Shown here one piece after another: positions 1 through 40,171 of a DNA stretch of 40,171 bases. The translations under genes and the position numbers were made by a program. Source of the stretch: a virus; IMG/VR virus record IMGVR_UViG_3300042376_000521, positions 1-40,171 of that record; one strand, given 5' to 3'. Positions within the stretch are counted from its first letter, which is position 1. Each line of letters opens with the position of its first letter. The notes beneath the pieces are model-generated. The model worked only from the letters and a program-made list of their open reading frames with translations, had not been told where the DNA came from and ran no database searches.

Positions 1-232
1 CGCTCCGATCTTCGCCTATTCCGTAATCAGGTCGGCAGCCTCCCCGATCCACGCACCGGCCGGCTCGTCACATTCGGCCTGGCCAAGGGCTCCGCTGATC
101 TGATTGGCTGGCGCACCGTGGTGGTCACCCCCGAGATGGTCGGGCAGCGTATTGCAGTGTTCACGTCGCTTGAGATCAAGACCCCCTCAGGCCGCGTTGC
201 ACCTGCTCAACAGCATTGGCTGCAGGCCGTGC
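1..232. repeat. Left copy of terminal direct repeat
   Basis: These 232 bases recur at 39940-40171, so the contig ends overlap and the genome closes into a circle or a concatemer/permuted map. The copies differ at positions 72 (a here, c at the right end) and 105 (t here, c at the right end). Both changes fall in third codon positions of the VRR-NUC nuclease gene and are synonymous (Thr, Ile). This looks like an assembly overlap containing strain variation rather than a functional terminal repeat, because the ends lie inside a gene. Confidence 0.93.
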
Positions 233-342
233 GCACAGCTGGTGGCATTGCTGGCATCGCACGCTCAGTTCGAGACTCAGAAGACATCGTGAGATCAGCT
301 GCCAACCTGCCAACCTTTCTGCCAAACTCTGACGGCTTATAG
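1..342 (+). CDS. VRR-NUC domain nuclease, 3' part (5' part lies at the right end of the window)
   Basis: This is the C-terminal portion of a nuclease that starts at GTG 39886. Joined across the terminal repeat the protein is 131 residues. It shows the VRR-NUC pattern: RLFRNQVG near the N-terminus, then GSADLIGW with the catalytic Asp, then SLEIKTPSGR with the Glu-x-Lys core, followed by a Gln (QQHW) and a conserved GGIAGIARS tail. VRR-NUC proteins are PD-(D/E)XK-superfamily nucleases that act on branched or flap DNA. Phage versions are stand-alone proteins of about this size, often near helicases and primases. Here the gene overlaps the SF2 helicase upstream by 14 nt and lies 8 nt before the primase-helicase, so the three probably form one replication transcript. 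The stop is TAG at 340-342. Confidence 0.85.
   Translation, partial: RSDLRLFRNQVGSLPDPRTGRLVTFGLAKGSADLIGWRTVVVTPEMVGQRIAVFTSLEIKTPSGRVAPAQQHWLQAVRTAGGIAGIARSVRDSEDIVRSAANLPTFLPNSDGL
299..317 (+). repeat. Left arm of inverted repeat flanking the primase gene
   Basis: CTGCCAACCTGCCAACCTT (19 nt) lies at the 3' end of the VRR-NUC gene. Its near-identical reverse complement is at 2513-2532, on the far side of the primase gene; the two differ by a C versus GG in the middle. Each arm itself contains a tandem CCAACCT-type repeat. It is coding here (Leu-Pro rich), so chance or codon constraint could contribute, but the pairing with a non-coding copy is striking. Confidence 0.6.
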
Positions 343-350
343 GTCTATGG

Positions 351-2390
351 ATGTCCAGCCAGCCTCTCCTCCAGCAGCTCTCCCAACTTCCCTCTAAATG
401 GGCTCTCGTCGCAGTCGGCAACGACAAGCGCCCCTACCAACCCGAGTGGCAGAAAAACCCCATCTGCCGCGACGATCTCACCGCTGAGATCAAAGCTGGC
501 CGTGCTGTTGCTATCGGCGTGATAGCAGGCCCGCAATCCGGTGGCCTGTTGTTTGTCGATCACGACGGCCTTGGCGCCTCAGAGGTGCTTGAGCGCATCG
601 GCGCACCACTGCGCGATCTGCCAAAATCCTGGGCCGTCACATCAGGCCGTGATGGCCGCGTCCAGATCATCTACCAAGTCCCGGAACCCTTCTGGGCCAC
701 CATTAAAACCACCAAGCTGCGCAGCAGCATCAAAGGCGAGCAACTAGAGCTGCGCTGGGCTGGCTGCCAATCCGTTGTCGCTGGCGCTCACCCCATAACG
801 GGCGCCTATCGCTGGCTTAAAGGCCGCGGCCCTGGTGAGCTACCCCTTGCTGATGCGCCATCACTGCTCCTGCAGCAGATGCAGCGCCACAAGCCTGATC
901 CGGCTCCACTGCTGCGCCTGCCCGAAACCGACAGCACCCGTGCCCGCGATTTCCTGCAGCGCATCCCAGCAGCTGATGCCGACGACTACGACACATGGGT
1001 CAAGGTCGGCATGGCGCTCCACAGCACCGGCGACGATTCCCTCCTTTCCGACTGGATCAGCTGGTCTGCTACCTCTGGCAAGTTCCAGCCCGGCATCTGC
1101 GAGGCGAAATGGCGCACCTTTAACGCTGCAGCTGGTGGTGTCTCCCTAGGCACCCTTGCCCATCTAGCTGGCTACGAAAAAAGCCGCCCGTCTCCAGCCG
1201 AGCGGCCCGTCGTCCAGCCACAGGAGCGCAGCACGGCACAGCCTACAGCTCGCCCAGACAAGCTCCTGAAACTCGAGTCCAATGAGCTGCTCACCCTTCT
1301 ACGCCAGCAGCTAGGCGAACGCCTGCGCTGGAACCTCTTCACCAAAACCATCGAGCTAGACGAAAAGCCCCTCGAGCACATCGAGCACTTCTACCTGCAG
1401 ATGGCGCAGGAAGGCGTCAAGGTCACTAAAGACCTCGCAGCCGATGCCGTTCACGTCGTCGCCCTAGAGAACCCACACGACCCCGTGCGGAACTACCTCG
1501 AGCACGTCGCTGATCACGTTCCACCAGCAGCTATCGATCACCTCGCCACCGCTTACCTGCGGCCGAACGATCAGCCCGGCACCCTTTATGACGCCATGCT
1601 CAAGGCCACGCTGATCGCAGCTGTGCGCCGCATCTTCGAGCCCGGCTGCAAGCACGATTCAGCTTGCGTGCTCATGGGGCCACAAGGCTGCGGCAAGTCC
1701 ACCTTCTGGCGCAACCTCGGCGGCCTCTGGTTCAGCGATGCCCTCCGTGACATCGCCTCGAAAGACGACCTGATGGTGCTGCACCGTTCCTGGCTCATGG
1801 AGTGGGCCGAGCTGGATCACATCACCGGGCGCAAGCACGCAGGTCAGGTGAAAGCCTTCCTCACCCAACAGACCGACATGTTTCGCGCGCCATACCAACG
1901 CACTACAGAGGCATTCCCGCGCCGCTCGATCATCGTCGGCTCCACCAACCGGGATACGGGCTTCTTGGTTGATGACACCGGCAACCGCCGCTTCTGGGTC
2001 ATCCCTGTGACCGCAACACCCCACATCCCTGTCGATGGCCTACTGCTTGAGCGCGATGCCATCTGGTCAGCTGCTGTCGCTGCCTATCGCAAAGGCCAGC
2101 CCAACCACCTTGCCGCTGAACACGCCGCACAGGTCGATCGTGAGAACGAGTCCTATTTGGTGGACAGCCCATGGAAGGCTGCCATCGAGACCTGGCTCAA
2201 CCAACCTGTCAACCATGGTCGGCACATCACCTCAGAGCTGCTTTTGACCGAGGCAATCGGCAAGCCGGTCGAGCGCCAGGGCAGAGCCGATCAGATGCAG
2301 GTCGCCTCGATCTTGCGCGAAATGGGCTTTCAAAAGTCTCGGCAATGGTTGGAAGGTCGGATGAAATGGGTCTATTGCCAACCTCGCTGA
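351..2390 (+). CDS. Bifunctional primase / VapE-type SF3-like helicase
   Basis: A 679-residue replication protein. Residues about 15-170 look like a prim-pol domain: LLFVDHDG at 67-73 carries the metal-binding acidic pair, and VTSGRDGRVQIIYQ follows. Residues about 200-270 resemble the primase C-terminal PriCT-2 domain (DDYDTWVKVGMALHST). Residues about 375-600 match the virulence-associated E (VapE) ATPase family: Walker A GPQGCGKS at 443-450, Walker B-like WLMEWAEL at 481-488, sensor STN at 531-533 and arginine-finger segment GNRRFW near 544-549. It should make primers and unwind DNA at the phage origin. The start is ATG 351, 8 nt after the nuclease stop; no strong Shine-Dalgarno is visible, which suggests coupling. 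The neighbouring helicase and nuclease support a replication role. Confidence 0.92.
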   Translation: MSSQPLLQQLSQLPSKWALVAVGNDKRPYQPEWQKNPICRDDLTAEIKAGRAVAIGVIAGPQSGGLLFVDHDGLGASEVLERIGAPLRDLPKSWAVTSGRDGRVQIIYQVPEPFWATIKTTKLRSSIKGEQLELRWAGCQSVVAGAHPITGAYRWLKGRGPGELPLADAPSLLLQQMQRHKPDPAPLLRLPETDSTRARDFLQRIPAADADDYDTWVKVGMALHSTGDDSLLSDWISWSATSGKFQPGICEAKWRTFNAAAGGVSLGTLAHLAGYEKSRPSPAERPVVQPQERSTAQPTARPDKLLKLESNELLTLLRQQLGERLRWNLFTKTIELDEKPLEHIEHFYLQMAQEGVKVTKDLAADAVHVVALENPHDPVRNYLEHVADHVPPAAIDHLATAYLRPNDQPGTLYDAMLKATLIAAVRRIFEPGCKHDSACVLMGPQGCGKSTFWRNLGGLWFSDALRDIASKDDLMVLHRSWLMEWAELDHITGRKHAGQVKAFLTQQTDMFRAPYQRTTEAFPRRSIIVGSTNRDTGFLVDDTGNRRFWVIPVTATPHIPVDGLLLERDAIWSAAVAAYRKGQPNHLAAEHAAQVDRENESYLVDSPWKAAIETWLNQPVNHGRHITSELLLTEAIGKPVERQGRADQMQVASILREMGFQKSRQWLEGRMKWVYCQPR

Positions 2391-2432
2391 GCAGGTTGGA
2401 TGGCTGAAATCCCTTCTGCCCCAAGCCCTTTT

Positions 2433-2457
2433 CTAACCTTACTAACCTTCTAACCTT
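2433..2457 (+). repeat. Three tandem CTAACCTT iterons
   Basis: CTAACCTT occurs at 2433-2440, 2442-2449 and 2450-2457, a spacing of 9 then 8 nt, directly followed by an AT-rich tract. The AACCTT core also occurs at 312-317 and, inverted, at 2513-2518, so the motif clusters on both sides of the primase gene. It may be a binding site for the primase-helicase or another initiator. Confidence 0.6.
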
Positions 2458-2512
2458 AGTAATAAAGTAATAGAAGGGAAGAAGGGCTGAGGAAAAAAGG
2501 AGCTATAGGGGC

Positions 2513-2532
2513 AAGGTTGCCCAGGTTGGCAG
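2513..2532 (-). repeat. Right arm of inverted repeat flanking the primase gene
   Basis: The reverse complement of this stretch reads CTGCCAACCTGGGCAACCTT and nearly matches 299-317. It is in non-coding DNA, so codon constraint cannot explain it. The two arms enclose the whole 2.04-kb primase-helicase gene. Confidence 0.6.
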
Positions 2533-2597
2533 GTCGACAGTGACCAGCTCACCCGATTTCGATCGCCTCAACCCTGCCTTCGCCCTACCCTTGGCGC

Positions 2598-3266
2598 ATG
2601 GCGACCCTCACCCTCGACATCAAGTCCGAGCTGCCCAAGGCCATCCGGTGGACCGACACCATGACCAAGCAGCTGCCGTTCGCCATTGCGCAGGCGCTTA
2701 ACAGCGTTGGCTTCGATGCACGCACTGCACTGAAGGGCGCATCACGCACCTACTTCGATCGGCCTACCCCTTTCATCCAGAACGCATGGCGCGTAGAGAA
2801 GGCAAGCAAGCGCAGCCTCGTGGTGACCGTTTTCCCTGAGGCCAAACGTGAGCCATACCTGCGCGCCAACATCACAGGCGGCAGGCGTGGCACCAAGCCA
2901 TTCGAGGCCAAGTTTCTTGGAGAGGCCGCTGGAAGCCTCTCAGACAGCTCCAAGCTCGTTCCTGCGGTCATACGGCGCAACTCACAGGGCAACGTGTCTC
3001 TAGCCGCTCTCAGGCGCATCTCAGCGCAGATTGGCAAGCCAGGTCGTGGTGGTGTGTTCGTTGGCAGTCCCAAGGGCAACAGCCGCCCGCCTGGCGTCTA
3101 CCAGCGCGGCACCAAGGGCCGCCTCGTGCCCCTCTTCGTCGCAGTGCCATCCGCCACCTATCGGCCGATCTTCCCCATCGCCGACATCGGCACCAAGGTG
3201 GCCGAGCGGCGCTTCGGCATCTACCTGCGCAGCAGCCTAGAGAAGGCTGTCGCATCGGCCAAGTGA
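2598..3266 (+). CDS. Putative minor tail / tail-completion protein, gpZ-like
   Basis: A 222-residue basic protein. It begins with a segment containing a predicted helix with QALNSVGFDARTAL, continues through a Lys/Arg-rich middle, and ends with VPLFVAVPSATYRPIFPIADIG before a helical end. The layout (AxxxALN near the N-terminus, then a late hydrophobic PID-type strand and a closing helix) resembles the lambda gpZ / HK97-gp10-like tail-completion family. That match is by eye and moderate only. In lambda, Z lies between FII and U; here it lies upstream of the terminase. The start ATG 2598 lies 207 nt after the primase stop, so it may have its own promoter (TACCCT at 2586-2591 is a weak candidate but very close). 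Confidence 0.45.
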   Translation: MATLTLDIKSELPKAIRWTDTMTKQLPFAIAQALNSVGFDARTALKGASRTYFDRPTPFIQNAWRVEKASKRSLVVTVFPEAKREPYLRANITGGRRGTKPFEAKFLGEAAGSLSDSSKLVPAVIRRNSQGNVSLAALRRISAQIGKPGRGGVFVGSPKGNSRPPGVYQRGTKGRLVPLFVAVPSATYRPIFPIADIGTKVAERRFGIYLRSSLEKAVASAK

Positions 3267-3308
3267 CAGCACATCACGCAAGCGTTATGCGCGCACAGGG
3301 GTGAGGTC

Positions 3309-3337
3309 CGAGATCCCTTGCGCCGCAACGGATCTCG
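3309..3337. other. 29-bp interrupted dyad (possible cosN/cosB element)
   Basis: CGAGATCC at 3309-3316 pairs with GGATCTCG at 3330-3337, and TTGC at 3318-3321 pairs with GCAA at 3325-3328, around a 3-nt centre with a single C:C mismatch in the stem. There is no T-tract after it, so it is a poor intrinsic terminator. Its position upstream of terS favours a terminase recognition element. Confidence 0.45.
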
Positions 3338-3456
3338 CGGGTCCCTCCGGCCCAAAAGCTCGGGGGTAATCGCAAACCGCACGCTTTATCTAGCGTCAGG
3401 TCTCAACGGTGTCTAACGAGACTCAGCATGAGACAAAAGGGCATAGTGTCCCCACG

Positions 3457-3495
3457 AGTTAAGCGGTTAACTAGGCTGAGTTAACTCAACGCTAG
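3457..3495. promoter_or_regulatory. TTAA-type dyads overlapping a candidate terS promoter
   Basis: AGTTAA (3457-3462) and TTAACT (3467-3472) form one inverted repeat. A perfect 12-bp palindrome TGAGTTAACTCA occupies 3477-3488 and is framed by CTAG at 3471-3474 and 3492-3495. TAGGCT at 3472-3477 fits a cyanobacterial TANNNT -10 box, which would put the transcription start inside the palindrome, about 25 nt before the GTG of terS. The site could be an operator for late transcription or TerS-binding cosB repeats. Confidence 0.45.
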
Positions 3496-3509
3496 AGCCG
3501 AAAACCTTA

Positions 3510-4052
3510 GTGCTCGTCACGTTTTCCGAGTTTGCCGCTTTGAAGGGATGCTCAAAAGCGGCGGTTACTGCAGCGATCAGATCACGGATTGGCGCGGCCG
3601 TTGTCGAGAAAGACGGCAAGCGCTGGCTGGATCGTGACCTGGCGCTGGAGCTGTGGCGCAAGAACACGAAGGCGACGCATAACGCGAAGGTGAGCGTGCC
3701 GGATGATGTCGAGGTAAAGCTGCCGGCCAGCCCGCGTGAGCTGCGCAAGGCGATCGATGCGCTGCCGGATGACGCGATCCCGGAGCTGAACGAAAGCCGG
3801 GCTAGGCGTGAGCACTATCAAGCGGAGCTGGCAAAGCTGCAGGTGGCGCAGCAGCGCAAGGAGCTGGTGCCAGCGGATGAGGTGAAGAAGGACGCCTTTC
3901 AGGTGGGCCGGAGCATCCGCGAAGCGCTGAGCAACCTGGCGGACCGGCTGAGCCACCAGCTGGCGGGCGAGACCGACCCGGCGGTGATCCACCAGCTGCT
4001 GAGCGATGAGCACCGTGATGCGCTGCTGTCGTTGGTGGAGGTGGAGCGATGA
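3510..4052 (+). CDS. terS: Terminase small subunit (Nu1-like)
   Basis: A 180-residue DNA-packaging recognition protein. Residues 1-55 form a winged helix-turn-helix of the MerR-like type seen in lambda Nu1: a short strand-helix start, FAALKGCSKAAVTAAI as the HTH, then a wing ending DGKRWLDRDLALELW. The middle is charged and helical (EVKLPASPRELRKAID onward), consistent with oligomerisation, and the C-terminus (KDAFQVGRSIREAL) resembles the Nu1 segment that contacts the large subunit. The GTG start lies within a dyad-rich leader. The stop overlaps the terL start by 4 nt (ATGA), so the subunits are translationally coupled. The length matches the family (about 180 residues). Confidence 0.9.
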   Translation: MLVTFSEFAALKGCSKAAVTAAIRSRIGAAVVEKDGKRWLDRDLALELWRKNTKATHNAKVSVPDDVEVKLPASPRELRKAIDALPDDAIPELNESRARREHYQAELAKLQVAQQRKELVPADEVKKDAFQVGRSIREALSNLADRLSHQLAGETDPAVIHQLLSDEHRDALLSLVEVER

Positions 4053-5926
4053 GCGTGTGGCGCGATGCGTTCATGGAAGGGCTACGGCCGGAACAACCGC
4101 TGACGGTGAGCGAGTGGGCTGACAAGCATCGGCGGCTAAGCAGCAAGGCCTCAGCGGAGCCTGGACCGTGGCGCACCAACCGGACGCCGTACCTAAGGGA
4201 GCCGATGGACTGCCTTAGCACCACCAGCACGGTGCAGCGGGTGGTGATGATGTTCGCGGCGCAGACCGGCAAGACCGAGAGCGGGAGCAACTGGCTGGGG
4301 TACGTGATTGCGCACGCGCCGGGGCCGATGCTGCTGGTGCAGCCGACCGTGGAGATGGCCAAGCGGCTGAGCAAGCAGCGGCTGGAGTCGCTGGTGACGG
4401 AGACACCGGTGCTGGCGGAGAAGATCGCACCGAGCCGCTCGCGGGACTCAGGCAACACGATGTTCTCGAAAGAGTTCCCCGGCGGGATGATGCTGCTCAC
4501 CGGCGCAAACAGCGCGACGGGCCTGCGCTCGACGCCGTGCCGCTACATCTTCTGCGATGAGGTGGACGCCTTCCCGCTGGATGTGGACGGCGAGGGCGAC
4601 CCGGTGAGCCTGGCGGAGAAGCGTGCGACCACGTTCGCGCGGCGCAAGATCCTGCTGACCAGCACACCGACTGTGAAGGACTTCAGCCGGATTGAGGCGG
4701 AGTTCGAGCGCAGCGATCAGCGGCGGTTCTATGTGCCGTGCCCGCATTGCGGTGAGATGCAGTGGCTGAAATGGCCGCAGTTGAAGTGGGAGAACAACGA
4801 CCCGAGCACGGCGGCGTATGAATGCGAGCATTGCGGCGAGCGGTTCCCTGAGATCCACAAGCCGGCGATGTTGCGGCAGGGCGAGTGGCGCGCGACGGCA
4901 CCGAGCGATGGGAAGACGGCTGGCTTCCAGCTGTCGGGGCTGTACAGCCCGCTGGGGTGGCTGAGCTGGGCCGACATGGTGGACGACTTCCTACGGGCGA
5001 AGGCTGACGCACCGATGCTGAAGTCCTTTGTGAACACGCGACTGGCGGAGACGTGGGAGGAGGACTTTGCCAGCAAGGTGAGCGCGAGCGCGTTGCTGGA
5101 ACGGTGCGAGGCGTATCCGCAGGGCAGGCTGCCGGAGGGCGTGTTGTCGGTGACGATCGGCGTGGACGTGCAGGGTGGTGGCGGATCAGCCGGTGATCGG
5201 ATTGCGGTGAGCGTGTGGGGTTGGGGCCGCGGCGAAGAGGGCTGGCTGATTGACCACCAAGAGATTGCGGGCGACCCGTGCCAGGCGGAGGTGTGGAAGC
5301 AGCTTGATGTGCTGGTGTTGCACGAATGGGAGCACGCAGGTGGCGGCAAGCTGCGGGCGGATGTGGTGGCGGTGGACTCCGGCGGTCATGCGACCGCGGA
5401 GGTTTACCAGTACGCGCGGGAGCGGCAAGGTGCTGGCGTGATTGCGATCAAGGGTCAGAGCCAGCGTGGCAAGCCGCCGATCGGCAAGCCAAGCAAGGTG
5501 GACATCAACGCCAAGGGGCAGACGCTGAAGCGCGGCGCGCAGGTGTGGCCGGTGGGTGGCGACACGATCAAGACCACGCTGTTCGGCAGGTTGAAGCACA
5601 ACGAACCCGGCGAGGGCTATTTGCACTTCCATGCGCAGACGGGCGGGGAGTATTTCGAGCAGCTGACGGCTGAGAAGCAGGCGCTGCGGTACGTGAAGGG
5701 ATTCCCGGTGAGGGAATGGGTGAAGAAACCAAGCGCCCGTAACGAGGCTTTGGATTGCTTGGTCTATGCGTATGCGGGATTGAATCGGCTCTATTCGCGG
5801 TATGACCGCAGAACAATCTGGGATCAGCTGGAAGCAAGGCTCGAGAACGGTGGCGCATCGGCGCGTAAGCCGCGCCTAAGATCGGAGAGAGCACCGCAGC
5901 GCTCGGCGTTTATCAGCAATTGGTGA
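4049..5926 (+). CDS. terL: Terminase large subunit, lambda GpA family
   Basis: A 625-residue packaging motor and cos endonuclease. The ATPase domain occupies about residues 60-330: a deviant Walker A around 70-77 (AAQTGKTE), adenine-proximal motifs, Walker B at 166-171 (YIFCDE) and the coupling motif LTSTPT at 203-208. Two CxxC pairs at 231/234 and 259/262 form a zinc-ribbon insertion typical of GpA relatives. The C-terminal nuclease begins near VTIGVDVQ, with the first acidic ligand at D373, and continues to YAYAGLNRLY. The length fits lambda gpA (641 residues). It works with TerS at cos and docks to the portal. It is coupled to terS by ATGA and followed after 4 nt by the gpW-like gene. Confidence 0.96.
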   Translation: MSVWRDAFMEGLRPEQPLTVSEWADKHRRLSSKASAEPGPWRTNRTPYLREPMDCLSTTSTVQRVVMMFAAQTGKTESGSNWLGYVIAHAPGPMLLVQPTVEMAKRLSKQRLESLVTETPVLAEKIAPSRSRDSGNTMFSKEFPGGMMLLTGANSATGLRSTPCRYIFCDEVDAFPLDVDGEGDPVSLAEKRATTFARRKILLTSTPTVKDFSRIEAEFERSDQRRFYVPCPHCGEMQWLKWPQLKWENNDPSTAAYECEHCGERFPEIHKPAMLRQGEWRATAPSDGKTAGFQLSGLYSPLGWLSWADMVDDFLRAKADAPMLKSFVNTRLAETWEEDFASKVSASALLERCEAYPQGRLPEGVLSVTIGVDVQGGGGSAGDRIAVSVWGWGRGEEGWLIDHQEIAGDPCQAEVWKQLDVLVLHEWEHAGGGKLRADVVAVDSGGHATAEVYQYARERQGAGVIAIKGQSQRGKPPIGKPSKVDINAKGQTLKRGAQVWPVGGDTIKTTLFGRLKHNEPGEGYLHFHAQTGGEYFEQLTAEKQALRYVKGFPVREWVKKPSARNEALDCLVYAYAGLNRLYSRYDRRTIWDQLEARLENGGASARKPRLRSERAPQRSAFISNW

Positions 5927-5930
5927 GGCC

Positions 5931-6500
5931 GTGAACATTCCCGCCCAGATCAGAGCCGGCGACACGGTGACGTGGCGGGATGAGGCTGCAAGTGACAACC
6001 TTGGCAATGCAGTCACCAGCGCTACCTGGACGCTGACTTACTACTTGCGCACCAATACGGGAAACGAAGGCGCGACGGTGGTCGGGACTGCTTATGGACA
6101 GGGATGGCAGCTGACAATCCCTGCAGCTACTAGCGCTGGTTTTGATGCGGGGCAGTGGTATTGGCAGGCGTTGGCGACGAGCGGCAGCGACAAGCTAACG
6201 ATTGGATCAGGACAGCTGCAGGTGCTGGCATCTTTGAGCTATGCCGGCACGCCTGGCGCATTTGATGGACGCACGCAGGCGCAGAAGGATCTTGAAGCAG
6301 TGCAGGCTGCGATGCGCGCGATCGTGTCGGGTGGCGCTGTGGCTGAGTACAGCATCGGCACTAGGCGCCTGAAGAAGATGGAGATGGCAGATCTGATTCA
6401 GCTGGAGAGCAAGCTGAAGGCGGAAGTCAAGCGCGAGCAAGCGGCCACAATGGTGGCTAATGGGCTTGGAAGCCCGCACAACCTGTTCGTGAGGTTCTGA
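5931..6500 (+). CDS. gpW-like head-tail joining protein with an extra N-terminal beta domain
   Basis: 189 residues. The C-terminal segment, about 110-180, matches the lambda gpW pattern: AQKDLEAVQAAMRAIVSGG, a beta hairpin AEYSIGTRRLKK, then helix EMADLIQLESKLKAEVKREQ. Lambda gpW is only about 68 residues. Here roughly 100 residues rich in Thr, Gly and Trp precede it and read as an immunoglobulin-like beta sandwich (DTVTWRDE, WTLTYYLR, GQWYWQAL). Its place between terL and the portal is exactly that of W in lambda. The stop overlaps the portal start (TGATG). The N-terminal domain may decorate the portal or neck region; that part is inference. Confidence 0.65.
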   Translation: MNIPAQIRAGDTVTWRDEAASDNLGNAVTSATWTLTYYLRTNTGNEGATVVGTAYGQGWQLTIPAATSAGFDAGQWYWQALATSGSDKLTIGSGQLQVLASLSYAGTPGAFDGRTQAQKDLEAVQAAMRAIVSGGAVAEYSIGTRRLKKMEMADLIQLESKLKAEVKREQAATMVANGLGSPHNLFVRF

Positions 6501-8050
6501 TGGGCGTCCGCAGCGCAATCATGGGCTGGCTGCAGCGCGGCACGCCGGAACCGATCAAGGCACCGCGCCGGCGGATGTATGAGGGTGCGAAGTTCAGCCG
6601 ACTGACGGCGGACTGGGTGACTGGCAACACCAGCGCTGACAGCGAAGTGTATGGGTCAGCGCAAAAGCTGCGCGATCGTGCGCGTCAGCTGTGCCGCGAT
6701 AACGACTACGCCCGGCAGGCACTGCGTGCGATTGAGGGCAACGTGGTCGGCCAGGGCATTCCGTTTCAGTCGCAGGTGCGGATGCTGCGCGGCGGGCGGC
6801 TCGATAAGACCGTGAACGATCAGATTGAGAACGCTTGGAAGCAGTGGACGAAGGCGAAGCATTGCCACACCGGCGGCAAGCTGACGTTTCACGATGTCGA
6901 GCGGCTGGCGGTTCGCAGCGTGGCGGAATCTGGCGAGGTGTTCGTGCGGCTGGTGAAGCAATCGTTCGGTGGCTCCGCGGTACCGCTAGCGCTGGAGGTG
7001 CTTGAGGCTGATTTGCTGGATGACGGGCTAAACGGCCGTAGTCAACAGGGCAATGAGATCCGTATGGGCGTGGAGGTGGATACCTGGGGCCGGCCTGTGG
7101 CGTACCACTTCTTGGCGTATCACCCCGGTGACTATCAGTTCAGTAACCAGCAGATCAGCACGCAGCGTCACAAGCGCGTGCCTGCTGATGAGGTGATCCA
7201 CCTGTATCGGATGGACCGGCCGGGGCAGACGCGGGGCATCACTTGGATGGCCAGCGCGATCCAGCGGCTGCATCACCTGCAGGGGTATGAGCAGGCGGAG
7301 ATTGTGCGCGCACGTGCCAGCTCGGCTCTGATGGGGTTCATCACGTCACCTGAAGGTGAGCTGATGGGTGATGAAGTGATGGAAGGCGAGCGGGTGAGCA
7401 GCTTCGAACCGGGCGTGTTCAAGTATTTGGCGCCGGGCGAGAGCGTGACTGTGCCGCAGCTCGATGCGCCGGATGGGCAGTTTGAGCCGTTCCTGCGGGC
7501 GATGCTGCGCGCGATGGCTGCTGGCATTGGCTGCAGCTACGAAACGGTGAGCCGTGACTTCAGCCAGACCAATTACAGCAGCAGCCGATTGAGCCTGCTT
7601 GAGGATCGCGACCATTGGCGGATCCTGCAGAACTGGCTGATCGAGAACCTGCATCAGCGGATTTTTGACGTGTGGCTTGACATGGCGGTGCTGAGCGGTG
7701 CGCTGCCGCTGGCCAACTATGAAATGGGCGCCGATCGCTACAAGGCTGTGCGCTGGATGCCACGCGGCTGGGCGTGGGTGGATCCGGGCAAGGAGGTGGA
7801 GGCTTACAAGGAGGCCGTGCGCTGCGGCTTCAAGACGTTGGCCGAGGTGGTGGCTGAGCAAGGCGGCGACCTTGAGGAGCTAATGCAAGGCCGCCGGCAA
7901 GAGCTGGATGTGGCGGCTGATCTCGATCTGAAGTTCGACACCGACCCCGGCTCTGACCCCGCACCGGCTGCACCCACATCGGCTGCTGCTGCACCGGCGG
8001 ACGATAATGATGACGACAACCCGGACACCACCGATGGATCTATCGCGTGA
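6500..8050 (+). CDS. Portal protein, lambda GpB family
   Basis: A 516-residue portal subunit; twelve copies form the vertex through which DNA enters and to which the tail joins. Recognisable family features are the N-terminal DRARQLCRDNDYARQAL segment, the GNVVGQGIPFQSQ strand, WTKAKHCHTGGKLTFHDVERLAVRS, and the downstream region with ETVSRDFSQTNYSSSRLSLLEDR, a hallmark of this portal family. The C-terminus is low-complexity and acidic (Ala/Pro/Asp rich from about residue 480). It overlaps the gpW-like stop, and the protease-capsid gene begins 44 nt before its end (or 17 nt before, with the later start). Confidence 0.95.
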   Translation: MGVRSAIMGWLQRGTPEPIKAPRRRMYEGAKFSRLTADWVTGNTSADSEVYGSAQKLRDRARQLCRDNDYARQALRAIEGNVVGQGIPFQSQVRMLRGGRLDKTVNDQIENAWKQWTKAKHCHTGGKLTFHDVERLAVRSVAESGEVFVRLVKQSFGGSAVPLALEVLEADLLDDGLNGRSQQGNEIRMGVEVDTWGRPVAYHFLAYHPGDYQFSNQQISTQRHKRVPADEVIHLYRMDRPGQTRGITWMASAIQRLHHLQGYEQAEIVRARASSALMGFITSPEGELMGDEVMEGERVSSFEPGVFKYLAPGESVTVPQLDAPDGQFEPFLRAMLRAMAAGIGCSYETVSRDFSQTNYSSSRLSLLEDRDHWRILQNWLIENLHQRIFDVWLDMAVLSGALPLANYEMGADRYKAVRWMPRGWAWVDPGKEVEAYKEAVRCGFKTLAEVVAEQGGDLEELMQGRRQELDVAADLDLKFDTDPGSDPAPAAPTSAAAAPADDNDDDNPDTTDGSIA

Positions 8051-9827
8051 CCTAGAAGGGCAACTGTTGAAACGCTCGGAGGTTGCTGACTTCCAGGTCA
8101 GCGAAGACGAGCGGTCGATTGAGTTCCCTTTCTCAAGCGAGTTCCCTGTAGCTCGCTACTTCGGCAATGAGGTGCTGAGCCATGAACGCGGCGCCGCTGA
8201 CCTTGGCCGGCTGAATGATGCAGCTCCGGTGCTGTTTAACCACGACCCGAACAAAGTGATCGGTGTGGTTGAGCGCGCTTGGATCGATGACAAGGACAAG
8301 CGCGGCTATGTGAACGTGCGGTTCAGCAAAAATGCGTTCGCGCAGGAAGTGCTGGCTGACGTTCGTGATGGCGTGCTGCGGAACGTGTCGTTTGGCTATG
8401 CCATCAACGACATGGAACAACGCGGCGATGACTTCGTGGCGACTCGCTGGAGTCCCTACGAAGTGAGCGTGGTTAGCATACCTGCAGACCCAACGGTCGG
8501 CGTCGGGCGTGCTCTCGACGCTCAACCTGCGGCCTCCGCCGCATCACAACCCCCCGAAACTGAACCTGAGGTTCCGATGGAAAACACCCCCGACATCTCG
8601 GCGGTGCGGGCTGAAGCGGCTCAAGAAGCTGCCAAGGCTGAGCGCGCCCGTATCTCCGGCATCACTGCTCTGACTGAAAAGCACGGCATGGCTGATCTCG
8701 GCCGCCAGCTGATCGAGGGTGGTCGCAGCCTCGATGAGGCCCGCGCCGCTGTGCTCGAAAAGATTGGCGCCAAGGTGGAGCCAGTCTCCGAAAAGGCTGC
8801 CGACATCGGCATGACCGCCAAGGAGGTGCGCGAGTTCTCCTTCCAGCGTGCGATCAACGCACTAGCCAATCCTCAGGATCGCAAGCTGTGGGAAGCCGCT
8901 GCTTTCGAGCGTGAGTGCTCCGAAGCTGCTGCTGCCAAGGCTGGCAAGACCGCACAGGGCATCATGGTGCCCAACGAAGTGCTTCGCCGTGATCTGACCG
9001 TCGGCACTGCTTCGGCTGCTGGTGATCTGGTCGGCACTGACTTCCGCCCCGGTTCGTTCATTGAACTGCTGCGCAACCGCTCCGCCCTTGCTGGTTTGGG
9101 CGTCACCTCGCTGACTGGCCTGTCCGGCAACGTGGCGATCCCCCGCCAAACCGGCGCTGCTACCGCCTATTGGGTGGCTGAGTCTGGCTCTCCCACCGAG
9201 AGCAATCAGACTGTGGATCAGGTGAACATGTCGCCCAAGACTGTGGGTGCTTTCACCGACTACAGCCGTCGCCTGATGCTGCAGTCCAGCATCGACGTTG
9301 AGCAGATGATCCGCCAGGATCTCGCCACCGTGCTGGCACTTGAGATCGACCGCGTTGGTCTCTACGGCCTGGGCAACAGCAACCAGCCCCTCGGCATCAA
9401 GCTGACCACCGGCATCAACACCAAGGACTTTGCTGCCAACACCCCGACCTACGCCGAGGTGGTGGACATGGAGAGCCTGATCGCTGCCGACAACGCCGAC
9501 ATCGGCGCAATGTCCTATCTGATGAACGCCTCCATGCGCGGCGCTCTGAAGACCAAGGACAAGGGCACCGACACCGGCGCCTATGTGTTCGAGCCCGGCG
9601 GCACCGTCAACGGCTACAACGCCGTGGTGTCCAACCAGGTGGCTACCAACGACATCTTCTTTGCCGTGTGGAGCCAGCTGATCATGGGCATGTGGTCTGG
9701 TCTGGATCTGACCGTGGATCCCTACACCCACAGCACCAGCGGCACTGTGCGCGTGGTTGCTCTGCAGGATGTGGACTTCGCCGTCCGTCATCCCGAGGGC
9801 TTCTGCCGCGGCAACAACACCCTCTGA
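8007..9827 (+). CDS. Prohead protease fused to HK97-fold major capsid protein
   Basis: 606 residues in one frame. Residues 1 to about 185 are an S78-type (HK97) prohead protease: candidate catalytic His79 (LFNHDP), Ser128 (RNVSFGY) and Glu152 (PYEVSVVSIPA). A Pro/Ala-rich linker follows, then a scaffold-like helical delta region (about 195-290), then an HK97-fold capsid domain from about 310 to the end (GSFIELLRNRS, IPRQTGAATAYWVAE, DFAVRHPEGF). The protease would free mature capsid from itself. ATG at 8577 (residue 191) could be an internal start for a protease-free form. ATG 8034 is an alternative gene start that overlaps the portal less. Lambda uses an unrelated ClpP-like protease, so the head module is chimeric. 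Confidence 0.93.
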   Translation: MMTTTRTPPMDLSRDLEGQLLKRSEVADFQVSEDERSIEFPFSSEFPVARYFGNEVLSHERGAADLGRLNDAAPVLFNHDPNKVIGVVERAWIDDKDKRGYVNVRFSKNAFAQEVLADVRDGVLRNVSFGYAINDMEQRGDDFVATRWSPYEVSVVSIPADPTVGVGRALDAQPAASAASQPPETEPEVPMENTPDISAVRAEAAQEAAKAERARISGITALTEKHGMADLGRQLIEGGRSLDEARAAVLEKIGAKVEPVSEKAADIGMTAKEVREFSFQRAINALANPQDRKLWEAAAFERECSEAAAAKAGKTAQGIMVPNEVLRRDLTVGTASAAGDLVGTDFRPGSFIELLRNRSALAGLGVTSLTGLSGNVAIPRQTGAATAYWVAESGSPTESNQTVDQVNMSPKTVGAFTDYSRRLMLQSSIDVEQMIRQDLATVLALEIDRVGLYGLGNSNQPLGIKLTTGINTKDFAANTPTYAEVVDMESLIAADNADIGAMSYLMNASMRGALKTKDKGTDTGAYVFEPGGTVNGYNAVVSNQVATNDIFFAVWSQLIMGMWSGLDLTVDPYTHSTSGTVRVVALQDVDFAVRHPEGFCRGNNTL

Positions 9828-9834
9828 TGGAGCT

Positions 9835-9859
9835 AGGGCGGCTTAACGGCCGCCCTTTT
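9835..9859 (+). terminator. Rho-independent terminator after the capsid gene
   Basis: GGGCGGC (9836-9842) pairs with GCCGCCC (9849-9855) around a 6-nt loop, followed by TTTT. It lies 8 nt past the capsid stop. It would let capsid protein be made in excess of downstream head and tail products if partial. Confidence 0.85.
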
Positions 9860-9863
9860 AACC

Positions 9864-10085
9864 ATGGAGATTGAAATTTTGAGGACCACGATGGTGGGTG
9901 GCCAGCTTGTAAGAGCTGGTGAGACGTTGGTGGCATCAGCTGCTGACGCGCGCCTGCTGATCGGGATTGGCAAAGCAGTCGCCGCTACGGTGGCGGCAGT
10001 GATCGAGTCCGAGCCTGCAGTGGCTCCCAAACGCAAACCCCGCACAAAGGTGAACACCGATGGCAATCTTTCAGCAAACCCTTGA
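9864..10085 (+). CDS. Small hypothetical head-region protein
   Basis: 73 residues, no function recognised. An N-terminal strand-rich part (EIEILRTTMVGGQLVRAGET) reads like a small beta barrel, followed by a helix (SAADARLLIGIGKAVAA) and a basic tail (APKRKPRTK). Short proteins of this layout often sit just after the capsid gene in siphoviruses. It starts 4 nt after a terminator's T-tract and overlaps the next gene by 26 nt. Confidence 0.7.
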   Translation: MEIEILRTTMVGGQLVRAGETLVASAADARLLIGIGKAVAATVAAVIESEPAVAPKRKPRTKVNTDGNLSANP

Positions 10086-10437
10086 GAAGCTGCAGCACTT
10101 CACGCTGCTGGCTACTACAACCATCACCGCCACCGGTAACCAGACTGGTGTTGACCTGCTCGACTACGACGGCGACATTCAGGTGATCCTGTCCGGCACT
10201 GCTGCTGGTGCAGGCGCGGATCTGACCTTCCGCATCGAGGAGTCGGACGACAACAGCACCTTTACGGCTGCTACTGGCGGAACTTTCACGGCTATTGGCA
10301 ACGCTGCCTACAAGGAAGTGAAGACCCTGAACCGCGATGAGCTGAAGCGCTATGTGCGCCTGAGCTGCACCGCTGAGACAGGCACCGCCTCCAGCGCCGT
10401 TACCTGCTTTGGCTACGGCCTGAAAAAGTACGGCTGA
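10060..10437 (+). CDS. Beta-rich structural protein, possible head decoration or joining protein
   Basis: 125 residues, predominantly beta by eye: TTTITATGNQTGVDLLDYDG, DIQVILSGTAAGAGADLTFR, a short acidic loop EESDDNST, and YVRLSCTAETG. The segment from VDLLDYDGDIQVILSG to IEESDDNSTF resembles a recurrent phage structural protein found between capsid and head-tail joiner genes, in the position of the lambda decoration/FI genes. The exact role is not determined. It overlaps both neighbours (26 nt upstream, TGATG downstream), so translation is coupled. Confidence 0.7.
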   Translation: MAIFQQTLEKLQHFTLLATTTITATGNQTGVDLLDYDGDIQVILSGTAAGAGADLTFRIEESDDNSTFTAATGGTFTAIGNAAYKEVKTLNRDELKRYVRLSCTAETGTASSAVTCFGYGLKKYG

Positions 10438-11165
10438 TGGCGATCACCGAGGATCTGAATCTGTTCCTCGACGACTTTGGCGTCAGCTGCACGGCTGGCG
10501 CCATTTCGGCATTGGGGATTCTGGACATGCCCACGCAGGTGCTGGCGGGTGAGATGGTGCTGAGCACTGACTACACGCTGACGGCCCGCGCGTCCGATTT
10601 CGGTGGCCTGCTCTATGGCGCGGCGATCACCGTAGGCGGCGTCAACTACAGCGTGCGCGAAACGCGGCAGCTGGACGATGGCGCGTTTGTGGAGATTGGT
10701 TTGCAGCGTGTGGCACCTGAAAGCAGCGCACCTGGCCAAGATCCGCGCGTGTTCGGCCTGTCGGATCTGACCGATGTGGATGTGACTGGAGCCGCGGCTG
10801 GCGATCAGCTGACCTACAACGGCACCGAATGGGTGGACGCTGGCGCACCCAAGAGCATTACGATCGCCAACCCCGTGGCAGGCGATAATTTCACGCTGTT
10901 CCGCACGGCTGTTTCGACGACCATCAGCGCAGTCACGGCAGTGGTGCGTGGCAACAGTCCGAGCGTGACGTTGGTGATCAAATCAGATCCAGATCGCAGT
11001 ACGGCTGGCACGGCGGTCACTGTCAGCGAAGCCATCACAAACACGACGACCGGCGAAGCGGTGGCAATTATCAACCAGCCAATCGGCGCCGGACGATACG
11101 TCTGGCTGGAAGTCACTGCCGTGAGCGGCAGCGTGACGGAGTTGAACGTCAGCGTTGAGATCTGA
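10437..11165 (+). CDS. FII-like head-tail joining protein fused to a fibre-like C-terminal domain
   Basis: 242 residues. Residues 1-92 follow the lambda gpFII / head-tail adaptor layout: LFLDDFGVSCTA, GILDMPTQ, YTLTARASDFGGL, GAAITVGGVNYSVRE and the closing DDGAFVEIGLQRV. Lambda FII is 117 residues, so about 125 residues are extra. The extra part has LSDLTDVDVTGAAAGDQLTYNGTEW (107-132, split here by residue numbering), a repeat unit common in phage fibres, and a beta-rich end (137-242). The protein should sit at the head-tail junction and may display a collar-type fibre domain. A diverged duplicate of residues 74-92 occurs at 13014-13070. The next group starts after a promoter-like GCTAGCCT. 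Confidence 0.72.
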   Translation: MAITEDLNLFLDDFGVSCTAGAISALGILDMPTQVLAGEMVLSTDYTLTARASDFGGLLYGAAITVGGVNYSVRETRQLDDGAFVEIGLQRVAPESSAPGQDPRVFGLSDLTDVDVTGAAAGDQLTYNGTEWVDAGAPKSITIANPVAGDNFTLFRTAVSTTISAVTAVVRGNSPSVTLVIKSDPDRSTAGTAVTVSEAITNTTTGEAVAIINQPIGAGRYVWLEVTAVSGSVTELNVSVEI

Positions 11166-11172
11166 CGACTGA

Positions 11173-11193
11173 GCTAGCCTGAACCTACAGGAG
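11173..11193 (+). promoter_or_regulatory. Candidate late promoter (GCTAGCCT) and strong RBS
   Basis: GCTAGCCT at 11173-11180 contains TAGCCT, which fits a TANNNT -10. AGGAG at 11189-11193 is a strong Shine-Dalgarno 8 nt before ATG 11202. The same octamer lies before the fibre leader at 12988 and, with one change, before 28390. Confidence 0.45.
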
Positions 11194-11201
11194 ATCAAGC
11201 C

Positions 11202-11627
11202 ATGGCCGCGTTCAACAAGTTCAACTCGTTCGTCGAGGCACTGGCCGAGAAGGTCCACAACCTTGGCAGCGACACCTTGAAGGTGTACTTAAGCAACGCG
11301 ACGCCAAGTGCTTCGGCCGATTTGGTAAAAGCTGATCTTGCAGAGATCAGCGCCGGCAATGGTTACACAGCTGGCGGAAATCAAGCCACCATCAGCAGCA
11401 GTTCACAGACCAGCGGCACATACAAGCTAGTGCTGGCTGATCCTGCAACTTGGACGGCAAGCGGCGGCAGCATTGGCCCGTTTCAGTATGCGGTGCTGTA
11501 CAACGACACTGCAGCCAACGACGAACTGATTGGTTGGTGGGACTACGGCAGCGCGGTCACGCTCAACGCTGGTGAGACCTTCACCGTGGATTTTGACGCA
11601 TCAACTGGCGTCTTGACCATCGCCTGA
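11202..11627 (+). CDS. Conserved phage structural protein of unknown role
   Basis: 141 residues. It begins MAAFNKFNSFVEALAEKVHN and continues LGSDTLKVYLSNATP, EISAGNGYTAGG and a beta-rich C-terminus ending DFDASTGVLTIA. I recognise this as a widespread phage family usually found among structural genes, without an assigned function. The compact beta fold and placement within a fibre/decoration cassette suggest a virion protein. It is preceded by a strong AGGAG site. It starts the inserted cassette that separates the FII-like gene from the tail terminator. Confidence 0.78.
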   Translation: MAAFNKFNSFVEALAEKVHNLGSDTLKVYLSNATPSASADLVKADLAEISAGNGYTAGGNQATISSSSQTSGTYKLVLADPATWTASGGSIGPFQYAVLYNDTAANDELIGWWDYGSAVTLNAGETFTVDFDASTGVLTIA

Positions 11628-11651
11628 TAACACCAACGAAGGAGGTAGATC

Positions 11652-12950
11652 ATGACCATCTCCTTCGTTGGCGCGCAAGGCAACACCGGAGCAACAGTCA
11701 CGATACCTACCCACCAAAGTGGGGACTTAATTCTGCTGTTTGCCTATAAAGATGGCAGCGCGACTTCAATCACAACACCAACCGCTGGCGGTACTGTTCC
11801 AACTTGGATCAGTATCAATTTTGGCGGATCAAGTTTCAATAGTGTCAACTTTCGCTATGCCGTAGCAACTGGGAGCAATACAACTAGCGGCACGTGGACA
11901 ACTGCTACTGAGATTTTTTGCCTTGTCTATCGCGGCACAAAAAACATTGGCGCATCAGCTGCTGCCAATAGCACAACAAACGTCATCAGCTATCCGGCGC
12001 TAACGCTAAACCGGACCGACAGCACTAGCTGGATTGTTGGAGTAGCAGGCCATCGGTCGGCTACCAATGTTGAGCAGGCCCCAAGCGGCATGACCAACCG
12101 TGTCAGCAGTGGCACGGAAGCGGCAGGTCATGACACCAACGGCACGGTTTCCAGTTGGAGTGCGCAGACCGTCACGGTCAATGCAAGCAGCGGCTGGCGC
12201 TCAGTCACGGTTGAGCTGCGAGACGCTTCTTTATCTCTTGGTTGTGATGCTGGCAGCTATGCGCTGAGCGGGCAAAACGCCACACTTACCAAGGGCGCGG
12301 CAGCAAACAATTACACGTTGCCCGGCGCTGCTGGCAGCTGTCTGCTGACGGGGCAGGTTGCGGACTTGCGAATGGCCCGGCAGGTGGCTGGCGCTGCGGG
12401 TGCGTTCAATGCCACTGGCCAAACTGCGGGTTTTGCTGCCACTCGACTACTAGGCGGTGGTGTTGGTGCGTTCACTGCCGTCGGTCAATCGGCCGGGCTT
12501 CAAGGGCAAAAGTATTTGCCAAGCGCTGCTGGCGCTGTTGCGGTCACTGGGCAAGCGGCAACGCTAAGCGAAAGCATCCCTACGGCTCTCACGTTGAACG
12601 CTGCCGCAGGCGGCTACGCGGCGACAGGTCAACCAGTCAACTTGCGCCGCGCGGTGCTGCTGCCTAGTGCTGCAGGCAGCTTGGTAGTGACCGGAAATCC
12701 TGCTGAACTAATCCGCCAACGGTTGCCGTTTGACGCGGCTGCTGGGGCATTGATCGTTACCGGACAAGCCGCTGGCTTTGGCTACGGGCGCAAGCTGACC
12801 AGTGATCCGACTGGGTTTGCTTTGACTGGCCATCAGGCCACTTGCAAGACTCAACGTCTGCTGACGAGCGCATCCGCTAGCTTTTTGGTGACAGGACAAG
12901 CTGCCAACGTGAATAAATCAGCCCGCCGTCGAGTGCTGATCTTCATCTGA
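11652..12950 (+). CDS. Structural/fibre protein with about ten 22-residue repeats
   Basis: 432 residues in two parts. Residues 1 to about 195 form a globular beta domain starting MTISFVGAQGNTGATVT, with WIVGVAGHRSA and WRSVTVELRD strands; this domain recurs in phage and bacterial surface proteins. Residues about 197-425 consist of about ten repeats near 22 residues long with consensus AAGxFxVTGQAAxLxxxRxL, for example AAGAFNATGQTAGF and AAGALIVTGQAAGF. Such an array could form a beta-solenoid or an extended stalk. A strong GGAGG site (about 11641) precedes ATG 11652. Lower GC in the first 500 bp than in its neighbours hints at separate ancestry. A role as virion fibre or decoration is inference. 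Confidence 0.75.
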   Translation: MTISFVGAQGNTGATVTIPTHQSGDLILLFAYKDGSATSITTPTAGGTVPTWISINFGGSSFNSVNFRYAVATGSNTTSGTWTTATEIFCLVYRGTKNIGASAAANSTTNVISYPALTLNRTDSTSWIVGVAGHRSATNVEQAPSGMTNRVSSGTEAAGHDTNGTVSSWSAQTVTVNASSGWRSVTVELRDASLSLGCDAGSYALSGQNATLTKGAAANNYTLPGAAGSCLLTGQVADLRMARQVAGAAGAFNATGQTAGFAATRLLGGGVGAFTAVGQSAGLQGQKYLPSAAGAVAVTGQAATLSESIPTALTLNAAAGGYAATGQPVNLRRAVLLPSAAGSLVVTGNPAELIRQRLPFDAAAGALIVTGQAAGFGYGRKLTSDPTGFALTGHQATCKTQRLLTSASASFLVTGQAANVNKSARRRVLIFI

Positions 12951-12987
12951 TCTCACGGAATTGCCAGCGACCATCGCCACTCACGCC

Positions 12988-12995
12988 GCTAGCCT
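12988..12995 (+). promoter_or_regulatory. Candidate promoter -10 box GCTAGCCT
   Basis: Identical octamer to the one at 11173-11180; the flanking CTG(C)AACC is also shared. It lies 7 nt before the ATG of the 23-codon leader ORF and about 75 nt before the fibre gene. Confidence 0.4.
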
Positions 12996-13001
12996 GCAAC
13001 C

Positions 13002-13073
13002 ATGACAACCCGCCGCGAGACGCGCCTGATTGATGACGGCGCCTTTGTCGAAATTGGATTGCAAAGGACATGA
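13002..13073 (+). pseudogene. 23-codon relic of a second FII-like joiner gene, now a leader ORF
   Basis: The ORF encodes 23 residues. Its last 19 residues (RETRLIDDGAFVEIGLQRT) align with residues 74-92 of the FII-like joiner (RETRQLDDGAFVEIGLQRV). The DNA differs at most third positions, so it is an old homologue rather than a recent copy. Its first codons (MTTRRET) match the start of the tail terminator gene at 13699. The stop overlaps the next start (ATGA), so it may now serve translational coupling. It reads as a recombination scar from insertion of the fibre cassette. Confidence 0.7.
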
Positions 13074-13702
13074 GCAGCCCCATCAAGGTGACCACCAGAG
13101 CAGATTGGGCGGCGCAAAACCCGCGCCTGCTTCTTGGCGAGCTTGGACAGGAGAAAGACACCGGCAACTTGAAGATCGGCAATGGCAAGCAAAGCTGGAA
13201 TGACCTCCCCTATCACGGCTGTCCTGGATACTGGGGATCGTTTTGGGATTCGACCTCACAAACCGCAGCAGCGGTCGACACGCCGCAGACCATCCTGCTG
13301 CGCGCTGGTGACTCCAACAGCCGTGGCGTTTTTATCGCATCGTCTGGCCGGATCACAGTGGCGCATCCGGGCGTTTATAGCCTTACCTTTTCAATCCAGT
13401 TCAGCAACAGCGATAGCTCGATCCACGACGTGAACGTCTGGCTGCGGAAGAACGACAGCGGAACCAGCGGTGACGTTCCCGATACCGACAGCCGCTTCAG
13501 CGTGATCTCGCGGCATGGCAGCATTGATGGGAATGTGATTGGCACAGTGAACTATGTGCTGCCACTGGCCGGATCTGATTATCTTGAGCTGATGTGGGCC
13601 ACGACCAACTTGGCTGCCTACATCCACGCTGAGCCATCTGGGGCCACGCACCCAGCAATCCCCGGCATTATCTGCACAGTGGTTCAGGTGGCATCAGCAT
13701 GA
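13070..13702 (+). CDS. Fibre protein: Mtd-N-like base plus C1q/jelly-roll-like head
   Basis: 210 residues. Residues about 5-50 (IKVTTRADWAAQNPRLLLGE, then KDTGNLKIGNGKQSWNDLPY) match the short N-terminal module of many phage fibres related to the major tropism determinant N-terminal domain. After a linker, residues about 70-205 read as a C1q/TNF-type jelly roll: TPQTILLRAG, RITVAHPGVYSLTFSIQFS, DVNVWLRKN, NYVLPLAGSDYLELMW and the closing IICTVVQV. Such trimeric heads bind receptors. Its place among head-tail joining genes points to a neck or head fibre. It overlaps the relic leader upstream and the tail terminator start downstream (ATGA). Confidence 0.8.
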   Translation: MSSPIKVTTRADWAAQNPRLLLGELGQEKDTGNLKIGNGKQSWNDLPYHGCPGYWGSFWDSTSQTAAAVDTPQTILLRAGDSNSRGVFIASSGRITVAHPGVYSLTFSIQFSNSDSSIHDVNVWLRKNDSGTSGDVPDTDSRFSVISRHGSIDGNVIGTVNYVLPLAGSDYLELMWATTNLAAYIHAEPSGATHPAIPGIICTVVQVASA

Positions 13703-14127
13703 CGACCCGCCGCGAAACAATCTTGGCTGCAGTGCGCACTGCACTAACCGGTACCACCGGCGTGAGCACGCGCATCTATCGCTCGCGTGTGGAGCCGATG
13801 GCGCGAGCTGAGAGCCCCGCGATCGTGGTTGAGCCGGTGAGCGACACAGCCGAGCAAAACACCAGCCTGCCCACACTCGACTGGAGCCTGACGGTGCGGG
13901 TGGCTGTGATCGTGCGTGGCGCAATCCCTGATCAGGTGGCTGATCCGATTATCGAGAGTCTGCATGGGCGGTTGATGGCAGACCTGACGCTGGGTGGCTA
14001 TGCGATCGACATCCAGCCGCAAGGCGTGAATTTTGAAATGGTCGAGGCGGACCAGCCAGCTGGCGTGATCAGCTGCGACTACCTGATCCGCTATCGCACC
14101 AGTGTCACTAATCTGGCAACAGCATGA
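13699..14127 (+). CDS. Tail terminator / minor tail protein U-like
   Basis: 142 residues. An N-terminal helix (RRETILAAVRTALTGTTG) is followed by strands RIYRSR, SPAIVVEPVSD, DWSLTVRVAVIVRG, a helix ADPIIESLHGRLMADL and a final strand SCDYLIRYRT. This order matches the lambda gpU / tail-completion fold, a hexamer that caps the tail tube and joins it to the head. Lambda U is 131 residues. It precedes the tail tube gene as expected for U-V order. Both ends overlap their neighbours by 4 nt. Confidence 0.8.
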   Translation: MTTRRETILAAVRTALTGTTGVSTRIYRSRVEPMARAESPAIVVEPVSDTAEQNTSLPTLDWSLTVRVAVIVRGAIPDQVADPIIESLHGRLMADLTLGGYAIDIQPQGVNFEMVEADQPAGVISCDYLIRYRTSVTNLATA

Positions 14128-14303
14128 TGGCTACGATGGTTGATGAATACTGGGGGCAAGGAGGCACCTACCTCCTAAATCCCAAAACCGGCAAGCGGAA
14201 GCTCATTGAGCGGACAGAGCCGGCCAACCCCTCCGAACCCCAACCTGAGGTAACGAGCAATGCCGCTCCTGAGCCGCAAACGCCTGATCCTGGCGAAGAC
14301 TGA
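14124..14303 (+). CDS. Small acidic tail-region protein
   Basis: 59 residues, encoded between U and V with overlaps of 4 and 44 nt. It begins MMATMVDEYWGQGGTYLLNP, has a basic hairpin KTGKRKLIERT, then a Pro/Glu-rich disordered tail ending DPGED. Proteins with a GTYLL-(D/N)P-KTGKR motif recur next to tail tube genes of siphoviruses, but I know no function. Coupled overlaps support that it is translated. Confidence 0.65.
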   Translation: MMATMVDEYWGQGGTYLLNPKTGKRKLIERTEPANPSEPQPEVTSNAAPEPQTPDPGED

Positions 14304-15195
14304 ATCCACCTACGGCACTGATCCCACACCAACGGGTTCGTCCAACGCCATCCTGGTGCGCAACCTTGAGATCACTCCGCTGCAGGCTGAGACCGTTTCC
14401 CGCGATCTGATCCGCCCCTATTTGGGTGTGAGCGATCAGCTGCTGGCGCAAACCCGCGTTGAGGTGACGTTTGAGGTTGAGCTGGCCGGCTCGGGCACTG
14501 CCGGCACTGCGCCTGCTTACGGCCCTGTGCTTAAGGCTTGCGGTCTGAGTGAGACCGTGGTGGCCACCACCAGCGTGACCTACGCACCGGTGAGCGCCAG
14601 CTTCGGCAGCTGCACGATCTACTTCCACAACGACGGCATCCGCCACAAGCTGACCGGCTGCCGCGGCAGTTTCAGCCTCAACGCTGAGGTTGGCCAGATT
14701 CCGGTGATCAGCTTCACCATGACGGGCATCTACAACGCCCCGACTGATGAGTCGCTGCCCAGCCCGACCTATGCCAACCAGGCTGCACCGCTGATCTTCA
14801 AGAACGGCAACACCAGCAATTTCACCGCCTTCAGCTACGCAGGTTGCCTGCAGAGCCTGAACTTCGATGTCGCCAATGAGCTGGTCTACCGCGAGCTGGT
14901 GGGCTGCACGAAAGAGGTGCTGATCACCAACCGCGGCCCCAACGGCACTGTTGTGATTGAAGCCCCGGCTATCGCCACGAAGGACTTCTTCACGATCGCC
15001 AACGGTTCAAGCACTGGCAGCATTACCTTCCAGCACGGTTCAACCGGTGGCAACATCGTGACCTTTACCACCGCTCAGTCGGACATCGGCAGCCCGACCT
15101 ACTCTGATCAGGACGGCATCCAGATGCTGAACCTGCCCTATCTGGCCATCCCGACCAGTGCAGGCAATGATGAGCTGAGCCTCGCTTTCACCTAA
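14260..15195 (+). CDS. Major tail tube protein (V-like)
   Basis: 311 residues, the expected size for a single-gene tail tube of the phage tube family. The N-terminus RKRLILAKTESTYGTDPTPT is characteristic (the E.xYGTD motif), followed by ITPLQAETVSRDLIRPYLG, a beta-sandwich core (VEVTFEVELAGSG, CTIYFHNDGIRHKLTGCRG), TFTMTGIY-type strand ISFTMTGIYNAPTDE and a C-terminal domain ending NDELSLAFT. It polymerises around the tape measure to form the flexible tail. ATG 14260 lies inside the preceding small gene; 10 nt separate its stop from the chaperone gene. Confidence 0.9.
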   Translation: MPLLSRKRLILAKTESTYGTDPTPTGSSNAILVRNLEITPLQAETVSRDLIRPYLGVSDQLLAQTRVEVTFEVELAGSGTAGTAPAYGPVLKACGLSETVVATTSVTYAPVSASFGSCTIYFHNDGIRHKLTGCRGSFSLNAEVGQIPVISFTMTGIYNAPTDESLPSPTYANQAAPLIFKNGNTSNFTAFSYAGCLQSLNFDVANELVYRELVGCTKEVLITNRGPNGTVVIEAPAIATKDFFTIANGSSTGSITFQHGSTGGNIVTFTTAQSDIGSPTYSDQDGIQMLNLPYLAIPTSAGNDELSLAFT

Positions 15196-15205
15196 GGATC
15201 CCTGC

Positions 15206-15550
15206 ATGGCGTTTGTTCTCAAGCAGTCCGACACCTACATCTGGCCGGTCACCGTCGAGATCCCAATCGACGGCGGTCGGTTTGATCGGCAGACGTTTGA
15301 TGCTGAGTTCAAACGCCTCCCACAGGCGCGAAACAACGCGATCATTCAAGCTGCGCGCGCTGAGACAACCACCGATCAAGAGGTGGCTGAGGAAGTGCTG
15401 GTGGGTTGGAAGGGCATCACGGACGACGACGGCAAGGATGTGCCGTTCAGCGAGACTGCCAAGGTGCAACTCCTCGACGTACCCGGCGTCTCTGCCGCAC
15501 TGGTCGAGGGTTACATCAACTCGCTCTTGGGAGCCAAGAGAAAAAACTGA
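15206..15550 (+). CDS. Tail assembly chaperone G
   Basis: 114 residues, the zero-frame product of the G/GT pair. It begins with a beta strand pair (SDTYIWPVTVEIPIDGGRFD) and continues as helices (DAEFKRLPQARNNAIIQAAR, DQEVAEEVLVGWKGITDD, SAALVEGYINSLLG), the fold of siphovirus tail assembly chaperones that bind the tape measure. Its last codons AGA AAA AAC TGA contain a slippery heptamer, so a fraction of ribosomes shift into the T frame. Start ATG 15206 follows the tail tube stop by 10 nt. Confidence 0.88.
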   Translation: MAFVLKQSDTYIWPVTVEIPIDGGRFDRQTFDAEFKRLPQARNNAIIQAARAETTTDQEVAEEVLVGWKGITDDDGKDVPFSETAKVQLLDVPGVSAALVEGYINSLLGAKRKN

Positions 15551-15579
15551 CGGAGGCCGCCGAGCACTGGGCCGGCGGC
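15541..15579 (+). promoter_or_regulatory. Programmed -1 frameshift signal (A_AAA_AAC plus stem-loop)
   Basis: The heptamer A AAA AAC at 15541-15547 lies in the zero frame of G (AGA AAA AAC), followed at once by the G stop TGA. After an 8-nt spacer, GCCGCC (15556-15561) can pair with GGCGGC (15574-15579), a GC-rich stem placed as a frameshift stimulator. A -1 slip continues into the open T frame, which is in the correct register, giving a 221-residue GT fusion. This is the mechanism known for lambda G/GT. Confidence 0.9.
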
Positions 15580-15870
15580 GGCGTGATTGATGAAACCGGC
15601 TCTGATGCTGCTGCTCTGGGGATTGTGATGCCCGAGCAGCGGCCTGAGAACTTCGAGGTGTGGGAGGAGAACTGGCCGGTGCTTGACCTGTTCCTCAGAG
15701 TGCAGACGCAATGGCGCACCGGCATGAACGGCCCGATCGGATTGGACTATGGGGCGGTGGCATGGGTTCTTAGACTGACTGCAGAGGAAGCCACTCACCG
15801 CGCCCTGCTGGAGGATCTGCAGATCATGGAAGGCGCAGTGCTGGCCTACATCGCAAAGCAGGGAGGCTGA
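15547..15870 (+). CDS. Tail assembly chaperone T domain, made as a GT frameshift fusion
   Basis: 107 codons reached by the -1 frameshift after codon 114 of G; no good independent start sits at the junction (GTG/ATG codons at or after 15406 overlap G deeply). The domain runs LTEAAEHWAGGGVIDETGSD, EQRPENFEVWEENWPVLDLF, then helices with GLDYGAVAWVLRLTAEE and a C-terminal EGAVLAYIAKQGG. In lambda the T domain recruits tail tube subunits while G binds the tape measure. The stop is 3 nt before the tape measure start. Confidence 0.85.
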   Translation: MTEAAEHWAGGGVIDETGSDAAALGIVMPEQRPENFEVWEENWPVLDLFLRVQTQWRTGMNGPIGLDYGAVAWVLRLTAEEATHRALLEDLQIMEGAVLAYIAKQGG

Positions 15871-15873
15871 TCC

Positions 15874-18435
15874 ATGGCGATGAACATGGATGCGATGCTG
15901 CGCATCCGGGCCGATGTAGATGGCCAGAACAAGATCGTCGCGCTAAACCGCGGCTTGCAGTCTGTCGGCACTACTGCCGCTGGGGTCACCACCGCTATGC
16001 GCGGCATGACAGGCGCCGCTGCCGGGCTGTCAGGTGCGCTGGGCACCCTCGCCCCGCTACTCAGCGCGGCGGGCTTGGTGGGCATGGTGAAGGGCACGCT
16101 GGACGCTGCTGACAACATGAACGATTTGGCGCAGTCCACGGGCGTGTCTGTTGAGGCTTTGAGCCGCTTCAACAAGGCCGCAGCGGTGAGCGGCACCAAC
16201 CTTGAAGGCGTCAGCAAGGGCCTGGTCAAGCTGAATAAGGCGATGGTGGATGCCGCAACAGGCGGCAAGGCATCGTCTGCCACCTTCCAGGCACTTGGCA
16301 TCAGCGTGAAGAACGCTGACGGCTCGCTGAAGTCGGCCGATCGCGTGATGCTGGAGGTGGCCAACCGCTTCAAGGCAATGCCTGACGGTGCGGCCAAGAC
16401 GGCGCTAGCACTGCGGCTGTTTGGCAAATCCGGTGCAGAGCTGGTGCCGCTGCTCAACATGGGCGGCGATGCCATCGACAAGATGAGCACCAAGATGACC
16501 ACAGCCTTCGCGCAGAAGGCGGATGAATACAACGACAAGCTGGCCGTGCTTGGCGGCAAGGTGCGCGCGCTTGGAATGGATCTGACCATCGCGCTACTTC
16601 CTGCGCTGGAGCAGATCACCGATGCATTCACGGTGGCAGTGACAGCGTTCAACCAAATGCCGGGACCGCTGAAGGCTGCAGCTGTGGGCGCTGCCACTCT
16701 GGCAATCGCGTGGGGGCCGCTGACCGGCCTGCTCGGCGGCAGCTTGAAGCTGTTCGCCTCTGTGGCCAACGGCCTCGAGATCCTGCGTTACCAGACGGCG
16801 CTGGCTGGCGGCGTGGTGCCGCTGCTGACCGGAAGCCTCCAAGGTCTAAGCGCGGCGATCCTTGCTATCCCCGGCTGGGGCTGGGCGTTGGCTGGCGTGG
16901 CTGCGCTGGGGCTGCTCGGCAAGGCGCTCTACGACAACAATGAGGGGTTTAGGAGCTGGGTTAACAACGTCGGCACGATCATCGCCAGCGACTTCCAGAA
17001 CGCCATGAAGAACATGGTTGAGCTGGGCTCTGCTGCTGCTCGTCGTGTCAGCCAAGCGTGGGATTGGCTCAAGGGCATGACCAGCAACGCTGCAACGGCG
17101 ATCGGCAACGCCTTCAGCGGGCCGTTCGGGTTTATCGCCAGTGCAGCCCAGCAGGTTTTTGGCACTGTGCAGCGGGCGATCGCGCAGCTGTGGAACTCCA
17201 TCCCTGCCCCGATCCGCAAGGCTTTGGGTCAAGCCGGGCAGATGGCGATCAACGCCACCCCAGCCGGCTACCTCGCCAACGTCGGCATCCGCGCCTTCCA
17301 GATGGGGCCGCAGCAGACCGTCAACCGAGCCGGTAAGGGCATTTTGCAGGGCGGTGGCGGTGGTGGGTTCACCCCTGACCTGAGCGCGCTTGAGGGCGGC
17401 GCTGGTGGTGGCACCAAGAAGGCAAAAGATGCAGCGGACAAGGCGAGGCAAGCCCGCGAGGCGCTACTCGCATCGAAGAACGCGCTGGATCAAGCAAGGG
17501 CTGAGCTGGCGCTGGCACGTGAGCTGGACCCGATCAGAAAAATCGAGCTGGAGTATGAGGAGAAGCGCCGGGTGGTGCGCGCAGCTGCTTCTCAGGAGTT
17601 GAGCAAGGCGCTGACCATTGAGGAACAGGCAAACATTCAGCGCACCCGCGCGATCGACCTGCAGCGCATCGGCGTGGAGGAAACCAGCGCGCTGAAGGAG
17701 AAGTACAAAGAACTGGGCGACGCAGCCTATGAGGCTGCAATGAAGACAGCGGAATGGAGCACTGCAACAGAGCTAGCCGGCGGCGCTTTGCTGGGCCTCC
17801 GCGACGGCATTAGCTCCTATCTGGAAGGCATCGGCAGCCTGAGCGAGAACATCAGCAACATCGCGCTGAACGCTTTCAAGGGGCTGGAGGATGCGATCGT
17901 GAGCCTGACGATGACGGGCAAGTTCAACTTTAAGGACTTCGCGCTGTCGGTAATTGAGGATCTGACCCGGATGGTGACGCGGATGCTGATCATTGCGCCA
18001 ATCCTGCAGTTCATCCAAAGCCTGATTCCAGGCGGTGGTGCGCTCAGTGGCACCAAGGCGCTATCAACCACCAAGCTGGTTCCTGGTGGCATCTTTGCCA
18101 ACGGCGGCACCTTCGCGAACGGCATCCAGCCGTTCGCCTCTGGTGGCATCGTCAACAGCCCGACGCTGTTCAAGTTCGCCAACGGCGGTGCAATGCGGAA
18201 CGGTCTCATGGGTGAGGCTGGCCCTGAGGCGATCATCCCCTTGAAGCGTGGTCGTGATGGCAAGCTCGGCGTGGCAGGTGGTGGCGGCACCAGCGTGGTG
18301 GTCAACGTGGACGCCAAGGGCACCAGCGTGCAGGGCAGCAACTCTGATGGTGCCCAGCTGGGGCGTGCCATTGCAGCTGCAGTGCAGGCAGAATTGGTGA
18401 AGCAGAAACGGCCCGGCGGCCTCTTGGCGGCGTAA
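15874..18435 (+). CDS. Tail tape measure protein (H-like)
   Basis: 853 residues, to my knowledge the same length as lambda gpH, which predicts a lambda-like tail of roughly 130-150 nm. The N-terminal third is helical (VALNRGLQSVGTTAAGVTTA onward) with TMP features AQSTGVSVEALSRFNKAA. Hydrophobic stretches near residues 270-300 and 320-345 may enter the membrane on DNA delivery. A coiled charged region follows (about 505-640, AKDAADKARQAREALLASKN). The C-terminus has the lambda tape-measure C domain signature: GGIFANGGTFANG, SGGIVNSPTLFKFANGGAM and GLMGEAGPEAIIPLKR. It sets tail length and is ejected first. It is followed 3 nt later by M. Confidence 0.95.
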   Translation: MAMNMDAMLRIRADVDGQNKIVALNRGLQSVGTTAAGVTTAMRGMTGAAAGLSGALGTLAPLLSAAGLVGMVKGTLDAADNMNDLAQSTGVSVEALSRFNKAAAVSGTNLEGVSKGLVKLNKAMVDAATGGKASSATFQALGISVKNADGSLKSADRVMLEVANRFKAMPDGAAKTALALRLFGKSGAELVPLLNMGGDAIDKMSTKMTTAFAQKADEYNDKLAVLGGKVRALGMDLTIALLPALEQITDAFTVAVTAFNQMPGPLKAAAVGAATLAIAWGPLTGLLGGSLKLFASVANGLEILRYQTALAGGVVPLLTGSLQGLSAAILAIPGWGWALAGVAALGLLGKALYDNNEGFRSWVNNVGTIIASDFQNAMKNMVELGSAAARRVSQAWDWLKGMTSNAATAIGNAFSGPFGFIASAAQQVFGTVQRAIAQLWNSIPAPIRKALGQAGQMAINATPAGYLANVGIRAFQMGPQQTVNRAGKGILQGGGGGGFTPDLSALEGGAGGGTKKAKDAADKARQAREALLASKNALDQARAELALARELDPIRKIELEYEEKRRVVRAAASQELSKALTIEEQANIQRTRAIDLQRIGVEETSALKEKYKELGDAAYEAAMKTAEWSTATELAGGALLGLRDGISSYLEGIGSLSENISNIALNAFKGLEDAIVSLTMTGKFNFKDFALSVIEDLTRMVTRMLIIAPILQFIQSLIPGGGALSGTKALSTTKLVPGGIFANGGTFANGIQPFASGGIVNSPTLFKFANGGAMRNGLMGEAGPEAIIPLKRGRDGKLGVAGGGGTSVVVNVDAKGTSVQGSNSDGAQLGRAIAAAVQAELVKQKRPGGLLAA

Positions 18436-18438
18436 ACC

Positions 18439-18780
18439 ATGGCAGCCACAACATTCACTTGGACCCCTAGCTATCCGGCCACACAGGTCAGCCAGCCGAA
18501 TGTGCGCACCGTCAAGTTTGGCGACGGTTACGAGCAGCGCATCCGCTATGGCCTGCGCACTGATTTCAAGGTTTGGAATCTCAGCTTTGATAACCGCGAC
18601 GACGCCGAGCGCGCGTTGATCCTGACGTTTTTGACGGATCGCGGCGGTGTCGAGCAGTTCAACTGGACAACGCCACACGGCGGCACCAGCGCGTTCGTCT
18701 GCAGTGAGTGGACCAGCGAGCACGCTGGCTGCAATAACAACAACATCAGGGCAACCTTTCGCCAAGTGATTGACCTATGA
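18439..18780 (+). CDS. Minor tail protein M
   Basis: 113 residues, matching the lambda gpM family (about 109 residues): FTWTPSYPATQVSQPNVRTV, KFGDGYEQRIRYGLRTDFK with the family's FGDGYEQR motif, an NRDDAERALILTFLTDRGG helix and a last strand [11 protein letters not shown]. It forms part of the tail tip assembled before the tube. The stop overlaps the L start (ATGA). Confidence 0.92.
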   Translation: MAATTFTWTPSYPATQVSQPNVRTVKFGDGYEQRIRYGLRTDFKVWNLSFDNRDDAERALILTFLTDRGGVEQFNWTTPHGGTSAFVCSEWTSEHAGCNNNNIRATFRQVIDL

Positions 18781-20405
18781 CGATGTTTGAGGAGCTGATC
18801 AGCAGCTCACCCTTCGCCGTCATCGAGCTGTTTGAGCTGGTGTTGCGGCAAGAGATCCACGGCACCAACGAGACCTACAGGTTTCACAACGGCAGCAACG
18901 GCAATATCACCGCCACAGGCGACATCATCTGGCGCGGCAACCCCTATGTGGCGTTGCCTGTGCAGACCGAGGGCTTTGAGTACAACGGCAACGGTCAGCT
19001 GCCGCGGCCGCGGCTGAAGGTGGCCAACCTGCTCGGCACGGTGTCCGCCATCTTGGTGACGGTCAACAACACCACGCCAGGCAATGATTTGACGGGTGCG
19101 CTGTTCCGGCGTATCCGCACGCTCAGCCGCTTCATCGATCCGGTCAACTTCCCGAACAGCATCAACCCATACGGGCTGCCGACACTGGATGAGATGCCAC
19201 AGGAGATCTACTACGTGGATCGCAAGGTGGCCGAGACCCGCGACTACGTGGAGTTCGAGCTGGCGGCTGCGTTTGATCTCGCAGGTGTTCGCGCGCCAAA
19301 GCGGCAGGCGATCGCCAACATCTGCCAATGGCAGTACCGCAGCCCTGAGTGCGGCTACACGGGCACCAACTATTTCGACGAAAACGATCGCCCGGTAACG
19401 CTGGTGCCGGCGGCTAACTTGGCATCTGGCCTGTCGCAGGTGACAGCCGGTCAGATCGTATTTCAGGGGTACAGCAGCGGCACGCGACTGGTTTCCAGCA
19501 ATCTCTGGTACGAATCTTTCATCGATGGCGCTGGCATCTTGGTGATCAAGGCCAAGAACGGCAACACTGTGTGGTCGATCGGGTCTGCGCAGTATCCGGC
19601 CGATCGTTACACGGTCACAGGAGATGGCAACTTCGAGCTGTCGCTCGGCTTCACCGGCCTGCGCTTTCAGAGCAACACCGCGCGGCTAGGTGATCCAAAC
19701 TCGATCACTTTCAACCTTGCCTATTTCCCAAACAACACGCCGGATCCAAGCGCTGCATGGGAGCCGTTTCCAGAGAAGCGTGATCAGTCCGGCAACCTGA
19801 TCCGCAATGGCTATGTCGGCCACCGGCTTGCGTTCTTCCACGAAATTATGGGCTCGGCTCAGTCGCAGCAAGGCGTTACAAAAACTGAGACCTATCAGTT
19901 CACCTTCAACGGTAAGGATCTGACGTTGCGGTTCACTGCAGTCTCGACGCAGCTACCTGCTGGCCACTGGAGCGGGCAAAGCTGGGGGTGGCAAGACTCA
20001 GCAACCAGCACCTATCCAACGGCGACGATCACATCGAGCACTGGTCTGTTCAAGCAAAACGAAGTATTCAGCGCCACGGTGCAGCTCGGCAGCACCAACC
20101 CCTTCCGCAATCCGCCCTATGGCGTGATGGGATCAGTGACTGGCAGCTTCAGGATCACCAGCACGTCGGGCTACAGCGCCAACTATCTGCGCCTCACAAA
20201 CCAAGGCCAACTGACGCTCTACAACGCCGCCAACACGGTGCTGTGGCAGAGCAGCTACAGCAGCACAGCGGAGCCCAGCACCTCGATCGCGGCAAACAAG
20301 TCGCTGGATGTTTGCGGTAAACGGCTGAGCAGCTGCAAAGCACGCTTTGGTCAGAATGCACAGCTGCCTTTCGGCAGCTTCCCCGGCGTTGGTGGGTTCG
20401 TCTGA
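18777..20405 (+). CDS. Minor tail protein L with a ~300-residue insertion inside its Fe-S domain
   Basis: 542 residues versus 232 in lambda gpL. Residues 1-207 match gpL ([66 protein letters not shown]). The gpL C-terminal domain binds an iron-sulfur cluster with four cysteines; here C183-x8-C192 and C513-x6-C520 keep the expected spacing within pairs, but about 320 residues separate the pairs where lambda has about 22. The protein then ends as usual ([21 protein letters not shown]). The insertion (about 208-507) is beta-rich and has two stretches resembling bulb-type lectin repeats ([12 protein letters not shown] with [31 protein letters not shown]). It may add glycan binding at the tail tip. 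Both ends overlap neighbours. Confidence 0.9.
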
Positions 20406-21115
20406 TGAAGGACTGGCAGCGCGACGCATTGCAGCACGCCATCGCAGAAGCGCCGCGAGAGGCTTGCGGTCTGGTGGTGGTGGTCAAGGGGCGCGAACGT
20501 TATTGGCCGTGCCGCAACCTGGCAGACACACCGGCTGATTTCTTCGTGCTGTCGCCTGATGACTACGCCGCAGCTGAAGATGCAGGCGAGATCACCGCAG
20601 TGTTTCACAGCCACCCGAGCACACCAGCTGAGCCGAGCGAGGCTGATCGACTGGCCTGTGAGCACAGCGGCCTGCAGTGGTTCATCGTCAACCCCGGCAC
20701 GATGGTTTGGGGTGAGTGCAGGCCAGAGGGCTACAAGGCGCCGATCATTGGCCGGCAGTGGGTGTGGGGCATCAGCGACTGCTGGACGCTTGCGCGTGAC
20801 TGGTACGCCGAGACATGGGGCCTGCAGCTGCGCGATTGGCAGCGTCCGTTGAGCATGGAGCAGTTCAACGCTTCGCCCATGTTCGATGCCTGCTGGCAGG
20901 AAACTGGCTTCGTTGAGGTGAATCAATCCGACCTGCAGCCTGGTGACCTGCTGCTGATGTCACTCGATGGCTGCCGCGGCCTGAATCATTGCGCTGTCTA
21001 CGTTGGCGAGCAGATGATCCTTCACCACATCAGGGGCCGGCTCAGCTCCCGCGACCTGTTTGGTGGCTACTATCAGAAGAACACGGGGCGAGCGCTCCGC
21101 CACTCCAGCAGGTGA
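20405..21115 (+). CDS. Tail tip protein K: JAMM/MPN plus NlpC/P60 peptidase
   Basis: 236 residues. The N-terminal JAB/MPN domain shows the JAMM metal motif: Glu19, then HSHP with His68 and His70, Ser78 and Asp81 in the exact HxHx7SxxD spacing. The second domain is NlpC/P60-like: candidate catalytic Cys126 in GISDCW, His195 in LNHCAVY and a polar third residue near His207-208. Lambda gpK has the same two domains and is thought to process tail components or open peptidoglycan during DNA entry. It starts in overlap with the L stop. Five nt separate it from I. Confidence 0.93.
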
Positions 21116-21120
21116 CGCGA

Positions 21121-21714
21121 ATGCTGCGAGTCATCAAGGTCTACGGCAGCTTGGCGAAGTTCTTGGGGCAGCGCAGCTTTGAGGCGGCCGTGCGCACACC
21201 GGCTGAAGCTGTGCGCTTCTTGGTTGCCAACTTCCCTGGCGTTGAGTCGCACATGAGCGAGCGCCACTACAAAGTGAGCGTGGGGCGGCACGAGCTAACG
21301 GCAGGCGATCAGCCTGAGCAGCTGCACTATCCCGCTGGTGACCTTGAACCGATCAGGATCGTGCCAGTGCTGGCCGGCGCTGGTGCTATTGGCCGCATCA
21401 TTGCAGGTGTTGCGCTGGTGGCTGCTGCAATCTTCATCCCCGGCCTTGGCCTTGGCCTGGCCGGTGCAACGGTCACGCAGATCGGCGTGCTGGGTGGCGC
21501 GTTGATCTTGGGCGGCATCGCCCAGCTGATCACGCCGGTGCCGCAGATCGGTGGGGGCAAGGACAGCGACAAGGATCCTCGCAAGTCCTACAGCTTCTCC
21601 GGCATCCAGAACGTAAGCCGCCAAGGCATTCCGGTGCCGATTGTCTACGGCGAAACGCTGATCGGCAGCATCGTGGTGTCGGCCGGTATCAACACTGAGA
21701 AGGTGCCGATCTGA
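21121..21714 (+). CDS. Tail assembly protein I
   Basis: 197 residues from ATG 21121; an upstream in-frame GTG (20989) lies inside K and adds no family sequence, so the later start is chosen. The N-terminal ubiquitin-like beta grasp (LRVIKVYGSLAKFLGQRSFE, AEAVRFLVANFPGVE) is typical of gpI. A glycine-rich hydrophobic hairpin follows (about 85-135, IIAGVALVAAAIFIPGLGLG), then a C-terminal part with the family signature SGIQNVSRQGIPVPIVYGE and GSIVVSAGI. It helps build the tail tip with J. TGATG overlap with J. Confidence 0.92.
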   Translation: MLRVIKVYGSLAKFLGQRSFEAAVRTPAEAVRFLVANFPGVESHMSERHYKVSVGRHELTAGDQPEQLHYPAGDLEPIRIVPVLAGAGAIGRIIAGVALVAAAIFIPGLGLGLAGATVTQIGVLGGALILGGIAQLITPVPQIGGGKDSDKDPRKSYSFSGIQNVSRQGIPVPIVYGETLIGSIVVSAGINTEKVPI

Positions 21715-24700
21715 TGTCTGACGAACTGATCCGCGGCGCAGGCGGCGCAGGCGGCGGCAAAGGTGGCTCCGGCGGTGGCTCAGGCCCCAGCGTCGAGAAG
21801 GACAACCTGGAATCAGAGCAGACTGCACGGATTATCGACGTGCTCAGCGAGGGCGAGATCGAGGGCTTTCCTTCGGCTCGTGCTTACGCTCGCGGCAGCA
21901 CGGAATACAATCGCGCGCTGCTGAAAGACATCTACTTCAACAACACGCCGCTGGTCAGGGCGGATGCAGACGCTACGGCGCCACTGACGAAGGAAGACTA
22001 CAACTTCAAGAGCTTCATCGTTGAGCCGCGTTACGGCACACAAAACCAGTCTTACGTTCCGATCAGTGATTCAATTCAGCAAGAAGAAGAAGTCAACGTC
22101 AAGGTAACCAAAAACCAACCAGTCACGCGCACGATCACAGATCCGAATGTCAACGGCGTGCGTGTCACCATCTCAGTGCCGCAGCTGCAGGTCTACCAAG
22201 AAGACGGCGACATCCGCGGCCGCTCGGTGAGGTTCCGGATCTTGGTGTCTTACAACGGCGGCCCGTACATCAATCCGTTTGGCCAGCTGTTGAAGATCGA
22301 AGGCCGCACGGTTGACCTGTATCAAGAGCGCTACCGCGTGGATCTAACGCAGCCGCCACCGGTGTCGATCCGCGTCGAGCGCATCACAGACGACGCACCA
22401 CAGGCCGGCAAGGAAACGATTGTCGATGAGATCTACTGGGCAAGCTACACCGAACTGATCTACGCCAAGCTGGCGTATCCAAATACTGCGCATGTCGGCA
22501 TTCAGATTGATGCCAAGCAGTTCAGCAGCATCCCGCAGCGCTCCTATCGCGTGCGTGGCATCAAGGTGCGCATTCCCAGCAATGCCACCGTCAACTCCGC
22601 AGATGGCAGCATCACCTATAGCGGTGTCTGGAACGGTAATTTCAAGGCCGCTGAATGGTGTTCAGATCCGGCGTGGATCCTGTGGGATCTGCTGACTTCT
22701 ACCCGTTACGGCTTTGGGGATCACATCCTCACGAGCCAAGAGAGACAGAGCTTCAGCGGTGACGCCAGCAGGCTGGACAAGTGGACGTTCTACAGCGCCA
22801 GCCAATACTGCAACGCCCGCGTCGATTCCGGCCTGCGCGACACCAGCGGCAACCCAATCCTTGAGCCGCGCTTCTCCTGCAATGTCAACATCCAGACGCA
22901 AGAAGAGGCGTACAAGCTGATCAATGACATGTGCTCGGTGTTCCGAGCGATGCCATTCTGGAGTTCAGGCGCGCTCACGATCGCGCAGGATCGCCCGGCT
23001 GATCCGTCCTACATCTTCAACCAGTCCAGCGTCACAGAAGAAGGCTTCACCTACAGCGGCAGCAGCATCAAGACACGCCACACCGTTGCGGTGGTGTCCT
23101 ACCTCGATCTCGAGCTGCGTGACATCGCCTACGAGGTGGTTGAGGACGCGACAGGCATCACCAAGTTCGGCGTGGTCAAGACTGAGGTGTCAGCCTTTGC
23201 CTGCACCAGCCGCGGCCAAGCGCGGCGCATCGGTGAATGGCTGCTCTACTCCGAGCAGAACGAGACCGAGGTGGTCAGCTTTACCGCTGATCTGCCATCT
23301 GGACAGGTGGTGCGCCCTGGTCAGATCATCCGCGTGGCTGATCCGGTGCGCGCTGGCCGCTACAGGGCCGGCCGTGTGGTCAACGCCACCAACACAACCG
23401 TCGAGCTAGATCGCACGGTCGGTGAGCTGTTCTATGACGGCCTGCCCGCCACGTTCGACTTCAACGTGATCCTGCCTGATGGCACATCGCAATCGATCAG
23501 CGGCATCAATGGCACCAGCCTCAACAACGCCACGGTCACCCTGCCGACGCCGCTGCGTCTGACGCCAGCGCCTAACTCTGTCTGGGCGATCGGCACCACC
23601 GGGCTGCGCCCCTCGCTGTGGCGTGTGCTGACCGTGCAGGAGCAGGACGGCGACACCTACGGGATTACGGGCATCTCATACAACCCGAGCAAATATGACT
23701 ACATCGAGCGCGATCAGCCGCTGCAGATCCGCGATGTTTCGCAGCTGGATGTGCCACCACCTACGCCGCAGAACTTGGTCGCCACCGAGGCGCTATATGA
23801 GGCGAACGGGTCTGTGCTGAGCAAGGTCATCGTCAGCTGGCGTGCGGTGCCGTCAGCCACGCGCTATCAGCTGCGTTACCGGCTGTCGCCGAACAACTGG
23901 ACGACGATCCAGACCACAGCGCCCGACTACGAGATCCTCAACAGCCAAGTCGGCACCTATGACTTCGAGCTGGAGGCATTGAGCGCCGGCCTGCTGCGAT
24001 CGGCAACAGCAACAGCCAGCTTCAACGCCGTTGGCAAGACGGCACCTCCGGTCACGATCCCGGATCTGTTCATCGCGCCAATCGATGATCGGAACGCTGA
24101 GCTGTATTGGCCGCAGTCCACCGACCTTGATGTGCGCATCGGCGGCGAGGTTCAGATTCGCCACAGCCCGCTGCTGGTCAACGCAGATTGGAGCCGCTCG
24201 ACGCAGATCGTGCCTGCAGTGGCCGGCAGCAGCACACGCAAGATCGTGCCGCTGCTGGAAGGCACCTACCTCATCCGCGCCAAGGATTCGCTCGGCAACG
24301 AATCCTCTGGCACCGCCAGTGTGATCGTTGACCTGCCTGCACCGCAGAACGCGTTGCTAGTGCAGACCTACCGGGAAGACAACACCACGCCGCCTTTCCA
24401 AGGCGTTGCGACGGACATGTTCTACGACACCACAGAGGTGGGCCTTGCGCTGGCTGGCGCCACCCTTGTGGATGATCTGGCGACCAACGACGACTGGGAT
24501 GGCATTGGCCTGATCGACTACGCCGGCGGCTCGAAATCCTCCGGCAGCTACGAATACACCAACACGCTGGACCTTGGCGCACGATTCGACCTGAACCTGC
24601 GCCGCATCCTCAAGACCCGTGCCTTCCAGCCTGGCGACCTGATCGACTACCGCTCCGGCAACGTGGACGACTGGCAGGACATTGATGCCGCCAACATCGG

Positions 24701-25136
24701 CAACGTCAACGCTGAGACCTACGTGCGCGCAACGGACAACAACCCGAGCGCATCACCGACCTGGAGCGCATGGCAGCCGTTTGTTAATGGCATCACCCGC
24801 GGCCGCGGTTTCCAGTTCAAGGTGCTGGCCAGCACCGCAGATCCATCGCAGAACATCGTGCTCGAGGAGCTTGGCGTTGAGACCGAGCTGCAGCGCCGCA
24901 CCGAAACGCAACGCAACCTCACCACCAGTACCGCTGCCTATGCGGTCACCTTCCCCAATGCCTTCTATGCCACGCCCAGTATCGGCATTACAGCGCAGGA
25001 CATGAACCAAGGCGACTACTTCACGATCGGCAACGCGACACGGACTGGGTTCGAGGTTACCTTCAGGAATAGCGCGGGTAACATCGTATCTAGGACGTTC
25101 GACTACCAAGCGGTCGGCCACGGCCGGGAGATCTAA
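21714..25136 (+). CDS. Central tail tip / host specificity protein J
   Basis: 1140 residues, similar in size to lambda gpJ (1132). The N-terminus, after a Gly/Ser-rich lead, has DNLESEQTARIIDVLSEGEI and EGFPSARAY, typical of J. Domains continue as in the family: the hub region with YFNNTPLVR, PYINPFGQLLKIEG, the AEWCSDPAWILWDLLTSTRY segment, a phage tail domain III-like stretch EDATGITKFGVVKTEVSAF, fibronectin-III-like modules (about 680-880) and a C-terminal receptor-proximal part ending FDYQAVGHGREI. It forms the tail tip hub and contributes to receptor recognition. It directly abuts the fibre gene at 25137. Confidence 0.96.
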   Translation: MSDELIRGAGGAGGGKGGSGGGSGPSVEKDNLESEQTARIIDVLSEGEIEGFPSARAYARGSTEYNRALLKDIYFNNTPLVRADADATAPLTKEDYNFKSFIVEPRYGTQNQSYVPISDSIQQEEEVNVKVTKNQPVTRTITDPNVNGVRVTISVPQLQVYQEDGDIRGRSVRFRILVSYNGGPYINPFGQLLKIEGRTVDLYQERYRVDLTQPPPVSIRVERITDDAPQAGKETIVDEIYWASYTELIYAKLAYPNTAHVGIQIDAKQFSSIPQRSYRVRGIKVRIPSNATVNSADGSITYSGVWNGNFKAAEWCSDPAWILWDLLTSTRYGFGDHILTSQERQSFSGDASRLDKWTFYSASQYCNARVDSGLRDTSGNPILEPRFSCNVNIQTQEEAYKLINDMCSVFRAMPFWSSGALTIAQDRPADPSYIFNQSSVTEEGFTYSGSSIKTRHTVAVVSYLDLELRDIAYEVVEDATGITKFGVVKTEVSAFACTSRGQARRIGEWLLYSEQNETEVVSFTADLPSGQVVRPGQIIRVADPVRAGRYRAGRVVNATNTTVELDRTVGELFYDGLPATFDFNVILPDGTSQSISGINGTSLNNATVTLPTPLRLTPAPNSVWAIGTTGLRPSLWRVLTVQEQDGDTYGITGISYNPSKYDYIERDQPLQIRDVSQLDVPPPTPQNLVATEALYEANGSVLSKVIVSWRAVPSATRYQLRYRLSPNNWTTIQTTAPDYEILNSQVGTYDFELEALSAGLLRSATATASFNAVGKTAPPVTIPDLFIAPIDDRNAELYWPQSTDLDVRIGGEVQIRHSPLLVNADWSRSTQIVPAVAGSSTRKIVPLLEGTYLIRAKDSLGNESSGTASVIVDLPAPQNALLVQTYREDNTTPPFQGVATDMFYDTTEVGLALAGATLVDDLATNDDWDGIGLIDYAGGSKSSGSYEYTNTLDLGARFDLNLRRILKTRAFQPGDLIDYRSGNVDDWQDIDAANIGNVNAETYVRATDNNPSASPTWSAWQPFVNGITRGRGFQFKVLASTADPSQNIVLEELGVETELQRRTETQRNLTTSTAAYAVTFPNAFYATPSIGITAQDMNQGDYFTIGNATRTGFEVTFRNSAGNIVSRTFDYQAVGHGREI

Positions 25137-25922
25137 ATGGCTCAGGCAACCGACTACACACTGGCTAACCAGAGCGGCGCAAACTTCCGCGCTGAGCTGA
25201 ACACCATCCTCGCTGCAGCGGTCAGCTTCAACAGTGGCACGACCGAGCCGGCGACGATGTACGCCTACATGCCGTGGGTAGACACCGGCGTGTCGCCTGC
25301 ACTGCTGAAGATCCGCAATGGCGCCAACACGGCGTGGATCACGGTCGGTGATGTCACAGCAGCCAACCTCGGCCTGCTGACCAGCGCATCGGCAGCGAGC
25401 ACCTATCTGGCGCTGGCTGGTGGCACGCTGACTGGCGATCTGACGCTGGGCGCTGGCCGCAGCGTGGTGTTCGAGGGCGCGACGGATGATGCCTTTGAGA
25501 CGACGCTATCGGTCACGGATCCAACCGCTGACCGGACGATCACGCTGCCTAACGAGTCGCTGACCGTGGCGGGCCGTGACGTGGCGCAGACGTTCACAGG
25601 CGGCCAACGCGCTGGCCTGCAGACGCTGACCGATGGCGCCAGTATTGCGGTGGATTTTAGCCTGGCCAACAACTACTCAGTCACGCTCGGCGGCAACCGC
25701 ACCTTGGCCAACCCAACCAACCAAGTGGCAGGGCAGTCTGGCTCGATCTTCGTGGCGCAAGATGCGACCGGCAGCCGGACGCTGTCGTATTCGTCCGATT
25801 GGGAGTTTGCAGGTGGCACTGCTCCTACGCTGAGCACCGCTGCCAACGCCGTGGATCGCATCGACTACATCGTGCGCGCTAGCGGCTCCATCCACGCCAT
25901 CCTCACCAAGGCTTACAGCTGA
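25137..25922 (+). CDS. Tail fibre protein
   Basis: 261 residues. The N-terminal segment (ATDYTLANQSGANFRAELNT, then GTTEPATMYAYMPWVDTG and LLKIRNGANTAWITVGD) is a common phage fibre anchor module. It is followed by ALAGGTLTGDLTLGAGRSVV, a repeat unit shared by many side-tail fibres, and a beta-rich head ending HAILTKAYS. Directly downstream of J with no gap and overlapping the next fibre gene (TGATG), it probably mounts on J or the tail tip. Confidence 0.82.
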   Translation: MAQATDYTLANQSGANFRAELNTILAAAVSFNSGTTEPATMYAYMPWVDTGVSPALLKIRNGANTAWITVGDVTAANLGLLTSASAASTYLALAGGTLTGDLTLGAGRSVVFEGATDDAFETTLSVTDPTADRTITLPNESLTVAGRDVAQTFTGGQRAGLQTLTDGASIAVDFSLANNYSVTLGGNRTLANPTNQVAGQSGSIFVAQDATGSRTLSYSSDWEFAGGTAPTLSTAANAVDRIDYIVRASGSIHAILTKAYS

Positions 25923-28357
25923 TGCCTGTCTTTCATGATTCCGCTCTGATCGGCGCAGCTGGCGCTGCAGTAGGTGGGGGCGGGTATGCCATCGAGAGAA
26001 GCCTGCGGCTTAACGCACCCGACTCGGCGTACCTCAGCCGCACCCCCGCATCAGCCGGCAACCGTCGCACCTGGACCTGGGCGGGGTGGGTGAAGCGGAG
26101 TGGATTGGGGACGGAGCAATCACTTCTCTCATGTGGGACAAGCGCAAATAACAGCACTTTTGGACAGATTATCTTTGGGTCAGATAATACATTTCGGGTC
26201 AATGCCTATTCCACTACGTGGAGAGGAACGTCTGCTGTTTTTAGAGATACATCGGCATGGTATCACTTTGTTGTTGCATTTGACACGACACAGGCTACTG
26301 CTGCAAATCGCGTAAAAATCTACATTAATGGTATTGAAGTTACTGCGTTTGGACTCTATAGCGACCCAACGCAAAATACTGATTATGCTATCAACCAAGC
26401 AGTTCAACATACTATTGGTCGACATGACTTAGGAGGCGGCGGAAACTATTTTGACGGCTGCCTAGCCGACTGCTTCCTGATCGACGGCCAAGCCCTAGAC
26501 CCCACCAGCTTCGGTGAGTTCTCTGCCACCACCGGCGTGTGGATGCCTAAGGCGTTCTCGGGCGGCAGCTACGGCACCAATGGGTGGCAACTCAAGTTTG
26601 AGGACAATTCGTCTAACACCGCAACGACACTAGGGAAGGACACTTCTGGCAACGGCAATAACTGGACGCCGAACAACCTTTCAGTCACCGCTGGTGCAGG
26701 CAACGACAGCCTCGTAGACGTTCCCACTAACGGCAGCGAGGTTGATACAGGCGTGGGCGGGGAGGTGAGGGGAAATTATGCGGTGCTTAATCCGCTTAAT
26801 TACACAGGCACTGTAACGCTTAGCAATGGCAATTTAGATGCAACTGGTAGCAATGCCAACGCGTCATCAACCATCGCGCCTAGTTCTGGCAAGTGGTATG
26901 CAGAATTTTCTTTTTCTGCCATTGGCGCCGCTGTTGGATTTGTTGGAATCTCAAACAAGCTTAGCGCAGACGCGTTTTCGGGTGCAACTCAAACCTGGCA
27001 ACTTAACTACACCAATACGGGCAAACTAGAGAATGCTGGCAGTCAATCAAATGTCAGTACGTTTACAACTGGAGACATCATTGGTGTTGCTTTTGACTGC
27101 TCAAATGGTCAAGCAACATTCTACAAGAATGGATCAAGCGTAGGAACAATCACTGGCTCTGCTTTTGTGGGCGTTCCCGTCTTGGTTGGCGCAGGCGCTG
27201 GTGGTGCAGCGGGCACAAACACTTTCACTGCCAACTATGGCGCTCGCAGTTTCGCCTACACCGCCCCCAGCGGCTTCAAGGCGCTATGCACGGCAAACCT
27301 GCCGGCGCCAGTAGTCACAAAGCCTAGTGATGCGTTCGATGTAACTCTTTATACCGGAAACAGCACAGACAATAGAGCAATCACTGGACTCGGTTTTTCT
27401 CCAGATCTTGTCTGGTTTGGTCCACGCTCTCAGTCCGGTCAAGACAAAGTTATTTGCGACAGCGTAAGGGGAGTTCAAAAGGCACTATTCAGCAATCAAA
27501 CCTACGTTGAGGCCGACCCTGCGCTTTATGGTTCTGTTGGCAGTTTTGACGCCAACGGTTTTACAATTAAGAAGGGCACTGATGCCACGTTTGGCTTCCA
27601 TCAAGTCAACCTAAATAGCAGCACCTACGCCGCCTGGTGCTGGGACGCCGGCAGCTCCACCGTCACGAACAACACCGGCACCATCACAGGCGCTCAGGTG
27701 AGAGCCAACGCATCGGCCGGCACATCCGTGGTTGCTTATACCGGTAACGGCACCAGCGGCGCCACGGTCGGTCATGGTCTTGGTGCTGCACCGGGCTTGA
27801 TCATCGTCAAAAAGCGCAGCGCAGCAGATGATTGGGTGGTCTATCACTCGGCACTTGGTGCCACCAAATACCTTTGGCTCCATGCCACAAACGCCGAGCA
27901 AACTGGCACCAGCCGCTGGAATGACACAGCACCCACCAGTACTGTGTTCAGCCTTGGCAACAACAGTAGCGTCAACGGTAACGCCAGTACATTTATCGCC
28001 TACTGCTTCGCCCCAGTAGCCGGGTACTCTAGTTTCGGCAGTTACAGTGCAAATGGGTCGAGCGATGGGCCCATGATATTCACAAACTTCCGCCCGAGGT
28101 TTGTCATGGTTAAGCAGACAAATGCCAGCGGTCAAGGCTGGTTCATGCTTGATAGCAGTCGCTCTCCGTATAACGTATCCACAACCTATTTGCTTGCCCA
28201 GAGCGGCAACGCGGAGGCGTCGGGGTATGTAGATATGGACTTCTTGTCCAATGGATTCAAGATTCGCAGCGCTGACGGGGCTGTAAATGCTTCTGGCGGA
28301 ACGTATGTCTACTGTGCATTTGCCGAATCACCCTTCCAATACGCCCGCGCACGCTGA
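25922..28357 (+). CDS. Large LamG/SPRY-containing receptor-binding fibre protein
   Basis: 811 residues. Residues about 40-190 read as a LamG/concanavalin-like domain (WTWAGWVKRSGLG, WYHFVVAFDTTQATAANRVK, YINGIEV, FDGCLADCFLIDGQALDP). A conserved phage linker (DTSGNGNNWTPNNLSVTAG) leads to a SPRY-like domain at about 310-430 (GKWYAEFSFSAIG, VGFVGISNK, IGVAFDCSNGQATFYKNGSS). The rest (about 450-811) holds repeated beta modules (DVTLYTGNSTDNRAITGLGF, VVAYTGNGTSGATVGHGLG) seen in cyanophage fibres. Such arrays bind surface glycans. Several patches (about 26100-26450, 26800-27200, 27330-27600) are clearly AT-richer than neighbouring genes, suggesting recent exchange of receptor-binding segments. 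Confidence 0.82.
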   Translation: MPVFHDSALIGAAGAAVGGGGYAIERSLRLNAPDSAYLSRTPASAGNRRTWTWAGWVKRSGLGTEQSLLSCGTSANNSTFGQIIFGSDNTFRVNAYSTTWRGTSAVFRDTSAWYHFVVAFDTTQATAANRVKIYINGIEVTAFGLYSDPTQNTDYAINQAVQHTIGRHDLGGGGNYFDGCLADCFLIDGQALDPTSFGEFSATTGVWMPKAFSGGSYGTNGWQLKFEDNSSNTATTLGKDTSGNGNNWTPNNLSVTAGAGNDSLVDVPTNGSEVDTGVGGEVRGNYAVLNPLNYTGTVTLSNGNLDATGSNANASSTIAPSSGKWYAEFSFSAIGAAVGFVGISNKLSADAFSGATQTWQLNYTNTGKLENAGSQSNVSTFTTGDIIGVAFDCSNGQATFYKNGSSVGTITGSAFVGVPVLVGAGAGGAAGTNTFTANYGARSFAYTAPSGFKALCTANLPAPVVTKPSDAFDVTLYTGNSTDNRAITGLGFSPDLVWFGPRSQSGQDKVICDSVRGVQKALFSNQTYVEADPALYGSVGSFDANGFTIKKGTDATFGFHQVNLNSSTYAAWCWDAGSSTVTNNTGTITGAQVRANASAGTSVVAYTGNGTSGATVGHGLGAAPGLIIVKKRSAADDWVVYHSALGATKYLWLHATNAEQTGTSRWNDTAPTSTVFSLGNNSSVNGNASTFIAYCFAPVAGYSSFGSYSANGSSDGPMIFTNFRPRFVMVKQTNASGQGWFMLDSSRSPYNVSTTYLLAQSGNAEASGYVDMDFLSNGFKIRSADGAVNASGGTYVYCAFAESPFQYARAR

Positions 28358-28361
28358 CCGG

Positions 28362-28369
28362 GCTAACCT
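28362..28369 (+). promoter_or_regulatory. Candidate promoter -10 box GCTAACCT
   Basis: TAACCT fits TANNNT and the octamer differs by one base from those at 11173 and 12988. It lies 20 nt before ATG 28390, just after the large fibre gene stop. Confidence 0.35.
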
Positions 28370-28389
28370 GCACATACGGACCTAGACCC

Positions 28390-28917
28390 ATGCCCTACGT
28401 CGCACACGGCCGCACCCTCCCGCTCGATACCCCTTTTGAGCTGGATAGTGTGCGTTATCCCGCCAACTGGCTCAGGCTCAGCACTCAGGCGGATCGCAAC
28501 GCAGCTGGCATTACATGGGAGCCGGACCCCGATCCATACGATCAACGGTTCTACTGGGGCTATGACGCCGAGGGCAACCTGATCCCCAAGGATCACACCC
28601 AACTCGTTGAGCAGTGGACACAGCAGACGCGCCACACCGCCAACACGCTGCTGCAGCCGACTGACTGGATCATCATCCGCGAGGCGGACAACGGCAAAGA
28701 AGCCGATCCGCTTATCAAAATCTGGCGGCAGGATGTGCGCTTCGCTGCCGGCGACAAGATCACCGCCATCGGTGCCACCCTCGACACGCCCGAGCTGGCT
28801 GCCTACATTACCGGCGCCGACTACCCAGCCTGGCCCAGTGATCCCTACGCTCCTGCTCAGCCTGCTCCTACTGATGGGGTGGAGCCTGTTGTCGATGGCG
28901 TCACTAGCGGATTCTGA
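28390..28917 (+). CDS. Possible tail fibre assembly/cap protein
   Basis: 175 residues, no firm family. It opens with a strand-rich part (GRTLPLDTPFELDSVRYPAN) and WLRLSTQADRNAAGI, followed by DQRFYWGYDAEGNLIPKDH. A helical stretch QLVEQWTQQTRHTANTLLQP leads into TDWIIIREADNGK, which resembles DUF4376/tail-fibre-assembly-like proteins that follow fibre genes. The C-terminus is Pro/Ala-rich (AQPAPTDG). Position after the receptor-binding fibre supports a chaperone or fibre-tip role; this is inference. Confidence 0.6.
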   Translation: MPYVAHGRTLPLDTPFELDSVRYPANWLRLSTQADRNAAGITWEPDPDPYDQRFYWGYDAEGNLIPKDHTQLVEQWTQQTRHTANTLLQPTDWIIIREADNGKEADPLIKIWRQDVRFAAGDKITAIGATLDTPELAAYITGADYPAWPSDPYAPAQPAPTDGVEPVVDGVTSGF

Positions 28918-28923
28918 CGACTG

Positions 28924-29061
28924 ATGGCAGTTCGCAGCAAGACGGGAACCGCACGGATCGAACACCAACCCGGCCCGCCCAAGACAACACGACAGGGCTA
29001 CGGTCAGCGCAGCAGGCCACGGCGCCGCGGGCGAAAGCCATTACGGGGACAGGGGCGCTAG
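28924..29061 (+). CDS. Small highly basic protein with TRQGxG and RGQG motifs
   Basis: 45 residues, strongly basic, no predicted fold. Key features are SKTGTARIEHQPGPPK, TTRQGYGQRS and a C-terminal RKPLRGQGR. From memory, very similar tiny proteins (TRQG-x-G ... RGQGK/R) occur in many marine and freshwater cyanophages and other aquatic phages, function unknown. The charge suggests nucleic acid or polyanion binding. It starts 6 nt after the preceding stop and is close to the lysis genes. Confidence 0.6.
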   Translation: MAVRSKTGTARIEHQPGPPKTTRQGYGQRSRPRRRGRKPLRGQGR

Positions 29062-29074
29062 CTACGATGTAGCT
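29060..29074 (+). promoter_or_regulatory. Dyad AGCTAC-GAT-GTAGCT with TACGAT box before the lysis genes
   Basis: AGCTAC (29060-29065) and GTAGCT (29069-29074) form a perfect 6-bp-arm inverted repeat. TACGAT inside it fits a TANNNT -10. It lies 16 nt before ATG 29091 of the first lysis-region gene and could control lysis timing. Confidence 0.35.
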
Positions 29075-29090
29075 GAGCCAAGACGCACCG

Positions 29091-29324
29091 ATGACGGAGG
29101 ACACCAAAACCGTTAGCGGCGTCTTCGCGGCGTCTCTTCCGGCAGCCCTAGCAGCAGGCATGGTCGCCATTGGGGCGCTCCTGATCTCGATGCAGGTGCA
29201 GTCCGCACGGATCGAGGCCACCATTGTGCAGATGGCCAAATCAGTGGATGAGCTAAAGACTGACGCTCGCGCTGAGATGGCCGATCTCGACAAGCGCGTG
29301 CGCGCACTTGAATTGCGCGACTAA
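29091..29324 (+). CDS. Small membrane protein with coiled coil, possible lysis accessory
   Basis: 77 residues. One hydrophobic segment at about 10-33 (GVFAASLPAALAAGMVAIGA and on) is followed by a charged helical coil (SARIEATIVQMAKSVDELKT ... LDKRVRALE). This one-TM-plus-coil plan resembles XhlA-like or holin-accessory proteins. It stands at the head of the lysis group, 15 nt before the second membrane protein. Confidence 0.65.
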   Translation: MTEDTKTVSGVFAASLPAALAAGMVAIGALLISMQVQSARIEATIVQMAKSVDELKTDARAEMADLDKRVRALELRD

Positions 29325-29339
29325 CTTAGGAGCAACGGC

Positions 29340-29498
29340 ATGAATGCTATGAGCGCTGAACACATTGCTGCGATCGCCATCATTGTGGCTGCCGGCTCTG
29401 AATTGATTGCACTTAGCCCGCTCAAGTCCAACAGCTGGATTCAGCTGCTGTTGACCGCTGCACAAATGGCGTTCCCAAAGAAACCCGCCGGTCGCTGA
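29340..29498 (+). CDS. Small hydrophobic protein, possible holin
   Basis: 52 residues, too short for default gene callers. A hydrophobic helix (HIAAIAIIVAAGSELIALS) and a second amphipathic or hydrophobic stretch (WIQLLLTAAQMAF) precede a basic end (PKKPAGR). AGGAG 6-7 nt before the ATG is a good ribosome site. Its place directly before the endolysin (stop 29498, endolysin start 29502) is the classic holin position. Similar short proteins occur beside endolysins in cyanophages as far as I recall. Confidence 0.6.
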   Translation: MNAMSAEHIAAIAIIVAAGSELIALSPLKSNSWIQLLLTAAQMAFPKKPAGR

Positions 29499-29501
29499 AC
29501 A

Positions 29502-30584
29502 ATGGCCAACGCAGCCCCAATCTCGCTAGAGCAGCTCTTCAGGTTCTACAAGGGGTTGCCACACCAGGCAGCAGCGATCGGCCAGCTGGAGCAGGATCTG
29601 GCCGTCAACGGATACGCCGCAGCAATGCGCCGCGATCGGGCATGGTTTCAGACTTGGAGCCAAGACGGCAAGCAGGCGGACTTGGCAGCCGCGCTGAAAC
29701 TGATCAAAGACTTCGAGGGTTGTCACCTCGACGCCTACCCCGATCCGCTCAGCGGCGGCGCACCGTGGACGATCGGTTACGGAACGACGCGCTACAGCGA
29801 CGGCAGACCCGTCAGCAAAGGCGACAGGATCAACGCGGTCGAGGCTGACCTGCTGTTGCGGCAGGAGGTGGATCGAATCGCCGCCAAACTGCGCAGCGCT
29901 GTGCCCTTCTGGATTGAGATGGCGGATCACCAGAAGTGCGCGCTGATCAGCTTCGCCTACAACCTCGGTTCAGCGTTCTACGGCGCCAAGGGATTCGAGA
30001 CCATCAGCAAGCGGCTGCGCGAAAAGGACTGGGCCGGTGTGCCCGATGTCCTGCTGCTCTACCGCAACCCCGGCACCAACGTCGAGGCCGGCCTCAAGCG
30101 GCGCCGCATTGCAGAGGGCGACCTATGGGGCCGCGAGCGGCAGACCACCGGACCGATCTCAGCGATGTTCACGCCTGAGTCGCCCTTCAGCCAGAAGATC
30201 ACGCCGCACATCACCGCGGGTGAGTTTGCGATCGGCCAAGAAGCAAGGCGCTTCGATCATCAGCACCAGTGCGACACGGCGCTGAGGCTGGCGCAGTTTC
30301 TTGAGAAGGTGCGCGCGCAGTTCGGTGGCCGCCCGGTGGTGATCACCTCCGGCTACCGGCCGCCAGCCGTGAACCGCTCGGTGGGTGGCGCCAGCAGCTC
30401 CGAGCACCTCTACGACGGCATCGGCGTGGGTGCGGTGGACTTTTTCGTTGATGGCGCGGACATCAACGCCGTGCAGGCATGGTGCGACAAGAACTGGCCG
30501 CACTCGCTCGGGTACGGCGCACCTAAAGGCTTCGTGCATTGCGGCATCCGAAAAGGCGCGCCTAGAGTCCGCTGGGATTACTGA
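29502..30584 (+). CDS. Two-domain endolysin: GH24 lysozyme plus M15 peptidase
   Basis: 360 residues. After a helical lead, residues about 60-210 form a T4-type (GH24) muramidase with the triad-like Glu72 (KDFEGCHLDAY), Asp81 and Thr90 (PWTIGYGT). Residues about 232-360 form an M15-type zinc peptidase: His302 (SSEHLYDG), Asp313 (GAVDFF) and His346 (GFVHCGIR), with SGYRPPAVNRSVGGASS before them. One enzyme would cut both the glycan and the peptide of the cell wall. No signal peptide is seen, so release depends on a holin, consistent with the two small membrane proteins just upstream. Confidence 0.94.
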   Translation: MANAAPISLEQLFRFYKGLPHQAAAIGQLEQDLAVNGYAAAMRRDRAWFQTWSQDGKQADLAAALKLIKDFEGCHLDAYPDPLSGGAPWTIGYGTTRYSDGRPVSKGDRINAVEADLLLRQEVDRIAAKLRSAVPFWIEMADHQKCALISFAYNLGSAFYGAKGFETISKRLREKDWAGVPDVLLLYRNPGTNVEAGLKRRRIAEGDLWGRERQTTGPISAMFTPESPFSQKITPHITAGEFAIGQEARRFDHQHQCDTALRLAQFLEKVRAQFGGRPVVITSGYRPPAVNRSVGGASSSEHLYDGIGVGAVDFFVDGADINAVQAWCDKNWPHSLGYGAPKGFVHCGIRKGAPRVRWDY

Positions 30585-30592
30585 ACAGCTGG

Positions 30593-31108
30593 ATGCCACT
30601 GCCCGATTACGACATTCACGAGCTTTGCAAGCGCCACGCGATGGTGGTGCCGTTCGATCCTGATCTGGTCAACCCGGCCAGCATCGATGTGCTGCTGGGC
30701 GATCGGATCATGATCGAGGTGGCGGAATCACCGCAGCTGCAGATCCACGGCATTGCCGGCCACACCGCCGAGGATCCGTACTGGCTGCAGCCGGGTGAGT
30801 TCTGCTTGGCAGAAACGCGCGAAATCTTCAACCTGCCGGACTGCATCGCCGCGCAGTTCGTGCTGAAGTCCAGCCGCGCACGCGAAGGCCTCGAGCACCT
30901 GCTCGCCGGCTGGTGCGATCCAGGCTGGCATGGCAGCCGCTTGACGCTGGAGCTGATCAACGCGCGCAAGATGCACCCGGTTGCGATCTGGCCCGGCATG
31001 AAGATCGGCCAGATGGTGTTCCACAAGATGGAAGGCATCCCCGGCCGCAGTTATGCGGTGACCGGCCGCTACAACGGCGATGTGGCGGTGACAGCCAGCA
31101 AGGGCTAG
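30593..31108 (+). CDS. dcd: dCTP deaminase
   Basis: 171 residues. The family signature is clear: a trimeric dUTPase-like fold with LVNPASIDVLLGD near residues 25-37, QPGEFCLAET (66-75), KSSRAREGL (92-100), DPGWHGSRLTLELIN (109-123) holding the candidate catalytic Glu120, and GMKIGQMVF (135-143). It converts dCTP to dUTP (or to dUMP if bifunctional), feeding thymidylate synthesis. It follows the endolysin by 8 nt and ends in a 4-nt overlap with a gene on the other strand. Confidence 0.93.
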   Translation: MPLPDYDIHELCKRHAMVVPFDPDLVNPASIDVLLGDRIMIEVAESPQLQIHGIAGHTAEDPYWLQPGEFCLAETREIFNLPDCIAAQFVLKSSRAREGLEHLLAGWCDPGWHGSRLTLELINARKMHPVAIWPGMKIGQMVFHKMEGIPGRSYAVTGRYNGDVAVTASKG

Positions 31109-31293
31109 CCCGTTATCGGGTGGCGAAGCGGCGCCATACGCTGGCGGTGGATGCGACCAGGTGCTTCAGCCGGATCATCCAGCGGGATCAAGGTGTAGTC
31201 GTCGCAGCCGTGGCTCTCGGCGAAGTGCTGCGCGCCGATGTGGGTGGCGAACGGCCCGACGTGCCACGGGCCGATGCGGAGGATGTACTGCAT
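31105..31293 (-). CDS. Small hypothetical protein
   Basis: 62 residues, read leftward, convergent with dCTP deaminase (4-nt stop overlap). It begins MQYILRIGPWHVGPFATHIG and continues AQHFAESHGCDDYTLIPLDD, a compact alpha/beta pattern like many short early phage proteins, then a basic tail. No function recognised. The next leftward gene ends 39 nt upstream, with a strong stem-loop between. Confidence 0.6.
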   Translation of the reverse strand: MQYILRIGPWHVGPFATHIGAQHFAESHGCDDYTLIPLDDPAEAPGRIHRQRMAPLRHPITG

Positions 31294-31306
31294 GGTGGTG
31301 AGGTTA

Positions 31307-31324
31307 GGGGCGCCGGAGCGCCCC
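31307..31324. other. Perfect 7-bp stem-loop between two leftward genes
   Basis: GGGGCGC (31307-31313) pairs with GCGCCCC (31318-31324) around a 4-nt loop. There is no T-tract on either side, so it is a weak candidate for intrinsic termination but may attenuate or stabilise the leftward transcript. Confidence 0.5.
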
Positions 31325-31332
31325 GGTGCAGG

Positions 31333-31629
31333 TCAAGCGGCTAGCGCCTTGAGAATTGCAGCCAGACTCGACTGTTTGCCGTTAAGCGTCAGGCGAACCG
31401 TCATGCCCCAGCCCCCAGCTCCGATGCAAGACTCGCCAATCGTGCAGCCAACGGTGTAGCCGTTAGAGCCAGCGGTGCGGCCGTTCAGGTGGAAGTACCG
31501 AGCGCCGTTGCGAGATGGACGGCCGCGGCCTGCAGGCCGGCATTCCCGCTTGAACGCTTCAATGTCGCGCTTCAGGCTTGCAGGAGTGGAGTCCTGGTGG
31601 GTTTCGTAGATGTGCTGAGCGGTGGCCAT
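31333..31629 (-). CDS. Hypothetical protein, possible DNA-associated
   Basis: 98 residues from ATG 31629; the longer frame upstream runs through a promoter-like TATAGT and is not favoured. The N-terminus is helical (TAQHIYETHQDSTPASLKRD, IEAFKREC), the middle is basic and Gly-rich (RPAGRGRPSRNG), and the C-terminus reads as beta strands (YTVGCTIGESCIG, GMTVRLTLNGK). No family recognised. It lies divergent from the rightward gene at 31764. Confidence 0.55.
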   Translation of the reverse strand: MATAQHIYETHQDSTPASLKRDIEAFKRECRPAGRGRPSRNGARYFHLNGRTAGSNGYTVGCTIGESCIGAGGWGMTVRLTLNGKQSSLAAILKALAA

Positions 31630-31653
31630 GGGTGAAGTGGCGTTGATGTGCGA

Positions 31654-31740
31654 ACTATACCCCGCCAACGGTGCACCCTGCGCTGATCGGGCAGCCCGTT
31701 CACAATCCGTCACAAGCCTGTCACTGTTCCCGTCGCTACC
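31654..31740. promoter_or_regulatory. Divergent control region with phased TCAC repeats
   Basis: For the leftward gene, TATAGT (reverse complement of 31654-31659) is a good -10. ACCCCGCCAAC at 31659-31669 recurs at 35962-35972. On the rightward side, TTCACAA (31699), GTCACAA (31709) and GTCACTG (31720) repeat at 10- and 11-bp spacing, one helical turn, followed by CGTCGCTACC (31731-31740). This fits an activator or repressor array serving the 31764 gene. Confidence 0.4.
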
Positions 31741-31763
31741 GTGGCACCAGCGGCGGCCAGCCC

Positions 31764-31949
31764 ATGCGGGCGTTCTACCTGGAGATCTCCGCCAAGCTCA
31801 TCGTCCGATCCAACGCCGACCCCGACGACCTGCCAGCTGAGATCTACTCACGCATGGCCGAGTTCATCCCGTCCGATGACGACATCATCGACATCGAGGT
31901 GAACGCTGTCCCCCTGCCGCCGGACCTCTGTGGATCAGCATCACATTGA
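31764..31949 (+). CDS. Small hypothetical protein
   Basis: 61 residues from ATG 31764, chosen because upstream in-frame starts lie in the control region. MRAFYLEISAKLIVRSNADP, then DDLPAEIYSRMAEFIPSDDD and IIDIEVNAVPLPPD read as a beta-alpha-beta fold. Unknown function. It overlaps the HNH gene by 20 nt and is presumably co-transcribed with it. Confidence 0.6.
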   Translation: MRAFYLEISAKLIVRSNADPDDLPAEIYSRMAEFIPSDDDIIDIEVNAVPLPPDLCGSASH

Positions 31950-32235
31950 TGAGACGCGCCTCGTCACCCGGCGCTCAGCGCGTGACCAGATCCACCTCGC
32001 GTGGAACTACCGCTGCGCCTACTGCGGCGATCCGCTCGGCCGCAGCCCGACCCTCGATCACGTTGTGCCCAAGGTCCACGGAGGCCTGACCGTGCGCGCA
32101 AACCTCGTCTCTTGCTGCCTGATGTGCAACAGCCAGAAAGGCCACAAACCATGGGTGGACTGGTATCGCCAGCAGCCGTTCTGGTCTGCCTTAGGCGAGT
32201 GGGCGATCGCGCGGTGGCTGCAGGATGGCGGCTAA
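31930..32235 (+). CDS. HNH endonuclease
   Basis: 101 residues with a complete HNH motif: Cys29-x2-Cys32 (CAYCGD), the Asp43-His44 pair (TLDHVVPKVHGG), and NLVSCCLMCNSQKG with the second zinc pair at 63/66 and the final Asn. The start is GTG 31930. Stand-alone HNH proteins in phages act as homing nucleases, restriction-like nickases or packaging cofactors. This one is far from the terminase on the linear map, so a homing or early role is more likely. Confidence 0.88.
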   Translation: MDQHHIDETRLVTRRSARDQIHLAWNYRCAYCGDPLGRSPTLDHVVPKVHGGLTVRANLVSCCLMCNSQKGHKPWVDWYRQQPFWSALGEWAIARWLQDGG

Positions 32236-32427
32236 TATTTGCGCTCTGTTGATCTTCGGATCTCAGTCGTCCGCTGCGCCCGGCAGCGGTGAGGTTGGCA
32301 CCTCGTGCGGACCAGCCACCGGGCACCCCAATTCAGGTAGATGACCCAAGCGTGAGACGCCTCAGGGACGCGCAGAGGCTTGGGCTCTATCTGCCCGATG
32401 CCGAGGCAGAGCGGGAACGCAGTCAGG

Positions 32428-32514
32428 TTACGGCAGGATCCTGCTGCACACCCACAGCGCAAGCAGGCACGTCACCCAATACTCGAGCACCAAGATCAGC
32501 ACGTCGTGCAGCAT
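32428..32514 (-). CDS. 28-residue hydrophobic peptide, coupled to the upstream gene
   Basis: The ATG overlaps the upstream stop (TGATG at 32512-32516 on the reverse strand). The product begins MLHDVLILVLEYWVTCLLAL and ends WVCSRILP, a single membrane helix. It would be the last gene of the leftward early operon. Small size makes it uncertain. The 190 bp after it (to the HNH stop) has frames open on both strands but none I can support. Confidence 0.35.
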   Translation of the reverse strand: MLHDVLILVLEYWVTCLLALWVCSRILP

Positions 32515-32687
32515 CAGCGCGCCAGCAGGTGGTCGAGATACAGCTCGGCTTGCCATAGGTCGCTCGAATACCGGCAGGTGCCACCGACGCAGCTGCGATA
32601 GTACAGCTCCCCGCCGGCATCAGGCTCAAGCGTTTCGATCCATCCGCCGTCACGATCGGTGCGGCTGATCACCTTCGGCTGGCTCAT
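32514..32687 (-). CDS. Small hypothetical protein
   Basis: 57 residues from ATG 32687. SQPKVISRTDRDGGWIETLE and ELYYRSCVGGTCRYSSDLWQ suggest a compact beta domain with two Cys, ending in a helix AELYLDHLLAR. No family known. It overlaps the upstream gene by 38 nt, so the start is less certain than its frame. Confidence 0.55.
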   Translation of the reverse strand: MSQPKVISRTDRDGGWIETLEPDAGGELYYRSCVGGTCRYSSDLWQAELYLDHLLAR

Positions 32688-32997
32688 AGATCTCGCACTT
32701 GGCCGCATAGCGACCACCGCTCTGTTTCGATTCTGGCAATGACATCTCACACCGATTGCGGTGCGTGTCCCAGTGCAGACAATCCCAGCACATGCGTTGG
32801 CCGCCAGCTGGGCGGATCGTCAGCAGCGCCGCTTCATAGATCTTCTGCGCCCGCAGAAACGCCTCCTGCAGGTGCACGGTGCCGGTGTCAGCTTCCAGCT
32901 GGTGCTCCGGCTTCGGTCCAAGGATCACCCGCGCGTGCCAGTTGCGATCGGAGCGACTGCACACCAGCAGCAGTCGGCCGGCGTGCAATCTGATCAC
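32650..32997 (-). CDS. Hypothetical protein with Cys-rich C-terminal motif
   Basis: 115 residues, GTG start overlapping the upstream stop by 4 nt (GTGA). The N-terminal part is beta-like (LHAGRLLLVCSRSDRNWHAR), then a helix LQEAFLRAQKIYEAALLTIR. The C-terminal third has CWDCLHWDTHRNRC and KCEIYEP, a C-x2-C-x10-C...C arrangement that could bind zinc. Unknown role. Confidence 0.6.
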   Translation of the reverse strand: MIRLHAGRLLLVCSRSDRNWHARVILGPKPEHQLEADTGTVHLQEAFLRAQKIYEAALLTIRPAGGQRMCWDCLHWDTHRNRCEMSLPESKQSGGRYAAKCEIYEPAEGDQPHRS

Positions 32998-33227
32998 TCC
33001 TCTTCTCCGTGACTCGGTAGGTGGTAGAGACGCTCGAGCTGCATTGAGGCAGGCTCGGGCTCACCATCGGTAACGTGTGCCGCCAGCGGATCTTCAGGGT
33101 TCGCCGCGGTAAACACTGCCGGCCAATGCAGTTCTTTCACCACCACCAAACTGGTGCGGGGGCTGCGCACCAAGATCCACAGCGCAAAACGCTCGATCGG
33201 GCTCAGGCCGGGAAGGTATGGCATCAT
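32994..33227 (-). CDS. Small hypothetical protein
   Basis: 77 residues from the ATG pair at 33227-33222, which overlaps the stop of the DUF3310-like gene. MMPYLPGLSPIERFALWILV, then RSPRTSLVVVKELHWPAVFT is helix then strand; the C-terminus is acidic and polar. No function recognised. Confidence 0.55.
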   Translation of the reverse strand: MMPYLPGLSPIERFALWILVRSPRTSLVVVKELHWPAVFTAANPEDPLAAHVTDGEPEPASMQLERLYHLPSHGEEE

Positions 33228-33436
33228 CCCTCCAGTTTGGCGAGTAGGCGGCGTAGATACCACTGCGCTTTGGCCAGCGACACCGCCTCACCCTTATGAC
33301 GCTCGCGCCAGGTGTATTTGATGATGTTGCCCTTGCAGTAGCCGCGGAACTCCTCGGGCGTCAGGGCAGCCTCGATTGTATCGATGCACTCAATGCCACC
33401 CTGCCGGTAGTGGTCCGGGTTGATCTGGTCGCTCAT
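33224..33436 (-). CDS. DUF3310-like protein (nucleotide kinase-associated family)
   Basis: 70 residues from ATG 33436. NPDHYRQGGIECIDTIEAAL, EEFRGYCKGNIIKYTWRER and KAQWYLRRLLAKLEG fit the DUF3310 pattern (NPxHY, ExID, GxxKGNxIKYxxR, KAxWYLxRL), a small helical family widespread in phages and sometimes annotated as nucleotide kinase. The biochemical role is unproven. It is coupled to both neighbours by 4-nt overlaps. Confidence 0.88.
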   Translation of the reverse strand: MSDQINPDHYRQGGIECIDTIEAALTPEEFRGYCKGNIIKYTWRERHKGEAVSLAKAQWYLRRLLAKLEG

Positions 33437-33630
33437 GCCGCCACCTGCTGCTCTGCGTTCTTCCAGCGTTTGCGGTTCACGATGTCGCAAACGTGAGCCA
33501 CCGAGATGCCATAGGTGATCGAAATGCTCAGCATCGTCTCCCCCTTGGCGTGGAGCTGACGGATCTCAACCGCGTTCTGCGGCGTCAGCACGGCAGTGCC
33601 AGGGATGTGGCCAGCTTTGAAGGTGCTCAT
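33433..33630 (-). CDS. Small helix-turn-helix DNA-binding protein
   Basis: 65 residues from ATG 33630. The segment LTPQNAVEIRQLHAKGETML, SISITYGISVAHVCDIVNRK, RWK forms a Hin/sigma-region-4-like HTH with the helix2-turn-helix3 at ITYGISVAHVCDIV. Such proteins are often phage early regulators or HNH-associated DNA binders. Coupled on both sides (4-nt overlaps). Confidence 0.72.
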   Translation of the reverse strand: MSTFKAGHIPGTAVLTPQNAVEIRQLHAKGETMLSISITYGISVAHVCDIVNRKRWKNAEQQVAA

Positions 33631-33920
33631 GCCCACTTCTCCCCCAGCAGCTGTGCACGGCAGACCTGGATCGCCTGCTGCGCGTTCTTCTGCGTCATCA
33701 CCGACTCGGTTGCATCCATAGCGCGCACCACGCGGTCGAGCAGATCTGGGTAGTAGGTGTCGCGGAAGTTGGCGGCCAGATCGCGGCAAAACTCCTCCCA
33801 CAGCCCGGTGTAGGTGCTGCGTAGTGGATGGCCATAAGGCAGCTGATCGCGACCGCTGCGTTCGTAGAGCGCGTCCATCATGTCAGCGCGTTGCTGATCC
33901 AGAAACGTGGCAGTCGTCAT
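33627..33920 (-). CDS. Hypothetical helical protein
   Basis: 97 residues, mostly helical: TTATFLDQQRADMMDALYER, TYTGLWEEFCRDLAANFRDT, LLDRVVRAMDATESVMTQKN. Unknown function. Start ATG 33920 overlaps the upstream stop; its own stop overlaps the HTH gene. Confidence 0.65.
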   Translation of the reverse strand: MTTATFLDQQRADMMDALYERSGRDQLPYGHPLRSTYTGLWEEFCRDLAANFRDTYYPDLLDRVVRAMDATESVMTQKNAQQAIQVCRAQLLGEKWA

Positions 33921-34105
33921 GTGTCGAGTAAGTGGCGGACGTGTAGCAGCTCAGCGCAAAGCAGCTCGGTGCGTGGCACGCTGCGCAGCTGGTCGATTCT
34001 GATGTCAATCAGCTGCTGTAGGCGCTCGCGTTCATCCTGCCTGCCTTGCCGATAAGCGCCGGTATCGCTGAGCAGCTGCTCGAGGCGGTGACGGATGTCG
34101 CTCAC
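33917..34105 (-). CDS. Small coiled helical protein
   Basis: 62 residues from GTG 34105, overlapping the upstream stop (GTGA). Almost entirely helical and charged (SDIRHRLEQLLSDTGAYRQG, ERERLQQLIDIRIDQL, TELLCAELLHVRHLL). No function recognised. Confidence 0.6.
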   Translation of the reverse strand: MSDIRHRLEQLLSDTGAYRQGRQDERERLQQLIDIRIDQLRSVPRTELLCAELLHVRHLLDT

Positions 34106-34338
34106 ACCACCTCCACCGTGGCGCCAGGCCAGCGGGCTTGCGCGTACCGGATCGCGTGCCGCTTCGATTCCGCGCGCGTGATCCAAGTCATCGGCTGAGC
34201 GCCCTGCGGGTAGATCAGCAGCTTGAACTCCTTTGTGCGCGCCTTCGGCTTCGGCCGGCTGATGCCGTCGCCGTGCTGGCTGGTGGGTAGGTCTTCGCGC
34301 CATTGCCAAGGCAGCATGGCGCCAACAACGTCATTCAT
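34102..34338 (-). CDS. Small hypothetical protein
   Basis: 78 residues from ATG 34338 (an alternative ATG at 34353 adds five residues). MNDVVGAMLPWQWREDLPTS is followed by a basic stretch SRPKPKARTKEFKLLIYPQG and WITRAESKRHAIRYAQARWP. The last part resembles small phage proteins that carry an ESKRxAIRYAQxRWP helix. Function unknown; possibly nucleic acid binding given the charge. Confidence 0.6.
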   Translation of the reverse strand: MNDVVGAMLPWQWREDLPTSQHGDGISRPKPKARTKEFKLLIYPQGAQPMTWITRAESKRHAIRYAQARWPGATVEVV

Positions 34339-34492
34339 AGGTGTCGGTTTCAAAGTTGAGCCATTCGATCTCAGACCACCACGGCAACCAAGACTCGGCG
34401 GCGATGGCCTTGGCTTCGGTCAAGCTGGAAGCCTCCACGCACTCGAATACGTTGGCGGCTTTGATGGTGAAGTAAAAGCGGCGGTCAGTCAT
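34331..34492 (-). CDS. Small hypothetical protein (53 residues)
   Basis: MTDRRFYFTIKAANVFECVE, ASSLTEAKAIAAESWLPWWS, EIEWLNFETD: a beta-alpha-beta pattern like a tiny ferredoxin-type fold. It overlaps the stop of the first paralogous gene by 8 nt and the next gene by 8 nt, the same arrangement seen after the second paralogue at 35254. Confidence 0.6.
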   Translation of the reverse strand: MTDRRFYFTIKAANVFECVEASSLTEAKAIAAESWLPWWSEIEWLNFETDTYE

Positions 34493-34817
34493 CGAGCTGC
34501 TCCAGTGCGCGGCGGATCAGTGCGTGCTCATCAGCAGTGAGCAGTGTGATGGGGTTTGGGTAATCCGGCCCTGGTGCGTGCTTCAACGCTTCCAGCGCCT
34601 GCTCCTTCAAGCTCGGCGGCTTGGGGCGGCGATACAGGTGCAGATTTTGGCCAGGTAGCTCGCCAAAGTTTGCAGCAGTCCAAACACAGCACGCATCCAG
34701 CTCTTGGTCTGCGCCCCATTGGGCGGCTTGACGGGCTAGGTCGTATTTAGTGGTGTGAACTTGCATCCACTGCTCAATCAGTTCTGGCGGTGGGGTGATG
34801 GGGTGCTGGTTAGTCAT
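34485..34817 (-). CDS. Paralogous early protein, copy 1 (HPITP...AAQWGADQELDACC family)
   Basis: 110 residues. MTNQHPITPPPELIEQWMQ opens it, then AAQWGADQELDACCVWTAAN, RRPKPPSLKEQALEALK and a C-terminal ALIRRALEQLDD. The protein at 35247-35591 shares these blocks almost exactly but differs in the middle. I recall many copies of this family in cyanophages, function unknown; the Cys-Cys and WGADQE core is the constant part. It overlaps the upstream gene by 4 nt (ATGA). Confidence 0.7.
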   Translation of the reverse strand: MTNQHPITPPPELIEQWMQVHTTKYDLARQAAQWGADQELDACCVWTAANFGELPGQNLHLYRRPKPPSLKEQALEALKHAPGPDYPNPITLLTADEHALIRRALEQLDD

Positions 34818-35005
34818 TCGTTGTCGGAGTAGTTTGGGTAGCAGAACAGTTTCTCGATGCGCTCGAACTCGATGTCAAACTGCTCAGCCATTTCAAACGG
34901 GGTGCTGTTAGCGTCTGAGGCTACGTATGCAAGGTCTACACAAGTCACCTCTTTGAGTTTCTCAAGGATGAAGCAGCGGAGAGCTCGCTTGTGCTCGAGT
35001 TTCAC
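34814..35005 (-). CDS. Small hypothetical protein
   Basis: 63 residues from GTG 35005, supported by GGAGG about 7 nt upstream on the reverse strand. KLEHKRALRCFILEKLKEVT, CVDLAYVASDANSTPFEMAE and FERIEKLFCYPNYSDNE are mostly helical and could include a degenerate HTH. The gene starts inside the relic third copy of the paralogous family. Confidence 0.6.
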   Translation of the reverse strand: MKLEHKRALRCFILEKLKEVTCVDLAYVASDANSTPFEMAEQFDIEFERIEKLFCYPNYSDNE

Positions 35006-35051
35006 TCAATGCCCTCCAATTCGGTGGCGATGGGGTGATGGGGTGGGTCAT
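34962..35051 (-). pseudogene. Truncated third copy of the HPITP paralogue start
   Basis: A 29-codon frame beginning MTHPITPSPPNWRALSE with the same start block as the paralogues at 34817 and 35591 (CACCCCATCACCCC on the reverse strand in all three). After about nine residues the similarity ends. It looks like a recombination or deletion remnant over which a new gene start (35005) has formed. Confidence 0.5.
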
Positions 35052-35254
35052 TGCTCGGTCTCCTGCTCTAATTGGGAAGCGATCTTGTCAGCCCACGCCA
35101 TCAGATCACGAACGCGAACCATCTGGCTGCCATCTTCAGGACCTTCAATGACACGCCAATGGTATGACGAGGTGTCCCTGATGGCGTTCTCTATGACAGC
35201 GCGAATCAGTTGAGCGCTAGTGGCGTGAAATTCTTGAAGCTTGGAATCAGTCAT
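35048..35254 (-). CDS. Small hypothetical protein
   Basis: 68 residues from ATG 35254, overlapping the second paralogue's stop by 8 nt. MTDSKLQEFHATSAQLIRAV, IENAIRDTSSYHWRVIEGPE, RVRDLMAWADKIASQLE: helical. Unknown function. Its start context (GATGACTGA) matches that of the gene following the first paralogue, so gene-pair duplication is likely. Confidence 0.6.
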   Translation of the reverse strand: MTDSKLQEFHATSAQLIRAVIENAIRDTSSYHWRVIEGPEDGSQMVRVRDLMAWADKIASQLEQETEQ

Positions 35255-35591
35255 CGAGTTGCTCCAAGGCGCGGCGGATGACTGCCATGGCCGTTTGATC
35301 ATCCGTACCTGCTTCAACAACGGCCCAAGCCTGTAGTGCTCGATCCTTCAAGCTCGGCGGCTTGGGGCGGCGGGCGGTACGAAGATCTTCTACAGCCTCG
35401 TGTTCGTATTTGAACCACCCTTCGCTGACCAGCCACTCACAGCACGCATCCAGCTCTTGGTCGGCGCCCCATTGGGCGGCTTTGGCGCAAACAGAGAAGA
35501 ACCAGCGTGGAGATGATTTGATTTCTTCTCCGTCTTCATAGCACCATTTGCTCACCAGCTCCCGTGACGGGGTGATGGGGTGCTCAGTCAT
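35247..35591 (-). CDS. Paralogous early protein, copy 2
   Basis: 114 residues from ATG 35591. MTEHPITPSRELVSKWCYED, then AKAAQWGADQELDACCEWLV, ARRPKPPSLKDRALQAWAV and IRRALEQLDD. It shares the N-terminal, central and C-terminal blocks with the protein at 34485-34817, with DNA nearly identical over the SLK and AAQWGADQELDACC regions. The conserved ends with a variable middle suggest a common scaffold with changing specificity, but the function is unknown. Confidence 0.7.
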   Translation of the reverse strand: MTEHPITPSRELVSKWCYEDGEEIKSSPRWFFSVCAKAAQWGADQELDACCEWLVSEGWFKYEHEAVEDLRTARRPKPPSLKDRALQAWAVVEAGTDDQTAMAVIRRALEQLDD

Positions 35592-35715
35592 GCCGCACCA
35601 CCTGCTGCGTGCCGGAGTGGGTGGGCTGGTGGTGAGCACCGGATTCAATGCCGATCATGGCGAACACGGCCGCGGCGATCAGCAGGCAGATGGCGTTGTT
35701 GATGTGGTTGATCAT
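35584..35715 (-). CDS. Small single-span membrane protein
   Basis: 43 residues from ATG 35715. MINHINNAICLLIAAAVFAM has one membrane helix, followed by a polar His-rich tail (GAHHQPTHSGTQQVVRHD). It overlaps both neighbours (4 nt upstream, 8 nt downstream). Together with the upstream membrane-HTH protein it may form a membrane unit; that is inference. Confidence 0.55.
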   Translation of the reverse strand: MINHINNAICLLIAAAVFAMIGIESGAHHQPTHSGTQQVVRHD

Positions 35716-35906
35716 GATGCGAGCGCCTGACGGACGCGGTGACGGGTGGTGTTGAGGCGAGTGGCGATCTGTCGCTGGCTGAGACCCGTGCGACGCAGGA
35801 TGCGAACGCGGCGAGTTTCTGATGCGGTCAACCAGTCGATCACTGCCACTACGAACAGCAGCGGCAGGATCAGCTTCCAGATCACCAGCAGGGTTGCGGT
35901 GAGCAT
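35712..35906 (-). CDS. Membrane-anchored helix-turn-helix protein, first gene of the leftward early operon
   Basis: 64 residues from ATG 35906. One membrane segment at about 3-24 (TATLLVIWKLILPLLFVVAV) leads through WLTASETRRVRILRRT into a C-terminal HTH, GLSQRQIATRLNTTRHRVRQ. The HTH resembles Hin/resolvase-type DNA-binding helices. A DNA-binding domain tethered to the membrane could link phage DNA to the host envelope or sense membrane state. A candidate promoter with GTATTGTG lies about 33 nt upstream. Confidence 0.65.
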   Translation of the reverse strand: MLTATLLVIWKLILPLLFVVAVIDWLTASETRRVRILRRTGLSQRQIATRLNTTRHRVRQALAS

Positions 35907-35938
35907 GGCTGTGTTGCGGTGCCCGGTTGGGCGTCCCC

Positions 35939-36000
35939 GTATTGTGCCCTGCCCGCGGTTCACCCCGCCAACCGCTGTGACAGTTCTTCACACTGCGTTG
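35939..36000. promoter_or_regulatory. Control region of the leftward early operon
   Basis: GTATTGTGCC at 35939 nearly matches GTATTGTGGCC at 38491, the operator-like site before the recombination operon; on the reverse strand both read CACAATAC and may contain the -10. ACCCCGCCAAC at 35962-35972 matches 31659-31669. TGTGA-N7-TCACA at 35976-35992 is a dyad, followed by CGTTGCTACC. The shared parts suggest common regulators for at least three early promoters. Confidence 0.4.
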
Positions 36001-36215
36001 CTACCCACGGCCAGCTCCACCGGCACGCGCAGCACAGGCATGGACTTGCCGCGGCCGCGCGACCAGCCGATCACCGCCACGCTCACGGGCAGTTCCACCG
36101 TGTACCAGACGTGCCCGCAACCCACACACCGCCGTTGCCGCGTGATCTGATGCGATTCCTTGCCGTTGGTACACAGCGCTCTAATCTCATCACCACCGCA
36201 ACGCGGGCAATCCAT
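35988..36215 (-). CDS. Zinc-ribbon protein, NrdR-N-like
   Basis: 75 residues from ATG 36215, where the zinc ribbon begins. MDCPRCGGDEIRALCTNGKE, then ITRQRRCVGCGHVWYTVELP holds Cys3-x2-Cys6 and Cys30-x2-Cys33. This matches the N-terminal zinc ribbon of NrdR (CPxCG, IRRRRxCxxCG, F/WxTxE), which binds DNA, but lacks the ATP-cone. The C-terminus is a short strand-rich extension (VAVIGWSRGRGK). It may be a phage transcription regulator. It is divergent from the NblA-like gene with a 36-bp gap. Confidence 0.7.
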   Translation of the reverse strand: MDCPRCGGDEIRALCTNGKESHQITRQRRCVGCGHVWYTVELPVSVAVIGWSRGRGKSMPVLRVPVELAVGSNAV

Positions 36216-36251
36216 AGGTATCCTGCAGAAGTACACCACCACTATGGCACC

Positions 36252-36476
36252 ATGAACTTCGGGCAGTGGATGGCTGTCGAGCTATCAGCAGAACAGCAGT
36301 TCGAGATCGAAAAACAAGCCCGCGCCTTGCTTCAGAGCAAAGACGCGGGCGCTTTGGCTGCAGCTCTCCTCAAACAGACCTGCTACCAGCAGCAGCTGCT
36401 GCAGCAGGCCGTCAACGAGATCGCTCGCCTTGAATGCGAGCTGATGGGCTTCCCTAGAACAGATCGGCCTCGGTGA
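36252..36476 (+). CDS. NblA-like small helical protein (tentative)
   Basis: 74 residues from ATG 36252; upstream in-frame starts overlap the Zn-ribbon gene. MNFGQWMAVELSAEQQFEIE, KQARALLQSKDAGALAAALL and a final helix QQQLLQQAVNEIARLECEL form two helices. The (L)S-x-EQQF-x-I start, an acidic turn and LxxxLxxQ...LL pattern resemble cyanobacterial NblA, a phycobilisome-degradation adaptor also carried by some cyanophages, and NblA-like proteins of picocyanobacteria. NblA's C-terminal motif is not evident, so this is tentative. If right, the phage would dismantle host light-harvesting antennae to release amino acids or shift energy flow. It is convergent with, and overlaps, the gene at 36454. 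Confidence 0.45.
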   Translation: MNFGQWMAVELSAEQQFEIEKQARALLQSKDAGALAAALLKQTCYQQQLLQQAVNEIARLECELMGFPRTDRPR

Positions 36477-36780
36477 ACTCGCTCACCACGCCATCGGTTG
36501 CAGTGGCCAGGCTCTGAGCGGCGCTCTGTGCGGTCACAGGCGGCACCCAGTCACGCGGCGGCTGAGCCACAGCACTCACATACGCCAGCCCCTTCTGGCT
36601 GGTCTTCTTCCATCCGCTGATCGGCACCTGTACCGAGCCGTACTGATCCGGCGTCTGGCTGAGCACGAAAGCACAGAAGGCGTCTAGCTCCTCCACTTTT
36701 ACATTCATCATCCCGCTGAAATCGACCTTGCTCTCGGGCTTGGTGCTTTTAAAAATGCTCAGATTTAGCTTGAAGGTCAT
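36454..36780 (-). CDS. Possible ssDNA-binding protein of the recombination module
   Basis: 108 residues. The N-terminal part reads as beta strands (TFKLNLSIFKSTKPESKVDF, YGSVQVPISGWKKTSQKGLA, YVSAVAQPP), then a disordered linker and an acidic, aromatic end EFTEADLF. That ending resembles the acidic hook of SSB proteins. It is the last gene of the exonuclease-annealase operon, a usual place for a phage SSB. No clear OB-fold family match by eye. Confidence 0.45.
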   Translation of the reverse strand: MTFKLNLSIFKSTKPESKVDFSGMMNVKVEELDAFCAFVLSQTPDQYGSVQVPISGWKKTSQKGLAYVSAVAQPPRDWVPPVTAQSAAQSLATATDGVVSEFTEADLF

Positions 36781-36783
36781 CGG

Positions 36784-36969
36784 TCAATCGTGGGTAATGG
36801 TGTTGGCCTGTTCGTATTGCTCCACCTCGGCCAGTGGGTAGAGCACGAATCCAGGTGTGCGGAAATAGGTAGGACCTTTGCCCGCCTTACGCCATCGCAT
36901 CAGCGTGTCAGGGTGCAAGCCCCATCGCTTCGCCAGTTGAGGCGCTGTCAAATACTCAGAAGAGCTCAT
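36784..36969 (-). CDS. Excisionase/AlpA-type helix-turn-helix protein
   Basis: 61 residues from ATG 36969, which overlaps the RecT-like stop by 14 nt. YLTAPQLAKRWGLHPDTLMR, WRKAGKGPTYFRTPGFVLYP and LAEVEQYEQ match the MerR-like winged HTH of AlpA/Xis family proteins (HTH_17). With no integrase seen, a role as transcription regulator of the early region is more likely than excision. Confidence 0.85.
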   Translation of the reverse strand: MSSSEYLTAPQLAKRWGLHPDTLMRWRKAGKGPTYFRTPGFVLYPLAEVEQYEQANTITHD

Positions 36970-37633
36970 CCTGATCAACCTCCTCTGTGACGACAACAGG
37001 CGTAGGAGCTGGTGCCGGTTGAGCAATGGCAGCATTCAGATCCGCCACGCTGGTCTCGGTCACCGTGACGGGCTCCACGTCGACCACCTCCTCTTGGCTT
37101 TGCATCCCAAGCAGCAGATCGCTGGCATACAGACGGCCCCAAAAGGCCGCGGCCCGGTAGCGGATCATCAACTCGGGCATCGTCACCCACTTTGATCCCG
37201 ATTTCGTGGCCCAGCCCTCTTTGCGGGCCATGGCCATCGTGATCGTCGGGCCCTTCAATTCCTGCTTGCTGGCGAGGTCAGTAGCGACCGCATAGCAGGC
37301 CAGGCTGTCGCCTTCACCGCTAATCTCAAACCGCAATGGGCTGAACCGGCCGCAGCCATTGACCATCGCAATGATGAAACTGCTGCTCCAACTGGGGCGG
37401 CCGTGGATCACGTGCAGGTGCTGCATTGCCAAGAAGGGGCTGATGCCCATCCGGTTGGCGATCTCAAGCGCTACCAGGCAGTTGGCAAAACCCTGCTGCC
37501 CTTGGAACTGAGGCGGGATAAGCGTACTGCTGGCCAGTGCCTTGGCGATCCGTTGGGCATCCTCGAATGCTTGGATGCCGCTGAACACTGAGCCACCGGG
37601 CTGCGTGGTGGCTAGGGCTGTGGTCTGTTCCAT
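36956..37633 (-). CDS. RecT-like single-strand annealing protein
   Basis: 225 residues from ATG 37633; the longer upstream frame overlaps the exonuclease. FEDAQRIAKALASSTLIPPQ, NCLVALEIANRMGISPFLAM, QHLHVIHGRPSWSSSFIIAM and the later ARKEGWATKSGSKWVTMPEL, MIRYRAAAFWGRLYASDLL match the RecT family core. The acidic, Pro/Val-rich C-terminus ends DQDELF. It anneals resected strands after the exonuclease cuts, driving recombination-dependent replication or mosaic exchange. Start overlaps the exonuclease stop (TGATG). Confidence 0.88.
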   Translation of the reverse strand: MEQTTALATTQPGGSVFSGIQAFEDAQRIAKALASSTLIPPQFQGQQGFANCLVALEIANRMGISPFLAMQHLHVIHGRPSWSSSFIIAMVNGCGRFSPLRFEISGEGDSLACYAVATDLASKQELKGPTITMAMARKEGWATKSGSKWVTMPELMIRYRAAAFWGRLYASDLLLGMQSQEEVVDVEPVTVTETSVADLNAAIAQPAPAPTPVVVTEEVDQDELF

Positions 37634-38472
37634 CAGTAGGTTTCGATTTCGGTGGTCTGCTGTTGCTGGCCGGCCTGGCCGGTCATCCATGCCGGCAGGC
37701 TGATGGTCTCGATCTGATCGCTGTAGCTCGGCCAGTGATCAGCGGCCTTGCAAACCGCCAATTTCGCCAAGTCGCGCATCGCCTGATCGTGACCGCGATC
37801 GATCATTTCCGCATCGGCGGCGTAGACGGCGCAGGCGTAAGGCGCAGTGGATTCCACACAGATGAAGATGAACTGATCGGGCCGGCGCCCGGTGGCCTGT
37901 TCAAGCCCGTGCAGATACCAAGCGGCCTGCTTCTGGTACGAGAAGTTGGCGATGCTCTGTTTGAAGCCACGCGGGCTTGCATCCTTGGTGGTTTTGAGAT
38001 CCACCACGATGCTGCCGTCATCCGTAAGCCAATCCGGGCGGCATTTGCACTCAAGCCCGGTGCTGGCGTCCGTCCACATGTGCGTGGTTTCGGCCTTGCC
38101 CGGCAGGCCCAGCAGCATTGCTGCAGCAGGGTGACGCAGCACTGCGCGACCCATCGCCATGACCTGCGCGGCATCGTCGGCGGTGATCACGGCTTTGCCG
38201 ACTGAGCTGGCCTCAAATGCTGCCCACTGTTCGCGGCCTTCCTTGGTGCGGCGGTTGATGTCACTGGGCGCCACAGCAATCTCCTCATCCCACCTGCTCA
38301 GCTCAAGCACGTGCGTGTGCAGCGCAGTGCCAAGACGCATCTGCGGGCTGGGCTCTGGCGCCACCCGATTGGGGTCCAGATACCGCGCCCAATAGTGCAG
38401 CGGTGATCTCGCGATGAGATCCAGATGAGACTTTGAGACAGCGGGATGCGCGTGATACGCGGTGTTGTCCAT
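37633..38472 (-). CDS. RecE-like PD-(D/E)XK exonuclease
   Basis: 279 residues from ATG 38472 (a TTG at 38484 would add four). SKSHLDLIARSPLHYWARYL near the start, MRLGTALHTHVLE (the GxxxH motif), then LECKCRPDWLTDDGSIVVDL with KTTKDA holds the Asp...Asp-x-Lys catalytic core. Later TSYQKQAAWYLHGLEQ-type helix (FSYQKQAAWYLHGLEQATG) is the family's Q-x3-Y motif. Family: phage RecE/DUF3799-type exonuclease, which chews double-strand ends to feed RecT. First gene of the leftward recombination operon. Confidence 0.9.
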   Translation of the reverse strand: MDNTAYHAHPAVSKSHLDLIARSPLHYWARYLDPNRVAPEPSPQMRLGTALHTHVLELSRWDEEIAVAPSDINRRTKEGREQWAAFEASSVGKAVITADDAAQVMAMGRAVLRHPAAAMLLGLPGKAETTHMWTDASTGLECKCRPDWLTDDGSIVVDLKTTKDASPRGFKQSIANFSYQKQAAWYLHGLEQATGRRPDQFIFICVESTAPYACAVYAADAEMIDRGHDQAMRDLAKLAVCKAADHWPSYSDQIETISLPAWMTGQAGQQQQTTEIETY

Positions 38473-38490
38473 AGATGGTGGCAACTGCAG

Positions 38491-38516
38491 GTATTGTGGC
38501 CAGATGCGGCCAATAC
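38491..38516. promoter_or_regulatory. Dyad operator between exonuclease and helicase
   Basis: GTATT (38491-38495) and GGCC (38498-38501) are mirrored by GGCC (38508-38511) and AATAC (38512-38516), an imperfect dyad with a 2-base bulge in the left arm. It sits in the 50-bp divergent region between ATG 38472 (leftward) and ATG 38523 (rightward), so one regulator could control recombination and replication genes together. GTATTGTG recurs at 35939. Confidence 0.5.
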
Positions 38517-38522
38517 GTCAAG

Positions 38523-39899
38523 ATGCAGCTACGCGGTTATCAGCAGCAGGCAATCGATAGCCTTCGCTCCGCCATGCAGCAAGGTGCTCGATCGCCGCTG
38601 CTATGCCTGCCCACCGGCGGCGGTAAAACCGTGATCCTGGCCACCATCGCTGCACAAGCTGCAGCGCGTGGCCGACAGGTGCTGATCTTGGTGCATCGGC
38701 GCGAGCTGATCCATCAGACCGCCAGCAAGCTGCAATGGGCTGGCCTCGATCACGGCATCATCGCCGCTGGCCACCCCGCATCCGATCACGCGGTGCAGAT
38801 CGCATCGGTGCAAACGCTCGTTCGGCGCCTGTCGCGCATGGCATGGCAGCCATCGCTCGTGATCATCGATGAGGCCCACCACGCAGCAGCTGGCAGCTGG
38901 CGCCAGATCCTGAACCACTGGCCTGATGCTTACCGCCTAGGCGTCACAGCCACACCATGCCGGCTCGATGGCCGCGGCCTCAGCGAGGCATTCGATCATC
39001 TGGTGATGGGGCCCAGCGTTGCTGATCTCGTGTTCTGGGGATTCCTATCCCCGGCCCGCATCTATGCGCCGCCAGTGGTGGCTGATCTGTCGGGGGTGAG
39101 GCGCCGCGCTGGTGACTACGCCAACGATCAGGCAGCAGCTGCTATGGATCGGCCAACAGTCACCGGTGATGCCATCGCGCACTATCAGCGCCTAGCCGCT
39201 GGGCAGCAGGCCATCGCGTTCTGCTGCAATGTGGCCCATGCTGTCTCGGTGTGCGACGCATTTAAGACCGCAGGTATTGGCACCGAACTGTTGCTAGGTA
39301 ATACTCCAGACCGCGAGCAGGTGGTAGCCGCCTTCGCCGCGCGTCGGATCCGCATTCTCGTCACTGTCGACGTGGTAAGCGAGGGTTTCGATGTGCCAGC
39401 TGCTAGCTGCGCCATCCTGCTCAGGCCAACCCAATCACTGGGCCTCTACCTGCAGCAGGTGGGGCGTGTGCTGCGCCCTGCGCCAGGTAAGGATGCAGCC
39501 CTCATACTTGACCATGTTGGCAATGTCACCCGGCATGGATTTCCAGATGATCCGCGGGAGTGGAGCCTGGCCGAGGGCATCGTGCGCGGCGGCCGCGGCA
39601 CCGCAGCACCATCGGTGCGCACATGCCCTGAGTGCTACGCCGCGTTCAAGCCAGCACCGATCTGCCCGGTTTGTGGTGCGCAGTGTGCGCCGGTGAAATC
39701 ACGCGCGATCCGCCAACTCATGGGCGAACTGAAAGAACTGAAGCGCGAATCAGTCCAGCAACGCATCGCAAATCGCGACAGGGCCAAACGTGAGCGCCAA
39801 GCAGCCCGCACACTGCCCGAACTCCTCGCCTTAGCCAAAGTGCGCGGCTACAGTCCCGGCTGGGCGTATCGGATCCATCAGGCACGTGGCCAACGCTGA
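38523..39899 (+). CDS. SF2 DEAD/DEAH-box helicase with C-terminal zinc finger
   Basis: 458 residues from ATG 38523 (ATG 38475 adds 16 residues across the operator and is less likely). Motifs: Q-like RGYQQQAID (4-12), I PTGGGKT (30-36), Ia VHRRELI, II DEAH (116-119), III TAT (142-144), then VSEGFDVPAA and VI QQVGRVLRP. A zinc finger follows (CPECYAAFKPAPICPVCGAQC pattern, shown here in parts: CPEC ... CPVC). The C-terminus is basic and helical. This architecture is common in phage replication helicases. It overlaps the VRR-NUC gene by 14 nt, a frequent pairing of helicase and nuclease. Confidence 0.93.
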   Translation: MQLRGYQQQAIDSLRSAMQQGARSPLLCLPTGGGKTVILATIAAQAAARGRQVLILVHRRELIHQTASKLQWAGLDHGIIAAGHPASDHAVQIASVQTLVRRLSRMAWQPSLVIIDEAHHAAAGSWRQILNHWPDAYRLGVTATPCRLDGRGLSEAFDHLVMGPSVADLVFWGFLSPARIYAPPVVADLSGVRRRAGDYANDQAAAAMDRPTVTGDAIAHYQRLAAGQQAIAFCCNVAHAVSVCDAFKTAGIGTELLLGNTPDREQVVAAFAARRIRILVTVDVVSEGFDVPAASCAILLRPTQSLGLYLQQVGRVLRPAPGKDAALILDHVGNVTRHGFPDDPREWSLAEGIVRGGRGTAAPSVRTCPECYAAFKPAPICPVCGAQCAPVKSRAIRQLMGELKELKRESVQQRIANRDRAKRERQAARTLPELLALAKVRGYSPGWAYRIHQARGQR

Positions 39900-40171
39900 G
39901 ACGGATCTACAGCAACGCATCCGCCTAGCACTCGGCACCCGCTCCGATCTTCGCCTATTCCGTAATCAGGTCGGCAGCCTCCCCGATCCACGCACCGGCC
40001 GGCTCGTCACCTTCGGCCTGGCCAAGGGCTCCGCTGATCTGATCGGCTGGCGCACCGTGGTGGTCACCCCCGAGATGGTCGGGCAGCGTATTGCAGTGTT
40101 CACGTCGCTTGAGATCAAGACCCCCTCAGGCCGCGTTGCACCTGCTCAACAGCATTGGCTGCAGGCCGTGC
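39886..40171 (+). CDS. VRR-NUC domain nuclease, 5' part (continues at position 1-342)
   Basis: Starts at GTG 39886, overlapping the helicase stop, with MANAETDLQQRIRLALGTRS leading into the conserved RLFRNQVG. The frame runs off the window end and continues in the same register at position 233 of the left end, since 39940-40171 equals 1-232 apart from two silent differences. The complete protein is 131 residues. Confidence 0.85.
   Translation, partial: MANAETDLQQRIRLALGTRSDLRLFRNQVGSLPDPRTGRLVTFGLAKGSADLIGWRTVVVTPEMVGQRIAVFTSLEIKTPSGRVAPAQQHWLQAV
39940..40171. repeat. Right copy of terminal direct repeat
   Basis: Matches 1-232 with two transitions or transversions at the equivalents of 72 and 105. 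See the left copy. The genome should be counted once over this stretch. Confidence 0.93.

Follow-up and report, generated by a model that had tools for sequence, protein, structure and literature searches.

The window, by which we mean the whole 40,171-nucleotide stretch of viral DNA that was analyzed (IMG/VR virus record IMGVR_UViG_3300042376_000521), carries tail-tip genes in the order M-L-K-I-J, matching lambda. The features that bear on the gpL gene are as follows.

18439..18780, plus strand: gpM-like distal tail protein, upstream of gpL (Phage_min_tail, E = 4e-27)
18777..20405, plus strand: gpL-like tail-tip protein with a split Fe-S domain, 542 amino acids (open reading frame, Phage_tail_L, PHROG, and PDB homologues)
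18777..19271, plus strand: HDI-like N-terminal domain of gpL, residues 1 to 165 (Pfam and PDB alignments; domain name as in PMC10721106)
19272..19394, plus strand: first half of the Fe-S domain, residues 166 to 206, with Cys183 (19323-19325) and Cys192 (19350-19352), both invariant in alignment A1
19413..19676, plus strand: lectin repeats I and II, residues 213 to 300 (A2 profile against pyocin L1, repeat alignment, AlphaFold2 model with Foldseek)
19704..20132, plus strand: beta domain (the middle domain) that separates lectin repeat II from repeat III, residues ~310 to 452 (45 aligned lineages, confident model)
20133..20297, plus strand: lectin repeat III and linker, residues 453 to 507 (B_lectin E = 4e-4, putidacin L1, repeat alignment)
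20298..20402, plus strand: second half of the Fe-S domain, residues 508 to 542, with Cys513 (20313-20315) and Cys520 (20334-20336), invariant in A1 (C terminus of the F2-pyocin gpL homologue)
20405..21115, plus strand: gpK-like protein with JAB and NlpC/P60 domains, downstream of gpL (domain matches)
20989..21714, plus strand: open reading frame containing a gpI-like protein, matching from residue 45 on (PHROG 32, E = 5e-47)
21714..25136, plus strand: gpJ-like central fiber, 1,140 amino acids (PHROG 31, E = 4e-205; FNIII-A_GpJ, E = 7e-32)

Beyond these genes, positions 25922 to 28357 encode an 811-residue protein with LamG-like (ConA-fold), SPRY, and DUF7483 domains, likely an additional surface-binding fiber, and positions 29502 to 30584 encode an endolysin in which phage lysozyme and M15 peptidase domains share one chain.

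By sequence, the gene at 18777 to 20405 encodes a homologue of lambda gpL. Residues 30 to 210 matched the Pfam family Phage_tail_L (PF05100) with an E value of 3e-52 and 177 bits, against a cutoff of 25, the protein matched a PHROG annotated as minor tail protein (E = 5e-76), and the PDB homologues were lambda gpL and a protein of the F2-pyocin. Residues 508 to 539 aligned with the C terminus of the F2-pyocin homologue. A preliminary description of this DNA had already noted that the gpL-like N-terminal part and the extreme C terminus are intact. The ATG start overlaps the stop codon of the gpM gene (ATGA). A 2013 paper by Tam et al. reportedly deals with the Fe-S cluster of gpL. The window protein shares with lambda gpL (PDB 8iyk) and its F2-pyocin homologue (25vf) the HDI domain, the C-x8-C and C-x6-C pairs, and the gene order M-L-K-I-J. 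Its only cysteines are residues 183, 192, 513, and 520, in the arrangement C-x8-C, 320 residues, C-x6-C, exactly as first described, whereas about 22 residues separate the pairs in lambda. The length of this gap is a variable trait rather than a requirement for membership in the family, given the hub proteins of RcGTA, R4C, and JBD30 discussed below.

The preliminary description had proposed that the loop joining the two cysteine pairs houses an entire inserted domain, and the search of gpL homologues that it suggested bore this out. Across gpL from all fetched loci the gap between the pairs was two-peaked, at 21 to 25 or 290 to 730 residues with no intermediate, a pattern that is valid for this gpL subfamily and not for all gpL since the sampling was steered by similarity to the window protein. 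E values from the locus scan are likewise relative to the candidates. After removal of near-copies there were 54 inserted and 62 uninserted sequences. Uninserted relatives read C-x8-C, 21 to 25 residues, C-x6-C, and the inserted gap was mostly 290 to 334 residues, with three loci at 577 (L144), 718 (L215), and 730 (L216). The insertion point was identical in all 54 inserted lineages, which come from many metagenomes, and both pairs were present in every lineage, including a small group (L143 and L125) with a C-x14-C first pair. The four cysteines were invariant in the 29 sequences of alignment A1, and four more viral contigs carried the window gpL gene at 100% identity. A tree of the gpL N-terminal part, built without the insert, placed 51 of the 54 inserted sequences in one well-supported clade (100/96); the other three (L144, L215, and L246) fell near it, with no firm placement. 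Gain or loss on two or three occasions explains this pattern, with which a single origin is also compatible, and aquatic phages probably acquired the lectin insert one or two times. Median pairwise identity was 30 to 40% for the insert versus 59 to 66% for the HDI domain and Fe-S halves. Such faster divergence would be expected of a receptor-binding module, but relaxed constraint would give the same result.

The insert contains what sequence comparison identifies as a genuine monocot-mannose-lectin (B-lectin) domain. The window protein itself scored only E = 4e-4 and 21 bits against Pfam B_lectin, under the gathering cutoff of 32, and E = 0.0014 against putidacin L1 among PDB sequences. Its relatives gave stronger matches. 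For the insert of locus L026, the match to pyocin L1 had E = 1e-15 and that to garlic agglutinin, one of the plant agglutinins matched, had 2e-14; a profile of 16 inserts (A2) matched pyocin L1 at E = 5e-20, and the proteins of L144 and L215 reached 84 and 103 bits for B_lectin (cutoff 32) on the same chain as Phage_tail_L. Of 52 distinct inserts, 38 had the exact sugar-binding motif QxDxNxVxY in one repeat or more, whereas shuffled inserts yielded zero; six lineages (L026, L028, L031, L033, L038, and L102) kept it in all three repeats. Thus, the bulb-type lectin resemblance noticed at first goes beyond chance, with support from the sequence itself, from the family profile, and from Foldseek. 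The early account had counted two lectin repeats, and repeat alignment gave three, at residues ~235 to 270, 271 to 300, and 453 to 500. The third is separated from the other two by the middle domain, so the lectin is itself split.

The motif was absent altogether in 14 of the 52 lineages, including L006, L014, L024, L042, and L143. The window copy and its sister L006 each have none of the three canonical motifs, in keeping with the earlier remark that the mannose-binding residues are degenerate. Sugar binding by the window copy is doubtful because all three motifs have been lost, and the ligand of this lineage may have been either changed or lost. In pyocin L1 the motifs bind D-rhamnose of lipopolysaccharide (LPS), and a double motif mutant had no detectable binding (PMC3916391). 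At the other extreme, the gpL proteins at L144:2726-5128, L215:5001-7823, and L216:3-2747 are 800 to 940 residues long, and their loop between the cysteine pairs has six to nine exact motifs in a row, with six to eight in L144 and L215; these appear to be arrays of lectin units at the tail tip.

About half of the insert is not lectin, and in this respect the initial reading of a lectin-like insertion held for repeats I to III and not for residues ~310 to 452. These ~145 residues form a separate middle domain that is conserved over 45 aligned lineages, about as well as lectin repeats I and II. Modeled alone, it gave a pLDDT of 89 and a pTM of 0.84. Searches of Pfam, PHROGs, and PDB sequences yielded no relative that was accepted, and a fold search returned no PDB match at E ≤ 0.001 and just two long proteins in the viral library, D6PHN5 (E = 5e-6) and D6PFJ6 (E = 4e-4). 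A scan with the window middle domain alone found nine loci, of which eight were gpL loci already in the set and the ninth was L214. Kinship with a flagellin-hook protein was rejected, as the weak sequence match was the sum of a 40-residue stretch that occurs four times and scores poorly at every copy.

In a full-length AlphaFold2 model of the window protein, pLDDT was mostly 75 to 95 in the insert and 26 to 43 over most of the Fe-S halves. Foldseek with this model returned lambda and T1 gpL first and then B-lectins, among them neoculin (root mean square deviation of 1.8 over 84 columns, target TM score of 0.61), pyocin L1, and LlpA. The lectin module is a putative beta-prism II with three repeats by alignment, the third split off by the middle domain.

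Other particles already place a binding domain in the Fe-S loop, as RcGTA and the roseophage R4C carry one there. The RcGTA hub protein g13 has an oligosaccharide-binding domain (residues 168 to 249) between ion-binding segments 143 to 167 and 250 to 263 (PMC7296036), and the R4C hub has one at residues 162 to 243 on the same plan (PMC10276861). In both, the insert lies between the Fe-S half-domains as in the window gpL, a position that is equivalent by the cysteine pairs. By contrast, their insert is ~82 residues long, has been likened to domains of the T4 hub and the LKA1 spike rather than to a B-lectin (for RcGTA the comparison is by description), and has neither a nested domain nor tandem expansion. 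The upper baseplate protein of JBD30 has metal-binding Cys147/156 and Cys238/245 with a similarly short gap (PMC11445458). A sequence check counted 86 residues between the pairs in R4C and 81 in JBD30, with a C-x6-C second pair in both. When the gpL profile was compared with the single R4C and JBD30 hub sequences, a weak test, the inserts stayed unaligned and only the second cysteine pair of R4C was matched (E = 0.06). Pyocin L1 and putidacin L1 (LlpA), to which the insert is closest among PDB sequences, share the B-lectin (MMBL) fold and the QxDxNxVxY motif, but these lectin-like bacteriocins are free-standing tandem lectins outside any tail and have no middle domain between repeats. The C-terminal region of gpL also varies among other siphovirus hubs, as in Alishewanella LSH1 gp25 and Salmonella Jersey gp30 (PMC13243795), where the Fe-S domain has been replaced or lost, whereas in the window family it is kept and split. 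No report of a lectin in gpL was found in the literature searched. The preliminary description had spoken of a new way to add receptor binding to a tail. What is new is the B-lectin, together with its nested domain and the tandem arrays, and the use of this site for a sugar-binding domain has its precedent in RcGTA and R4C.

All carriers of the lectin insert were metagenomic viral contigs, except for one bin contig. When bacterial and archaeal genomes were scanned, the insert by itself had no relative there, and the whole protein picked out the lectin insert in that single environmental bin contig (L149), the other matches being uninserted. At L149:1391-2614, in a bin labeled "bacterium," the lectin-type gpL loses its frame after about residue 325, probably through sequencing error or decay. 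Three different inserts were compared by tblastn with 50,697 phage genomes; two had no match of any kind, and no cultured phage had the insert. The third, the L144 array, matched lectin-like stretches in four Pseudomonas phages only, in hypothetical genes where annotated. At L286:2513-3067, Pseudomonas phage Riah encodes a free-standing small lectin-like protein that resembles the L144 repeats; genes for ParB-like and repressor proteins lie nearby, and the lectin gene is possibly bacteriocin-like. As to the host, the window capsid protein is 60% identical to that of the freshwater Synechococcus phage S-LBS1 and 55% to those of S-CBS1 and S-CBS3. A picocyanobacterial host is thereby suggested, but no more than as a lead, because uninserted gpL relatives were found in Limnohabitans and Polynucleobacter records. 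Identity in gpJ was mostly 60 to 66% for lectin carriers on long contigs and 47 to 52% for uninserted ones.

Taken together, we think it likely that this gpL presents a fast-diversifying lectin module at the tail tip that binds host surface glycans for adsorption. A lectin module has been inserted into the Fe-S domain loop of a lambda-type tail-tip hub protein and would project sideways from the tip in three copies per virion. In lambda the Fe-S domain lies on the outer surface of the tail tip (PMC10721106), which makes display of the insert toward the host plausible, and the module is presumably exposed at the surface. Because the two ends of the insert would come back together, a single [4Fe-4S] cluster should still be held by the four cysteines; we infer both cluster formation and sugar binding for the inserted gpL. 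The ligand would be a surface polysaccharide of the aquatic host, either LPS O-antigen or extracellular polysaccharide, and the lectin would give reversible adsorption and avidity, leaving the final receptor step to gpJ. Counting against the lectin reading, the phage has other candidate receptor binders in the gpJ C terminus and the 811-residue LamG/SPRY/DUF7483 protein. We give a slim chance to a further role in which sugar binding at the tip would pull or shift the Fe-S domain, which rotates outward in receptor-bound lambda, and so prime or trigger tail opening. If true, sugar-coupled opening would give the long-unexplained tail-tip cluster a function.

Several other explanations were weighed. 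The insert could be mainly a structural collar or stabilizer of the tail tip, with a lectin fold co-opted as scaffold and sugar binding incidental or lost. The domain is retained in the window, L006, L014, L024, L042, L143, and other lineages although their motifs are gone, conservation of the middle domain is similar to that of lectin repeats I and II, and LlpA bacteriocins include MMBL domains without intact motifs (PMC6240691). Nevertheless, most lineages, although highly diverged, retain between one and three exact motifs, others have multiplied them to six to nine, and we regard a mainly structural role as unlikely. Somewhat less probable still is a module that binds free or environmental glycans, such as algal mucus, particles, or cyanobacterial slime, and places the phage near hosts without being a receptor binder. 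The almost exclusively metagenomic viral origin of the carriers is consistent with it, and the many sugar sites of L144, L215, and L216 would favor low-affinity avidity to polymers, but a tip position adjoining the outer membrane fits host contact better than a capsid position would. The abrupt boundaries within a conserved protein might suggest a self-removing or selfish element, a reading that is hardly credible for an insert that matched no intein or Hint family, falls in lectin families, and was inherited in a clade-like manner. An assembly chimera or annotation artifact is refuted for practical purposes by the architecture common to the four identical contigs and 53 diverged lineages from independent samples, with nothing found in its favor.

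For this uncultured family of aquatic phages, then, host adsorption remains our preferred reading, and the lectin module most likely helps to grip host surface sugars. The Fe-S domain loop would be a docking site for sugar-binding modules that are large and change rapidly, some of them arrays built of several lectin units. Viewed alongside RcGTA and R4C, this hints at a general principle and gives the puzzling tip cluster a role that can be tested, that of anchoring side-mounted binding modules. That no cultured phage in the searched collection has the lectin version points to an unrecognized adsorption strategy in aquatic phages.

Other departures from the usual gpL plan were seen among the fetched loci. 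At L205:1986-2978 (Marine virus AG-345-A17), gpL is without the Fe-S region and has an insert of ~130 residues in a different loop, in the HDI domain; its stretch YYCSTHGNSMG is cupredoxin-like by eye, with no PDB sequence match. Two uninserted gpL proteins of alignment A1 (L070 and L075) have an insert of ~25 residues (DYLLTEDNFALLYEDDTFIY...) in that same HDI loop. At L204:1477-2671 (Mannheimia phage 535AP2), two adjoining genes are annotated as minor tail protein L, and gpL similarity extends across both.

Follow-up and report, generated by a model that had tools for sequence, protein, structure and literature searches.

Our leading reading, held tentatively, is that a small gene in the viral DNA analyzed here (the window, all 40,171 nucleotides of IMG/VR virus record IMGVR_UViG_3300042376_000521) is a phage member of an NblA-like two-helix family of picocyanobacteria, encoding an NblA-style ClpC adaptor with the phycobilisome as its most likely target. 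An earlier note, made from the sequence of the window, had proposed an NblA-like phycobilisome degradation protein, and that proposal stands in part. A distant family kinship emerged through a bridging family of cyanobacterial proteins (A6) and through the register of the predicted helices, whereas the Pfam NblA family (PF04485) went unmatched and the probability of a direct profile match with NblA fell from 59 to 21 when the alignment was broadened. Phycobilisome degradation by this protein is plausible, and a role as an antenna-dismantling adaptor is the leading candidate for its function.

Is the open reading frame at 36252-36476 a gene, and how widely is it kept? A profile-guided search found relatives encoded in 281 IMG/VR stretches, and the top 80 were retained. 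Among 57 distinct sequences of 65 codons (the window and 56 relatives), differences from the window sequence numbered 478, 69, and 1095 at codon positions 1, 2, and 3, and the median dN/dS to the relatives was 0.079 (56 comparisons). The frame is a genuine gene under strong conservation, far exceeding chance, and its translation gives the 74-residue product with LSAEQQFEIE that the earlier note had described. The terminase of the window, nearest to those of S-CBS3 (48.6% identity) and S-CBS1 (47.8%), has 305 relatives; a family-profile search found the gene once in each of the 14 contigs of at least 38 kb among the 80 of these that were retained. The gene thus belongs to the core of its clade, with no patchy distribution, and resembles a core gene more than an accessory one, which counts against the earlier suggestion of an accessory gene. 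The close clade accounts for four of the 14 long contigs and a sister clade for the other ten, in which EIPPEK or DIPPEK stands where the window clade has ELSxEQ (the sister-clade motif reads EIPPEKQF).

Table 1. Features of the NblA-like gene and its surroundings, in window positions
Feature	Position	Strand	Basis or remark
NblA-like gene, 74 aa (P0001)	36252..36476	+	3' end overlaps convergent gene 36454-36780 (-)
N-terminal segment, residues 1-10 (MNFGQWMAVE)	36252..36281	+	W6, M7, and V9 invariant in a 14-row alignment including KBS-S-2A and S-CBS1
LSAEQQFEIE, residues 11-20, NblA-like start of helix 1	36282..36311	+	Translation and alignment
Predicted helix 1, residues 13-27	36288..36332	+	AlphaFold model; NblA control model
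Predicted helix 2, residues 32-65, rich in invariant positions (KQ..YQQQLLQQAVNEIARLE)	36345..36446	+	Alignment and AlphaFold
Divergent partner, NrdR-like zinc ribbon (PF22811), 75 aa	35988..36215	-	Pfam 28.5 bits vs. cut-off 27.2
Conserved block GTACACCACCACTATGGCAC, candidate promoter/operator of the divergent pair	36231..36250	+	Ends one base 5' of the start codon; putative function

The setting of the gene is much as the earlier note had it: the neighbors named by family searches, from 35247 to 38484, run leftward with the NblA-like gene as the rightward one among them, and a zinc-ribbon gene does lie beside it, diverging 36 bases upstream. The zinc-ribbon gene passes the PF22811 cut-off in the window and in one relative; a divergent zinc ribbon accompanies the NblA-like gene in 80 of 80 close relatives, and the zinc-ribbon pattern was found in 12 of the 14 long contigs (four from the close clade). 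Between the two genes lies a conserved block, from which GTACNCCNCCACTATGGCAC occurs a single time within the window. A scan with the block and the start codon matched 77 IMG/VR stretches once apiece; an NblA-like protein follows in 76, and the 77th leaves its contig after VNFG. In the sister clade (loci L504-L513) an inverted repeat of the type GGGGCA...CGCCCC, seen by eye, precedes the gene in place of the GTACNCC block of the window clade, as though the operator had been swapped. Both elements resemble control sites, and we infer such a role for them. A sigma-70 scan near the gene gave nothing promoter-like, and no NtcA site was found at the gene by eye. On the other side, the convergent gene at 36454-36780 (-) encodes a 108-residue protein, with neither a Pfam match nor a clear PHROG match, that ends in an acidic tail (EFTEADLF) and adjoins RecT and exonuclease genes; it may be a single-stranded DNA-binding protein.

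Relatives also occur in isolated phages. Remote homologues are genes annotated as hypothetical in the Synechococcus siphoviruses KBS-S-2A (host Synechococcus WH7803) and S-CBS1 (host Synechococcus CB0201), the two that matched among 15 cyanophage records searched with the family profile. A more distant copy is carried by the marine virus AG-345-A17, which scores 22.2 bits on the family model, a score that none of 500 shuffles reached. A genome-contig profile search with alignment A1 found no relatives. PHROGs gave a weak match to phrog_17576, a family of unknown function (11 of 31 members, best E 0.003), and a PDB sequence search with the window protein gave one match, at chance level. The earlier note had also held that such a gene would tie the genome to a phycobilisome-bearing host, which fares both ways: the isolates in which homologues of the window family occur have Synechococcus hosts, but the wider host family described below is also found in the Prochlorococcus phage PSS2.

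How close is the protein to NblA itself? By Pfam it does not belong to canonical NblA: PF04485 (cut-off 25 bits) matched neither the window protein, nor five relatives, nor the whole records of six relatives, and searching the window protein and its relatives against Pfam and NCBIfam likewise gave no NblA match. Scored directly on an NblA model, the window protein reaches 9.8 bits, a value equalled by none of 500 shuffles; on the same model S-SCSM1_237, a published NblA, scores -0.8. The KBS-S-2A copy alone is not above chance, since 36 of 500 shuffles equalled its NblA score and one reached 14.2 bits. In reciprocal searches, 21 of 25 NblAs scored above 99% of shuffled sequences on the phage-family model, as did 48 of 52 phage proteins on the NblA model. 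A direct profile–profile comparison of the window family with NblA gave a probability of 59 (0 of 200 column shuffles as good), and the same comparison with a 62-sequence alignment that included the sister clade gave 21, a value that 1 of 150 shuffles reached. We therefore regard the direct link as suggestive but short of secure. In the profile–profile tests with 200 shuffles, the shuffling was done on match columns; a preceding hhalign test had one outlying shuffle, with a score of 134.8. The phycobiliprotein-binding positions of NblA, which we take to be L51 and K53 of the Nostoc protein, align with A53 and N55 of the window protein and so appear not to be kept, although the alignment of helix 2 is uncertain.

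A firmer link runs through cyanobacteria with small genomes. Across 386 cyanobacterial genomes, the phage-family profile gave 119 matches at E ≤ 1, the best of which (to E 3.8e-6) fall in small genomes; 14 weak matches (E 0.07-1) lie in frame on genes among those listed for Pfam NblA, and a reversed-profile control gave 44 matches, none on the listed NblA places. The A6 family was built as an alignment of small-genome cyanobacterial proteins picked via the phage alignment A3. A search with it found 119 members in 38 of the 386 genomes, all of 1.7-3.7 Mb—a count that enters six loci fetched twice only once and leaves out two matches (E 0.007-0.009) in two larger genomes, judged to be chance. 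Each genome has one to seven paralogues (loci L201-L220 and L315-L419). We take these genomes to be picocyanobacterial because they are small and because a record note likens PSS2_gp049 to WH7803_0965. PSS2_gp049 itself (L221:1483-1710), from a Prochlorococcus siphovirus, is a clear member of the family (E 9.8e-13).

The A6 profile also finds phage genes already linked to NblA. It matches S-SCSM1_237, annotated as "phycobilisome degradation protein (nblA)" (E 5.7e-7), and an unannotated S-TIM5 gene (E 4.2e-6), as well as genes of PSS2, KBS-S-2A, and S-CBS1, the last two matches being partly circular because both sequences were among those in A3, from which A6 derives. In profile–profile comparison, the window family matches the A6 family with a probability of 96 (z 17.5; 0 of 200 column shuffles as good), a test that is partly circular because the A6 proteins were chosen by a phage profile, and the A6 family matches NblA with a probability of 94 (z 13.2; 0 of 200 column shuffles as good). 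Comparison with NblA-like proteins of picocyanobacteria, the second profile search that the earlier note had called for, came out in its favor. Both the similarity beyond chance and the recovery of published phage NblA homologues by the A6 profile place the window protein with this family, and its distant kinship with picocyanobacterial NblA-like proteins is well supported by the sequence comparisons. In the podovirus S-CBP1, a gene annotated as hypothetical (S-CBP1_0019; L242:682-909) has a longer frame that contains TELKMEQQFKLRQIE and weakly matches Pfam NblA (E 0.0012); its annotated start lies within the motif.

Predicted structure points the same way. The sequence and the predicted models give the window protein the combination that we used as a criterion for NblA, a hairpin whose helix 1 opens with LSxEQxF. 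An AlphaFold model of the window protein has helices at residues 13-27 and 32-65 (mean pLDDT 81), and a control model of Nostoc NblA has a pLDDT of 79; in both, a 15-residue helix 1 straight after "LS" is followed by a short loop and a long helix 2. The two-helix pattern claimed earlier is thus recovered as a prediction, in the same register as in the NblA model. Neither Foldseek nor VIA-align listed an NblA chain for the window model, but since none was listed for the Nostoc NblA control model either, structure searches of the PDB have no power here.

Do all members of the A6 family go with phycobilisomes? By counts of PF00502, 31 of the 38 genomes have 7 to 19 phycobiliprotein genes and the other 7 have two. 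One group within the family, group 1 (motif AWxxQxA), is present in 31 of 31 phycobiliprotein-rich genomes and 0 of 7 poor ones, a split that counts as a lead, since groups 1-5 were defined post hoc, after most sequences had been viewed, and the seven genomes may be one clade. The seven poor genomes have one A6-family copy apiece, none of them group 1 (the regular expression for group 2 placed L216, from one of the seven, in "other"), and this presence of the wider host family alongside just two phycobiliprotein genes counts against the NblA reading. Of the groups, group 1 ranks first by median score on both the NblA and the phage-family models (12.8 and 15.0 bits), and among four group models the window protein scores best on group 1 (23.4 bits). 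Taken alone, group 1 matched the broader phage alignment with a probability of 89 and NblA with a probability of 92 (0 of 150 shuffles as good in each), the latter over an alignment of just 26 columns around LSxxQxF. The pattern across genomes suggests that group 1 may act on phycobilisomes while other A6-family members do something else.

That last possibility extends to the window protein. It might be a family member with another job: a core early gene whose product, a two-helix adaptor or regulator, acts on something besides the phycobilisome in the service of phage transcription, recombination, or host takeover. Presence in all 14 long contigs, linkage to the zinc ribbon in 80 of 80 relatives, convergence on recombination genes, and the phage sigma factor that adjoins the homologue in KBS-S-2A and S-CBS1 would all fit such a role, as would the single non-group-1 copy kept in each of the seven genomes with two phycobiliprotein genes, which indicates that some members of the host family probably have another role. 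The best score of the window protein, however, is on group 1, seen only in phycobiliprotein-rich genomes, and we regard this alternative as unlikely though worth taking seriously.

The similarity to NblA could also be accidental: the protein would then be a helical hairpin of other descent, its LSxEQQF helix cap having come to resemble that of NblA by chance or convergence. Two-helix proteins do match easily by chance, as the best KBS-S-2A shuffle illustrates, and both the Pfam misses and the weak direct match on the broader alignment are in keeping with this idea; but the link to the picocyanobacterial family beats every shuffle with both alignments, and 14 in-frame coincidences with NblA genes stand against 0 for the reversed profile, which leaves accident improbable. 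We give a similarly low, if anything very slightly higher, probability to an anti-adaptor: a phage protein that pairs with the NblA-like proteins of the host, stopping antenna degradation or diverting it, so that light harvesting continues during infection. The one to seven host paralogues per genome would offer partners, and the title of a reference cited in PMC7966870 describes a heterodimer of NblA1 and NblA2 from Synechocystis; against the idea, PMC9602691 reports phycobilin loss for the phage NblAs tested to date.

How would an adaptor of the NblA type work in infection? Starting from the gene itself, its conservation, its picocyanobacterial kinship, and its predicted hairpin, we infer the further steps by analogy with NblA, which is described in part of PMC7966870 as a ClpC adaptor whose structures are four-helix bundles of dimers. 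The phage protein would be made early in infection and would dimerize into a four-helix bundle, and the dimer would bind a host protein and deliver it to the ClpC chaperone-protease. With the phycobilisome as the most likely target, infection would take the antenna apart or cut it back, freeing amino acids.

Phage NblA is known in freshwater cyanophages and predicted in marine podoviruses and myoviruses, according to excerpts of PMC9602691, which report an NblA homologue predicted in S-SCSM1 by HHpred, further homologues in S-TIM5 and 14 cyanopodoviruses that Nadel et al. predicted, and phycobilin loss caused by phage NblAs tested in cyanobacteria. Cyanosiphoviruses have a symbol of their own in the legend of Figure 5 there, which shows that the dataset already included some siphovirus sequence. 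In titles and abstract openings returned by literature searches, no KBS-S-2A or S-CBS1 gene was found named as nblA; the available portion of PMC3751600 names just three host-like ORFs in KBS-S-2A, with the NblA-like gene not among them, and the row for the S-CBS1 group in a table of PMC5332604 is without nblA. On the host side, extracts of PMC7439483 describe a divergent nblA-like gene in Synechococcus WH8102, citing Nadel et al. 2019, and Prochlorococcus as lacking nblA, and part of PMC6337551 describes one Synechococcus strain whose genome lacks nblA, leaving its phycobilisome degradation unexplained. It is conceivable, though doubtful, that a widespread clade of Synechococcus siphoviruses made antenna dismantling a core early function, with a divergent NblA that faces an NrdR-like zinc-ribbon gene, is expressed from a conserved control site of its own, and works or pairs with the multicopy NblA-like proteins of the host, and that group 1 is the long-missing picocyanobacterial NblA. 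If the core gene of these siphoviruses is indeed NblA-like, antenna control would be a basic part of infection there. The group 1 host proteins are direct candidates for a role in phycobilisome degradation such as that of the strain in PMC6337551.

Compared with known systems, the window protein shares with canonical NblA (PF04485; PDB 1ojh, 2q8v, 3cs5) the LSxEQQF helix start, the length and register of helix 1, and the predicted hairpin; the NblAs of Ma-LMM01 and PaV-LD score 52.0 and 45.4 bits on PF04485, whereas the window protein has no match. With the A6 family and the cyanomyovirus NblAs (S-SCSM1 ORF237 and S-TIM5) it appears by profile to share the same domain, and the latter two are, like the window family, small and found in Synechococcus phages. 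The window family differs from both in an extra N-terminal WMxV segment, in a conserved helix 2 ending I..LE, and in its location in siphovirus relatives, where it is core in its clade. Closest among isolates are the orthologues CPKG_00010 of KBS-S-2A and gp26 of S-CBS1 (45% and 39% identity in the alignment): where the window has a zinc ribbon, they adjoin a sigma factor and a small leftward gene of another kind, but they share the N-terminal WMxV and, as in the window, a convergent gene lies immediately downstream.
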